Shown here: positions 1 to 50,250 of the stretch, piece after piece
Numbering within the stretch: the stretch's first letter is position 1
Layout: each line of letters opens with the position of its first letter
Source of the DNA: Thaumarchaeota archaeon CSP1-1
Lineage (GTDB): Archaea > Thermoproteota > Nitrososphaeria > Nitrososphaerales > Nitrosopumilaceae
Direction of reading: 5' to 3'
Assembly: GCA_001443365.1 (NCBI GenBank)
Contig: LDXL01000001.1
Coordinates: forward strand, 176,289-226,538
DNA length: 50,250 nucleotides
Notes under the pieces: generated by a model
Told to the model about the DNA's origin: nothing
The model's database searches: none
What the model saw: the letters and a program-made list of their open reading frames with translations, nothing else
Program-made: the position numbers and the translations under genes

Positions 1-289
1 TGCTTGCAGTTTCTAATGCTACCTTAGTTAGGATGGCAGGAGTTGGTTTTCCATCAGGAGTCATAGGTATGGTGTCAATACATTTGCAATTACCATAATG
101 AAGGTATTCTGCATCAGCTGGAGGTGTAAATTTTATAAAATCAGAATTAGCCCCAGCCACTGTAATTCCAGGTATTTCACATGTCTCTGTATAAGAGATT
201 ACAAGGGAGAAAAGAAATCTCTTTTTTTCAATCGAGTTAACAAAGTTTTGGCCTTTATCTAAATTCCCAAGAATCTCAATATCATTCAC
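1..289 (-). CDS. CobT-like phosphoribosyltransferase family protein (UPF0284/TIGR00303), N-terminal part
   Basis: This is an open frame from a GTG start at 289 that runs off the left edge, about 96 codons. The visible protein contains PGITVAGAN, then TPPADAEYLHYG and IPMTPDGKPTPA, which I recognise as the N-terminal signature of the archaeal nicotinate-nucleotide-dimethylbenzimidazole phosphoribosyltransferase-like family. That family is linked to assembly of the lower ligand of cobalamin, a vitamin thaumarchaea are known to make. The start lies 8 nt after the stop of the metallo-hydrolase gene, so it is probably the third gene of a minus-strand operon. Family membership is recognised from motifs; the enzymatic role in this organism is inferred. 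Confidence 0.72.
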   Translation of the reverse strand, partial: MNDIEILGNLDKGQNFVNSIEKKRFLFSLVISYTETCEIPGITVAGANSDFIKFTPPADAEYLHYGNCKCIDTIPMTPDGKPTPAILTKVALETAS

Positions 290-296
290 TTAAGAG

Positions 297-908
297 TCAC
301 TGTCCCATTAGCTCCACAAATTCTTGTTCTGATCTTTTTTGTAACACAAAATTGCTCTTCTTTTCATTGGCTAAGGTGGAGATAGGGGTTGAGCCATAAT
401 TATGACCAGAGTATAACACTAAACTTTCATCCATTTTGTATAAGATATCAAAAAGACTATGGTAAAGTTCTTGTGCACTTCCGCCTGGTAAATCAACACG
501 ACCACAATTTCCTACAAATAGTGTATCACCGGTAAAAATTTTTCCATCTCCAACCAAACAAATACTGTCTTTGGAATGTCCTGGTGTATGAAAAACTGTT
601 AGTTGAGAATTTCCAAATTTTATTTTTTGTTCATCTACTAGCGTAATATCATGCTTTAGAGTAGAAGCTTCATGTTGTAAGATTTTTGCCTCAGTTTCTT
701 TTGCCATTGCTTCATTTCCTAAAGTATGATCAAAATGATGATGGGTATTTACAATGTATTTTACTTTAAGATCATGTCGTGTTATTACTTTTTGAATTTC
801 ATCTAGATTCCACGAAGGATCTAAAATAATAGCTTCTCCTGTATCCTCATCTTCTAAAATATATGTAAAATTCTGCATATTACCTACCTCTATTTGGTGA
901 ACTTTCAT
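297..908 (-). CDS. Metallo-beta-lactamase fold hydrolase (glyoxalase II-like)
   Basis: The 203-residue protein has the complete binuclear metal site of the glyoxalase II/MBL family: H56-x-H58-x-D60-H61 in THHHFDH, H111 in HTPGH, D128 in FTGDTLF and H169 in YSGHNYG. It is probably a cytosolic thioester hydrolase such as hydroxyacylglutathione hydrolase-like enzymes; the physiological substrate cannot be read from sequence. A longer frame extends upstream to 968, but the ATG at 908 is preferred: it overlaps the stop of the epimerase gene by 4 nt (ATGA), and the preceding residues do not resemble the family. It lies between nnrE and the CobT-like gene in one operon. Confidence 0.88.
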   Translation of the reverse strand: MKVHQIEVGNMQNFTYILEDEDTGEAIILDPSWNLDEIQKVITRHDLKVKYIVNTHHHFDHTLGNEAMAKETEAKILQHEASTLKHDITLVDEQKIKFGNSQLTVFHTPGHSKDSICLVGDGKIFTGDTLFVGNCGRVDLPGGSAQELYHSLFDILYKMDESLVLYSGHNYGSTPISTLANEKKSNFVLQKRSEQEFVELMGQ

Positions 909-1552
909 AGTACACCAACCTCGGCCTCTGGTGGTATCCCTATTTTTTCTACAAAGATTTGACCACAAAGATCTTTTCTTTTTGGCATTCCAATCTTCAT
1001 TTTGTGAAAAGTAATAGTAAGATCTGCCTTGACGTAAATGTTACTTGTGTTTCCTGTATCTGGGTCAAGTCCAGAGGGAACATCGACTGCTAACTTGAAT
1101 GCAGTAGATTCGTTGATAAATTTTATTGCAGAAGCATAGGGTTCGCCAATAGTTCCAGAAATCCCTGTGCCTAAAATTCCATCAATTATTATATCAGCTG
1201 TATATTCAAAATCAATTTTTGCACCAGTTATTAATTTTATTGAACTCATTTTTTCTAGAATTTGCCAATTCCATTTACTCTCTTCTGTTTTAATTTTTTC
1301 TGGTAATCCTAGCAATACAATAGTGACCTTAGAATCTCGTCCTGCCAAGTGACGAGCCATCACTAATGCGTCACCTCCATTATTTCCTAGTCCTGCAAAA
1401 ACGAGAATATTCTTTGATGACAAGTTATCAAATTTTTCTTCCAGCCTTCTAACTGCAGAAGCTCCAGCGTTTTCCATCATAAATTTTCTCAAAAATCCCA
1501 TATGGTGACTATTTTCCTCGATTTGCATCATTTGCTTAATTGTTATCTCCAT
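905..1552 (-). CDS. nnrE: NAD(P)H-hydrate epimerase (YjeF N-terminal domain)
   Basis: The 215-residue protein matches the YjeF_N/AIBP Rossmann-like domain that interconverts R- and S-forms of damaged NAD(P)H hydrate. Signatures are GLGNNGGDALVMAR (about residues 54-67), IDGILGTG with D124, and AVDVPSGLDPDTG with D157. Many prokaryotic homologues carry a C-terminal NnrD dehydratase domain; here the protein ends after the epimerase domain, so the dehydratase must be encoded elsewhere if present. It is the first gene of a minus-strand operon with 4-nt translational overlap to the MBL hydrolase. The 75-nt gap to the divergent translin gene holds both promoters. Confidence 0.9.
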   Translation of the reverse strand: MEITIKQMMQIEENSHHMGFLRKFMMENAGASAVRRLEEKFDNLSSKNILVFAGLGNNGGDALVMARHLAGRDSKVTIVLLGLPEKIKTEESKWNWQILEKMSSIKLITGAKIDFEYTADIIIDGILGTGISGTIGEPYASAIKFINESTAFKLAVDVPSGLDPDTGNTSNIYVKADLTITFHKMKIGMPKRKDLCGQIFVEKIGIPPEAEVGVL

Positions 1553-1627
1553 AGTTAATTCAAAAAATGCACATAAAATAAGGGCTTTGGCAAACGACTT
1601 TATCTCAGTTTTAAATGTGGATACCTT

Positions 1628-2248
1628 ATGTCATCACAAAATATCAAATCTTCACTAAATAAGGTTGCAAAATCATTAGCTGCTTCTCAGGACTCTCGAG
1701 AATATTTATTAAAAAACACTCGTGATGTTGTAATTTTGTGTAGTCAATCTATTATATCGGCTCATAAAGGCGATCTAGATACAGCTAAAAAAATGGCCCA
1801 AAAAGCCAACCGATTACTTGCTACATATAGAAAAAAAACAAATTCAGAACTAAAACGATATCTTATAACGCCAGAACAAGAATTAGTTGAGGCATCTGCT
1901 TTTTTAGCTATAATAGAGAACAAACCAATCCCTTCTGTGGAATCTCTTAAAGTATCAAATGAATCCTACGTACTTGGCCTTATGGATCTAATAGGAGAAT
2001 TAAAGAGATATGTTTTTGACAATATTAGAGTAGGAAAATCCAAAGAAGCTTCACATATTTTTGAAATTATGGAAAATCTGTACTTGCACTTGTATCCCTT
2101 TGCTATGTATGATAAAATTCTAAAAGAAGCAAGGAAAAAACTTGATGTTAATCGAAAATTGGTTGAAGACACAAGATCAGCTATTACAGAAGAAGTTAGA
2201 AGAGCACATTTGATTAGCTCTCTTAACAAAATAAATAGAAATTTATAA
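1628..2248 (+). CDS. Translin family protein
   Basis: The 206-residue, mostly alpha-helical protein resembles archaeal translin (COG2178), the relative of eukaryotic translin/TRAX, which form nucleic-acid-binding oligomers and an RNase in eukaryotes. The clearest stretch is YVLGLMDLIGELKRYVFDNI (about residues 112-131), followed by IFEIMENLYLHLYPF and DVNRKLVEDTRSAITEE. It starts at ATG 1628, divergent from nnrE, and ends 28 nt before the tRNA-Leu 3' end. Family assignment is confident; a function in RNA processing is only known for eukaryotic relatives. Confidence 0.85.
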   Translation: MSSQNIKSSLNKVAKSLAASQDSREYLLKNTRDVVILCSQSIISAHKGDLDTAKKMAQKANRLLATYRKKTNSELKRYLITPEQELVEASAFLAIIENKPIPSVESLKVSNESYVLGLMDLIGELKRYVFDNIRVGKSKEASHIFEIMENLYLHLYPFAMYDKILKEARKKLDVNRKLVEDTRSAITEEVRRAHLISSLNKINRNL

Positions 2249-2276
2249 TATCTTAGAAAAATTCAAAAATAATCAA

Positions 2277-2361
2277 TGCGGGTGATGGGATTTGAACCCA
2301 TGAACTCCTAAGAGACTAACCCCTCAAGCTAGCGCCTTTGGCCAGGCTGGGCGACACCCGC
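2277..2361 (-). tRNA. tRNA-Leu (anticodon GAG)
   Basis: A class II tRNA folds on the minus strand. The acceptor arm GCGGGTG (from 2361) pairs with CACCCGC (ending 2278), with discriminator A at 2277. The anticodon stem CTAGC/GTTAG encloses the loop TTGAGGG, giving anticodon GAG. A long variable arm and the GTTCAAATC T-loop are present. The length of 85 nt leaves no room for an intron. A T-rich tract follows its 3' end. Confidence 0.95.
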
Positions 2362-2412
2362 AACGGAATAGTCATGCAGGGTTTTTATAATCCTTGATTA
2401 CTTTTCGAAAAC

Positions 2413-2649
2413 ATGCTTGTTCCAGTAAGATGTTTTACTTGTGGAAATCTAATCGCTGATAAATTTGAAGATTATCAAAATCGAATAAAATCGGGTGAGG
2501 AACCAGCTAAGGTCCTAAACTCTTTGGGTATGGAAAGATACTGTTGTAGGAGAATGTTATTAACTTCAGTTGAAACAATTCAACAAGTTGTTCCTTTTTA
2601 CGAAGCAATTCGAAGGAGACACCTTGAAGTTCAATCTGAGTTAGAGTAG
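2413..2649 (+). CDS. rpoN: DNA-directed RNA polymerase subunit N (Rpb10)
   Basis: The 78-residue zinc-binding subunit of archaeal RNA polymerase has the family pattern: C7-x2-C10 in PVRCFTCG near the N-terminus and the paired C44-C45 in RYCCRRM. Length is normal for Rpb10. It begins a long plus-strand run; the enolase TTG start follows its stop by a single base. Archaeal rpoN is commonly clustered with enolase and ribosomal protein S2, as here. Confidence 0.96.
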   Translation: MLVPVRCFTCGNLIADKFEDYQNRIKSGEEPAKVLNSLGMERYCCRRMLLTSVETIQQVVPFYEAIRRRHLEVQSELE

Positions 2650-2650
2650 T

Positions 2651-3889
2651 TTGCCAAAAATTACATCTGTTAAGGCTAGACTGATTTACAATAGCAGAGG
2701 TAATAAAACAATTGAGGTAGATGTTATTTCTGATAATAGATTTCTTGGCAGAGTATGTGCACCATCAGGTGCAAGTGTAGGTAAACATGAAGCAATTAGT
2801 TTTCCAGATGGAAGTCCCGAAAAAAGTTTACGGATACTCACTGATAATTCTAAAAAATTCTTAGAACATGATGCATCTAATCTCAAATCTATTCACGATG
2901 TAATACGTACTTTAGATCAGAGCCCAGATTATTCTAAGATAGGAGGTGCTGTTGCCTTTGCAGTTACCATTGCATCCCTAGAATCTGCTGCCAAAGCATT
3001 GGATAAACCCCTGTTTCAACTGATTTCAAAAGAAAAAGAATACAGATTTCCGTTCCCTTTAGGAAATATTCTTGGAGGAGGCGCTCATGCTGGTCCAGGA
3101 ACACCAGACATACAAGAGATTTTAATTTGTGCTATTGGTTCAAAATCAATTCGAGATGCAATAGAAACGGATCTGGCAGTTCATAAGGAATTACGAAATG
3201 TATTACAAAAAGAGGATCCAGACTTTACTAATGGAAGAGGAGATGAAGGGGGATGGGCCCCAAAGTTGGACAACGAAAAAGCTCTTGAACTTTCTGCTAA
3301 TGCTTGTGAGAATTTAGGATATACTTTAGGTAAAGAAGTTGCTTTGGGTGTAGATTTTGCTTCTTCTACACAATGGAATGATCAAAGTAAAATGTATGAA
3401 TATAAAAGAGGAGGTTTTGAAAATTCTCCTGAAAAACAAATTGAATTTGCATCTAACATTATTGAAAAATACAAACTAGTCTATGCTGAGGATGCTGTGC
3501 ATGAAGAAGCATTTGAGGAAATGGCTGAATTAACTGCCAAATTTCCTAACACTATGATTACAGGGGATGATCTAATAGTAACAAATACTGAAATTCTCAA
3601 AAAAGCTATTAAAACAAAATCTTGTAACGCAGCAATTCTAAAAGTAAACCAAGCAGGAAGTCTTTATGATGCACTGGGATTTGCAGATGAAGCTAATTCA
3701 AATAACATTAAATTAATCACATCACATCGTTCTGGTGAATCCATAGATTCCCATATTTCTCATATTGGGATTGGGACTAACTCCAAAATGCTAAAAGTTG
3801 GTGTAGTAGGAGGTGAAAGAATAGCCAAATTGAATGAGCTAATACGACTATCAGAGCATGATTTAATACGCGGTATGGCACAAATTTAA
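2651..3889 (+). CDS. eno: Enolase (phosphopyruvate hydratase)
   Basis: The 412-residue protein is an enolase superfamily member that interconverts 2-phosphoglycerate and phosphoenolpyruvate. Signatures are IYNSRGNKTIEVDV and APSGASVGKHE near the N-terminus, LGGGAHAGPGTPDIQE, GRGDEGGWAP (about 196-203), the lysine segment AILKVNQAGS and SHRSGES (about 357-363). The start is TTG at 2651, directly after the rpoN stop, which supports it because no ATG is closer. It acts in glycolysis/gluconeogenesis in the cytosol and is probably cotranscribed with rpoN and S2. Confidence 0.95.
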   Translation: MPKITSVKARLIYNSRGNKTIEVDVISDNRFLGRVCAPSGASVGKHEAISFPDGSPEKSLRILTDNSKKFLEHDASNLKSIHDVIRTLDQSPDYSKIGGAVAFAVTIASLESAAKALDKPLFQLISKEKEYRFPFPLGNILGGGAHAGPGTPDIQEILICAIGSKSIRDAIETDLAVHKELRNVLQKEDPDFTNGRGDEGGWAPKLDNEKALELSANACENLGYTLGKEVALGVDFASSTQWNDQSKMYEYKRGGFENSPEKQIEFASNIIEKYKLVYAEDAVHEEAFEEMAELTAKFPNTMITGDDLIVTNTEILKKAIKTKSCNAAILKVNQAGSLYDALGFADEANSNNIKLITSHRSGESIDSHISHIGIGTNSKMLKVGVVGGERIAKLNELIRLSEHDLIRGMAQI

Positions 3890-3898
3890 AAACGCAGT

Positions 3899-4525
3899 AT
3901 GAGTCAGCAAAATGAAATTACAGATATTAAGAAAAAAATCCTGTCCACAGGGATTAGGGTAGGAACAGCTGTTAAGACTAAATTCATGATTCCTTACGTA
4001 ACTCAAGCTAGTCCAGAGGGACTCTACCTAATGGATTTGGATATTACATTAGCAAGGATTCAAACTGCTGCTAAGTTTATCAATAGAGTAAATATTGAAG
4101 ACGTAATAGTATGTTCGGGAAGAGAATATGCTAATACACCAATTGAAAAATTCTGCGAAATTACTGGCGCTACAAAGATGTTAGGTAGATTTATGCCTGG
4201 TACCCTAACAAATCCTTCGTTACCATACTACATTGAGCCAAAATTGGTTCTAATTTCTGATCCACAAGTAGATGCTCAAGCTATAACAGAAGCTACAAAT
4301 GCTGGAATACCAGTAATTGGTGTTTCTAATACTGATAATATAACTTCAAAAATTGATCTTGTTATTCCTGCAAATAATAGAGGTAGGAAATCTTTAGCAA
4401 CAATTTACTGGTTACTAGCTCGTGAAATCTTATTAGAAAAAGGAGAAATCAAAAACGACAATCAAATGAAGTATGAAATCGATGATTTCGAAACGAAAAT
4501 TACAGAAGAAGAGGAAATAGAATAA
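3899..4525 (+). CDS. rpsB: 30S ribosomal protein S2 (uS2)
   Basis: The 208-residue protein is an archaeal-type S2. Diagnostic segments are LYLMDLDITLARIQTAAKFI, MLGRFMPGTLTNP (the GRFxPGTLTNP signature), EPKLVLISDPQVDAQAITEA, and NTDNITSKIDLVIPANNRGRKS. It has an acidic C-terminal tail (TEEEEIE). The start ATG lies 9 nt after the enolase stop, and its stop overlaps the ATG of the MEMO gene by one base (TAATG), indicating tight translational linkage within the operon. Confidence 0.97.
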   Translation: MSQQNEITDIKKKILSTGIRVGTAVKTKFMIPYVTQASPEGLYLMDLDITLARIQTAAKFINRVNIEDVIVCSGREYANTPIEKFCEITGATKMLGRFMPGTLTNPSLPYYIEPKLVLISDPQVDAQAITEATNAGIPVIGVSNTDNITSKIDLVIPANNRGRKSLATIYWLLAREILLEKGEIKNDNQMKYEIDDFETKITEEEEIE

Positions 4526-5361
4526 TGCAGATAAGAACACCGGCAGTAGCCGGAATGTTCTATCCAAGCGAGCCCAGAGAATTGAAAAGTCTTGTCCATG
4601 ATTGTTTTATGCATCCATTTGGTCCAGGAAAAATTCCACCATCTGAGTCTACTAAGAAAATTTTTGGTATAATCTGCCCACATGCTGGTTATGTTTATTC
4701 TGGTCCTATCGCTTGCCACTCTTTTTATAAAATTTCTTCTAGTCCAATAGAATTGTTTATCATTATTGGTCCGAATCATTGGGGCATAGGTTGTAATGTA
4801 GCCTCAATGAAAGATTGCAGTTGGGAAACACCACTAGGTAACGTAGAAGTAGATTCAGAATCGGTAAAAGAACTTTCTAAGATCTCAGAAACTATTGAAT
4901 TAGATTTTTTTTCTCATACTAAAGAACATAGTTTAGAAGTACAAGTACCGATTTTACAAGAAGTTTTTTCTAAAGGTTTCAAAATCCTTCCAATAGCTTT
5001 GATTGATCAAACTAAAAACACTGCAATTGAACTTGGGAGATGTATTGCTAAGATAGCTAAAAAAAAGAATTCTATGATCATTGGTTCGTCTGATTTTACT
5101 CATTATGAAGAAAATAATTTTGCGCATAAGCAAGATAAGGCATTAATTGAACCTATATTGAATTTAGATTTAGACAGTTTTTACAAAATATTAAACGAAA
5201 AGAAAATCACAGCTTGCGGATACGGTGCAATTGCAACTACTATGGTTGCCTGCAAAGAACTAGGTGCTACAAAAGGCGAATTGCTAAAATATGCAACTAG
5301 CGGAGATATTACAGGAGATAAAAGTTCAGTAGTAGGCTACGGCTCAATAATATTCACTTGA
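4525..5361 (+). CDS. MEMO1 family protein (AmmeMemoRadiSam system protein B-like)
   Basis: The 278-residue protein belongs to the MEMO family, an extradiol-dioxygenase-like fold. It begins with the typical RTPAVAGMFYPSEPRELK, followed by CPHAGYVYSGPIA, IIGPNHWG, HSLEVQVPILQEV, SSDFTHYE and CGYGAIATTM. The H and C residues in these motifs form the conserved pocket in relatives. Its archaeal function is unknown, but the gene is repeatedly found beside S2 and mevalonate kinase in archaea, which is the arrangement seen here. It overlaps both neighbours by 1 and 4 nt. Confidence 0.9.
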   Translation: MQIRTPAVAGMFYPSEPRELKSLVHDCFMHPFGPGKIPPSESTKKIFGIICPHAGYVYSGPIACHSFYKISSSPIELFIIIGPNHWGIGCNVASMKDCSWETPLGNVEVDSESVKELSKISETIELDFFSHTKEHSLEVQVPILQEVFSKGFKILPIALIDQTKNTAIELGRCIAKIAKKKNSMIIGSSDFTHYEENNFAHKQDKALIEPILNLDLDSFYKILNEKKITACGYGAIATTMVACKELGATKGELLKYATSGDITGDKSSVVGYGSIIFT

Positions 5362-6305
5362 AATCAATAGCTTCTGCTCCAGCAAAGGTAATCTTGTTTG
5401 GGGAACATTTTGTGGTTTATGGAATAAAAGCAATACTTTGTTCCATTAACAAAAGAGTAACCATTACTTCAAGTAATACTGAAGAACAGGTAATTTCTGT
5501 AAAATCAGATCTTGGTGAAATAAGTATACCTTCATCAATACCAATTGAAGAAATCAATTCACCGTTATTACCTTTCATTTACATCGCAAAAAAAATGACT
5601 GAGAAATTTAATTACTCAGGAGGGATTAATGTTACAATTAATTCAGATATTCCGTCAGGAGTAGGTCTTGGATCATCCTCTGCGTGTTGTGTAGCTGCAG
5701 CAGGTTCCATATCAGGTCTTTTTACAAAATATTCTAAAGAAGAAATTCTAAATTTAGCAATAGAAGCAGAAAAAACAATTTTCAAAGATACATCTGGAGC
5801 TGATTGTACTGTTTGTACATATGGTGGAATAATTGAATATGACAAAAAAAGTGGATACAAAAAAATTAACACAAGATTTGATCTTCACCTTGTTATAGCA
5901 AATACCAAGATTCCTCATTCAACTAGACTAGTAGTTACAAAAGTTAAGGAATTCAAAGAACATAATGAGAAACATTTTTCTGAACTATGCGATGAGGAGA
6001 TAAGATTAATTGAAAAAGTAAAATCAATATTGAATTCAGGAGATATGAAATCTCTCGGGCAGGCTATGATTCTTAATCAAAAATATCTCGACCAGATTGG
6101 AGTATCAAATGAAACTCTTCGTAGTGTGATAGAAGATGCGAATAAAACTTCGTTTGGGTCTAAAATTACCGGCGCCGGAGAAGGTGGATGTATTATTGCT
6201 CTTGTTGATAAATCAAATCTGGAAAAAACTTTGAGAAATCTACAAAGTAAAAATCACGAATGCTTTTCAGTTCAAATGGATTCAAAAGGACTGGATACTT
6301 TTTAA
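5358..6305 (+). CDS. mvk: Mevalonate kinase
   Basis: The 315-residue GHMP kinase phosphorylates mevalonate in the archaeal isoprenoid pathway. Visible signatures are APAKVILFGEHFVVYG at the N-terminus, the ATP loop SGVGLGSSSACC (about residues 97-108), DTSGADCTVCTYGG carrying the catalytic Asp, and KITGAGEGGC (GHMP motif 3). The start is TTG at 5358, which overlaps the MEMO stop by 4 nt. It opens a contiguous block of lipid-precursor genes that continues through the prenyl synthase. Confidence 0.94.
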   Translation: MKSIASAPAKVILFGEHFVVYGIKAILCSINKRVTITSSNTEEQVISVKSDLGEISIPSSIPIEEINSPLLPFIYIAKKMTEKFNYSGGINVTINSDIPSGVGLGSSSACCVAAAGSISGLFTKYSKEEILNLAIEAEKTIFKDTSGADCTVCTYGGIIEYDKKSGYKKINTRFDLHLVIANTKIPHSTRLVVTKVKEFKEHNEKHFSELCDEEIRLIEKVKSILNSGDMKSLGQAMILNQKYLDQIGVSNETLRSVIEDANKTSFGSKITGAGEGGCIIALVDKSNLEKTLRNLQSKNHECFSVQMDSKGLDTF

Positions 6306-6329
6306 CCTCTATTTGGCGAAAATTATCGT

Positions 6330-7067
6330 ATGCTCTTAATCAAACTTGGAGGTTCGATAATTACCAATAAGGAAAAACCACTATCTCCTAGACGAAGAAC
6401 CATTGATAGAATTATTCATAGGTTAAAGAAAGTCGATGAGAGTATTGTTGTAGTACATGGAGGTGGATCTTACGGTCATTATTGGTCTGTAAAATACGAC
6501 ATGCATACAAAACCAAAAAAATATGACCCAAGGGGAGTTTCAATAATCAAAAACTCAATGGTTGAATTAAACAGGATTATTCTTGATTCCTTTTTGAAAA
6601 ACAAATTGAATCCTTATTGTCTTCCACCTACAGATTTTGTTATTGGAAACAAACCAACTATAAAAAAAATTAAACAGATTGAAAAAATTGCAAACGCAGG
6701 TTTAATTCCAATTACATATGGGGATGCATTATGGTATGGAGATAAAAAATCCTACATATTATCAGGAGATAAGATTATGTCGATGATAGCTAGAGTATTA
6801 AGACCTAGATTAACGATTTTTGTATTAAATGTAGATGGGTTGTATTCTGACTTGAAAACTAAGAAATTAATTACTGAGTTTAAGGATGAAAAGTTATTCA
6901 TCAAAAAATCTTCTATGGATGTTACTGGAGGAATGTCACGTAAAGTAACTGAAGCTTCAAAAATTTCAAAAATGGGATTAAAAGTTTTTTTTGTAAATGG
7001 GAATAAACCAGATAGAATTGTAAATGCCATAAAGGGAAAAAAGTTTGAAGGTACATTGTTTAGGTGA
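6330..7067 (+). CDS. ipk: Isopentenyl phosphate kinase
   Basis: The 245-residue amino-acid-kinase-fold enzyme makes isopentenyl diphosphate in the alternative archaeal mevalonate pathway. Evidence is KLGGSIITNKE at the N-terminus, VVHGGGSYGHYW with the catalytic H50 characteristic of IPK, LSGDKIMS, VLNVDGLYSD and DVTGGMSRKV. Length is normal. It follows mevalonate kinase and precedes IPP isomerase, so the substrate assignment is supported by both motif and context. Confidence 0.94.
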   Translation: MLLIKLGGSIITNKEKPLSPRRRTIDRIIHRLKKVDESIVVVHGGGSYGHYWSVKYDMHTKPKKYDPRGVSIIKNSMVELNRIILDSFLKNKLNPYCLPPTDFVIGNKPTIKKIKQIEKIANAGLIPITYGDALWYGDKKSYILSGDKIMSMIARVLRPRLTIFVLNVDGLYSDLKTKKLITEFKDEKLFIKKSSMDVTGGMSRKVTEASKISKMGLKVFFVNGNKPDRIVNAIKGKKFEGTLFR

Positions 7068-7074
7068 TCATTAA

Positions 7075-7716
7075 TTGGTAGATGAATATGTTATTCTAGT
7101 AGATAAAAACGACAATCCCATAGGTTTTGAAGAGAAAGTAAAATGTCACTTGCCAAATGGTAAGCTTCACAGAGCCTTTACAGCCCTAATGTTCGATAAG
7201 GAAGGAAGACTTCTCGTAACACGAAGAAGTCTAAGTAAAATGTTATGGCCTGGTGATTGGGATGGAACAGTAGCTAGTCATCCACGAGAAAAAGAGACCT
7301 ATGTGTCATCAGCAGAGCGTAGAATGCCAGAAGAAATTGGAATTTCATGTAAATTTGATTATCTTTTCAAATTCGAATATCATGTACCATACAAAGACGT
7401 GGGTTCAGAGAATGAAATCTGTGCTACTTTATTGGGAATAGTTGAAAAATCTTCTAAATTTAATCTAGTTAAAGAAGAAATCGCTGAAATCAAATGGATA
7501 ACAGCGGATGAATTAATTGAAGATCTACAAAATAATCCAGAAATTTACTGCCCTTGGATGTTGATTGCCATATACCTATTACCTAATTCAGAAAAATCAA
7601 TGTTAACAAAATACAAATCAGTTATGTCACAATGGATTAAATCTGAAATAAAGAATCCCTTAGAAGAATCGATAAAATATCATTTGCAGGATAATAATTG
7701 GAGATTGGTTAACTGA
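7075..7716 (+). CDS. idi: Type I isopentenyl-diphosphate isomerase (Nudix), catalytic Cys position is Ala
   Basis: The 213-residue protein has the IDI-1 architecture: LHRAFTALMFD, LLVTRRSLSKMLWPGDWDGT, a Nudix helix SAERRMPEEIGI and the metal segment SENEIC. It should convert IPP to DMAPP for prenyl chain initiation. In bacterial and eukaryotic IDI-1 the residue two before the HP of the CxHP segment is the active-site Cys; here the segment is VASHP with A67. The start is TTG 7075, 8 nt after ipk. Position in the isoprenoid operon strongly supports IDI, but the missing cysteine leaves a related Nudix activity possible. Confidence 0.85.
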   Translation: MVDEYVILVDKNDNPIGFEEKVKCHLPNGKLHRAFTALMFDKEGRLLVTRRSLSKMLWPGDWDGTVASHPREKETYVSSAERRMPEEIGISCKFDYLFKFEYHVPYKDVGSENEICATLLGIVEKSSKFNLVKEEIAEIKWITADELIEDLQNNPEIYCPWMLIAIYLLPNSEKSMLTKYKSVMSQWIKSEIKNPLEESIKYHLQDNNWRLVN

Positions 7717-8693
7717 TGAATTCTAATTCTCTTTCAAAGAATGCTAAGAAAGTAGACCATTATCTTACATCAAAGCTAAGGGGTAATCCAACACAATTGT
7801 ACGATGCAGCATCATATCTAATAGTAAATGGAGGTAAACGATTAAGGCCATTTTTGGTCATAAAAAGTTGTGAGATTTTAAATGGTAAATTAAAAAATGC
7901 GATGCCAGCTGCCAGTGCAGTTGAGATGATTCATAATTTTACCTTAGTTCATGATGATATCATGGATAATGATGAGATTCGACATGGAGTTCCTACAGTT
8001 CATAAAAAATTTGGAATACCAATAGCAATATTGGCAGGAGATGTATTGTTTTCAAAAGCTTATCAAGTGCTTTCTAACTCAAATCTTCCCGCTAACGCAT
8101 TGAATGAACTCGTTTCGAAATTAGCAAAGGCTTGTGTTGATGTTTGTGAGGGACAATTATTAGACATTAAAATGGCAGAATCAAAAAAAATTCCTTCTCA
8201 AGCAAATTACATAAAAATGATTGAGAAAAAAACTGCAGCGCTTTTTGATGTTTCTTGCTCAATGGGAGCAATATGTGCAAAAGCCAAACGAAATGATATT
8301 TCAAAATTATCTTCATTTGGAAAAAATCTTGGAATAGCATTCCAAATTACTGACGATCTAATTGGAGTTATGGGAGATTCAAAGATTACTAAAAAACCTG
8401 TGGGTAATGATTTGAGAGAAGGTAAAAAATCTCTTCCCATAGTTCTTGCAATCACCAAATCCAAAGGAAATGATAAAAAGATGATTTTGAAAGCCTTTGG
8501 AAACCCAAATGCTTCAAAGAAAGACATAGAAAAAGCAGTAGAGGTAATTCGAGCGTTGGGAATAGAAAAAATAGTAAGAAAACAGGCGCTTCAGTATTCA
8601 GAAAAAGCAAAAAAATCGCTGAACATCTACTCTGGAATCGCTAAAGAGGAATTACTAAATCTTCTTAATTTTGTTGTAAAAAGGAGTTTGTAA
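7716..8693 (+). CDS. Polyprenyl synthetase (geranylgeranyl/farnesyl diphosphate synthase)
   Basis: The 325-residue trans-prenyl transferase has NGGKRLRPFLV, the first aspartate-rich motif HDDIMDND (D80, D81, D84), the GDVLFSKA segment and a second aspartate-rich region ITDDLIGVMGD (about residue 213). It elongates DMAPP with IPP to the chains used for archaeal membrane lipids. Product length cannot be decided by eye, but a GGPP synthase is expected in this context. The ATG overlaps the idi stop by one base (TGATG). Confidence 0.92.
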   Translation: MNSNSLSKNAKKVDHYLTSKLRGNPTQLYDAASYLIVNGGKRLRPFLVIKSCEILNGKLKNAMPAASAVEMIHNFTLVHDDIMDNDEIRHGVPTVHKKFGIPIAILAGDVLFSKAYQVLSNSNLPANALNELVSKLAKACVDVCEGQLLDIKMAESKKIPSQANYIKMIEKKTAALFDVSCSMGAICAKAKRNDISKLSSFGKNLGIAFQITDDLIGVMGDSKITKKPVGNDLREGKKSLPIVLAITKSKGNDKKMILKAFGNPNASKKDIEKAVEVIRALGIEKIVRKQALQYSEKAKKSLNIYSGIAKEELLNLLNFVVKRSL

Positions 8694-8694
8694 C

Positions 8695-10407
8695 TTGGAT
8701 GATGATGTAAAAAAAGAAATTAGAAAGTTTGCTCTACAAAATGCTGTTGAATATGATGGTAAAACAAACGCCAAAATTGTTTTAGCAAAAATTCTTGGTA
8801 GCAGATCTGAACTCCGTAATAATGTTAAGGAGGTAGCAGAAGAGTGTTCTATTATAGTTACAAATGTCAACGCTATTTCTTTAAGTGAACAGAAAAGTGA
8901 AATTAAAACTAGTTTTCCTGAACTTTTAACATATACTAAAAAAAGTGTAGAAGAAAGACATGGATTACCTCCTCTTGAGGGTGCTGTACAAGGAGAGGTG
9001 GTAACGAGATTTCCCCCTGAGCCTAATGGGTATCCTCACATTGGTCATGCAAAGGCTGCTATCATCAACGAAGAATATGCAAAAATGTATTGTGGAAAAA
9101 CAATTCTCAGAATCGATGATACGAATCCAGAAAATGAAAGACTAGAATTTTATGCAGCTATCAAAGTTGGGCTAGAATGGCTTGGAATTAAATATCATAA
9201 AATAAAAAATACCTCTGATGATCTAGAAATAATTTATCAAAAAGGAAAAGAAATCATTAGTTCTAACAAGGCGTATGTTTGTACTTGCAAACGGGATATC
9301 ATTGGTAAGAATAGACGTGAAATGAAGTCATGTAAATGTAGTCAATTGGATCAAAATAAAAATGAAGATAGATGGCAAAAACTTTTCGATGAATATTCGC
9401 CTGGTCAAGCAATTGTTAGGTTTCGTGGCGACATGAAATCCCAGAATACTGTAATGCGAGATCCATTTCTATTTAGGATAATAGAAGGCCATCATCCGTT
9501 ACTGGAAGAAAAATACAGAGTTTGGCCAAGCTATGACTTTGCAGTTGCCATTGAAGATAGTTTGGATGACGTGACTCATGCCTTCAGATCAAAAGAATAC
9601 GAGTTACGAAATGAGATCTATTATGCAATACTTGATGCACTAAATATGAGAAAACCAAAAGTTTTGGAATTTTCTAGGCTAGAATTTAAGGGAATGCCAG
9701 TTTCAAAGAGGGTAATTAAGCCGTTAATAGAGAACGGTAAAATTTCTTGGTATGATGATCCAAGGCTGCCGACTTTGGAAGCGTTAAAGAAGCGTGGGAT
9801 AACACCAGAGGCAATAAGAAAATTCATTATTTCTTTGAGTTTTACAAAAGCAGATACTCTTGCGCCATTTGATGCTCTAGAATCTTTCAACAGAAAGGAG
9901 GTTGATTCTAAAAGCATCAGATTGTATCAGGTGAAAAATCCACGCAAGTTACTTATCAAAAATCTTCCATTCACTGAAGTAGAAATGTCCAATCATCCTA
10001 CGACGGACATGGGAAAAAGAGTTGTTGAGGTGGATGGAAACATTTACCTCTCAGCTGACGATACAAAAAATATTGCTATTGGAAGTCAATTAAGATTAAT
10101 GGGACTAGGAAATGTCAAAATTAATCGAGTGGGTAATGATTTTGAAGGGGAGTTTATTGGAGATGACGTTAATGTGGATTTTCCAAAAATTCAATGGGTA
10201 TCACAAAAAAATTCTCATAATTTGAAGATATTAATCCCAAAACAATTGTTCATTGATGAAAAATTTAACGAAGACAGTCTTGAGGAATTGGAAGTCTTTA
10301 CCGAACCGCATTACTTAGGATTAAAAGACGGAGCTGAAATCCAATTTGTACGATTTGGTTATTGTAGGAAGGATTCTGCAAACCAAGCTATTTACACTCA
10401 CAAGTGA
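8695..10407 (+). CDS. gltX: Glutamyl-tRNA synthetase (archaeal type)
   Basis: The 570-residue class I aminoacyl-tRNA synthetase charges tRNA-Glu. Its catalytic domain starts at TRFPPEPNGYPHIGHAKAA (HIGH about residues 116-119) and includes LRIDDTNPENE and the KMSKS-equivalent MPVSKRVIK (about residue 332). A helical N-terminal extension of about 100 residues and a beta-barrel C-terminal anticodon-binding region are typical of archaeal GluRS. The start is TTG at 8695, one base after the prenyl synthase stop. It probably belongs to the same transcription unit. Confidence 0.95.
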   Translation: MDDDVKKEIRKFALQNAVEYDGKTNAKIVLAKILGSRSELRNNVKEVAEECSIIVTNVNAISLSEQKSEIKTSFPELLTYTKKSVEERHGLPPLEGAVQGEVVTRFPPEPNGYPHIGHAKAAIINEEYAKMYCGKTILRIDDTNPENERLEFYAAIKVGLEWLGIKYHKIKNTSDDLEIIYQKGKEIISSNKAYVCTCKRDIIGKNRREMKSCKCSQLDQNKNEDRWQKLFDEYSPGQAIVRFRGDMKSQNTVMRDPFLFRIIEGHHPLLEEKYRVWPSYDFAVAIEDSLDDVTHAFRSKEYELRNEIYYAILDALNMRKPKVLEFSRLEFKGMPVSKRVIKPLIENGKISWYDDPRLPTLEALKKRGITPEAIRKFIISLSFTKADTLAPFDALESFNRKEVDSKSIRLYQVKNPRKLLIKNLPFTEVEMSNHPTTDMGKRVVEVDGNIYLSADDTKNIAIGSQLRLMGLGNVKINRVGNDFEGEFIGDDVNVDFPKIQWVSQKNSHNLKILIPKQLFIDEKFNEDSLEELEVFTEPHYLGLKDGAEIQFVRFGYCRKDSANQAIYTHK

Positions 10408-10413
10408 ATAAAT

Positions 10414-11280
10414 ATGAAAATAGGACGATTTGTGGAATCTGGAAAGGAAACTTATGGTTTAGTGAAGGATGGTCATGTTGCAACAAGAGAAGAAATTACT
10501 TATGAAACAGGGGTTCCATTACCATATAGCATCAAAGATTTTCTTTTTGATGGTTGGTTTGAAGAAATTAAGAAAAAATCTCCTACTTTATCGTATAACG
10601 AAAATTTATCAAAATATACTATTCTTGCTCCTATTCCCAATCCTCCCAAAATAATTTGTCTTGCATTCAATTACATTGATCATGCTGAGGAACAAAAAAT
10701 ACAGCCATCTGAAGGCCCGGTGATTGTAATGAAGCCTAGAACAGCATTAACGGGAACAAATTCTGAAATTCGTAGTCCTACTTTTGTAAAAAAGCTAGAT
10801 TATGAAGTTGAGCTTGCTCTTGTAATTGGCCAAAACTGTAAAAATGTAGATGAATCAAAGGCAATGGAAGTTATTTTTGGTTATATGATCTTTAATGATG
10901 TTTCTGCAAGGGATATTCAATACGGAGATCAGCAGTTTACTCGAGGAAAAAGCTTTGATACGTATGCGCCATGTGGACCTTGGATAACAACCTCTGATGA
11001 AGTTCCCAATCCCCAAAATCTCAAAATAATGACAAAAATCAATGGAGAATTAAGACAAAATTCATCTACATCAAAGATGTTTCTGAAGATTCCATCAATT
11101 GTTTCAAAATTAAGTAAGGTGATGACATTAGAAAAAGGGGACATAATATCTACTGGAACGCCTAAAGGGGTAATTTTGAATAATTCTAATTTAGAATTTC
11201 TAAAAGATGGAGATCACATAGAAATGGAAATTGAAAAATTAGGTAAATTAGAAAATACTATAAAATTTGTTGATGAGTAA
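10414..11280 (+). CDS. Fumarylacetoacetate hydrolase family protein
   Basis: The 288-residue protein has the FAH catalytic core: CLAFNYIDHAEEQ, KPRTALTG, DYEVELALVIG, IFGYMIFNDVSARD and the downstream ISTGTPKGV. The acidic residues in YEVELA and NDVSARD are the metal ligands of the family. Relatives cleave C-C bonds or decarboxylate acylpyruvate-type substrates; the actual substrate here is not evident. The gene starts 6 nt after gltX and converges on the GNAT gene with 1 nt between stops. Confidence 0.88.
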   Translation: MKIGRFVESGKETYGLVKDGHVATREEITYETGVPLPYSIKDFLFDGWFEEIKKKSPTLSYNENLSKYTILAPIPNPPKIICLAFNYIDHAEEQKIQPSEGPVIVMKPRTALTGTNSEIRSPTFVKKLDYEVELALVIGQNCKNVDESKAMEVIFGYMIFNDVSARDIQYGDQQFTRGKSFDTYAPCGPWITTSDEVPNPQNLKIMTKINGELRQNSSTSKMFLKIPSIVSKLSKVMTLEKGDIISTGTPKGVILNNSNLEFLKDGDHIEMEIEKLGKLENTIKFVDE

Positions 11281-11281
11281 T

Positions 11282-12091
11282 CTATTGGATTTCTTTTTTC
11301 ATTAAATAAAACGAAAGTTTTTTTTCCAGAGTATTAATTTTAGGTAGATTTTTTAATTTTGTCAAAATTTGTATTCGTACTATGTTTGTTTGTGCAGCAT
11401 AGTTTTGAAGATATGAAAGAATTTCTTTAATTCCGTTTTCATTTCCGAAAATTAACGTTAACATTAATATATTTTTAAAATGATCAGATTTAGTAAATAT
11501 CGCTAAGGCATTAATAGTTCCTTTATGTTCGGAATAAAGAATTTTTTTCTCATCAATTAGGGATTTAACGTTAGTGTTAGTTAGTCGTAACCATCTCCAT
11601 GATCTTACATAAGATGAAGTGAATGATAAAATGAAATCAATTATTGATTTATTATTGGTAGCAAATTTTACATTTGTTTTATAATTGATCTTCTTAGGAA
11701 GAAGAGAATAAAAATTCCAAATCTCATCCTTTTTGTAAGTTAAGCTACCAGCAAGGTTAAGAGATTTCTGATTATTAGTTGCTATCAACATTTGTGAAAT
11801 TTTACAATTATTATTTTTAGCAATAAATTCTGATTCTTGGACAAGACGTTTTGCAAATCCTCTTCTTCTAAGATTTTTGTTTACCCGAATTCCTTCTATC
11901 CATAATTGTTCAATGTTAATTGAACAATGACATATGGCTACTGGAACATCATTTTCGGTTAAAACTAAAAGATTTCCTTCTAAAATCCAATCGTCCCATA
12001 CATCAGAAATGTAATCACCCCAGGAAAATGTAGTTTTACAAAATTCCAATACCTTGTTTTTATCTGAAGATTTAGCCTTACGAAGTTCCAT
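11282..12091 (-). CDS. GNAT family N-acetyltransferase
   Basis: The N-terminal half shows the GNAT acyl-CoA fold: WIEGIRVNKNLRRRGFAKRLV is the classic motif A with the R/Q-x-x-G-x-G/A loop, and QMLIATNNQKSLNLAGSLTYKK is motif B. The C-terminal half of about 130 residues is unassigned. The frame extends upstream to 12178, but starts at 12091 (MELRKAK) or 12100 avoid running into the divergent Rieske gene starting at 12144, and the extra N-terminal residues do not look like GNAT. The acceptor substrate is unknown. Confidence 0.75.
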   Translation of the reverse strand: MELRKAKSSDKNKVLEFCKTTFSWGDYISDVWDDWILEGNLLVLTENDVPVAICHCSINIEQLWIEGIRVNKNLRRRGFAKRLVQESEFIAKNNNCKISQMLIATNNQKSLNLAGSLTYKKDEIWNFYSLLPKKINYKTNVKFATNNKSIIDFILSFTSSYVRSWRWLRLTNTNVKSLIDEKKILYSEHKGTINALAIFTKSDHFKNILMLTLIFGNENGIKEILSYLQNYAAQTNIVRIQILTKLKNLPKINTLEKKLSFYLMKKEIQ

Positions 12092-12143
12092 ATCTATCAT
12101 CAAATTAGAAAAACTATTAAGAATAATCGATCGAAAATCAGGT

Positions 12144-12452
12144 ATGGGTAAAGTAATTGTGGGTAAAGCTTCTGACATCCCTCCAGGTAAAATGGTAAAG
12201 GTTTCCGTAGATGGAAAAGAGATTTTGGTTGTAAATTCTGATGGTAATTACTATGCTATGGATGACACATGTACCCATTCAGGTGCAAGTCTTTCAGAAG
12301 GTCAATTTCAAGACTCTATAGTTACTTGTGGTTGGCATGGAGCTCAATTTGATTGTAAAAGTGGCAAACTAGCAAAATTTCCTGCAAAAATTAACAATTT
12401 AAAATCATATAATGTAGTTTTAGAATCAGATGAAGTTTTTGTAGAGGCATAA
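12144..12452 (+). CDS. Rieske-type [2Fe-2S] ferredoxin
   Basis: This small 102-residue soluble Rieske protein carries C43-T-H45 and C62-G-W-H65, the two-Cys/two-His ligand set, in the order CTHSGASLSEG then CGWHGAQFD. It lacks a transmembrane anchor and resembles ferredoxin subunits of ring-hydroxylating oxygenases. The frame is open up to 12054, but the ATG at 12144 is chosen because MGKVIVGKASDIPPG aligns with family N-termini and the upstream part overlaps the divergent GNAT gene. Its electron partner is not apparent nearby. Confidence 0.9.
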   Translation: MGKVIVGKASDIPPGKMVKVSVDGKEILVVNSDGNYYAMDDTCTHSGASLSEGQFQDSIVTCGWHGAQFDCKSGKLAKFPAKINNLKSYNVVLESDEVFVEA

Positions 12453-12492
12453 ATTAAAAAAAGCCTACTTTATGAAATATGTGATGAATGCT

Positions 12493-12765
12493 ATGTCAGA
12501 TAAAAAAAACCAAAATGAAGAATACCTCCAAAATGCCATTGATATATTAAATCAAGTAGCAACAAACCCGTCAACGCCAAAAAATATCAGAAAAAATATT
12601 CAAGATTTAGCAAATGATCTTAAAACCCAAGAGCATTCAATGTCTGTTCGTGCATCTAACGTAATAAGTTTGTTAGATGATATTACACAAGATCCCAACG
12701 TGCCTTCTTATGTTAGAGTAACTTTATGGCAGGCGGTTTCAACTCTTGAAAATATTCGGGAATAA
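12493..12765 (+). CDS. UPF0147 family protein
   Basis: The 90-residue all-helical archaeal protein matches the UPF0147 family (LNQVATNPSTPKNIRK, ISLLDDITQDPNVPSYVRVTLWQAVSTLE). The function of the family is unknown. An ATG at 12472 would add seven residues (MKYVMNA) that are not needed for the family; 12493 fits the usual length better, though either start is possible. Its end overlaps the methyltransferase start by 20 nt, suggesting translational coupling. Confidence 0.85.
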   Translation: MSDKKNQNEEYLQNAIDILNQVATNPSTPKNIRKNIQDLANDLKTQEHSMSVRASNVISLLDDITQDPNVPSYVRVTLWQAVSTLENIRE

Positions 12766-13537
12766 CCAACCAATAATAAAATTAGAAGATTATTTAGCAT
12801 CACTTCCGAGGGGTATAATTTCAGGCGAAGATGTTCAACTTCCTGACCATTCTTTTAGAGAAATTTTTGAATTTGTAAATTTAGGTGAAAATGATATTTT
12901 ATATCATTTAGGGTGTGGAAATGGTAAAGGAATTGCCATAGCTCTTGAAGAATTTGGAGTCAAAAAGGCTGTAGGTATAGACGTTGATAGAAAAAAAATT
13001 GAGGAGGCTAGAATTTTACTTCGGGAAAAGAACTTTGCAAATAGTCAGGTTTTGAATGAAGACATTCTTTATTCACATTTCAATGATGCAACGGTAATCT
13101 TGTTTTGGTTCACCGATACAAAAATTATTGAAATGATGATGGAAAAATTTGAAAAACTAGAAAATGGATGCAAAATCATAACAATATGGGGTCCACTTCC
13201 TGGTTGTCTTCCAGAGAAAGTAGATTTTCCATACATCATTAATCAGGTTCCCTTTAAGCCAGCAAAGGATCTTCAAGAGCAGCTATTGGCAGTGTTTGGT
13301 ACAAAGTGTATAGATTTTGTAAATGCGTGGGAGTACGCTGAAAGATATACCAAAGCAATAGGTGCACCAGATGCTGGAAATGATAGATTCCTAACAATTA
13401 TTCAATCACTTGTAATTTGGATTAACGCAAAGAATCTTGGAGTGGCGTGTAGCGATGAAATCCCTCCAGCAATTAAAAATTATATGGGAATTTTACGTAA
13501 TTTTTTTAATATAGAAGTAGAACATCTGATAAAGTGA
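12746..13537 (+). CDS. Class I SAM methyltransferase, Dot1/aKMT4-like N-terminal domain
   Basis: The 263-residue protein has SAM-binding motif I ILYHLGCGNGKG (about residues 51-62) and an acidic motif II KKAVGIDVDRKKIEEA. These resemble the Dot1-like lysine methyltransferases of archaea (aKMT4 of Sulfolobus), in which the same GCG(D/N)G and VKKAVG(I/V) segments occur. The C-terminal 100 residues have no recognised domain, making it longer than aKMT4. The start is TTG 12746, inside the end of the UPF0147 gene. Whether it modifies protein lysines is inference from fold only. Confidence 0.7.
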   Translation: MKIFGNNQPIIKLEDYLASLPRGIISGEDVQLPDHSFREIFEFVNLGENDILYHLGCGNGKGIAIALEEFGVKKAVGIDVDRKKIEEARILLREKNFANSQVLNEDILYSHFNDATVILFWFTDTKIIEMMMEKFEKLENGCKIITIWGPLPGCLPEKVDFPYIINQVPFKPAKDLQEQLLAVFGTKCIDFVNAWEYAERYTKAIGAPDAGNDRFLTIIQSLVIWINAKNLGVACSDEIPPAIKNYMGILRNFFNIEVEHLIK

Positions 13538-13566
13538 AAATACCCAGTCATCCTTTTATCCAGTAA

Positions 13567-13929
13567 ATGTGTTATATGATTATGCAAGAACGCATGAACA
13601 TTAACGTCTCAGCTACGGATTATGATAAAACCAGTAAGACAATCAAATCTACTCTTACTTTACTTGAGGAAATGGTTCATTCAGAAGATGGTTTTATCAT
13701 TACTGATTCAGAGTTTGCTTTTGGCTGGCATTTTTACATAGTTTGTGTGAATAAAGAACTTATTCAAAAATTAGCAGATCAAATGGGGTCAGATTTTGAA
13801 AATTTAAAGGGAAAAGGTATAGAAAAAAAATTTCTTACATGGCTTACGCAAAAAGTAGAACAAAAAAACCTTAGAATTAAACTTGCAATAAAAGAAGAAA
13901 TGGAATCAAGTAAATTCGGTATTTTTTAA
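13567..13929 (+). CDS. Hypothetical protein
   Basis: This is a 120-residue cytosolic-looking protein with no motif I recognise. It has no signal peptide or membrane segment. The central part (EDGFIITDSEFAFGWHFYIVCVN) looks like alternating beta strands, and the C-terminal third is helical and charged. The true start may be the ATG at 13582 or 13597 rather than 13567, since several Met codons cluster there. It stands alone between the methyltransferase and the convergent zinc-ribbon gene. Confidence 0.6.
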   Translation: MCYMIMQERMNINVSATDYDKTSKTIKSTLTLLEEMVHSEDGFIITDSEFAFGWHFYIVCVNKELIQKLADQMGSDFENLKGKGIEKKFLTWLTQKVEQKNLRIKLAIKEEMESSKFGIF

Positions 13930-14028
13930 TAATTTTGATTTTGAGAACATAATCTAACTATATTTATGAAATAAATAAAAAAATAAAAAAAGCTAACTGA
14001 TTTTAAAATAATTTAAAACATTTTTAGC

Positions 14029-14178
14029 TTAAAATCTTCCTGGTCCGCCACGAGTACGATGTTTTGGCAAACATTCTTTACAATACACTGGTCTTCCTTC
14101 TTTTGGTTGAAATGGTACCTCTGATTCCTTGCCACAATCTGAGCAAGTACAAGGGTACATTTTCCTGTCTTCTGACAT
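14029..14178 (-). CDS. Small CxxC...CxxC zinc-ribbon protein
   Basis: The 49-residue protein begins MSEDRKMYPCTCSDCGKE and continues with VYCKECLPKHRTRG. C12-x2-C15 and C33-x2-C36 form a treble-clef or zinc-ribbon-like site. I recognise this as the CxxC-x17-CxxC small-protein family, common in thaumarchaea and some bacteria, of unknown function. The basic, glycine-rich tail (KHRTRGGPGRF) suggests nucleic-acid contact. A longer frame overlapping it on the same strand (14013-14273) has no such features and is not considered real. Confidence 0.75.
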   Translation of the reverse strand: MSEDRKMYPCTCSDCGKESEVPFQPKEGRPVYCKECLPKHRTRGGPGRF

Positions 14179-14289
14179 AATATTCGGCCATTTTGGCTAC
14201 TTAATAAGTATTGGATTTTCAAAATTATTTGGCAAGTAAAAAAAAAATTGACCTCAATTAGTTCTAGATTCATTAAATCAAATGGAAGA

Positions 14290-14306
14290 GGCCTTCGGGG
14301 TGGAAT
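14290..14306 (-). repeat. Degenerate copy of the tRNA-His 3' end (possible old attachment site)
   Basis: GGCCTTCGGGG on the plus strand is identical to the 3' acceptor region of tRNA-His (26724-26734). After one inserted T it continues with GGAAT, as in the tRNA. It has the same orientation as the other two copies. It lies in the 14179-14372 spacer, which holds no gene I can see. The match is shorter than that at 17573, so it may be an older scar or chance. Confidence 0.45.
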
Positions 14307-14372
14307 GTAATATTACTTCGATTCCCCACCAATAACAAGCAGGTTCAGAGAAGGGTTTGAAAAAAACTTAGT

Positions 14373-15077
14373 CTAAGGAACTTCTAATAATACAGATGTA
14401 CAGGAAAAAGCAACGCGGTCTCTTATTTCTGATTTATTTTGCCCTGAATATTGATAAAAGTTAATCACATCTTGCAGGTATGTTCCGTAAGCGGTTGGTT
14501 GACAGTTTGTATAAGTCCATGTTTGAATAACTGTGCCATCTCCAGCAACCACGTCAATATCTACAGCAAAAGGACTAAGAGTCGTACCCCTAGTCATCCA
14601 TCTATCAATTCCTCTGTACAAGTCCTTTTTATCCACACTAGGTAATCCTTCTAACAAAAATTCTGCTTTGTCCTTAAAGTAGTACATCGGAAATTTAAAT
14701 AACTCTGTTCCCTTGCTCTGGGAACTAGTTGATTCAAATTTAGAAAATGTGTAAACAGTGAACGGCTTTTCAATTAATCCATCAGAAAAATGAACAACAA
14801 AAAATTGAGCACGCTCATCATCAGTTAAAGGTGTTTGAGCAGCAGTCACTTCGATTTTCTGTGGAATATTGATTATTCCTTTTGTAATTAGATACTCTAA
14901 TGATTTTAGGTATTCTACTTCGCTAATGGAGCCTTCAGACCACCACTTGGCATTATTTTTTACCCATACTGGTATTGAAGAGGAATCAGCTAAAACACTA
15001 AGGGAGAAAACAGTTACTAATAATGGAATAATTGTCATCAACAATACAACTTTGCTTATTGGTATCTTCATAATCAA
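14373..15077 (-). CDS. Secreted protein with thaumarchaeal WVKNNxxWW domain
   Basis: The 234-residue protein has a signal peptide (MIMKIPISKVVLLMTIIPLLVTVF..LADS). This is followed by SSIPVWVKNNAKWWSEGSIS and EYLITKGIINIP (about residues 34-72), a module seen on many thaumarchaeal secreted proteins, with spaced Trp residues and an LITKGII end. The remainder is a beta-rich domain of unknown function with a few Cys (TNCQPTAYG, AFSCTSV). It is predicted to lie outside the membrane. A related module occurs in the protein encoded at 16400-17515, which may indicate a common surface role. Confidence 0.72.
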   Translation of the reverse strand: MIMKIPISKVVLLMTIIPLLVTVFSLSVLADSSSIPVWVKNNAKWWSEGSISEVEYLKSLEYLITKGIINIPQKIEVTAAQTPLTDDERAQFFVVHFSDGLIEKPFTVYTFSKFESTSSQSKGTELFKFPMYYFKDKAEFLLEGLPSVDKKDLYRGIDRWMTRGTTLSPFAVDIDVVAGDGTVIQTWTYTNCQPTAYGTYLQDVINFYQYSGQNKSEIRDRVAFSCTSVLLEVP

Positions 15078-15272
15078 TTAGAATTATTTGTACACTAGCC
15101 CCCAAGATATATTTATTCAAAATTGTTCCAAAGTGATTCATATATTTCTCAAAGTAATTGTCATGATACCTGCTTTGACAATAACTAAAATCCACTGTAA
15201 AATTTTTGCTATGTTTTACGATTTCTAATATGTTAGTCCTCATTTTTATAGCACCAATCTAAGTAGGCAGTA

Positions 15273-15581
15273 ATGGGAATTAAATCAAAAATTCAAGGCA
15301 CGGCAGATTTTATCAAAGCAAAAGCAATCTCTCGAAAAGAAGACGTCTCTTTCCTTATAGAAATCCTAGAATCCAAAGAAATTGTATTTTTAAAAACGGA
15401 TTCGATTGCTATTCTCATAAAGAGAAAAGGGGAATCAAAAAAATTTTTTGAAACAGTTGATAAGATAACCCGCGAGGGTTATGAGTTAAAATCTCAAGAA
15501 CCAATAACTGATCCTATTCCAAAATTAAATATTGCTTTAGGATATATTTTCTATTTTCAAAACAAAAAATACATAACATAA
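15273..15581 (+). CDS. Hypothetical small protein
   Basis: The 102-residue protein starts at ATG 15273 with a basic amphipathic N-terminus (MGIKSKIQGTADFIKAKAIS) followed by an alternating hydrophobic/charged segment that looks like a small alpha/beta domain (EIVFLKTDSIAILIKRKGESKKFFETVDKI). There are no Cys residues, membrane segments or known motifs. The 14373 gene is divergent from it, with a 195-nt intergenic region. It is probably a real but uncharacterised gene. Confidence 0.55.
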   Translation: MGIKSKIQGTADFIKAKAISRKEDVSFLIEILESKEIVFLKTDSIAILIKRKGESKKFFETVDKITREGYELKSQEPITDPIPKLNIALGYIFYFQNKKYIT

Positions 15582-15670
15582 TAGCAAATGATAACAACAT
15601 AAGAATACAAATTGTAAAGTATGCCTCTTCGGATCCTGTATTAATACGATTCTACATGTATTAACAAGGA

Positions 15671-16387
15671 TTAATTTTTGGGAACGGTAATTGGAATATC
15701 TATTTCGTATTCATTAATTCCATCAGTAGCATACACATGATACAATCCACTTTTAATTGAATCAGGAATTTTCCAAGGCAGGTAAAGATTTCCACGTGGA
15801 TCTGTTTGACTCATCATGAACTCAATCTCTGCCGAATCATCGGAAATTGTAATTTCAACATTATGAAAACCATGCCAACCATATCCATCAAAAATAAGAT
15901 ATGATTCTCCTGCAATTGTATCATGAGTAATACTCAAGCCTAATCCTTCGTAGAGAGGAAACTCCTTTCTATATTCTTCCAATGGTTTTAACATAGAAGA
16001 TTTTTTTTCACTCATTGCAACAAAGATATTGTTTTTCTCTGCAAGAGTTGCAGCCCAACCCTTATCCACAAGTCGTTGCACGTTTTCTGGCTTTACACAT
16101 GCTGGATGCCAGTTAGATAGCTTCAAAACAAATGCAAGGTGACTTTTACATGTTATTTGGTATACAGGAATACCAAGATTGTATTGTGCCATAGGAGTGT
16201 GAAGGTTTTTTCCAACAGGAGTCAAAGTATCTTCTGATTCTTTATAACACAACTTATCGCCACAGACATCAGATGAATTTGTCACATATTTTTTCTTGAA
16301 TTCAATTATGTTTGTGCCACCATCAACAGAACTAGTTGTTAGTCCTAGCGATATCAGGAGGATTAGAATTAAAAACAAATAACTCAT
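15671..16387 (-). CDS. Secreted hypothetical protein
   Basis: The 238-residue protein has a hydrophobic signal peptide (MSYLFLILILLISLGLTTSSVDG) and no other membrane segment. The mature part contains a Cys-containing N-terminal region (SSDVCGDKLCYKESED, YQITCKSHLAF, HPACVKPE), an SxxLVDKGWAATLAEKN-like segment, and a beta-sandwich-like C-terminus (LIFDGYGWHGFHNVEITISDD ... DGINEYEIDIPITV). It is likely extracellular. Its start is only 12 nt from that of the divergent gene at 16400, so the two promoters must lie inside each other's coding region. Confidence 0.65.
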   Translation of the reverse strand: MSYLFLILILLISLGLTTSSVDGGTNIIEFKKKYVTNSSDVCGDKLCYKESEDTLTPVGKNLHTPMAQYNLGIPVYQITCKSHLAFVLKLSNWHPACVKPENVQRLVDKGWAATLAEKNNIFVAMSEKKSSMLKPLEEYRKEFPLYEGLGLSITHDTIAGESYLIFDGYGWHGFHNVEITISDDSAEIEFMMSQTDPRGNLYLPWKIPDSIKSGLYHVYATDGINEYEIDIPITVPKN

Positions 16388-16399
16388 AAAGCAATATAG

Positions 16400-17515
16400 T
16401 TGAAATTCAATTTTAGCCTTATCACGATAGTTTCACTATTGATAATTGTAGTTCCGTCTGTCTTTGCCATTAATCTACCATCAATAGAGAATGATATGAA
16501 TTTAGTTGATCTAAAAGTAGTAGATCTTCAGATTCTTTCAATGGATGATACACCATGGGAATATCTTGATGATGCAGATCTTGTAAAAATAACAATTAAC
16601 GTTACAAACAACGGGCTTGATTATCTTCTCTTAGATAATAAAATGCTAATACTTTGGGCAATGGAACCAGATTATAGAAAAAGCAGCGCAGACAATGAGA
16701 TTCTTGAGCTTGTGGATAATTATTCCACAATTTATGACGATGAGCTTGAGGTCATGTATGAGAATTTAGAATCACGCGAACTCTTTGAAGAATGTGACCA
16801 TATACATGAGAGGATAAGAATTGGGCAATCAAAAGTTTTTACAATTTGTTATAATGTATTGAGAATATGGCATAACGAAGTTCTAACCATAGATGGCCAA
16901 AAGCAATACTATATTGTTATGATGGATAATCAATATGCCGCTTCATGCCCCAATTGCAAGAAGATCCCCTTGTCTACAATATCTGTTCCAACCACTAAAT
17001 ACTATACTCCAAGATGGGTTCAAAACCTCTTTGAGTGGAACCAACGAGGAATAATTTCAGATCAAGAGTTTGAATATTCAATCAAGTATCTTGTTACGAG
17101 AGGTATTATTTCTAAAGAGAACGAGAAGATGCAGCCGATAACTATGGAAAATAAGAACTTGCAGCTAAAAGAACATCAAGCAAGGCTCTCTTTAGCTCAG
17201 CAAACTAATCTTTATGTTAGTGCAATGAATTTTTACGAATCAAAATACAATGATAGTTTTAGTGGAGTTGTATGCAAAAAGCAAAACAATATTGTGACTT
17301 TATCTGGTGATTATACTAATGATGGCTCTGACTATCAGGCTGTATTTTTGAAGCTGCTTATATTCGATGATTTAGGAAATGTTGTAGATGCTGGCATTGC
17401 AAAGATTGTAGACGTTACACAAAACGATTTTAGACATTTTTCAGTATCAACACCTTACAAAGGGAAGATTAACAGTTGTCTTGTTATGATAGATTCTAGA
17501 TTTCCTCAAGAATAG
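16400..17515 (+). CDS. Secreted protein with WVQNxxxW domain
   Basis: The 371-residue protein starts at TTG 16400, needed to include the signal peptide MKFNFSLITIVSLLIIVVPSVFA. The first half is a beta-rich domain containing NVTNNGLDYLLLD and CDHIHERIRIG. The middle (about residues 202-240) has YTPRWVQNLFEWNQRGIISD and YLVTRGIIS, the same module as in the protein at 14373-15077. The C-terminal region is another beta domain. Function is unknown; an exported location is predicted. It ends 57 nt before the tRNA-like repeat at 17573. Confidence 0.68.
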   Translation: MKFNFSLITIVSLLIIVVPSVFAINLPSIENDMNLVDLKVVDLQILSMDDTPWEYLDDADLVKITINVTNNGLDYLLLDNKMLILWAMEPDYRKSSADNEILELVDNYSTIYDDELEVMYENLESRELFEECDHIHERIRIGQSKVFTICYNVLRIWHNEVLTIDGQKQYYIVMMDNQYAASCPNCKKIPLSTISVPTTKYYTPRWVQNLFEWNQRGIISDQEFEYSIKYLVTRGIISKENEKMQPITMENKNLQLKEHQARLSLAQQTNLYVSAMNFYESKYNDSFSGVVCKKQNNIVTLSGDYTNDGSDYQAVFLKLLIFDDLGNVVDAGIAKIVDVTQNDFRHFSVSTPYKGKINSCLVMIDSRFPQE

Positions 17516-17572
17516 TTCAAGGTAAACCAGAAAAATTTCTCTACGGATTCTGTGATGATTTAAAGTTTGATT

Positions 17573-17592
17573 CCAAAATGGGCCTTCGGGGG
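17573..17592 (-). repeat. tRNA-His 3'-end direct repeat (candidate attL/attR)
   Basis: Twenty bases match 26716-26735 with a single mismatch: CCAAAA, then T instead of G, then GGGCCTTCGGGGG. The last 12 bases correspond to discriminator, acceptor strand and part of the T-stem of tRNA-His, and the first 8 to its 3' flank. Orientation is the same as in the intact tRNA. Such a G-rich 20-mer is very unlikely to recur by chance in this AT-rich DNA. Confidence 0.72.
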
Positions 17593-17707
17593 ACATAGAT
17601 GTTTTAAATGTATGCCCTCACATACTTTTTTAAAACTTTTACTGTTGCGTTATTAATTTTCGGTTTGTTTTTGATTAATACAAATTTTTTGAGATTTGAG
17701 ATTCATC

Positions 17708-17797
17708 TTATTTTAATGACTCCAATATCTCATCAGAATATTTTGGCATTCCAAATCGCTTTGCACCTGCCAAAATCTTGCCAAGAGTAATTTCCAT
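17708..17797 (-). CDS. Possible 29-residue ORF coupled to the MSTI-type gene
   Basis: An ATG at 17797 shares its A with the stop of the upstream gene (TGATG) and opens a 29-codon frame, MEITLGKILAGAKRFGMPKY followed by SDEILESLK. The composition is protein-like (amphipathic helix with G and K) and the overlap suggests coupling. It could be a separate micro-protein or the displaced C-terminus of the gene before it. It is too short to be certain. Confidence 0.4.
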   Translation of the reverse strand: MEITLGKILAGAKRFGMPKYSDEILESLK

Positions 17798-17988
17798 CAA
17801 GATTCATCCTCCAAATCATCAAATAGAACCCACGAGAGCCCCATCAAGTCCTCTGCACATAGGTGAGATCCTTTTTGTGCTAGATTATCTACTGCTGATA
17901 GTTTTTTACCTTCTTTTACTGGATTGCTTTCAACCAGACTTTTTGTTGGCTTGGGTTGCCATTTTTTTGTCACTAGAATTGTTGACAT
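17797..17988 (-). CDS. MSTI-type small protein, divergent copy
   Basis: The 63-residue protein begins MSTILVTKKWQPKPTKSLVE. Its first 18 codons differ at only two bases from those of the gene at 24288, and the promoters are also alike. After VKEGKKL the two proteins diverge completely: this copy lacks the CxxC pairs and ends with an acidic segment (WVLFDDLEDES). It is preceded by the GGCAGGCCACAA element at 18031-18042 and a TATA-like box near 18007-18017. Function is unknown. Confidence 0.6.
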   Translation of the reverse strand: MSTILVTKKWQPKPTKSLVESNPVKEGKKLSAVDNLAQKGSHLCAEDLMGLSWVLFDDLEDES

Positions 17989-18006
17989 GACTTGGTTTTA
18001 GTTTAG

Positions 18007-18042
18007 AAATATATGATAATACCTTACACTTTGTGGCCTGCC
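18007..18042 (-). promoter_or_regulatory. Island promoter C: GGCAGGCCACAA element plus TATA box
   Basis: On the minus strand GGCAGGCCACAA (18042-18031) is followed after about 14 nt by CATATATTTC (TATA-like), then the MSTI gene start at 17988. The layout and much of the sequence, including GGTATT just before the box, match the promoter of the paralogue at 24210-24271. The plus-strand half of the palindrome is missing here, so the exchanger gene on the other side is probably not under the same control. Confidence 0.6.
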
Positions 18043-18094
18043 TTATTGATAAAATAACAATAAAAAATGCTAATTAATAAAACAGGTATCAAAC

Positions 18095-19081
18095 ATGGGT
18101 AGAATTTTCTTTATAATTTTTTTAAAATATAACAAGAAATATCTATTACTATTTAATTTTGTTTTACTGATTATTTTTTTAGCAATCCTTGTTCGCAGTG
18201 CAATGTTTGCAATTGATTCACTAATCAAATTTTCAAAGATTACTGGAATAGGCGAGATAGCAGTTGGATTTATTATTGTTGCAGTATCTACTTCTGCACC
18301 AGAAATTAGTGTAGCATTTTTTTCCACTGCATCTAATAATGTTGGATTAACTTTAGGCGACATCTTTGGCTCGAATGTTACAAATATTGGCCTGATATCA
18401 GGTGTATTTCTTTTATTATCACCATTGAGAAGAATTGAGATAAAATCAACAGGAAGTTTGATTCCCATACTTTTACTTGCATCAGTTATTCCTCTTCTTT
18501 TGCTCTTGGTACAGGAAGGAGGAAGGTATATTGGTCTTGGTCTTTTAGCAGTCTTTGGATTTTTTATTTATTATTCCATTAGAACACATCTAAAACTAGA
18601 ACAGATAGAAAAAGAAAAGGGTTCTGCAAAAAAACAACTTGTATTTTATGGGATTGGCATTGCGATAGTAATTCTAAGTGCAAAGATGATAGTAGATAGT
18701 GCTTCTACAATAGCCGAGATTACTGGTTTTAAACAATCAGTAATTGGTGCAACATTGATTGCACTTGGAACATCACTACCAGAATTGACGGTTGATATAG
18801 TTGCAATAAGACGAAGACACTTTGAATTGGCCCTTGGAGACATTATAGGCTCTTGTTTGGTAAACATAACTTTGGTTCTTGGAATTGTTCTTGTACTGTC
18901 TGAAGTGGCAATTAACTTTCAGATATTATCAACGCTAATCTTTTTTGCCATAGTTTCTCCTGTGATTTTGTTTGGTTTGATTAGAAAAGGAAAGCTTTAC
19001 AGATGGAATGGCTTGGTGTTATTTGCAATTTATGGAATTTTCTTAATTACAATATATGAGATTCAATTATTTATTAGCTGA
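18095..19081 (+). CDS. Sodium/calcium exchanger family (CaCA) membrane protein
   Basis: The 328-residue integral membrane protein has two alpha-repeats: STSAPEISVAFFS with LGDIFGSNVTNIGLISG (about residues 65-105) and GTSLPELTVDIVA with LGDIIGSCLVNITLVLG (about residues 225-268). These form the inverted-repeat ion pore of the Ca2+:cation antiporter family. About ten membrane helices are expected. It probably exports Ca2+ or exchanges Na+ and another cation; the exact ions are not decided. It starts at ATG 18095, downstream of the region containing promoter element C, and lies inside the candidate island. Confidence 0.88.
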   Translation: MGRIFFIIFLKYNKKYLLLFNFVLLIIFLAILVRSAMFAIDSLIKFSKITGIGEIAVGFIIVAVSTSAPEISVAFFSTASNNVGLTLGDIFGSNVTNIGLISGVFLLLSPLRRIEIKSTGSLIPILLLASVIPLLLLLVQEGGRYIGLGLLAVFGFFIYYSIRTHLKLEQIEKEKGSAKKQLVFYGIGIAIVILSAKMIVDSASTIAEITGFKQSVIGATLIALGTSLPELTVDIVAIRRRHFELALGDIIGSCLVNITLVLGIVLVLSEVAINFQILSTLIFFAIVSPVILFGLIRKGKLYRWNGLVLFAIYGIFLITIYEIQLFIS

Positions 19082-19166
19082 ATCAGTTTTTGTTTACAAC
19101 ATCCTTGTTTCCTAAAATCATAGTATTACTTGGTGTTTTAAAAAAAATAAAAAAAGAAAATAGAGT

Positions 19167-19646
19167 CTATCGTGGATTGTATCCTGTCATGTGAAATAGC
19201 ATGCCCCATTCATCTGCAGCTTGGTTAAACTGAGATTTTGACATACCGCCAAATCCTTTTTTGAGCTCAAGCATTCTTTGCATTGCCTCGTGCTTTTCTA
19301 TCAAGTCTCCTCCAAGTGTTTTACTGTCCTTTGCTTTCATTACAGCACCATACACTTTGCACTCGCCTTTTGGAATGTTCTTGTTTACTCCAAGGACTTG
19401 TTTATCCATGTCAGACTTTAGCACAACTCCAGCTATCCCCATGGTATAATCGTTAGCACATACCTTAACGGAATAATACCACCAGTCCTTTTTGCCCTTT
19501 AGTTGCTCGATTTGATGTTTTGTCAGGTTTTTGTCTACTGAACCGTCGTGATTATAGTATGGTGCAGCGTCACCTGGCTGGTACATTGCAAAGAGCAGTC
19601 CTGCTGCTACAATTGAAGTTATTATCGCTGCTAGTTTTATTTTCAT
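19167..19646 (-). CDS. Secreted two-cysteine protein (pair A)
   Basis: The 159-residue protein has an N-terminal signal peptide (MKIKLAAIITSIVAAGLLFAM). The mature domain contains C88 in VKVCANDYTMG and C123 in KGECKVYG, separated by VVLKSDMDKQVLGVNKNI. The protein at 23578-24165 has the same arrangement, C then an LVSSDKEQFLG block then C-R-x-F, which I take as distant homology. Its start overlaps the zinc-finger gene by 4 nt, so the two are translationally coupled. Predicted to be outside the membrane; function unknown. Confidence 0.68.
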   Translation of the reverse strand: MKIKLAAIITSIVAAGLLFAMYQPGDAAPYYNHDGSVDKNLTKHQIEQLKGKKDWWYYSVKVCANDYTMGIAGVVLKSDMDKQVLGVNKNIPKGECKVYGAVMKAKDSKTLGGDLIEKHEAMQRMLELKKGFGGMSKSQFNQAADEWGMLFHMTGYNPR

Positions 19647-19996
19647 AAATCCACCTCCTTTTTCTTTTTTCTATCCTGATTGTTTGATCGGAGTTTTCCA
19701 AGTAATGCAAGATACTCGCAAGATAGATGTGAGCCATGTGGCACTTTATTTTCACACCTTGTACATTTTCTTTGGGAGGTTCTCTTGCAGACAAGACAGC
19801 TTGATGAGGGAGCTAGTGGACCTTCGCACTCTTTGCAAACAAACAGGATAGTTTTGACAAGGGTGTTCCCATCAAAGCGGAATTTTTGCTCTATGGGCTC
19901 GGAAATTTTTTGCTCTGGAAAAAGTGCAGTGGCAATTTTCGATTCATTGTCAGACCATATTTCGTTGATGGGAGGAAACCCTTGTTTGTTGTTCAC
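19643..19996 (-). CDS. Zinc-finger protein (pair A)
   Basis: The 117-residue soluble protein has clustered cysteines in its C-terminal half: CKECEGPLAPSSSCLVCKR and KCTRCENKVPHGSHLSC, giving two likely zinc sites. The N-terminal half is acidic and unassigned. It starts at GTG 19996 and is the first gene after the left half of the palindromic promoter at 20040-20076. It is followed with 4-nt overlap by a secreted protein. The pairing resembles the secreted/zinc-finger pair at 23363-24165. Possibly a regulator or metal-dependent chaperone; this is inference. Confidence 0.65.
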   Translation of the reverse strand: MNNKQGFPPINEIWSDNESKIATALFPEQKISEPIEQKFRFDGNTLVKTILFVCKECEGPLAPSSSCLVCKRTSQRKCTRCENKVPHGSHLSCEYLALLGKLRSNNQDRKKKKEVDL

Positions 19997-20010
19997 GAAA
20001 TGACAGTTAC

Positions 20011-20100
20011 AAAAATGATATTAGATAATACCTTTGGAATTGTGGCCTGCCATCTTTGACTAAAGGCATGCCACAAATGTTTAGTCATTTACATATAACA
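20011..20100. promoter_or_regulatory. Island promoter A: divergent palindromic operator with two TATA boxes
   Basis: TTGTGGCCTGCC (20040-20051) and GGCATGCCACAA (20065-20076) form an inverted repeat, 11 of 12 positions matching, around a 13-nt centre. Each arm is followed outward after about 12-15 nt by a TATA-like box: around 20014-20025 toward the zinc-finger gene and TTACATATAAC near 20087-20097 toward the histidine kinase. The same design is found at 24181-24271. Position upstream of the TATA box suggests an activator site. Confidence 0.65.
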
Positions 20101-20194
20101 CATCAAGATGACGACCATATGAGTGAAATCTTCTATCGAAAGGTAGATGAGTGCATTTTATTTTATTAAGATTGTACACATGGGGTTTGTCTAG

Positions 20195-22066
20195 ATGAGA
20201 ATCTCGCTAATCATGGTCTTTGCAATGTTTGGAATATTTCTTACGTTTGCAGTTTATGGAATTGTCACATTTGATCTGAGCATCCAGGAGATGAAAAAAC
20301 TACTTGGGACAAGAAACGAAGTGTTTGCCTTTAACATGATGCAGGATCTTGACAAGTATATTGACAAAAGGCTCAATGACTTTAAGGAATTAACAAAAGC
20401 AGCAGTCGTTCAAGAGTCCCTCAAAAAATCAAACTTGGAATTTAGAAAATTAGATAACCTTGAAACGTTATTAGAACAAAATAAAACCGATACTGATTTA
20501 AAATCAGACCCATTCATTCAGGGGATTACAAATGAAGAACTTACTGCAGAGCTTATCGATACAATTCAATTTTACAACAACGAATATGGGTATAATGTGG
20601 TAGAGGAGCTGTTTATCACAAATGAGTTTGGCGCAAATGTTGCATTAGGATCTGGAACCTCAGACTACAGACAGGACGATGAAGAGTGGTGGCAGATTAC
20701 AAAAAATGTCGGCCTCTATATTGGTGAGATAAAGTATCGAGAGGAATACGGTAACTATGCAACAGAAATTGGTTTTAGAATTGATGATGAGGGCGGACAT
20801 TTTCTTGGTGTGCTCAGAGTTGTTCTAACACTAGACGATTTGATTCATGAGTTTATCAATGATGCAGAGCTTATCAATCTGCCAAACAGAAATGGAGTTC
20901 TCCTTGACAGTCATGGACGAGTAATTTATTCTCACGGTGTTCAAGATTTTGCAAAAGCACAGCCTATCCCCTATTTTGATAGAATTCTAGAAGCAAAGGA
21001 AGTTGGAACAATTGAGCTAACAGACAAATCTGATGAGGTGAGAATAATTTCTTATGCAAAATCTACAGGATACAAGACATTTGCAGGATTTGACTGGGTT
21101 ACCGTAGTTGACCAGGCAAGCTCATCGTTTATTGACGAGTTTGTAGACCTTCGAGACTCTATTCTGATAACATCAGTAATTGGAATGATTAGCTCCATTG
21201 TAATTGGTGTTGTAGTGTCGATTTTCATAACTACCCCTCTCAAGGACCTTTCCCGTCTGGCAGAATCAATTTCCAAAGGAAAATTCAACGTCAAGGCAAA
21301 AAAAAGCAGGATCAACGAGATGAAGGTAATTGGAAACTCGTTTAACGAGATGTCAGAATCTCTCCAAAAACTGTTTGAAACTGAAAAAAAGCTTGCAGAG
21401 ACTCAAGCTAGAGTAAAAAACGAACGACTTGCAGGGATTGGAGAAATTGCTGCAAGCATGGCACACAACATGAAAAATCCTCTTGGTACAATTCGAAGCT
21501 CAGCTGATATAGTAAAAAGAAATGCAAAAGGAACCAACAAAGAGCTTGACGAGGTTCTATCGAGGATGGATAGAGCAATAGAGAGAATGTCACAACAAAT
21601 CGAGGATGTCTTGAATTTTGTCAGAGTATCTCCACTAATTGAAAGATCTGTTCCTGTCAAATCACTACTAGAGGGTGCAGTCGAATCAATTGACGTGCCA
21701 AAAAATATTACATTTGAAATTCCGCAAACAAATTTGCAGCTAAAGTGTGATCCAAAAAAAACTGAGATAGTCTTTATCAATATGTTCCTAAATGCAATAC
21801 AAGCCATCGGAAACAAGGAGGGTATCATCAAGGTTCGAGTTAAAGAGGAAAACAGTTTTGCCGTAATTGAAGTCGAAGACTCAGGGCCAGGAATCTCAGA
21901 GGAGATATTTCCTAAAATTTTTGGCCCCTTGGTGACAACAAAGGAACAGGGAACAGGGCTTGGCCTCTCAACATGTAGAAATATTATCGAACAGCATGGA
22001 GGAACAATCTCTGCAAAAAACTATCCAACAACATTTACCATAAAGATTCCATTAAAAAATGATTGA
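20195..22066 (+). CDS. Membrane sensor histidine kinase (CACHE-HAMP-HisKA-HATPase)
   Basis: The 623-residue kinase has one membrane segment at about residues 5-27, an extracytoplasmic sensor region of about 290 residues with double-CACHE character, a second segment at about 322-345 (ILITSVIGMISSIVIGVVVS), a HAMP linker and a HisKA domain with phospho-acceptor H424 in MAHNMKNPLGT. The ATPase domain follows, with the N-box FINMFLNAIQAI, G1 DSGPGISEE and G2 TGLGLST. It should autophosphorylate in response to an external ligand and signal to the regulator encoded 40 nt downstream. It is under the right arm of promoter A. The ligand is unknown. Confidence 0.93.
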   Translation: MRISLIMVFAMFGIFLTFAVYGIVTFDLSIQEMKKLLGTRNEVFAFNMMQDLDKYIDKRLNDFKELTKAAVVQESLKKSNLEFRKLDNLETLLEQNKTDTDLKSDPFIQGITNEELTAELIDTIQFYNNEYGYNVVEELFITNEFGANVALGSGTSDYRQDDEEWWQITKNVGLYIGEIKYREEYGNYATEIGFRIDDEGGHFLGVLRVVLTLDDLIHEFINDAELINLPNRNGVLLDSHGRVIYSHGVQDFAKAQPIPYFDRILEAKEVGTIELTDKSDEVRIISYAKSTGYKTFAGFDWVTVVDQASSSFIDEFVDLRDSILITSVIGMISSIVIGVVVSIFITTPLKDLSRLAESISKGKFNVKAKKSRINEMKVIGNSFNEMSESLQKLFETEKKLAETQARVKNERLAGIGEIAASMAHNMKNPLGTIRSSADIVKRNAKGTNKELDEVLSRMDRAIERMSQQIEDVLNFVRVSPLIERSVPVKSLLEGAVESIDVPKNITFEIPQTNLQLKCDPKKTEIVFINMFLNAIQAIGNKEGIIKVRVKEENSFAVIEVEDSGPGISEEIFPKIFGPLVTTKEQGTGLGLSTCRNIIEQHGGTISAKNYPTTFTIKIPLKND

Positions 22067-22106
22067 TTCGAAAGTCTTATCATGCTCAAAATTGCATTGA
22101 ATAAAA

Positions 22107-22469
22107 ATGGAAAATAAAACAGTCCTACTTGTAGATGATGACGTAGACCTACTTGAGAACACTGCATACATGATAAAAAGTACCGGCTATGAGGTAATTA
22201 CAGCAAAAAACGGCCTAGAAGCCGTTGAAAAATACAAGGAAATTTCCCCGGCGCTAGTTATAATGGACATTAAAATGCCAAAAATGGATGGCTATGACGC
22301 ATTTTTTAAAATAAAGCAGTTTGATCCCAAAGCGAAAATAATTCTCATAACGGCATATACCCTTGATGAAAAAAAGCACCTCAAGGCAAAAAGCATGGAC
22401 CTAATTGCCACAATCAGCAAACCATACACCTTTGAGCAAATTGAGGAGATTGTAACAAAATATGCCTAG
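22107..22469 (+). CDS. Response regulator, receiver domain only (CheY-like)
   Basis: The 120-residue protein is a single receiver domain: acidic pocket D10-D12 in LLVDDDVD, phospho-acceptor D54 in VIMDIKMPKMDG, T82 in LITAYT and K105 in ISKPY. No output domain is attached, so it must signal by protein contact. It follows the histidine kinase and is the obvious phosphorylation partner. Its stop overlaps the stop of the convergent winged-helix gene in a shared CTAG. Confidence 0.93.
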   Translation: MENKTVLLVDDDVDLLENTAYMIKSTGYEVITAKNGLEAVEKYKEISPALVIMDIKMPKMDGYDAFFKIKQFDPKAKIILITAYTLDEKKHLKAKSMDLIATISKPYTFEQIEEIVTKYA

Positions 22470-23332
22470 ATCTTTTGCAGTTTTTTGATCTTCTGAAAAC
22501 GTGTGTTGTAGAATTTAATTGCCTCATCAACAAAGTCATAGTATGATTTTTTGAGCTCGCCATCTCCATTGATTACTTTTTTCCATTGTTTTATTTCTAG
22601 CGATGATTTTTTTCCTTGCGTGTTTAGTTTTGAAGGAACAAGTAGTGTTGTATAAAACCAGTATGAGATTTGATTGGCAAGATCTTCTTCGTTAATTTGC
22701 TCAAAATTATTTTGATACTTTACATTAAGGTAAATCATCAGCTCATAAACTGGAAAGTTTGTAATCTTGGCAATCTGTATGTTGTCCATAAACAGCCCTG
22801 CAGCAAGACTGTGTAATCGATAAACCTCTTTTCCAATATTTTCTTTCAGATAGTCCCATTTTCCAAATATCATTGGCAAAACATTGGCATACTTTGATGC
22901 CATCGTATCGACCTGCTTGTCTGTCAGGTTTAAAACATCAAGACAATACAATATTCCATGAAGAGAGAGTCTGTATTGATTTGCCTCTCCCTTGAGAAGG
23001 CTTTTTCCGTCTTTGACTACTAGTCCGACTTCTAATAGTCCAAGTGTGTGTTTTCCTCGTGCAGTTCTGCCAGCAAGTAGTCTTCTGTAGTCTTTTTCTT
23101 TTGATCTGATGCTTGCAGTATTATCATTGTGGGTTTTTGCCATTCCCCATGTGGTCAGAGTTCCATGAAGAGCAAGAATCTCTAGCATGCGTTGAACATT
23201 TTCATGGTGTTTTGGTCCTGATTTTCTTCGAAACGAATACTTGCCAAAGAGTCGTTGTGCAGTTGGTCTTGTATACATTTTGTAAGATTGCAGATTCCCA
23301 TACACTGTTCCTTGTTCGTTAGGAGAAGGCAT
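22466..23332 (-). CDS. Winged-helix-like DNA-binding protein, function unknown
   Basis: In this 288-residue protein, residues about 40-130 (KHHENVQRMLEILALHGTLT ... GLLEVGLVVKDGKS) look like a winged-helix DNA-binding domain. The rest is helical with no known motif. No recombinase catalytic residues are seen. It is the last gene of a minus-strand set with the secreted protein and zinc-finger gene of pair B and faces the two-component genes. Its ATG lies inside the palindrome GGCATGCC (23328-23335). It is a candidate transcription factor for the island promoters; this is inference. Confidence 0.65.
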   Translation of the reverse strand: MPSPNEQGTVYGNLQSYKMYTRPTAQRLFGKYSFRRKSGPKHHENVQRMLEILALHGTLTTWGMAKTHNDNTASIRSKEKDYRRLLAGRTARGKHTLGLLEVGLVVKDGKSLLKGEANQYRLSLHGILYCLDVLNLTDKQVDTMASKYANVLPMIFGKWDYLKENIGKEVYRLHSLAAGLFMDNIQIAKITNFPVYELMIYLNVKYQNNFEQINEEDLANQISYWFYTTLLVPSKLNTQGKKSSLEIKQWKKVINGDGELKKSYYDFVDEAIKFYNTRFQKIKKLQKI

Positions 23333-23337
23333 GCCAC
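23328..23337 (+). promoter_or_regulatory. GGCATGCCAC site over the start codon of the winged-helix gene
   Basis: Ten bases identical to the core of the island promoter arm (20065-20074). The CAT inside it is the start codon of the 22466-23332 gene on the minus strand. It could serve for autoregulation, but no TATA box is placed as in the other copies, so coincidence is possible. Confidence 0.3.
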
Positions 23338-23362
23338 GTATTACCGGTCTAATTATAAGAAT

Positions 23363-23569
23363 TTACTTGCAAATGACCTTCATAATAAGTGGCATCACTG
23401 TTAGGGCTTCTAGGTTTTTTGGAGTAAAACAAAAACCATCATGAAATCGCTCTAGTGTCTTTTGGGCACAAATTCTGCAAACAAACTGGACTACATCCCT
23501 ACAGTTTGCACAAATTAGATACTCGATTAACATACCACCACAGCTTCGGCAAGACTCATCTGGCATCAT
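23363..23569 (-). CDS. Small zinc-finger protein (pair B)
   Basis: The 68-residue protein has three CxxC pairs: CRSCGG near residue 7, CANCRD near 20 and CRICAQ near 31, consistent with two zinc sites sharing ligands. The rest is hydrophobic and short. The start lies 8 nt after the stop of the secreted protein upstream and its stop is 30 nt before the winged-helix gene, so the three are likely one operon. Function unknown; counterpart of the 117-residue protein of pair A. Confidence 0.6.
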   Translation of the reverse strand: MMPDESCRSCGGMLIEYLICANCRDVVQFVCRICAQKTLERFHDGFCFTPKNLEALTVMPLIMKVICK

Positions 23570-23577
23570 GGATTCAC

Positions 23578-24165
23578 CTAAAGCCTCTTTACTTTCAAAT
23601 GTGAATACTCTGATAGGTCTGCAACATGTTCAACTGATATGCTGGTAGGATTTTGTGTCTGTAAGTAGGTTGAAAATGTTCTGCAGGTATTTGCAGAGAT
23701 CATCTTAGTTGATAAGCCAAGGAATTGCTCTTTATCAGAACTCACAAGAAAATTGGGTATAACTTTATTTGTTGAAGCACATGCTGAAAAACCTGCAAGA
23801 AATCGTGTATGACCAACCTTAAGCTTGTGAGTAATACTGATTTTTAGTTTTGAATTTGTCGACTCGTTCTTCTTTACATTGACTGACTTGTCAAAATACT
23901 GATCGACTTTGTCCTTTCCCTTAAATGTCCAATCGGGATCCTTGTATAGCTTGATACATTCTCTAATAAACGACTTGAAATCATATCTTTTTAGAAATTC
24001 TGCCTCGCCAAATTTTTTGTAATTAAAGTAAAGGAGTTCACACTGCTTAAGTTGGTTTTTTGTTAGTTTCTGAGCATACACGCTTGTGAAAAAGCTGTTT
24101 GTTGCAGCTAAAAGAAGACTCGATATTGCAATTATTGCAAATAATTTTAATCGTAACGAAATCAA
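23578..24165 (-). CDS. Secreted two-cysteine protein (pair B)
   Basis: The 195-residue protein has a signal peptide (MISLRLKLFAIIAISSLLLAATNSF), an N-terminal helical part beginning LTKNQLKQCELLYF, and a C-terminal domain with ACASTNKVIPNFLVSSDKEQ, FLGLS and NTCRTFSTYLQ. This last domain resembles that of the 159-residue secreted protein (LTKHQIEQLKG; C-x-LKSDMDKQVLG-x-C-K-x-Y). It is the first gene of a minus-strand operon starting at the left arm of promoter B. Predicted extracytoplasmic; function unknown. Confidence 0.66.
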   Translation of the reverse strand: MISLRLKLFAIIAISSLLLAATNSFFTSVYAQKLTKNQLKQCELLYFNYKKFGEAEFLKRYDFKSFIRECIKLYKDPDWTFKGKDKVDQYFDKSVNVKKNESTNSKLKISITHKLKVGHTRFLAGFSACASTNKVIPNFLVSSDKEQFLGLSTKMISANTCRTFSTYLQTQNPTSISVEHVADLSEYSHLKVKRL

Positions 24166-24180
24166 CTAAAGAGACTTGGA

Positions 24181-24271
24181 GTATTGTTATAATACAATAA
24201 TTTTCGTAATGTGGCCTGCCTTTTTGATCTTAAAGCATGCCACAAAGTGCTGGGTATTGTCATATATTCCA
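24181..24271. promoter_or_regulatory. Island promoter B: divergent palindromic operator with two TATA boxes
   Basis: TGTGGCCTGCC (24210-24220) and GCATGCCACAA (24235-24245) form an inverted repeat around a 14-nt centre similar to that of promoter A. TATA-like boxes lie outward: TTGTATTATAAC on the minus strand (24197-24186) for the secreted protein operon, and CATATATTC (24262-24270) for the MSTI-type gene. Spacing between arm and box is about 13-15 nt on both sides. Confidence 0.65.
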
Positions 24272-24287
24272 AAATGTAACTACACTC

Positions 24288-24500
24288 ATGTCAACAATTC
24301 AAGTGACAAAAAAATGGCAACCCAAGCCAACAAAAAATCTGGTGAAAAGATTTCCAGTAAAAAATGGTAAAAAACTTCAGAACATGGTCACATGCATAAT
24401 CTGTTCAAGCCTAAAAACATCCTATATTTTGAATGAGCATAAAGAGCCGCTTGTCTTACGATGTATAAAATGTGGTCACAAGTCCTGGGCTAGTGCATAA
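24288..24500 (+). CDS. MSTI-type small zinc-ribbon protein
   Basis: The 70-residue protein begins MSTIQVTKKWQPKPTKNLVK and contains a zinc ribbon, CIICSS and CIKCGHKSW, in its second half. The ATG at 24288 is chosen over the longer frame from 24237 because the paralogue at 17988 starts at the equivalent Met, the upstream residues coincide with the promoter, and the DNA similarity begins before this codon. It is driven by the right arm of promoter B. The paralogue retains only the N-terminal part. Function unknown. Confidence 0.68.
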   Translation: MSTIQVTKKWQPKPTKNLVKRFPVKNGKKLQNMVTCIICSSLKTSYILNEHKEPLVLRCIKCGHKSWASA

Positions 24501-24558
24501 ATTAAACGACCAGGACAACACACAAATTATTGCTTAACTAAATCTCAAATGTCTCTAG

Positions 24559-24587
24559 TTTGGGTAATCCTGTATAGATTACCCAAA
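24559..24587. terminator. Perfect 11-bp stem-loop between convergent genes
   Basis: TTTGGGTAATC and GATTACCCAAA pair perfectly around a 7-nt loop. The stem is followed by A- and T-rich DNA on both sides. It sits between the convergent MSTI-type gene (ends 24500) and the methyltransferase gene (ends 24645). A transcription end or mRNA-stability structure is likely. Confidence 0.5.
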
Positions 24588-24644
24588 AAAATATTTTTTA
24601 TTGCAGAAAAGTAAAAGACTGATTGCAGAAATGTTATTCTAATC

Positions 24645-25457
24645 TTATGATTCTATAACTAAAAGTATGTTTTGATCCTTCCAAGTCACGTTGTTTACAT
24701 CATAACTCTCCGTAATGTTTTTCTTAAATATCTCAACAGACCTGTCAAATTCTTTCTTGGAAAATAGTCTAAATGTGGAATAATGATATTCTTTTGCTTG
24801 CTCTTCCAACCTTGCAAGAGTTGAAGTTCTTTCGTATTCAAAGAATCTTATTGATTTTAGACTCAGGTTTGGAGTATTTTCAATCATGTGTTCTAACTCA
24901 TCCAATTCATAAAGTCTAGTTTCTTTGTCAGTAAAATTAGGAAAGTGCATTCCCCATACATTTCTCGCATTCTGCCTTTTTAATCGAGTGTAAACAACTA
25001 ATCTTGATTTGTTTTTTAGTATTCTTGAGGCTTCCTTTAGAAAGTTTGGCATATCGAAATGATGTACTGCGTTAAAGCTGACAACAAAATCTAGCGAATC
25101 AGTCTCAAGAGGCACTTTGTGAGCATCACTATGAAGGATTTTGAAGTGATTTATGCCATGCTCTACAAAGAAATTTTTTAATTGTATCAGCATGTGTTCG
25201 CTTTTATCTACACAATATAGTAAATGACATTTTTTTCCTAGTTGTTTTGCTAGTCTTAAGGTATAACGCCCTGCACCGCATCCCATATCTGCGCCATGCA
25301 TTCGATCAGCCTCACTTAATTCTCTTTCAATAAACAAAATAGGTTCCATGTCAGTAGTTCTGAGTTTTCTATATCTGGGAGCAATTTCTGCAAAATGATT
25401 TTCAATTTTGCGTAAGAAATTGGCAGATTTTGTAACGTAGTTTTCTTTTTCCTTCAT
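24645..25457 (-). CDS. Class I SAM-dependent methyltransferase (type 11-like)
   Basis: In this 270-residue protein motif I is GADMGCGAGRYTLRLAKQLG, followed by LLYCVDKSEHM (motif II acidic residue), the motif IV-like DSLDFVVSFNAVHHF and EASRILKNKSRLVVYT (post-I region). These place it with small-molecule methyltransferases of the UbiE/type 11 group. The C-terminal third is unassigned. The substrate is unknown. It is the penultimate gene of the candidate island before tRNA-His. Confidence 0.85.
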   Translation of the reverse strand: MKEKENYVTKSANFLRKIENHFAEIAPRYRKLRTTDMEPILFIERELSEADRMHGADMGCGAGRYTLRLAKQLGKKCHLLYCVDKSEHMLIQLKNFFVEHGINHFKILHSDAHKVPLETDSLDFVVSFNAVHHFDMPNFLKEASRILKNKSRLVVYTRLKRQNARNVWGMHFPNFTDKETRLYELDELEHMIENTPNLSLKSIRFFEYERTSTLARLEEQAKEYHYSTFRLFSKKEFDRSVEIFKKNITESYDVNNVTWKDQNILLVIES

Positions 25458-25627
25458 TTTAAAAAATAAGAATTCATTTCATAAAAAAGTATCTATTGTG
25501 AAAAAATAATATAAAAAAATACCACTTGGATGTTTTTGTTCAATCGATTGTTCTGAAAAGGAGATAATATGAAATACAGAAAAATCTATCGTTAACTCTT
25601 AATTAACAAAAATAACAGCCATACATA

Positions 25628-26620
25628 ATGAATAGTTCTATCATAATTTTAGTTGCTTTAGCTGGATTACTGCAGTTTGTTGTTCCAAATGCATATGCTG
25701 AAGAATTTCAAGTTTCCATTCCCTTTGGTGCTTTTGATCCAACATTTGAAACACCAGTTGATAATTGGTATGAACCTCCTGTGGTTTTCATTCAGGAAGG
25801 CGATACTGTGATATGGACAAACAATGACAGAGAAGGCCACACTGTTACAAGTGGCAAAGGTGCTGGGAGATTTGGATGGATGGGAGGCGACAAATTTGGG
25901 GAGCCTGATGGTTATTTTGATAGTGAACGATTCTTGCCAGGAAAGTCCTGGTCTAATACATTTGGTGAGGAAGGACTGTTTAATTATTTTTGTAAAATTC
26001 ACCCATGGATGGAAGGAGTGGTTTTTGTTGGTAAATCAATCCCTGAATATCCTCACGATGCTGAAGGAAATAAAATAGAACAATTTCCTGTATTAGAGTA
26101 TACTACTGACGGTTTAATTGAGTTGGATATGACATGGGAGCCAAATGTGATCATGACACATGATGAGGTATCCTTCATCTATCAAACTTATGACCCAATG
26201 ACAAACTTAAATCTTGACAAAATGAAATATGATTTTATTATAATTCAAAATGGGGCGGAAATATTTCGTGACAAAGGACTGACCGCAATAGGTGGTGACT
26301 ATAGGAATTTTATTTTTGACAAGCCTGGAGCAATAGAGATTAGATTTGAAAATATAGAAAGCGGTGGTACATCAGGAATAGAAAGTGTGTCAAGGCTACC
26401 AATGACAGATCCTTCTTTAAGAACGGTAGTGTTTAGTACAATGGTTTATGATAACCTGGAAAAACAAGCCCATCATGAAATAGTTATCCAGCCTGCAAAA
26501 AGAGTTGAGCTCCAGTACGAATTGTTAGTAGCAATAATTACTGTTCCTGGAGCATTGGCCATCGTTGCGGTTTTGTATATGATGTATGGAAAACCAAAGA
26601 AAAAGACAAACTATGTGTAA
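25628..26620 (+). CDS. Membrane-anchored cupredoxin-domain protein
   Basis: The 330-residue protein has a signal peptide (to about residue 24) and a blue-copper domain at about residues 28-135. The type 1 copper ligands are present: H71 in REGHTVTSG, then C122, H125 and M128 in NYFCKIHPWMEG. A second beta domain follows (about 145-285), and a single C-terminal membrane helix (LVAIITVPGALAIVAVLYMMY) ends in a basic tail. It is likely an electron carrier facing outward; such proteins are abundant in thaumarchaea, whose respiration is copper-based. It stands alone, 103 nt before the tRNA-His. Confidence 0.88.
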   Translation: MNSSIIILVALAGLLQFVVPNAYAEEFQVSIPFGAFDPTFETPVDNWYEPPVVFIQEGDTVIWTNNDREGHTVTSGKGAGRFGWMGGDKFGEPDGYFDSERFLPGKSWSNTFGEEGLFNYFCKIHPWMEGVVFVGKSIPEYPHDAEGNKIEQFPVLEYTTDGLIELDMTWEPNVIMTHDEVSFIYQTYDPMTNLNLDKMKYDFIIIQNGAEIFRDKGLTAIGGDYRNFIFDKPGAIEIRFENIESGGTSGIESVSRLPMTDPSLRTVVFSTMVYDNLEKQAHHEIVIQPAKRVELQYELLVAIITVPGALAIVAVLYMMYGKPKKKTNYV

Positions 26621-26715
26621 TCCTAGAAAGATTATCCTGAAAACTTGGGAAATCGAAGTAATATTGTAAAGTGATTTAGTGAAATTTATTTTTGAAAAAA
26701 TATAGAATCAAATTA

Positions 26716-26735
26716 CCAAAAGGGGCCTTCGGGGG
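26716..26735 (-). repeat. tRNA-His 3'-end direct repeat, tRNA-proximal copy (candidate att site)
   Basis: This is the partner of the 17573-17592 repeat (19 of 20 bases identical). It covers the discriminator, the 3' acceptor strand and part of the T-stem of the intact tRNA-His plus 8 nt of its 3' flank. Confidence 0.7.
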
Positions 26736-26795
26736 GAATCGAACTCCCGCCCGGGGATCCACAGTCCCCTATACTACCACTATACTACGAAGGCC
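26724..26795 (-). tRNA. tRNA-His (anticodon GTG)
   Basis: The 72-nt tRNA folds on the minus strand. Acceptor GCCTTCG pairs with CGAAGGC, preceded by an encoded G-1 (26795) that faces discriminator C73 (26724), the histidine identity pair. Anticodon stem GGGGA/TCCCC encloses CTGTGGA, anticodon GTG. The T-stem GGGAG/CCCCC contains one A-C mismatch. Its 3' end is repeated elsewhere in the window. Confidence 0.95.
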
Positions 26796-26903
26796 AACAA
26801 AAACAATTGTTTTCACTTCCACTATTAATCTTAACAAATTTTAGATATGTTTCCGATGAGAATTTACCTTTAGATTTATTATTATGTAAAAAATACTTTT
26901 CAT

Positions 26904-26990
26904 ATGAAGGGGAAAGGTTGGTTCATTGCTATGGCCATAACTGTAGCTATAGTTTGGATCGGAACAAACTATCTAGTTCCATTCAAATAG
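26904..26990 (+). CDS. Possible 28-residue single-span membrane protein
   Basis: An ATG at 26904 opens a 28-codon frame beginning MKGKGWFIAMAITVAIVWIG and ending NYLVPFK. It has a basic N-terminus, one hydrophobic helix and a short polar end, which is a convincing micro-membrane-protein layout. An AT-rich stretch precedes it. It lies in the 282-nt space between tRNA-His and corA, which otherwise holds no gene. A longer frame through this region (26807-27031) is not protein-like. No homologue can be confirmed here. Confidence 0.45.
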   Translation: MKGKGWFIAMAITVAIVWIGTNYLVPFK

Positions 26991-27077
26991 GAAATTTCAC
27001 AATATTCATCATTTCTGAGGTTTCCACTTAAATTATTTAATCACCTTTAAATTTGCATAAAAATCAAAAATTTTGAT

Positions 27078-28103
27078 TTGAAGAAGGATTTCTTTACAAG
27101 CAAATTACGTTCCAGTAGGAAGGCAGGCTATAGCGATGCTGTTCAACGTCGTATTGAAACTATTAAAGGAGAAAAATTTTCTTGGATTGACTTGCAAAAT
27201 CCTCATCGTGAAGATGTAGAGCAACTTGCTCAAAAATATCATTTCAATGCATTAAACATTGAGGACTGTATGACAAAATTTGAATTACCTAAACTAGATA
27301 GCTATGATGATCACGTATTTCTTATTCTACATTTTCCTCCATTAGATGGAATAAATGCTATGCCAAAATTTAGCCAACTCTCGATTTTTATGGGAAGTGA
27401 TTTTCTTGTTACCATTCATCAGGGAGATTTAACACCACTTGTTGAGATGGTAAATGCATGCAAAGAAAATTTTGACCCGCAAAGAAAACAACGTCTTATA
27501 GGAAAATCTACTGGATCTTTACTTCATGAAATAATTGATGTTCTAGTTGATGATTTGCTTCATACTGTAAGGAAAATAGATGGAAATCTTGAGGACATAG
27601 AAGATATCGTGTTTGATGAAACAAAGGCTGCGGGTCGTCAGATTTCCTTACTAAGAAGAGAGATTACTAAGCTTAGACGAACTGTATATCCTCTAAAAAA
27701 AATTACTTTAGAAGCTGCTAAAAACTTACAACAATTCTCAAAGAGTGAAGAGGATCTTACCCTCTATTTTGATGACATTATAGACCATGTCGATAAAGTC
27801 ATAGAGTCACTTGAAGAATCAAAAGAAACATTGGAAATTTACAAAGATACTGATTTTATGCTCAGCACAGAAAAGTCAAGCAAAATTCTTTCAATACTAA
27901 CATTGATCTTCACACTGTCTATTCCTGCCACGGTAATTGGGCAGTTTTATGGAATGAACGTCAATCTTCCAGGAGGAATTGAAACGGGAATATGGACAGG
28001 GCTTGGTCCTTACACTACACTAATTTTCGTATTAATAATTTCTGCTATCCCAGCTTTTGTGATGTTGCTTTATTTCCGTCGATTAGGTTGGATTAGCAGT
28101 TAA
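27078..28103 (+). CDS. corA: Magnesium transporter CorA family protein
   Basis: The 341-residue protein has a long cytosolic N-terminal domain, then a coiled-coil-like helix (residues about 160-260), and two C-terminal membrane helices. The first helix ends in the diagnostic YGMN motif (about residues 291-294), followed by the loop VNLPGGIETG and a final helix with a basic tail. It forms a pentameric channel for Mg2+ (or Co2+/Ni2+) in relatives. The start is TTG 27078; no in-frame ATG is nearer the domain start. Confidence 0.93.
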   Translation: MKKDFFTSKLRSSRKAGYSDAVQRRIETIKGEKFSWIDLQNPHREDVEQLAQKYHFNALNIEDCMTKFELPKLDSYDDHVFLILHFPPLDGINAMPKFSQLSIFMGSDFLVTIHQGDLTPLVEMVNACKENFDPQRKQRLIGKSTGSLLHEIIDVLVDDLLHTVRKIDGNLEDIEDIVFDETKAAGRQISLLRREITKLRRTVYPLKKITLEAAKNLQQFSKSEEDLTLYFDDIIDHVDKVIESLEESKETLEIYKDTDFMLSTEKSSKILSILTLIFTLSIPATVIGQFYGMNVNLPGGIETGIWTGLGPYTTLIFVLIISAIPAFVMLLYFRRLGWISS

Positions 28104-28166
28104 GCTATACAAAATGACGAAAAAGTTAGTGGATATATTTAATTAAAATACAATGAAAGTATCGAT

Positions 28167-29195
28167 ATGAGTTGTTCTGGAGAAATTCAAAGTTCTGATG
28201 ATGAACTAATACAAATCAAACCTAAAATCGTTCAGCAGTTAAAAAAAGCCAAGTATGGGGTTTCTGACCATTCCACAGTAGAGTTGTGCCATTGGACTAG
28301 AAAATCATTCAAAAATGAAGGTGATTGTTACAAACACAAGTTTTATGGAATTTCCACACATCGTTGCATGGAGTTTTCCCCCGCTGGAATGCATTGTGAA
28401 AATAGATGTGTATATTGTTGGCGTCCAATGGAGTTTTATGACTCTATGAAAATGGAACCAGAAAATGTTGCAGAGTCAGAACAAGTTGTATCAAAACTAA
28501 TGGAGGAACGTAGGAAATTGATAATGGGTCATTATGGAGATTCTAGATATGAAAAGCAAAAACTAGATGAATCATTATTGCCGGCTCATTACGCTATTTC
28601 TCTTTCAGGAGAACCTACAATGTATCCAAAATTACCAAATTTAATAAAATATCTAAAATCATTGCCTGAAACAAAATCAATATTTCTTGTTACTAATGGC
28701 CAAGAACCTGACATGCTACAAAAGCTAAAAGATGAAGATGCCTTGCCAACACAATTGTACCTTTCCACTAATGCTGCAGATTACAAATCATTTCTTAAAA
28801 TTAATAGACCTAGATACGAAGATTCTTGGGAAAGATGGAAAACATCACTCAGAATGCTTTCAAAACTAAACACTAGAACAGTGCTTAGGATAACATTGAT
28901 TAGAAATTACAACGATGGTGATGAAATGATTCCAGCATTTGCATCAATGCTTAGAAATTCAAGTCCAAACTTTGTTGAGATAAAATCATACATGCATATT
29001 GGTCGTTCTACAAATAGGCTTGAACACGATAATATGCTTGACATGGATGAAGTGAGGCATTTTGCATCAAAATTATCAGAACAGAGTGAAATATTTTCTG
29101 TAATGGATGAGAGCTTTATTTCTAAAATTGTAGTCCTTCAAAATCAAGAAAGATTCATTGATCGCTTAATTCCTACCTATACGCAAACCAATTAG
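28167..29195 (+). CDS. taw1: 4-demethylwyosine synthase (Taw1/TYW1)
   Basis: The 342-residue radical SAM enzyme makes the tricyclic base of wyosine derivatives at position 37 of tRNA-Phe. The radical SAM cluster is C77-ENR-C81-VY-C84 followed by WRP. Three further cysteines, C41, C54 and C67, match the second iron-sulfur cluster of Taw1. SLSGEPTMYPKLPNLI and FVEIKSYMHIG are also family-typical. It starts with MSCSGEIQ at 28167 and overlaps the convergent rdgB stop by 23 nt. Confidence 0.93.
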   Translation: MSCSGEIQSSDDELIQIKPKIVQQLKKAKYGVSDHSTVELCHWTRKSFKNEGDCYKHKFYGISTHRCMEFSPAGMHCENRCVYCWRPMEFYDSMKMEPENVAESEQVVSKLMEERRKLIMGHYGDSRYEKQKLDESLLPAHYAISLSGEPTMYPKLPNLIKYLKSLPETKSIFLVTNGQEPDMLQKLKDEDALPTQLYLSTNAADYKSFLKINRPRYEDSWERWKTSLRMLSKLNTRTVLRITLIRNYNDGDEMIPAFASMLRNSSPNFVEIKSYMHIGRSTNRLEHDNMLDMDEVRHFASKLSEQSEIFSVMDESFISKIVVLQNQERFIDRLIPTYTQTN

Positions 29196-29718
29196 AAAAT
29201 TTCTTTAAAGCCTTGTAACGATGGGAAATTTCATTTTTGTTTGAAATCATTGCAAAGGTCTTGGTTTGACCAGTTGGAATGAAAACTGGATCATATCCCC
29301 ATCCATTTCCGCGTGAATTTTTTGAAATTTTTCCTTCTACTTTAGCGTCAAACAAAACTACACCAAATTTGTCATCACAATAGGCTACTACAGATTGAAA
29401 TTGTGCTTTTCTATTTGTTCTGACAAGCCGTAAAATCCCGGAATTTCCAATTGTTTTAAACACATAAGACGAAAATGGTCCTGGAAATCCGTTTAATGAT
29501 TCAATAAAAAGACCTGCGTCCTCTACTATAACGGGTTTGTGACATTGTCTATATGCATCATTAACTTTGAGTGCAGCAATTTGTTTAATCGATTCAGCTT
29601 GAATTTCCTTTAATCTACTCTTGAAAAAACCCAAGTTTATTCCATAATTTGAGAGAATATTTTTTGCCTCATTGAACTTGTTTCTGTTAGAGGACGCAAA
29701 TAAAACATCATACGACAT
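29173..29718 (-). CDS. rdgB: XTP/dITP pyrophosphatase (RdgB/HAM1)
   Basis: This house-cleaning enzyme hydrolyses non-canonical purine triphosphates. Signatures are FASSNRNKFNEAKNIL near the N-terminus, VEDAGLFIESLNGFPGPFSSYV, and NGWGYDPVFIPTGQTKTFA. The frame extends to 29742, but Met codons at 29724 and 29718 (MSYDVLFASS) better fit the family; 29718 gives 181 residues. It overlaps the end of the Bud32 gene, so both are probably cotranscribed. Confidence 0.9.
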   Translation of the reverse strand: MSYDVLFASSNRNKFNEAKNILSNYGINLGFFKSRLKEIQAESIKQIAALKVNDAYRQCHKPVIVEDAGLFIESLNGFPGPFSSYVFKTIGNSGILRLVRTNRKAQFQSVVAYCDDKFGVVLFDAKVEGKISKNSRGNGWGYDPVFIPTGQTKTFAMISNKNEISHRYKALKKFSNWFAYR

Positions 29719-30328
29719 TGGCATATCTTCCACGGCTTTCAATAACTGTAACTAGATTTGTAATTTTACTAAAACGGGCAGACCCTACAACAGTTTTATA
29801 TCCTTTTAAAAAATTTGACCAAGATTTATTCATTATTTTTACATGTGCACTAGTCAATATTTCTTTGAATAATCTTAAATCTACTGCATGATCTTCTGGC
29901 TTTTTAGTTTTATTTGCAAGACCAAAATCTAAAACAAACATTTTTCCGTTTGAGACTATAAAGTTTGATGTAGTTAAATCACCATGCATTATACCGTTTT
30001 TATGCATTACCCCAACTATTCTACCAATTTCTCTACAACTTGTAATTAGTTTTAATTCTGAAAGATCACTAACTAAAGTACCTGCTATATGTTGCATTAA
30101 TATTGTACAATTTTTTGTATCCACATAGTAAATCAAGGGAGTACTAATACCAAATAGTTTTACATCTGAGATGATTTCAGATTCTCTGATAGTTCTTTGT
30201 TTTCTTATTCTTTGATCTAAGGAAGGATTTCGATAACTTTTTTTCTTTCTAGCTTTTAGGATTGCCTTTTGTTTGTTCCAAGAAGTTAGAAAAATGTCTC
30301 CTTCTGCTCCTTTTTTTAATAGCTTCAT
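29708..30328 (-). CDS. bud32: KEOPS complex kinase/ATPase Bud32
   Basis: The 206-residue atypical small protein kinase has GAEGDIFLTSW (glycine-loop equivalent), AILKARKKKSYRNPSLD with the catalytic Lys, the catalytic loop MHGDLTTSNF (D117) and LDFGLA (D134). It assists Kae1 in making N6-threonylcarbamoyladenosine at position 37 of tRNAs. In some archaea Bud32 is fused to Kae1; here they are separate genes about 2 kb apart. The gene overlaps rdgB. Confidence 0.93.
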   Translation of the reverse strand: MKLLKKGAEGDIFLTSWNKQKAILKARKKKSYRNPSLDQRIRKQRTIRESEIISDVKLFGISTPLIYYVDTKNCTILMQHIAGTLVSDLSELKLITSCREIGRIVGVMHKNGIMHGDLTTSNFIVSNGKMFVLDFGLANKTKKPEDHAVDLRLFKEILTSAHVKIMNKSWSNFLKGYKTVVGSARFSKITNLVTVIESRGRYANVV

Positions 30329-30344
30329 AAGACTATATCCACAA

Positions 30345-31418
30345 TCATTCAGGTTTCATTAAGATTTTTCCAAACATTCCCCTTCCACTCAGCATCTTTT
30401 TGTGAGCCTCTGCTGCATTCTCAAATGTATATTCCGAATCAATTATTGCTTTAATTTTACCTTTGGACATCCAATGTATGCCAGACTCTAATTCTGCTCT
30501 AGTACCTTGAGTTGAACCTAGAACATTAATTCCTTTAAAGAAAATCTGACGCAGATCTGTTTTTACATCATAACCTGTAGTTGCTCCAGTTGTAACTATT
30601 GTTGCACCATACTTTAGTAAAGTAAGTTCCTTATTCCAATGAGAACCACCTATATGCTCAAAAATAATATCTACCCCTGAGGGTTTTCCTTTTTTTCTAG
30701 CCAGATCTTTTGTAATTTCTTTTACTTCTTTGTGCCAGTCTTCTTTTCTATGGTCAACAGCATAATCTGCTCCCAATTGTTTACATTTATCCAATTTGTC
30801 TAGACTTGCAGTAGCAATTACATCACAATTATACAATTTAGCAATTTGAATTCCAAATGTTCCCATGCCAGACCCTCCACCCATTATCAGAACTGTTTGG
30901 CCAGGTTTAATTGAGGCTCTTCCAACAAGCATGTGCCACGATGTCATTAGTGTCATAGAAGCTGCTGCGGCTTCTTCAAAGCTTAGATTATCTGGAATTT
31001 TGACCACATTTACTTCTGGTAGATGGGTTACCTCGCAATAACCTCCCCATAAAGGACCTGTTTGAAAACCCCAAATTTTTCTACTTTGGCAATCAAATTC
31101 CCTGCCACTTGTACAGGCTTGACAAACTCTACAAGTAAGGTTACCATTTGTTACCACTCTGTCACCTATCTGAATATGTTTAACTTCATCACCAACTGCA
31201 ATTACTTCACCTGCGGCATCAGTTCCAGATATGTGAGGCATTGGAATCTCAATTGGTTTTCCTCGCATTCCCCAAATGTCATCGTAATTTAGTGCAGCGG
31301 CTTTTACTTTGAAAACTACTTCATTAGATTTTGGTTTAGGTTCATCAATATCTTTAATCTTTAAAATTTTTTCAAAATTGTCATCAGTAGTGTATTCTTC
31401 ATAAACTAGAGCTTTCAT
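30345..31418 (-). CDS. Zinc-binding medium-chain alcohol dehydrogenase/quinone reductase family
   Basis: The 357-residue enzyme is a medium-chain dehydrogenase. The structural zinc loop C96-RV-C99-QA-C102-TSGREFD-C110 and the GHE-equivalent region PHISGTDAAGEV are visible. The NAD(P)-binding loop is GGGSGMGTFGIQIA. Members oxidise alcohols or reduce enoyl or crotonyl-CoA substrates; the conserved AAALNYDDIWGMRG N-terminus is also found in crotonyl-CoA reductase-like proteins, so a role in CoA-ester metabolism cannot be excluded. Confidence 0.85.
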   Translation of the reverse strand: MKALVYEEYTTDDNFEKILKIKDIDEPKPKSNEVVFKVKAAALNYDDIWGMRGKPIEIPMPHISGTDAAGEVIAVGDEVKHIQIGDRVVTNGNLTCRVCQACTSGREFDCQSRKIWGFQTGPLWGGYCEVTHLPEVNVVKIPDNLSFEEAAAASMTLMTSWHMLVGRASIKPGQTVLIMGGGSGMGTFGIQIAKLYNCDVIATASLDKLDKCKQLGADYAVDHRKEDWHKEVKEITKDLARKKGKPSGVDIIFEHIGGSHWNKELTLLKYGATIVTTGATTGYDVKTDLRQIFFKGINVLGSTQGTRAELESGIHWMSKGKIKAIIDSEYTFENAAEAHKKMLSGRGMFGKILMKPE

Positions 31419-31489
31419 TACAACAAATTTTGATCAAAACTCTATAAACTTATTTATATAATACTTCTTTAAAGTGACAGAAATCAAAA

Positions 31490-31873
31490 TTGGTTACTAA
31501 AAAAAAATTAAACCATATTTCAATACTTTGTGTCATAATGTTATTGATGGTTAACATTTTAAATTATTCAATACCTAGTATATATGCAGAAGATCAAAAA
31601 ACAATCAGAAATAAAAAAATCTATGATGCAGAATGGACTTTTGCTCAAACAATAATTAAAGTCAGAGATGAATATAACAAGATACGCTCTGATCCAAATG
31701 TAAGTGATGAAGAAAAAACTAAAGCAGTGGCTTTTAAAAATAAAGCAATATCAGATGGCAAGACAGTGAAAGAAAAAGCTATTGCTGATGCATGGACAGA
31801 ATATAATATGGCTACCAAGCCTAAAGGATCCACAGAAAAAACTAAATTCTGTTTTCTGTGGTGGTGTTGGTAA
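31490..31873 (+). CDS. Secreted hypothetical protein
   Basis: The 127-residue protein starts at TTG 31490 with a basic N-terminus followed by a hydrophobic signal (ILCVIMLLMVNILNYSIPSIYAED). The mature part is a charged, predicted two-helix or coiled domain (WTFAQTIIKVRDEYNKIRSD ... AIADAWTEYNMATK) ending in a short hydrophobic FCFLWWCW tail. TATA-like ATTTATATAATAC lies near 31450. Function is unknown; exported location is predicted. Confidence 0.6.
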   Translation: MVTKKKLNHISILCVIMLLMVNILNYSIPSIYAEDQKTIRNKKIYDAEWTFAQTIIKVRDEYNKIRSDPNVSDEEKTKAVAFKNKAISDGKTVKEKAIADAWTEYNMATKPKGSTEKTKFCFLWWCW

Positions 31874-32027
31874 ACTTTCTGAATACAGCTATATCGTGAA
31901 AATGATCTTTCTTTTGATAGACTATTCCCTTATGACAGGTGTATCTATGCACATTTCTCAATCGTGAACTAGTAGTTTGTTATTAAGTTAAAATTATAAC
32001 CCCATTAATTCAGTTTAAAATCTAATC

Positions 32028-32351
32028 ATGGAGGCTTCTGAAAAAAAAATTAGGCAAGAGGATTGTAATGAAGATACCCTCGGTGCTGGAATACTCACAT
32101 TAACAAACAAACGTATCGCTTTTGATAAAACACGTGGAAGAATCATGGATTTTGCAAAAAAGTTTGGAGAAACAGTTCTAAACGTTCCCTTAGGAAACGT
32201 CACCCAAGTATGGAAAGAGGGTAGATTAATGAAAAAAGTGTGTATTAAAGTAAAAACAGATGAAGGAGAGAAATCCTACAAATTTGGGGTTTTTAGTACT
32301 GGAAGCTGGCTTGAAACCATGCAAGAAACCTTAGAAAAATTCAAGAATTAG
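32028..32351 (+). CDS. Small PH/GRAM-like domain protein
   Basis: The 107-residue cytosolic protein has a pattern of beta strands and a final helix (GAGILTLTNKRIAFDKTRG, VLNVPLGNVTQVWKEGRL, VCIKVKTDEGEKSYKFGVF, WLETMQETLEKF) that is typical of bacterial and archaeal PH-like/GRAM domains. Such domains bind ligands or proteins, but no role can be named here. Its stop overlaps that of the convergent kae1 gene. Confidence 0.65.
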   Translation: MEASEKKIRQEDCNEDTLGAGILTLTNKRIAFDKTRGRIMDFAKKFGETVLNVPLGNVTQVWKEGRLMKKVCIKVKTDEGEKSYKFGVFSTGSWLETMQETLEKFKN

Positions 32352-33331
32352 TAGTTAACTTGTACAGTATCTAATCTCCAAGATTGTTTAACAAAAGTAT
32401 TTTCAATTTCAGAACTTTTTTTCGTTTGTGATTCCAATAGACCAGTCCAGGCAATTTGAGACCCACAGTCTCCTGAAAATTTTAGTGGAGTAACAAAAAA
32501 TTTACAATTTTGTCTCTTACAAACGCTTTTTAGCATTTCTGATAATCTTTTGTTTGCGGCAACACCGCCTACTACTAACAATTCTTTTTTCTTGGTAAAG
32601 GAAAGAGCTCGCTCTGTTGCTTCGGCAATCATTGCAAAAGCAGTTTCTTGAAGAGAGTAACATGCATCTTCTAGTCCTTGTGGGGCTAGAGATTTTGCAG
32701 CTGAGAGTAATCCAGAAAATGAGACGTCGTTTCCTTTAACAGAATATGGTAATGGAAAATAATTTGTAGTTTTGCTAGCCAATGTTTCAATTTGTTTTCC
32801 ACAAGGTGATGCAAAGCCTGCTGAACGTCCAAATTGATCAAGTAATTGACCTAATGTGATGTCTAAGGTTTCTCCAAATACTCTCCACTTATTCATCATA
32901 AAAGCAAGTAACATTGTGTGTCCTCCAGAAACCAAAAGAACAAGAGGGTTTTTGGCTCCAGTTAGTAATTTACCTAATTCAATGTGACCAATTGCATGAT
33001 TTACAGGATAAATTGGAATTTGATAATATGTTGACAATGAGCGAGCAACTACTGCACCAACTCTTAGACAAGGTCCAAGACCAGGACCTGCTGCATATGC
33101 AATGAGATCTAAATCATTGATTCTAACTTTGGCTTTTTGTAAACATTCTGAAAGTACCCCAGCACTTGACTCTATATGATGTCTTGATGCTTCTCTAGGA
33201 TGAATTCCTTCACCTTCAGGAGGGCGATATATTTTTCGTATATCTGAGCAGATTTTTCCATGTTTGCCTTTCTTCTCAAGTACAGCACAAGAAAAAGTGT
33301 GGGCAGTGCTTTCAATTCCTAAACACAGCAT
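32348..33331 (-). CDS. kae1: tRNA N6-adenosine threonylcarbamoyltransferase Kae1
   Basis: The 327-residue ASKHA-fold enzyme of the KEOPS complex transfers threonylcarbamoyl to A37 of ANN-decoding tRNAs. The metal ligands H112 and H116 occur in NHAIGHIE, with LGIESTAHTFS at the N-terminus, AYAAGPGLGPCLRVG, LLVSGGHTMLL and VVGGVAANKRL. Length is normal and no Bud32 fusion is present. Its start is 1 nt from the stop of the YchF gene upstream. Confidence 0.95.
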   Translation of the reverse strand: MLCLGIESTAHTFSCAVLEKKGKHGKICSDIRKIYRPPEGEGIHPREASRHHIESSAGVLSECLQKAKVRINDLDLIAYAAGPGLGPCLRVGAVVARSLSTYYQIPIYPVNHAIGHIELGKLLTGAKNPLVLLVSGGHTMLLAFMMNKWRVFGETLDITLGQLLDQFGRSAGFASPCGKQIETLASKTTNYFPLPYSVKGNDVSFSGLLSAAKSLAPQGLEDACYSLQETAFAMIAEATERALSFTKKKELLVVGGVAANKRLSEMLKSVCKRQNCKFFVTPLKFSGDCGSQIAWTGLLESQTKKSSEIENTFVKQSWRLDTVQVNY

Positions 33332-33332
33332 C

Positions 33333-34526
33333 TTATCCCCTACTCATACTTGAGATGATTTTAATTACATCGCCATTTTTTAACAGGTGATCGGCTCCAA
33401 TTCTCTGTTTTGTTTTTGCATCTATTGCATGTAAGAAACCCTTAGCTAAATCAGCATGTACTGTTTCTGCTAAATCTTTAGCATTGGAATTTATTGGTAA
33501 AAGCCTAGCATCAGGAAGAATTTCTCCATCTTTATTGCAAAGTTTAGTATCATCTTCAACTGGATATACTACAATTAATTTTAGAACATCAAAAATAATA
33601 GAATTCAATACAGCTTGTATCCCTGTTGAGTCAATTTTTGAGATGACAGATTTTGCTAAATCTAATGCTTTTTGTTGTTGTGATGAAACTTCAACATTTT
33701 CTTTAATAGTAAATCCCTTGTCTCCTGGAATGTAATCAATTAAACCAGCCTTTGTGGCTTTCCTCAAAAGTAATTCAGTTTCAGCACTACAAATTAGAAT
33801 AAGGGAATCTTTTTTTATTTTATCAACAATTGTGAGATCCTTGCAAAGATCTGCTTTGTTAGCTGCAATCAATATTGGTTTAGTTTTTTTTCTCAACTCT
33901 TTTACAAATAGAGTTAGATCAGAGTCTTGCCATTCAGTAGGTTTTTTGGTCAATAGGTCTAGATTTTGTAAAACTTTTTGGACTTGATAATCCTTAATTG
34001 CCAATCCACTAAATCGCTTAGAAATTCCATCAACTAGCTTAGTTTTTTTTTGTTCAATTTCTTTTGAGAGTTTTGGCCATTCACGTGCTAAAATTTGCTT
34101 AAACCATTGATCAAACTCATCTACTACAAATTTTACGTCTTCTAGAGGATCATGAGTACCTATTGGAACTGGTTGGCCTTGAATATCAGTCGAACCTGCA
34201 ATATCTACCACATGAATTAAAGCTTCAGCCTGTCTTGCATCATCTAAAAATTGAATACCTAATCCTTTGCCTTCATGAGCACCTGGAACAAGACCAGCAA
34301 CATCAATTAGTTTAATGGGAATAAATCGTGTCCCATTCTTGCATAAAGGAATATCATGTTTTACTCCAAAATGCTTACAGGCACAATCTGTTATTACATA
34401 TGCTACACCAACGTTTGGTTTAATGGTTGTAAAAGGGAAATTCCCTATAGAGACTGGTGCTTCAGTGGCTGCAGAAAAAAAAGTTGATTTCCCAACGTTA
34501 GTTTTACCTAGTAGCCCAATTTGCAT
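33333..34526 (-). CDS. ychF: Obg/YchF-family translation-associated GTPase/ATPase
   Basis: The 397-residue P-loop protein has G1 GKTNVGKST (residues 7-15), G3 DVAGLVPGAHEGKGLG and G4-like AANKADL, plus a C-terminal TGS domain (LADAVHADLAKGF-like and GADHLLKNGDVIKI). Insertion of a helical domain after G3 (around residues 130-220) fits the archaeal YchF type. It is believed to associate with ribosomes. It is probably cotranscribed with kae1. Confidence 0.93.
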   Translation of the reverse strand: MQIGLLGKTNVGKSTFFSAATEAPVSIGNFPFTTIKPNVGVAYVITDCACKHFGVKHDIPLCKNGTRFIPIKLIDVAGLVPGAHEGKGLGIQFLDDARQAEALIHVVDIAGSTDIQGQPVPIGTHDPLEDVKFVVDEFDQWFKQILAREWPKLSKEIEQKKTKLVDGISKRFSGLAIKDYQVQKVLQNLDLLTKKPTEWQDSDLTLFVKELRKKTKPILIAANKADLCKDLTIVDKIKKDSLILICSAETELLLRKATKAGLIDYIPGDKGFTIKENVEVSSQQQKALDLAKSVISKIDSTGIQAVLNSIIFDVLKLIVVYPVEDDTKLCNKDGEILPDARLLPINSNAKDLAETVHADLAKGFLHAIDAKTKQRIGADHLLKNGDVIKIISSMSRG

Positions 34527-34598
34527 GCCAAACTAGTACTCCTTTGTAATATTAGTATTGCAGAAATCGTTTAATCTACTTCATTTTGAGTCTATTAC

Positions 34599-35150
34599 AT
34601 GGCAATAATCATAACTGGAAATCCAGGTGTTGGCAAACATACTGTAGCAAAAAGTATAGGAAAGATTTTGAAATATAAAATCTTGGATATTAATCAAATT
34701 GCTTTAGAATCTGGAATTTATGAAAAAAATGACGAGACGATTGATGTAGACATCAAAAAATTAAAAAATATTTTAAAAAATAAAATTAAAGCAAATTCAA
34801 TTGTAGTTGGTCATTTAGCACCGTACGTAGTAACCAAAAAACAAGTAAAAAAAGCTGTAATACTACGAAAAAATCCCTACAAGCTTATTCCAATATACAA
34901 AAAAAGAAAGTATTCTGCAAAAAAAATCGCTGTAAATGTTGGTAGTGAGATTTTGGGAGTAATTGCATATGATTCTATTAAAAAATTTGGAAAAAATAAA
35001 TCATATCAAATTGATACTACTTCTAAATCAGTTCCAAAGATTACAAAAGCGGTAATCAGCTCTCTTAAAGGTAAATTCGAAAATGATAAAGTTGATTGGC
35101 TAACATTGGTTTCTAAAAAAAATGATTTAAAAAAATTCTTTCCCTACTAA
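34599..35150 (+). CDS. Adenylate kinase AK6/Fap7-like
   Basis: The 183-residue P-loop kinase has ITGNPGVGKHTVAKS (residues 6-20), VVGHLAPYV and a basic RKNPYKLIPIYKKRKYSAKK region, with a VGSEILGVIAYDS segment typical of the Fap7/AK6 group. Eukaryotic Fap7 is needed for late 40S maturation with uS11; archaeal homologues are believed to act likewise. The N-terminal half is strongly lysine-rich. It is divergent from ychF with a 72-nt gap. Confidence 0.88.
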   Translation: MAIIITGNPGVGKHTVAKSIGKILKYKILDINQIALESGIYEKNDETIDVDIKKLKNILKNKIKANSIVVGHLAPYVVTKKQVKKAVILRKNPYKLIPIYKKRKYSAKKIAVNVGSEILGVIAYDSIKKFGKNKSYQIDTTSKSVPKITKAVISSLKGKFENDKVDWLTLVSKKNDLKKFFPY

Positions 35151-35182
35151 TTAAATAATGCATCAGGAGGCAGTATTGTAAA

Positions 35183-36694
35183 TTGTTTGAAATAACAAAA
35201 TGTGATTTGGCAGGAAGAATTGGTATATTACATACAAACCATGGGAAGGTTGAAACTCCTGCCTATGTTCCTGTAATTCATCCTGTCAAACAAACCATAC
35301 CAACGAAAAAAATTAGCGAGATGGGTTTTAGTTTGGTTATTACTAATGCGTACATTACACGTAACCGTTTTGGGGATGAAGCAATAAAGTGTGGAATACA
35401 TAAAATCATAGACTTTGATGGTGCGGTTATGACTGATTCAGGTGGCTATCAAGTTTTAGAATATGGTGATGTTGACGTTTCTCCAGATGTAATAGCAGAA
35501 TATGAAACTAAAATTGGTGCAGATATTGCGATTCCCCTTGACAAGCCAACAGGTTATGGATTACCAAAAAAGAAAGCAAAATCGTTTGTTGAACATACTT
35601 TGAGGGTTTCAAAACAAACTTTAGAGAAACAAACTGATGGTGGACCAATTTGGGTGGGTCCAATTCAAGGAGGCGAGCATATGGACTTGGTAAGAAAATC
35701 TACCAAATCCCTAGTAGATTATGGATTCAAAATGCTAGCTTTAGGAAGCCCTGTGGAATTTATGGAATCATATGAATACAAATTACTAGCAAATATGATA
35801 ATTTCTGCAAAAAAACAAATTCCTACCGCAATACCACTGCATCTTTTTGGAGCAGGTCACCCTCTTACTATTCCTCTTGCAGTTGCTTTAGGTTGTGATA
35901 CATTTGATTCAGCTTCTTACATGTTATACGCAAAACATGACAGATACATTACAGAAGATCGCACGATGCATTTATCTAAAATTCCAAGTTTTTCATGTCT
36001 TTGTGAAGTTTGTTCCAAATACAATCCAAAAGAATTGCTCTCATTGAATAAAGATGAAAAAATAAACAAAATTGCACTTCATAATCTCTATGCTATAAAA
36101 TCTGAAGTTGATAGAGTAAAGGAAGCTATTCACGAAGGAAGACTATGGGAGTATGTCATCAAAAAAGCCCGTTCACATCCCAAACTCTTTGAGGCTGTAG
36201 ATATTTTTACCAATAATCCTAATTATTTTTTAAAAACCACCCCAAAATTCAAGGATTCAGCTATATTCCTTTTTTCAAGAGTTGACCAATTTAGGCCTGA
36301 AATTATATCTTATCATAATATGGTTCGAAGATTTAGAACCAAAAAAAATACTTTGGTAATTACAGGAGATTCTTCCAGAAAACCCTTCTATTTATCTCCT
36401 GAATACACTATTTTGAAAAAGAAATTTTCAAACCCAGAGTCAATCCAGTTCTGTCAATACAATCCTTTTCTTGGACTAGTTCCATTGGAGATTTCAGATA
36501 TTTTTCCTGCTGCTCATAATGTAATGGCTAGATTAGAATACAGCCCAGAAGATTTTACAATTTTTGCTAAAACATGGAAAACTTTTTTTGAGAAAAATCA
36601 TTTTACCACTATCTACTGTGATAATAAAGATGAATTTCTCAAATTCTTTTTGAAAATGCTACCCAAAGGAATTAGAAAAAAATCATTAAGTTAA
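35183..36694 (+). CDS. tgtA: Archaeosine tRNA-guanine transglycosylase
   Basis: The 503-residue enzyme exchanges guanine 15 of archaeal tRNAs for preQ0. The TIM-barrel active site is seen in MTDSGGYQVLEYGD, WVGPIQGGEHMDL and LHLFGAGHPLTIPLAVALG, and a zinc site in CLCEVCSKYNP with a downstream His. The usual euryarchaeal protein is near 580 residues with a PUA domain; this one ends earlier, so the PUA domain is probably absent or separate. The start is TTG 35183; AGGAGG lies 12-17 nt upstream. Confidence 0.93.
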   Translation: MFEITKCDLAGRIGILHTNHGKVETPAYVPVIHPVKQTIPTKKISEMGFSLVITNAYITRNRFGDEAIKCGIHKIIDFDGAVMTDSGGYQVLEYGDVDVSPDVIAEYETKIGADIAIPLDKPTGYGLPKKKAKSFVEHTLRVSKQTLEKQTDGGPIWVGPIQGGEHMDLVRKSTKSLVDYGFKMLALGSPVEFMESYEYKLLANMIISAKKQIPTAIPLHLFGAGHPLTIPLAVALGCDTFDSASYMLYAKHDRYITEDRTMHLSKIPSFSCLCEVCSKYNPKELLSLNKDEKINKIALHNLYAIKSEVDRVKEAIHEGRLWEYVIKKARSHPKLFEAVDIFTNNPNYFLKTTPKFKDSAIFLFSRVDQFRPEIISYHNMVRRFRTKKNTLVITGDSSRKPFYLSPEYTILKKKFSNPESIQFCQYNPFLGLVPLEISDIFPAAHNVMARLEYSPEDFTIFAKTWKTFFEKNHFTTIYCDNKDEFLKFFLKMLPKGIRKKSLS

Positions 36695-36731
36695 TGAAAA
36701 ATAAGAAAAAAAGAGTGCGAAAAGAAACCGA

Positions 36732-37034
36732 CTATAAAGCGGCGTCTTCTGCCCAACCTTTTACGAATACTCCGTTCTTGTGAAGAGGTACAGGTTGTCC
36801 TGCAGTGTAGTTCATTGGTCTCATCCAAAAGATTGATTTTGTTGGACAAACTCCAATGCATGCACCATCAGAAATGCATCTTTCTGGATAAAAGACAAAT
36901 GCTTTTCCTCTCTTCCAACCTTCTACAGGTTTTACACGAAGTACGTCTGGGCCAAGAGAAGTACAGATTTCAACGCATAGTGCGCATCCGATACATCTTT
37001 GTTCATCTATGTCTGGAAGTATTGCTATTGGCAT
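36732..37034 (-). CDS. Ferredoxin with one [4Fe-4S] and one CxxDxxC cluster site
   Basis: In this 100-residue protein the first cluster motif C14-IG-C17-AL-C20-VEI-C24 is complete. The second is C53-IS-D56-GA-C59-IGV-C63-P, in which Asp replaces the second Cys, as in 3Fe-4S or Asp-ligated 4Fe-4S ferredoxins such as that of Pyrococcus. The N- and C-terminal extensions (to residue 13 and from 65) are Pro/Trp rich. It is a low-potential electron carrier in the cytosol; the partner enzyme is not evident. It is monocistronic with a 287-nt upstream region. Confidence 0.88.
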   Translation of the reverse strand: MPIAILPDIDEQRCIGCALCVEICTSLGPDVLRVKPVEGWKRGKAFVFYPERCISDGACIGVCPTKSIFWMRPMNYTAGQPVPLHKNGVFVKGWAEDAAL

Positions 37035-37321
37035 TTATTTCACTTAATGTATCATTGCTTGGTTCCTATTTAAACGATGATTAAAATCCATAACACAGTT
37101 ATAGAAAAATCTGATCTGTTTGTAATTAATCCAAATATCACGTCGTTATGAACAAGAAAATGATACAATCCTGATTAGTTGAAGCTAAGAAGAAAAATTT
37201 ATGATTAGAACTTTTGACAGATGCAAAGCATAAATAAATTAGTAAAATGCTAGAATTAGAAAATATTTTTCAATAAAATAATTTAGAAAAAACAAAAAAG
37301 AATAACGTGGTATTCACACGT
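37035..37321. other. Intergenic region without a recognised gene
   Basis: This 287-nt AT-rich spacer lies between the ferredoxin gene start and the end of the 37322 gene. It should hold the ferredoxin promoter. I see no convincing ORF, tRNA or hairpin in it. Confidence 0.5.
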
Positions 37322-37534
37322 TTACTTTCTCATTGCGTCGATTTGACCTGAGGTTACCCAGTCCAATAGCTCCGCAGAGGTTGGATTGAGATTAGCTTTT
37401 TTATCCATAAGATTCTTGACCCAAATCCAATTAATTTGGTTCAGTAGTGGCTTGTTTCCTTCGTCTCCGGCACGAACCTTTGCCACAACTGACTGGTCCT
37501 GTGAATTTAGCCAATCTTTAAAACTTCTACCCAT
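37322..37534 (-). CDS. Small conserved hypothetical protein
   Basis: The 70-residue soluble protein is rich in Trp, Asn and Lys (RSFKDWLNSQDQSVVAKVRA, QINWIWVKNLMDKKANLNPT, LLDWVTSGQIDAMRK). Predicted helical; no cysteines or membrane segment. The composition and lack of overlap with another frame suggest a real gene, but I recognise no family. It is divergent from the beta-CASP nuclease gene with a 113-nt gap. Confidence 0.6.
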   Translation of the reverse strand: MGRSFKDWLNSQDQSVVAKVRAGDEGNKPLLNQINWIWVKNLMDKKANLNPTSAELLDWVTSGQIDAMRK

Positions 37535-37647
37535 GGGGATCCGATCTTAGCTGGCGCTAATTAAAGCTTTTGAAGATTACATCAAAAAAAGAATCATATT
37601 CTAAAAAGTAACAAGGTTTTAAGGGAGATTCCAAAGCATTTGATTTC

Positions 37648-38913
37648 TTGAATGTAAAAATTCTAGGAGCAGCTCGAGAAGTAGGTAGATCGGGCTTTCT
37701 GGTAAATTGTGATGGAGCAAACTTCCTTTTAGATTATGGAGTCATGTTTGGAAGGCGTGGTACACCTCCTCAGTATCCCGAGCATGTGAAACCAAAAGAA
37801 ATTGACGGAATTATAATTACTCATGCTCATTTGGATCATTCAGGTTATGTTCCTTCATTATTTGTAAGTGGTCACTGTAGAGTTTATGCTACTCCACCTA
37901 CTCTTGAATTGAGCAGACTGTTAATTGAGGATATGTTAAAGATAGAAAAAAATTATCATCCTTTTGATATTCCAGAAGTATACAATATGTTACGTAATTC
38001 AAAGGAGATAGGTTTCCGTGAGAAAGTTCAGAAAGGAAATTCATCGTTTGAGCTTCGTTCTTCTGGGCATGTTTTAGGTGGAGGTACAGTTTTAGTTGAG
38101 TCAGATAAAAAACGTCTTTTCTATACTGGGGATATTAATCCAAAAGGTTCACGTATGCTTCCTGAGGCTGATCTAGATATTGGCGAAATTGACTTGCTAA
38201 TTACTGAAAGTACATACTCTCAAACCGAACAAAAACCTAGAAAACAATCCGAAGAAGATTTGATTGATTTTGCAAATGAGATAATGGATAGAAAAGGAAT
38301 TCTGTTTGTTCCAGCATTTTCTGTTGAACGTTCTCAAGAAATTGCCTGTGTTTTTAGGAACGCCAAATTCAAACATAAAATCATAATGGATGGAATGGCA
38401 CTTAAGGTAAATGAAATAATGTTTCAATTCCCAGAATATCTTAGAGACCCAAAAATTTTCGCTGATGCTATCAATCACTCAGTTGCAATTAGAAATGATC
38501 GTGATAGAAAAAATGCATTAACTGAACCTTGTGTAATAATTTCACCAGCAGGAATGTTGGTTGGGGGAAATGCCGTTTTTTACTTGCAACACTTGGCTTT
38601 TGATAGTAAAAATGGTATTGCTTTAGTTTCGTATCAAGGTGACGGAACGCCTGGAAAGAAACTTCTTGAGACTGGTAAGGTTTCTTCACGTGGACATGAT
38701 ATGAAGGTAACAGCTGAAGTTAGACAATTTGAATTTTCAGGACATGCTGATAGAAATGACCTTTTTGAAATGATAAAAAATCTAAAAGGAAATCCAAAAG
38801 TGTTAACAGTTCATGGCGATAATGAATCTTGTATAAAGTTTGCAGAGGAGATTCATGAGAGATTTGGATTAGAAGCATATGCACCTCAAGTAAATGAGAC
38901 AATTTCTGTATAA
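37648..38913 (+). CDS. Beta-CASP metallo-beta-lactamase ribonuclease (aCPSF2-like)
   Basis: The 421-residue protein combines the MBL site H59-x-H61-x-D63-H64 (ITHAHLDHSG), SGHVLGGG and TGDINPKGS with beta-CASP motifs (VPAFSVERSQE, ISPAGMLVGG, FSGHADRNDL, TVHGDNESC). The N-terminus KILGAAREVGRSGF without KH domains fits aCPSF2 rather than the longer aCPSF1. It is expected to process or degrade RNA in the cytosol. The start is TTG 37648. Closely followed by ogg. Confidence 0.9.
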   Translation: MNVKILGAAREVGRSGFLVNCDGANFLLDYGVMFGRRGTPPQYPEHVKPKEIDGIIITHAHLDHSGYVPSLFVSGHCRVYATPPTLELSRLLIEDMLKIEKNYHPFDIPEVYNMLRNSKEIGFREKVQKGNSSFELRSSGHVLGGGTVLVESDKKRLFYTGDINPKGSRMLPEADLDIGEIDLLITESTYSQTEQKPRKQSEEDLIDFANEIMDRKGILFVPAFSVERSQEIACVFRNAKFKHKIIMDGMALKVNEIMFQFPEYLRDPKIFADAINHSVAIRNDRDRKNALTEPCVIISPAGMLVGGNAVFYLQHLAFDSKNGIALVSYQGDGTPGKKLLETGKVSSRGHDMKVTAEVRQFEFSGHADRNDLFEMIKNLKGNPKVLTVHGDNESCIKFAEEIHERFGLEAYAPQVNETISV

Positions 38914-38914
38914 A

Positions 38915-39760
38915 ATGAATAAATTTTCTGAAATTAATTTAGATTACAGTATTAACAGCGGTCAAGTTTTCTTATGGGAAAAAGGTGTTAATACATGGTA
39001 TGGAATCAACGGTTCTGACGTTTTAGCTATTACTCCTAAATCTAATCAAATAAGATCTTTTTCAGAAAATCCTATGGATATATTCAGGCAGGGAGATAAT
39101 TCAAAAAAAATTATTCAAAGTATAACTAAAGATAAAGTTGTCAAAAACGCTGTTAAACACTTCCCTGGCCTTCGATTATTAAGACAGGATCCATTTCAAT
39201 GCTATATTTCATTTATTGCCTCCTCTAATTCTAATATTCAAAAAATAAGACTTGTACTACAAAATTTGTGTAGAAAATTTGGAACAAAAGTAAGATTTGA
39301 TGGAAGGGAATTTTACTTATTTCCTGAACCTGGAATTCTTGCAAAAGCAGAGGAGAGTAATTTATTGGCTTGTGGATTAGGATATAGAGCAAAGTTTGTA
39401 AAAGAAGCTGCAATCGCGGTAAAATCAGGAAGTATTGATTTTGAATACTTGAAAAAAACCAATTATCAAACAGCAAAAGAGTCGCTTGTAAAAATTTTCG
39501 GTATTGGTAATAAAATTGCAGATTGTATTATGTTATTTTCACTTGAAAAACTTGATGCGTTTCCTTTAGACAGATGGATGATAAGAGTTTTACAAAAATA
39601 TTATTCAAAAAAATTTCCAATTTCAAGCAAAACAATTACAGAAAAAACATATGAAAAACTACACAACGAAATTGTCCATCATTTTGGTCCTTATGCTGGA
39701 TATTCACAACAATTTCTTTTCAAGATGGAACGTGAGCTTAATGAAAAAAAATGGTTGTAA
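38915..39760 (+). CDS. ogg: 8-oxoguanine DNA glycosylase (OGG1 type)
   Basis: The 281-residue HhH-GPD base-excision enzyme has the HhH motif KIFGIGNKIADC with catalytic Lys (K200 in this numbering) and the GPD-region FPLDR with D219. Before them is the N-terminal domain of OGG1 (NSGQVFLWEKG, GLRLLRQDPFQCYISFIASSN, ACGLGYRAKFV). It removes oxidised guanine from DNA and nicks the strand. The ATG at 38915 is chosen because it directly follows the nuclease stop; an upstream ATG at 38894 would overlap that gene by 20 nt. Confidence 0.93.
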   Translation: MNKFSEINLDYSINSGQVFLWEKGVNTWYGINGSDVLAITPKSNQIRSFSENPMDIFRQGDNSKKIIQSITKDKVVKNAVKHFPGLRLLRQDPFQCYISFIASSNSNIQKIRLVLQNLCRKFGTKVRFDGREFYLFPEPGILAKAEESNLLACGLGYRAKFVKEAAIAVKSGSIDFEYLKKTNYQTAKESLVKIFGIGNKIADCIMLFSLEKLDAFPLDRWMIRVLQKYYSKKFPISSKTITEKTYEKLHNEIVHHFGPYAGYSQQFLFKMERELNEKKWL

Positions 39761-39795
39761 AAACCCTTAATATGGTAAATAATTGCCAAATTCTT

Positions 39796-39870
39796 GGGCC
39801 TGTAGCTCAGCTTGGACAGAGTGTTGGACTTCTAATCCATTGGTCGAGGGATCGAAGCCCTCCGGGCCCG
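39796..39870 (+). tRNA. tRNA-Arg (anticodon TCT)
   Basis: The 75-nt tRNA has acceptor GGGCCTG pairing with CGGGCCC (one G-T pair), discriminator G at 39870, anticodon stem TTGGA/TCCAT around CTTCTAA, anticodon TCT (reads AGA/AGG), and T-loop ATCGAAG. A TTTTT run directly after it serves as terminator. Confidence 0.93.
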
Positions 39871-39916
39871 TTTTTATCTCACAAATTATTTATTTTCATC
39901 TAATTGTGAATCTATT

Positions 39917-40267
39917 GTGAAAGACATTGAATTGAAATTAGATGATACAAGTATTTCTCCGCATTCTGAAATCAAAGGTCGCATTACAGTAAATTATCCT
40001 GGCAGATATGATGGAGTTGTAATTAATACTCAGATCGTAGGTACAAATGAACTTGTGGTGTATAGATCATATAATGGAAAAAAAATTTCTCAAAATGTTT
40101 CTCGCCTTTTCATAAGCAAAGAGGACATGCCAGATAACAAGGCTGAGTTTACTGCATCAATTGAGTTTGAACCAAAAGAAACACATGAGGTAAAATTTCG
40201 AGTCTCTATAATAGAACAGCATAAGGAAATAGAGAGTGATGTAGTTTTTGGTAAGTTGTCTGGCTAG
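39917..40267 (+). CDS. Hypothetical beta-sandwich protein
   Basis: The 116-residue protein starts at GTG 39917. Alternating hydrophobic strands (IELKLDDTSISPHSEIKGRI, YDGVVINTQIVGTNELVVY, AEFTASIEFEPKETHEVKFR) suggest an arrestin-like or Ig-like beta-sandwich. There is no signal peptide, so it is probably cytosolic. I recognise no named family. Its stop shares the palindrome CTAG with the stop of the convergent cupredoxin gene. Confidence 0.6.
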   Translation: MKDIELKLDDTSISPHSEIKGRITVNYPGRYDGVVINTQIVGTNELVVYRSYNGKKISQNVSRLFISKEDMPDNKAEFTASIEFEPKETHEVKFRVSIIEQHKEIESDVVFGKLSG

Positions 40268-40728
40268 AATCTTTGCTTTGTTATTATTATCTTACCAGTC
40301 ATCCATGGATGAGGAATGCAATGATAGTCAATTTCATTATCTTCTGTGAATACAAATTCGTAGGTCTTCCCTGGCAAAATTACACCTGTAGAACCAAATA
40401 TTCCACTAAAACTGTCTTCCGTAGGAGTATCTGGAGTCACGGTGTGTGCTACTTCATCGGAATTTGTCCAAATCACATGATTATCTACTCCTAACTGAAG
40501 GTTGACTAGTTTTGGAACAAAGTTGTCTTGTTGAGTTTCTAGTGCTGAACCAGGAATAATGTTGATATCTGTAACAAAAGTAGGATGGAGAATATGCTCG
40601 TCAACTTCAGGTTTTGCACTCTGTTCTGGAAGATAAAACATCTGATAATATCCGAGACCTACTGAAAGACCAATAACTAATGTAATAATTGTAATTCCAT
40701 AAGCAGGACTTGATGTAGTCTGGCTCAA
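40264..40728 (-). CDS. Membrane-anchored plastocyanin-like cupredoxin
   Basis: The 154-residue protein has one N-terminal membrane helix (GITIITLVIGLSVGLGYYQMF) and an outward cupredoxin domain with copper ligands H95 (VAHTVTPD) and C137, H140, M143 (YHCIPHPWMTG). Located just downstream of cytochrome b and Rieske genes, it probably takes electrons from, or belongs to, the complex III-like assembly. Thaumarchaea lack cytochrome c, so copper carriers are expected here. Reading direction and spacing (55 nt) support cotranscription. Confidence 0.9.
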   Translation of the reverse strand: MSQTTSSPAYGITIITLVIGLSVGLGYYQMFYLPEQSAKPEVDEHILHPTFVTDINIIPGSALETQQDNFVPKLVNLQLGVDNHVIWTNSDEVAHTVTPDTPTEDSFSGIFGSTGVILPGKTYEFVFTEDNEIDYHCIPHPWMTGKIIITKQRF

Positions 40729-40783
40729 CAGTTTGATGGCTTTCTAAAAGTCTTATAAAGCTTGTTTAGGTTTCTGCAATACT

Positions 40784-42373
40784 TTAGTTAGAGCTTCTTA
40801 ACATCAGAGGTTCCAAGGTTAGATCTCTTTTAAGATTATGACCTGGAGATTCTGCTTTAATTTGTGGGGCAGTCTCCTTTGGAGCATTCTTAGGTAATTC
40901 CTTTTGTGACTTTGCTGCTGTAGAATCAGGAAGTTCCTTCATTTGTGTACTTGCTGGTTGCTCTGCTAACGCCTTTAGTTTTTCTTGTTGTAATGGAGCT
41001 GGGGGGGGTGGTGGAATGTTTGCCTGATTCATTCCATATCTGTATACATGGAAGAGTCCTGCAAAAACAATTAGAATTAGTCCTGCAAAGAATATAGATA
41101 GGTTATTCATTCCAGTAAGAGCTGCATTGTAAGCTGCAATATTTAGAAATACCATGAATGCAATCAATGCTACAATTACCCAGTTTATCCATTTTTCAGA
41201 AAGTTCAATTTTTGCAACTTTTTTTGGTCCTTTGTCTTTTGCAAGCTTTGCCTTACGTTCTGCATCCTTTGCAAGATGTATCATCATATAGCTAAAGCCA
41301 AAGCTCATCGGAACCATAATTATCATTACACTGTAAAGATATACTGGATCGATAACCAATCTCTCTACAAGGGGTATGGTTGTGTCTGAAGGGATATAAA
41401 ATCCCCAATAGGTGGTAACCATAATTTGTGCAATTCCTGTGATGCCAAATGCAGTTATCATAGGGCGATCTTTCCATGAGAACTTTTTGTATCTGTCTAT
41501 AAACGGCACTAAAAGCAAAGACAGGATAAACAACCCTGGCCACAAGACTCCAGTTACGAATTTGTCATACTGTGTCCTAAGAAACGCATAGAGTCCTGTC
41601 AGATACCATTCTGGGACTGTAATTCCAGGAGGTACAGTTGGTTCGAATTTGAATCCCAGATCAATTGGAAACACTCCACCTGTGATTAAAATAGCACCTG
41701 AAATTGCCATGACCATTGGTACATCAAATACAAGGAAACGTGGAAAGTGGACTGCCATTAGTCCAAGCATTACTACTGGTAAAATGAATACATGTTGAGC
41801 ATAAAACCTAAGGACAAAGTCATGAAAACCAGAACCAAACATCGCATCACGTATAGTTGGTCCAGCTATAGGTATTGAGTTTGTTAACGAAGCTGCAATA
41901 CTAATTGCAAGCTCAGCTCTCTCACTAAAAATAATATCATATCCTGTAAAAGCTTCAAGAATTGTTACAGTGCCAAGAATTATACCGGTTACCCACAGTA
42001 TTTCATTTCTAATTTTGTATCTTCCACTAAAGAACTGATAGTACATGTGTAATATTGCAAGTAGAACCATTGCATTAGAGCCATGGTAGTGAATATTTCT
42101 GATATGGAATCCAAATGGAACGTCATTGTTGATAAATTCTACACTATCCCAAGCTCTATCTATTATTGGTTCATAATAGAACATCAGTAGAGCACCAGAA
42201 ACTCCCAAGATAATAAACGTGATAAATGTCAGCATGCCCAAAAATCCAAATGGACTTACAAATCTTGCAGGAAATGAAAACTTGATTGAAGTAAAGATGG
42301 TTCTATCTAATCCATCCCAGATCCAATTGATGAATGCAACAGTTCCTGTCCTTCTACTTAACGAAACGGCCAT
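40784..42373 (-). CDS. Cytochrome b/b6-type subunit of complex III
   Basis: The 529-residue polytopic protein has the two haem-ligating His pairs on helices HYHGSNAMVLLAILHMYYQF and AQHVFILPVVMLGLMAVHF, and the quinol-site PEWY motif (PGITVPEWYLTGLYAF). After the eight cytochrome b helices, additional helices and a Pro/Lys/Glu-rich soluble C-terminal tail of about 80 residues follow. It oxidises menaquinol or a related quinol. It overlaps the Rieske gene by 20 nt. Confidence 0.95.
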   Translation of the reverse strand: MAVSLSRRTGTVAFINWIWDGLDRTIFTSIKFSFPARFVSPFGFLGMLTFITFIILGVSGALLMFYYEPIIDRAWDSVEFINNDVPFGFHIRNIHYHGSNAMVLLAILHMYYQFFSGRYKIRNEILWVTGIILGTVTILEAFTGYDIIFSERAELAISIAASLTNSIPIAGPTIRDAMFGSGFHDFVLRFYAQHVFILPVVMLGLMAVHFPRFLVFDVPMVMAISGAILITGGVFPIDLGFKFEPTVPPGITVPEWYLTGLYAFLRTQYDKFVTGVLWPGLFILSLLLVPFIDRYKKFSWKDRPMITAFGITGIAQIMVTTYWGFYIPSDTTIPLVERLVIDPVYLYSVMIIMVPMSFGFSYMMIHLAKDAERKAKLAKDKGPKKVAKIELSEKWINWVIVALIAFMVFLNIAAYNAALTGMNNLSIFFAGLILIVFAGLFHVYRYGMNQANIPPPPPAPLQQEKLKALAEQPASTQMKELPDSTAAKSQKELPKNAPKETAPQIKAESPGHNLKRDLTLEPLMLRSSN

Positions 42374-42962
42374 ACCCTACAACTCCATTTGCATTAACTC
42401 CCCAAGTAACTGGTGAAATGTACATAAATCCATCAGTATCAGTTTCAAAATTAAGTTGAGGAAGAGTATTTGATGGAGGTGCTTGCAGTGAAGCAGGTCC
42501 TGCAAATGCCGTACCTGTCACTGGATTATACATGCTTCCATGACATGGACACTCTCCCCTTTTTCGTCCTTCCTGTGGCCAATATTTCCACAAACACCAC
42601 AAGTGGAGGCATATCATACTATAAGCGCGAAATGAGCTAATGTCATCTTTTGTGCCTCCAAGTTCTTCTGGCAATCTAATAAATTGCCATTTTCGAAATG
42701 CTTCTCCATCAAGAACTCTATCACCTGTTTTTGGATAAGTGATTACTTCAGCATGATTTATTGGAAAAGTTTTAAGATTTGCTTGGGTGCCGTCAGGTAA
42801 AATTACTGGAGCTTTTTCAAGTGAGGCAGTTGAGGGGTTTGGCATAAAGTTTCCCCATGGAACAAAAGGTGCAAATGCAACTGCGGTGCCACCTGCACCT
42901 AATAGTTTCAAAAAGTCTCTTCTGGATAGCGGTTTTGTTTTTTTACTATCCTGTTCTGACAT
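42354..42962 (-). CDS. Rieske iron-sulfur protein of complex III
   Basis: The 202-residue protein has a twin-arginine export signal SRRDFLKLLGAGG (residues 13-25) that also serves as a membrane anchor. The cluster ligands are C118-x-H120 with disulfide C123, and C138-P-C140-H141 with HGS following. It transfers electrons from quinol to the adjacent copper carrier. First gene of the cytochrome bc-like operon. Confidence 0.95.
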   Translation of the reverse strand: MSEQDSKKTKPLSRRDFLKLLGAGGTAVAFAPFVPWGNFMPNPSTASLEKAPVILPDGTQANLKTFPINHAEVITYPKTGDRVLDGEAFRKWQFIRLPEELGGTKDDISSFRAYSMICLHLWCLWKYWPQEGRKRGECPCHGSMYNPVTGTAFAGPASLQAPPSNTLPQLNFETDTDGFMYISPVTWGVNANGVVGYGRFVK

Positions 42963-43001
42963 GCAGCTCTCGTACTCGCCAAATTGTTTATAAACCTTGT
43001 T

Positions 43002-45245
43002 TCATTTAGACACAGAAATTTTGATTTTCTTTGTGGCAAATAAAACTGTTAGAATGCCGATCGCCAATCCAATAGCAACTCCTAGTATGAGGATATAGTT
43101 TTGATCTGATTCCTGCTTGTCTTCTAGGATTGGAGTAGGGGAAGTAATGCTATGGTCAACATTAAATGAGATTTTTTTGTTGGCTATGTTACCTGCTTTA
43201 TCTTCTGCAAATATTTGGATTTTATAATTGCCTTCTTCAAATTGGCTAGTATCAAATTTTAATTGTGTTTGATCTCGTAGTTCTCCATTAGGTAGTATTA
43301 TTTTTATTCCACCACTGTCTAAAAGATTATCATCAATTACTTCAAAATCAATCAACAAAGTTTCTGAAACTGTCATATCGTCTAATGGAGAATCAATTAC
43401 CAGAGTTGGATTTGTGTTATCAATATTTAATGTAAAAGACTTTGTTACATTAAATCCTACAATATCAGTTGCAGATATTTTTAGCTCGTATGAACCATCT
43501 TTGATTGATTGTGATTCAATAAAGTTTGAAGTGAAATTAAACTCTGTATTATTTAGAAAATATTTTACTTGATCAAGATTATCATCAATTATTTGTGGCA
43601 TAATTGCAATGTGATTATTTACAACTTCGGGTAGAGTTAGGCTAATTATTGGCGCTTTATCATCATGCAAGATTGTTGTAAACTTGGCAGCAATAGCTAT
43701 TGGTTCTGTGGGAGAATCTCCACCAAACAAAGTCGAATGGACCAATAGAGTGTATGTACCTGTTTGATTAATTGGAGTAAACAGAACAGAAGAAGTTTCG
43801 TCCTTGTTTTTTACAGGGAAAAATCCTCCACCCTCACTAAATGGGGTGGTTCCAAGCCAGTCATTAGTAGGCCAGTTCATAAAGTGACCAAATACTCCTG
43901 ATGGAACATTAGTTTGAATTATTCTTCCTTGTGGATCAAAAACAAATGCAGATATGTTAGTATCATCGTTTTCCCAGGAAATGTCTATTGCTCCTGCATT
44001 TATTGACTCATCAGCAATTTCAAAGTAATACTGTCTCCAATCACCTGACATGTAACGATTTATCATGTCAAAAGATCCTTTTACAAATCCATTTCGATAA
44101 AGAATATCCTCATCTTCTGAGGTTGTAATTAATACAGTTCTATCTTTTGTATCAACTAATTTTTTTACACCAAAAGAAATTGGAACGTTAGCTGTGTGTT
44201 TGTCTCCCTCAAACGATAGGAATCCTTGGTATACTCCTGATTGAAAGTCAAGTGGTACGACTATAGTTGCTGTTACATCAGTGGAATTTTTGGGAGGGAT
44301 TTGGATATTTTCATTGTCAAGCCAGATTACATCCCACTTGTCTTTTTTGTAGTAGTTTGAAGTCAATGTAAAATCCATTGAGGTAGAATTTTTTTGTATG
44401 TCACCAAGCCAATAGGAATATTTTGTTGGGACTGGATAAATTCCAACTACAGGTGTACTTTGAAATTTTAGATTAGGTTCTGAAACACGGGCTTCTTGAA
44501 CTGTTCCCCATGAACCACCTCTGTTTACCATCGATATCTCATCACTTGCAATTTTGGTATCGTTATTTTTGTCTACCCAATCATACAAGTAAAGAGAAGA
44601 TATTTTCATGTCATTTGCATAAACTTCTTCTGTTTTATTCATGAATTCATCAAATGGGAAATTTAAATTGAGAATCATTAACGAAGCGTCATCTGGAATA
44701 GGATATGTTTGATCAAAGTAAGAGTAAAGATCGTTGTGTTCTTTAGCATCAACAAGTCTGTAATAATTTGGAATATAAATTCCAGACTTGTTGATTACGG
44801 AATCTTGTAAACGAACAGCAGTTGTTTCATTAAACTCTGTTTGTTTGATAAGTTTGAGAGTCTGAGGTTTTATGGTAATGTCTAGCGGATTATCAGAAGG
44901 ATTCTCAATTGTAAAAACGGCGGTACTTCTTTCTCCTGGAAGAAGTCTTCCTGCAAACCAACTAGTGTTAGGTTGATCTTTTCTAACTAGTTCAAATTTG
45001 TCAATGCCAAATAATGTAGAGTTTATTGAGTTAATTGGGACATCCAAAATCTTCTTTATATTAGCATAGGAAGCATCATTATAGACAATAAATTGGTAAT
45101 CTTCTCCGTTGACAAATTGGACTGCATCATATACATTTACGAGACCTGAACCTTGAGTGAATGGATCGTTATACAAATCAGTGGCAGTAGACATTAAGAT
45201 GTTTTTGATTCTAAGAGGATCATGATTCTGAAAATTTTCATTCAT
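43002..45245 (-). pseudogene. Subtilisin-like (S8) surface protease, C-terminal fragment
   Basis: The 747-residue open frame from an internal ATG is the continuation of the S8 catalytic fragment ending at 45254. The start IKNILMSTATDLYNDPFTQG ends the peptidase domain, followed by Ig/FN3-like beta domains (NIDNTNPTLVIDSP, NVDHSITSP) and a C-terminal membrane helix (ILILGVAIGLAIGILTVLFA) with a basic tail. The protease would be anchored outside the cell. It cannot be translated with the catalytic part without a frame change: one base appears missing near 45257-45262. Confidence 0.8.
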
Positions 45246-45253
45246 ACTTTGAA

Positions 45254-46015
45254 TTAGAACGCTGCACTACCTGAGACTAGTGGGGCAGCCATACTTGTTC
45301 CACCAAAAAGAGTAAATGCGTTTTGTGAAGGATCTTTTTTAATTTTTGATATTGTAGTTGGAGTGAAGCTATATGCACCTATACTCATTATGTCAGGTTT
45401 TGGATCACCAATTATTCCAGGTCCCCTGCTAGAAAAATCTACTACATTGTTGTTATGAACTGTTGTATTGCCAAATCTTGGTTGATCTTTAAATGAGCCG
45501 TAACCAACAAAGACATTGTTAGTAGTTGCCCCAACTGTAATACCATAAGGGGAGGCATTAGGTAGTCCAAGTGTTCCATAACCATGCCCAGAATTTCCTG
45601 CACTTGTTACAATTGTAACACCTGGATAATTATCATCAAGTGTATGAGGAATAACTAGAACACTTAGTATCAATGAAAGTATATCAAGTCCTGGTCCTGA
45701 TTGTAAAGATGGGAAATTAGAAACTCCCCAACTATTTGAGATTATATCTGCACGTGGTTTTCCTTCAAAAACCCATTTGTTATCTTTGCTATCAAATCCT
45801 GCTGCCCACAACCAGGCGTATACAGTATCACCAAACCATAATGCCTTTACAGGAATAATTTTTGCACCTGGTGCAACCCCTTTAATTTTGTATTTACTAG
45901 TATTATTGTAAATATCATATTCTACAACTCCTTTAGATGCAATAGAAGCAGCACTTGATGTACCATGACCAGCTGTATCAGTCATTACACCAAAGAATGT
46001 TCCTTCTGGATCCAT
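45254..46015 (-). pseudogene. Subtilisin-like (S8) surface protease, catalytic middle fragment
   Basis: This fragment has the catalytic His (H17, TDTAGHGTSS), oxyanion Asn (N141, TSAGNSGHG) and nucleophile Ser (S241, FGGTSMAAPLVSG). It lacks the catalytic Asp, which is in the fragment encoded upstream. Reading in this frame continues upstream through KAINGTLLPAMDPEG, which is clearly the natural link to the preceding fragment, and downstream through VLIQSMNEN with one base added. It is read as the middle of a single gene. Confidence 0.8.
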
Positions 46016-46034
46016 AGCAGGAAGTAAGGTGCCG

Positions 46035-47264
46035 TTAATTGCTTTTAGTTATATCGATAGCAGCTTTCTTTCCCTTAATTACACCATAAACATCCATTAC
46101 TTGTGCACCGATAGTTCCAGCACTATAATCTGACTTGCCATCATCATCAAAGTCATAGACTAGATGCTCGTTTCCACTACCAAGAACTATTGGTTTTTCA
46201 TCTGTAAAGTCAAAATCGTAATCTGGTTGTTCACCTTTTTTTAAATCAAATCTTGTAAAATCCTTCCAGGAAGATGACAAGTCAGGGATAATGGTATCGT
46301 ATAATCCAGGAGTATGTGAATCAATCACAAGTACTGGCACTACCTGGACACCAGCTAGTGCTCCTTGCAGTGCGCCTTGATAGATAATTCCTAGTTTATA
46401 ATTTCCACTTTTTGATACAATGTAATCACGGTTGTTCTTACCAATTTTCATATCATCTGTCAGAGTACCATTAAAAATTGGTGCTGAACCAAACGATGGA
46501 AAAAATGAATTGTATATTGATATTGTTGTACCATTGTTATTTTGGTTGAGGTCTAAAAATACACCTTCACGAGTAATGTATACTGACGAGGTTACATTTT
46601 CTGGTAGAGCATTTGTATAGTTCCTAATGATTCCCATTTCGTTAATGTTTGCAACAAATGTATTGTTTGTTAATACTATTCCTTGACCATCAGCATCTAG
46701 CATTATCGGATGATTATTCTTATCTCTTGCAAGAGAGTCCATGATATCAGGATTCGAAAAATCAACTCCAGTATCTACAACTGCAATGTTTACACCAGCT
46801 CCAGTGTAACCATATTTGTTAAATGCTTCTTCTGATTTTACAATATTTCCTATTCTAGATATATCTGGAATTTCATTGGTGTTATTTGCTAAATGAAAAT
46901 CTAAAAGAAAGTCTTCAACAACTGTATAACCTGCTGCATTGAATTTTGCTGCTTCATTTTCTGAAAAGACTCCTACTGAGAAAAAACCGTCTTTTGTATT
47001 CACCGAATGAATTAGATTACTCTTGAGTGTTTTTACATCGTTAATTGAGCCATAACCAAAAACTAGATATCTTTTGACATTTTTTTGTTCATTTAATATA
47101 GTTGGTTCTATTTTTACAATTTTTGACGAGTGTTCAATTTTTAAATTGTTGTTTTGAAATGAATTTTGTTGAGGAAGATCACCACCTAAAAATCCCTGTG
47201 AGCTTCCAATTAGTACAGAAAAGAGAAGTATCACAGATAAAAATATAGTCAGCATCCTAGTCAT
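46035..47264 (-). pseudogene. Subtilisin-like (S8) surface protease, N-terminal fragment
   Basis: The 409-residue frame has a signal peptide (MTRMLTIFLSVILLFSVLIG), an inhibitor-I9-like propeptide region, and the start of the peptidase domain with catalytic D164 (NIAVVDTGVDFSNPD). A protease-associated-type insertion follows, ending with KGKKAAIDITK. A run of four A (plus-strand T at 46043-46046) where three would keep frame leads to an early stop at 46035. With the other two fragments it makes a protein of about 1,420 residues, likely a cell-envelope protease. Confidence 0.8.
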
Positions 47265-47316
47265 AATTGGGAACAGTTATTTTTTACTCTTATAGCTATG
47301 TATGTGTTAACAAACC

Positions 47317-48285
47317 CTATCTTCTTCGTGCAAATATTGCAATCTGCAAGGCTACTATAATTCCAATTGAAGCAACAATTGGAAAAAATAAAGAGTTTAG
47401 CTGTATGGAAGCCTCTTCAATATTATTTACTGATGAGGAAATTGACGTTACGCTAGAATCGATATCCTTACTTGCACTCTCAAGGGTTGAACCAAATCCT
47501 TCTATCTCTGACTTTAATCTGTCTAGTTCTCCAGAGGTCTCATCTAAAATTGAGTTTAATTTAACGATTTGTTCTGCAACTCCACTAATATCTTGGCTCA
47601 AAACCGATGTTGCTGCAGAACCATGAGAAATGGTTCCTTTACTAAATGCTACCATGTGAAAAACATATGTTCCCTTTTGTCTAGGAGTATAATCAATATA
47701 GTATAGTCCTTCATGAAGTGTCGCAAATGATTGAGAGAGACTTACAACTTGATCTGTGGGAGTATGAACGTGTGAGGTACCTAACAGTTCATTTGGATCT
47801 CCTCCAACCAAAAGGCCATCACTAGTTACTTGTGCAAATACTCGAAATGGTTGGTCAACTGCAGCAATCTCGGGGGCAAAAACTGATGTAGTTACTCTAC
47901 GTTCTACTGGTACTTCTACAAGCTCAGATGTAGACGTAAACTTGATGTCAACTGTTTTAGAAAGTCCATTTTGAGTTGTACTGATTGCTTCAACAGTATA
48001 CGTTCCATATGGAATTTTTGTAGAGGCATCTGGCCATGTTAAGAGAACGTGGTTAAATGATCCTTCTGAATCTACTATTATTTGATCAAATATGACAATA
48101 GTTCCATCAGGGGCAAATAATCGTAGTATTAGATTTTCATTTGATAGGGCTTTACCATAAACAAAAAGAGGTTGGCCATCTGAATAGACATCGCTGTCAG
48201 TAAATAGATCTAGATCTTCTGCGTATATTGAAGGAATGGTACTTGCAATAATTATTACTGATAAAACCCATACTATTTGTTTCAA
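47317..48285 (-). CDS. Secreted, C-terminally anchored protein with Ig-like domains and coiled coil
   Basis: The 322-residue protein has a signal peptide (MKQIVWVLSVIIIASTIPSIYAE), then two beta-sandwich-type regions (DVYSDGQPLFVYGKALSNEN ... and VFAPEIAAVDQPFRVFAQVT), a predicted coiled coil (about residues 235-295, VAEQIVKLNSILDETSGELDR) and a C-terminal membrane helix (LFFPIVASIGIIVALQIAIF) ending ARRR. It lies between the S-layer-like gene and the protease, and is probably an S-layer-associated or surface anchoring protein; this role is inferred. Confidence 0.75.
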   Translation of the reverse strand: MKQIVWVLSVIIIASTIPSIYAEDLDLFTDSDVYSDGQPLFVYGKALSNENLILRLFAPDGTIVIFDQIIVDSEGSFNHVLLTWPDASTKIPYGTYTVEAISTTQNGLSKTVDIKFTSTSELVEVPVERRVTTSVFAPEIAAVDQPFRVFAQVTSDGLLVGGDPNELLGTSHVHTPTDQVVSLSQSFATLHEGLYYIDYTPRQKGTYVFHMVAFSKGTISHGSAATSVLSQDISGVAEQIVKLNSILDETSGELDRLKSEIEGFGSTLESASKDIDSSVTSISSSVNNIEEASIQLNSLFFPIVASIGIIVALQIAIFARRR

Positions 48286-48405
48286 TTATGAGTATAACAC
48301 TCCTCTCATAGATATTGCTTCTGAAAAAATGATTCTTTGTCTACAACTTACGTTGTCTTTGGTTTTTAAAAAAAAGAAAAAAGGGATAGTTTGATTTTTC
48401 TAGTC

Positions 48406-50250
48406 TTAAATGACGTTTACGGTTGTTTTGACTGGTGGTGATAATGCAGTTGGATTATCTACGCTTTCCCAAACAAACGCTGTTGCAGTGTATGTTCCGG
48501 GTGCGTCAGGTATCCACGACAATGCTGGGCTAAATGATTGTCCAGCAGTTAGTGAACCTGTAATCCATGCTAGTGAAACTGTGACTCCGTTATCATCCTG
48601 GACCTGTACCAAGTATGCAAATGCTTGAGCTCTATCCTGACCGTTCGCTAAGTCGGATGTAATCTGTACCTGTTGGTCCACTGATATCTCACCTAGTGAG
48701 TTACCAAATGCATCAACCACGCGGATACCAGAAGCTGGTGCCCGTTCAAGTGGTGGTACGATTGTTCCGATTATTGAAGTGCCAGTAATATCGAGTTCAT
48801 CTGCAGTTGTGTATGGGTCTGGTAATGTATTGTCCTCATATTCTGCGGTGACTGTGTCACCTTCTGCGACTCTGAGTCTGTGACCAGAAGATTCATCTGT
48901 AACAGTGAAGAACACTGTTCCTTCGAATATTCCAGTTGCCTCATTAGTCTCAGTTACAGTAAGATCAATACCTCCGGCGTCAGAATCTGACCAGACATCA
49001 GTGTCGAAATTATCGACTGCTTCTGGATTCAAGTTCATGTCGGGATCAACTACACGTACTACACCTGTTCCTGTTGCTGGGTAACTTGCTTCTAACCATT
49101 GGACTTCACCGATATTCCATCTGATTAATGCAGATCCTACTACAGTTTCATCCTCAGAGAATTCAAAGGATACTGTAATACCATCGTCATCGTCAGCTGC
49201 TAGGAATCCGTCAGTTGGGCCTACACCTGCGGTAGTTCCGGATGCATCGCCTTCTACTCCATCACCGTCAGCATCATGGGCAGTAAATCCAGTAAGGATT
49301 ACTTCACCTGTAAAGATGCCAGTGTCAGTACCTGTTTCGACTAGCTTGTATGGATCGATATCAGTTCCTCTGGTTGCGACCTTTATTGGGTCTTCAGCAG
49401 AGTTACCAATTTCGTCTATCAAGTTACTATCGAAATTGTGATCAGGTGCGACTATGGTAATGTAGACTTTGTCAGTCCAAGAGTATACTTTTTGATCAAG
49501 TTCCACTGTAGCGCCAAAGTTGGATGTAAAGATTGTCAGATTGATATCCTCATCTTCGTCACCAACATAGTCTGCTCCAGATGGACCCCAGTCAGTGTAT
49601 TCTAATACGACTTCTTCGCCTCGTTCTAACTTGTCACCTGCTAGTGTGTTTGGAATCTCGATGACAACTTGGAATATACCAGTACTGTCACCAGTTTCTC
49701 TCAAAGAGGAAGGCTCTGGATCAAATGCAGCTCCTTCACCACCAGCGTTACCCATGGTAACTGTGGCAGCGTCAGAATCCCATTCGATCGCATCAAGGTC
49801 ATAGGTCTCTGCTCCATCGTTATCTCTATCCCAATCGGGTTCGATAACAGTTAGGATCATGTCAGCTCCTATGATATAGACGGATTTGTCGGATTGTAAT
49901 ACACCGTTTCTTAAGTCAAATGTTGCGGAATCAGTTACAGTATTTGGATCACCAGATGCGTCAGTTGGATCTGTATACTCTACAGTGAGAATATCACCTT
50001 GTAGTATACATGATGTTGCTGGACCACCAAGAGGAACGATCAAGTCGCCCTCTATTCTAAGAAGTGTTGCAGCTGCAGTAGTTGTTGGGCATGAGGCACT
50101 TGCAGGACCATCAAAGTATCTGATAGCAATATCAGATTCAAAGATACCTGCGTCTGGAGCAATCTCATTGATTGGTCCAAAGAGTGTGATGTCGTTGTCA
50201 GTTCCAGTTGGTAACACGGTTAGACCGTTTGAGTGGAGTAGAGTTGCATC
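48406..50250 (-). CDS. S-layer-like surface protein, C-terminal part
   Basis: The open frame continues past the right edge, so the N-terminus is missing; about 614 residues are visible. The sequence is acidic and built of repeated beta-sandwich units with the pattern D-(x)-TGIF-(x)-V (TGIFQVVIEI, TGIFTGEVIL, TGIFEGTVFF) and many DPD/DTD calcium-like sites. This is the composition of the abundant S-layer protein of Nitrosopumilus-type archaea. It ends with an Ig-like domain (GTYTATAFVWESVDNPTA) without a membrane anchor. It would form the outer lattice of the cell. Confidence 0.85.
   Translation of the reverse strand, partial: DATLLHSNGLTVLPTGTDNDITLFGPINEIAPDAGIFESDIAIRYFDGPASASCPTTTAAATLLRIEGDLIVPLGGPATSCILQGDILTVEYTDPTDASGDPNTVTDSATFDLRNGVLQSDKSVYIIGADMILTVIEPDWDRDNDGAETYDLDAIEWDSDAATVTMGNAGGEGAAFDPEPSSLRETGDSTGIFQVVIEIPNTLAGDKLERGEEVVLEYTDWGPSGADYVGDEDEDINLTIFTSNFGATVELDQKVYSWTDKVYITIVAPDHNFDSNLIDEIGNSAEDPIKVATRGTDIDPYKLVETGTDTGIFTGEVILTGFTAHDADGDGVEGDASGTTAGVGPTDGFLAADDDDGITVSFEFSEDETVVGSALIRWNIGEVQWLEASYPATGTGVVRVVDPDMNLNPEAVDNFDTDVWSDSDAGGIDLTVTETNEATGIFEGTVFFTVTDESSGHRLRVAEGDTVTAEYEDNTLPDPYTTADELDITGTSIIGTIVPPLERAPASGIRVVDAFGNSLGEISVDQQVQITSDLANGQDRAQAFAYLVQVQDDNGVTVSLAWITGSLTAGQSFSPALSWIPDAPGTYTATAFVWESVDNPTALSPPVKTTVNVI

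Follow-up and report, generated by a model that had tools for sequence, protein, structure and literature searches.

A conserved promoter box defines a predicted Nitrosopumilaceae regulon next to a kinase, a receiver and a candidate regulator

Thaumarchaeota archaeon CSP1-1, a member of the Nitrosopumilaceae, carries a short sequence that recurs upstream of TATA-like elements in a 50,250-nucleotide stretch of its genome; this whole stretch is referred to here as the window. The recurrence raises two questions: whether the sequence is the operator of a regulon, and which of the proteins encoded nearby could act on it.

Results

Five promoters of one design

The consensus of the box is GGCA(T/G)GCCACAA (12 letters, one mismatch tolerated). 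Five promoters spanning 6.2 kb of the window share the same arrangement, in which nine unconserved bases separate the box from YAT, a further four bases separate YAT from an AT-rich TATA heptamer, and a start codon follows (Table 1). Boxes 4 and 5 each carry one mismatch to the consensus. A sequence-only reading of this DNA had placed the TATA-like box about 12-15 nt from the element; by our measurement, the heptamer begins 16 nt past the end of the box. The coordinates and strands of the sites do agree with its description of CACAA ends directed outward. The distance from the box to the start codon is 42 or 43 nt at all five sites, and the predicted TATA-to-start distance is probably that of leaderless mRNAs. 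When up to two mismatches were allowed, a scan of the window returned 11 matches against 2.8 expected, a number reached by none of 100 shuffles.

Table 1 Boxes and genes of the cluster, in window positions
Feature	Positions	Strand	Sequence or length	Details
MSTI-type small protein	17797..17988	-	63 aa	C-terminal AEDLMGLSWVLFDD motif
Box 1	18031..18042	-	GGCAGGCCACAA	TATA heptamer 18008-18014; serves MSTI gene, ATG 17988 (42 nt)
Secreted protein	19167..19646	-	159 aa	Overlaps 3' end of the 117-aa zinc-ribbon gene (operon)
Zinc-ribbon protein	19643..19996	-	117 aa	CxxC..CxxCK
Box 2	20040..20051	-	GGCAGGCCACAA	TATA 20017-20023; serves zinc-ribbon/secreted operon, GTG start 19996 (43 nt)
Box 3	20065..20076	+	GGCATGCCACAA	TATA 20093-20099; ATG 20119 (42 nt) opens 16-codon ORF upstream of kinase gene
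16-codon ORF	20119..20169	+	MSEIFYRKVDECILFY	Sits at predicted start position
Histidine kinase	20195..22066	+	623 aa	HAMP-HisKA-HATPase; dCache-like sensor region below Pfam cutoff
Receiver-only response regulator	22107..22469	+	120 aa	
p288	22466..23332	-	288 residues	Candidate box-binding regulator; candidate specificity residue 91
Sixth, degraded box	23328..23339	+	GGCATGCCACGT	Contains start codon of p288; most relatives have an intact copy
Zinc-ribbon protein	23363..23569	-	68 aa	
Secreted protein	23578..24165	-	195 aa	TTG start 43 nt past box 4
Box 4	24209..24220	-	GGCAGGCCACAT	TATA 24186-24192; serves secreted/zinc-ribbon operon, TTG 24165 (43 nt)
Box 5	24234..24245	+	AGCATGCCACAA	TATA 24262-24268; serves MSTI gene, ATG 24288 (42 nt)
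MSTI-type small protein	24288..24500	+	70 aa	C-terminal CxxC..CxxCGxKSW zinc motif

The element had been proposed to link the MSTI-type genes, both zinc-finger/secreted sets and the kinase gene. This held for the MSTI-type, zinc-ribbon and secreted protein genes, whose own start codon, or that of the first gene of the operon, lies 42-43 nt from a box. In this genome the kinase gene is linked indirectly, its ATG lying 76 nt beyond the +42 codon of box 3. The small, zinc-ribbon and secreted proteins of the window had no above-cutoff match in Pfam or NCBIfam. The operon starting at 24165 from box 4 may also read on into p288.

One cluster in this genome, a shared regulon in the family

In the organism's own 1.36-Mb genome, all three exact box matches fall within the 6.2 kb, as do five of the 11 one-mismatch matches (binomial p ~9e-10). 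A genome-wide search with a 41-nt profile recovered exactly the five as complete sites, the next-best matches being devoid of the box; four of the five had been part of the profile's training set, and the exact-pattern search is independent of the profile. No complete site was thus left outside the cluster.

Across 200 family genomes, exact copies of the half-site are far commoner than its reversed control, and many of its matches in relatives form tight clusters with the same promoter geometry. A profile search (E <= 0.001) was positive in 32 of 250 family genomes and found 2-10 sites in 21 of the 250, under filters that were stricter and that under-detect the G-type form of the box, and with some incomplete MAGs in the set. 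At the fetched loci, an ORF opens 36-51 nt past the box at 133 of 163 distinct sites; the start is at 42 or 43 nt for 105 of these 133, a count that includes related sites. The downstream genes belong to recurring, mutually unrelated families (small, zinc-ribbon, secreted of ~190 aa and a few others), and the small downstream proteins have C-termini of the form xxGLSWxxxDD or KRRCI.

Could the box be a passive, non-functional copy within a repeat or a duplicated cassette, such as a MITE, a REP or a recent tandem duplication? Such an origin would fit the paralogy of the MSTI genes and the close clustering of several boxes. However, the box columns carry 1.4-2.0 bits of information and most YAT/TATA positions about 1-1.9 bits, and values in the spacer and flanks are mostly below 0.6. 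Conserved columns set in near-random surroundings point to selection on the box, the TATA element and their distance rather than to simple duplication. Nor does a single duplicated cassette account for the sites, given that the families of the downstream genes are unrelated to one another and that different genera retain the arrangement. We therefore consider passive copying very improbable. A REP or MITE repeat was ruled out by the limitation of conservation to box, YAT and TATA together with the fixed spacing to the start codon.

The site is conserved, holds a fixed position in the promoter, exceeds its control and is common to several species, as expected of an operator-defined regulon. Comparison of the box, its geometry and the genes behind it identifies GGCATGCCACAA as the predicted operator of a lineage-specific Nitrosopumilaceae regulon. 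The earlier proposal of a dedicated regulon is borne out by the confinement of the sites to the cluster in this genome and by relatives that share the box, its geometry and the gene families. Its placement within an island fits this genome, which has one cluster, but not other species, where the regulon is scattered over several loci. Exact A-type box matches in g15/g16 genomes were set aside as chance occurrences, as they lie mostly within coding sequence and without the geometry.

A kinase, a receiver and p288 at the core of the cluster

Two-component domains were matched in adjacent genes (HisKA, 2e-12; HATPase, 7e-22; Response_reg, 5e-24). The p288 gene is convergent with the receiver gene, and the ends of the two ORFs overlap in this genome. 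The window order of zinc-ribbon/secreted genes, box, kinase, receiver and p288 recurs in other genera, and named records with the core order include Nitrosopumilus, Nitrosarchaeum and Candidatus Nitrosotenuis. In relatives, one outward box is found at a distance of 53-64 nt from the start of the kinase gene. This genome has a second box that faces the kinase, and one relative (G044) carries a near copy of it. The exact two-arm pattern, when searched across the family, was accordingly found in this genome only, because most relatives use single boxes. At all 19 p288-paralog loci, relatives of the receiver and the kinase are adjacent.

The most conserved member of the cluster is p288, with 60-78% identity across genera; the best kinase matches reach about 50-54% and the zinc-ribbon proteins about 35-50%. 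When the order was sampled evenly, p288 positives were restricted to its own family, and none was found in viral contigs. Canonical p288 and at least two boxes occur together in 19 of 250 genomes, p288 only in one (G158), boxes only in two (G039 and G155) and neither in 228 (Fisher p=2.8e-25), a figure that is inflated by frequent physical linkage of box and p288, that counts G014 from two contig fragments and that leaves Nitrosotenuis-type genomes in the 'neither' cell, their G-type box being under-detected by the profile. G-type boxes lie at most 12 kb from a p288-family gene in 45 of 112 cases.

A box on the start codon of p288

In nearly all canonical p288 genes and in most paralogous ones, a box encloses the start codon and reads TTGTGG(C/T)-ATG or TTGCGG(C/T)-ATG with small variations. 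A TATA-like element is found upstream of it at leaderless distance, so that a bound protein would cover the p288 start and stand upstream of the divergent promoter. The start-codon box of this genome is degraded, and the divergent gene is absent.

Such a site resembles that of a repressor, and p288 might bind the box and repress all promoters of the regulon, with the kinase signal relieving the repression; this would be the same system with the opposite sign. The predicted topology of p288, similar to that of winged-helix regulators, many of which are repressive, would suit this reading. Archaeal activators usually bind upstream of TATA, and the regulon box is found there, at rigid spacing, whereas a repressor would more often overlap TATA or the start. 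On balance, we find pure repression doubtful.

Residue 91 and the type of box

Wherever a start-region box was found, base A pairs with Ala or Ser at residue 91 of p288 and base G with Asp91. Column 91 is one of four among 302 that segregate fully; the other three lie outside the predicted DNA-binding region. The tree requires a single change of the residue/base pair, which is therefore one correlated event and not repeated coevolution. Several genomes (for example G013 and G231) contain both types of p288, each near its own type of box.

These observations bear on the possibility that another factor, such as a specialised TFB or an unlinked transcription factor, targets the box while p288 is a member of the regulon that modulates signalling. 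A dedicated basal factor is conceivable for a box just upstream of a YAT-N4-TATA core, and the boxes of G039 and G155 do occur without canonical p288. Nevertheless, the type of box tracks the type of p288, even within single genomes, the start-codon box is typical of p288-family genes including paralogs, and no TFB was noticed in a non-systematic look at the inspected loci. We consider another factor unlikely. The sequence-only reading had guessed at the 288-residue protein as the factor; conservation, co-occurrence, the start-codon box and the pairing of residue 91 with the base now lend that candidate independent support, and p288 quite probably binds the box directly, whatever the sign of regulation.

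Predicted structure of p288

The AlphaFold model of p288 has an overall pLDDT of 61 and shows helix-helix-helix-strand-strand-helix over residues 41-134; within this region, residues 41-90 have a pLDDT of about 70-88 and the wing has lower values. A model of the domain only was poor (46). Foldseek returned no match below 0.001 for the p288 model, and winged-helix regulators were frequent among the weak matches; nothing significant was found in a viral structure library. Comparison of the p288 sequence with Pfam, NCBIfam and PDB gave no match of note to a known wHTH family, and a PDB sequence search with the p288 profile gave weak unrelated matches only. The winged-helix fold suggested by the model is thus a lead rather than a result.

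Discussion

Our best explanation, to which we assign a probability of roughly 0.55, is a path from kinase to receiver to p288. The kinase would sense a signal and phosphorylate the receiver-only regulator, and the phosphorylated receiver would act on the separately encoded p288. This protein would then bind the box just upstream of the TATA region and promote transcription of the genes for the small MSTI/GLSW, zinc-ribbon and secreted proteins. In most species, the box over the start of the leaderless p288 gene would allow p288 to repress itself and to activate the divergent gene. We favour this path because it agrees with the gene neighbourhood, with the putative operator over the start of p288 and with the location of the box upstream in the regulon promoters; the neighbourhood, this start-codon site and the paired residue/base change can be read from the compared sequences.

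A broader generalisation, which we offer tentatively, is that p288 and its paralogs bind DNA, form a family specific to the Nitrosopumilaceae and serve as separate output partners of receiver-only regulators. Each would control its own regulon, and itself through the start-codon operator, and specificity would be switched by Asp91 to Ala/Ser matched to G to A in the box.

A search of the published literature for the box, or for a regulon of this kind in ammonia-oxidising archaea (AOA), found no relevant report among the papers covered. The regulon suggests a route from sensing to gene control in these organisms, and the combination of box and start codon at 42/43 nt is an annotation handle for dozens of unannotated small genes. 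Together, the kinase-receiver-p288 trio, the operator, its fixed geometry and the short list of targets provide a testable answer to the question of how bare receivers, for which no output is known, reach the genome (PMC5847659).

Among known systems, the MarR, IdeR, PadR and AspA winged-helix regulators have an order of elements similar to that predicted for residues 41-134 of p288, whereas p288 has no significant structural or sequence match to them and carries a long C-terminal helical part. According to a census of archaeal two-component systems, stand-alone receivers make up about 75% of the response regulators of Thaumarchaeota; most of them are without a conserved neighbourhood, and an interaction with the HTH proteins encoded beside them has yet to be demonstrated (PMC5847659). 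The named partners are divergent ArsR/HTH_20 proteins of arCOG03067, as in the pair Nmar_0452-Nmar_0453 (PMC5847659). These CheY-like receiver/HTH pairs and the locus described here both combine a receiver-only regulator with an adjoining predicted DNA-binding protein. In contrast to the arCOG03067 partners, p288 is convergent and without a Pfam match, and it is accompanied by a kinase, an identifiable operator and a regulon. We rejected p288 as an arCOG03067/ArsR partner, as it has no HTH_20 match and is not divergent. The FilI/FilR1-FilR2 system of Methanosaeta comprises a kinase, a stand-alone receiver and a winged-helix regulator (PMC5847659). It shares with our locus an archaeal kinase with a stand-alone receiver, although the winged helix is only predicted for p288. 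FilR1 fuses winged helix, DUF1724 and receiver in one protein, whereas at our locus the receiver and p288, the candidate DNA-binding protein, have separate genes.

Paralogs of p288 and G-type boxes

Paralogs of p288, the 288-residue candidate regulator of the putative 12-nt operator (box), are present at L186-L204 and in many family genomes. They always adjoin a kinase and a receiver, and often lie near a box of the G type (GGCATRCCGCAA); this arrangement suggests that each genome holds several parallel regulons. One Nitrosopumilaceae genome, G030, carries four G-type boxes inside 1.2 kb (C118:2443-3592); no p288-family gene was found in this genome, which is 78% complete.

In G132 (L068-L072), many contigs carry exact box matches roughly 40 nt from an end, within identical GC-rich sequence and without the promoter geometry. 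These matches are a repeat or assembly artefact rather than regulon sites.

Genes beside the boxes

Conserved 260-aa proteins are encoded downstream of boxes at L061:4334, L073:3673, and L095:4525. In the window, no separate box points towards the Na/Ca exchanger gene. The 16-codon ORF is possibly a leader peptide or the relic of a small regulon gene.

Features adjoining boxes in the window
Feature	Position	Context	Sequence
Na/Ca exchanger gene	18095-19081	divergent from box 1	
16-codon ORF	20119-20169	upstream of kinase; start exactly at expected 42-nt position	MSEIFYRKVDECILFY
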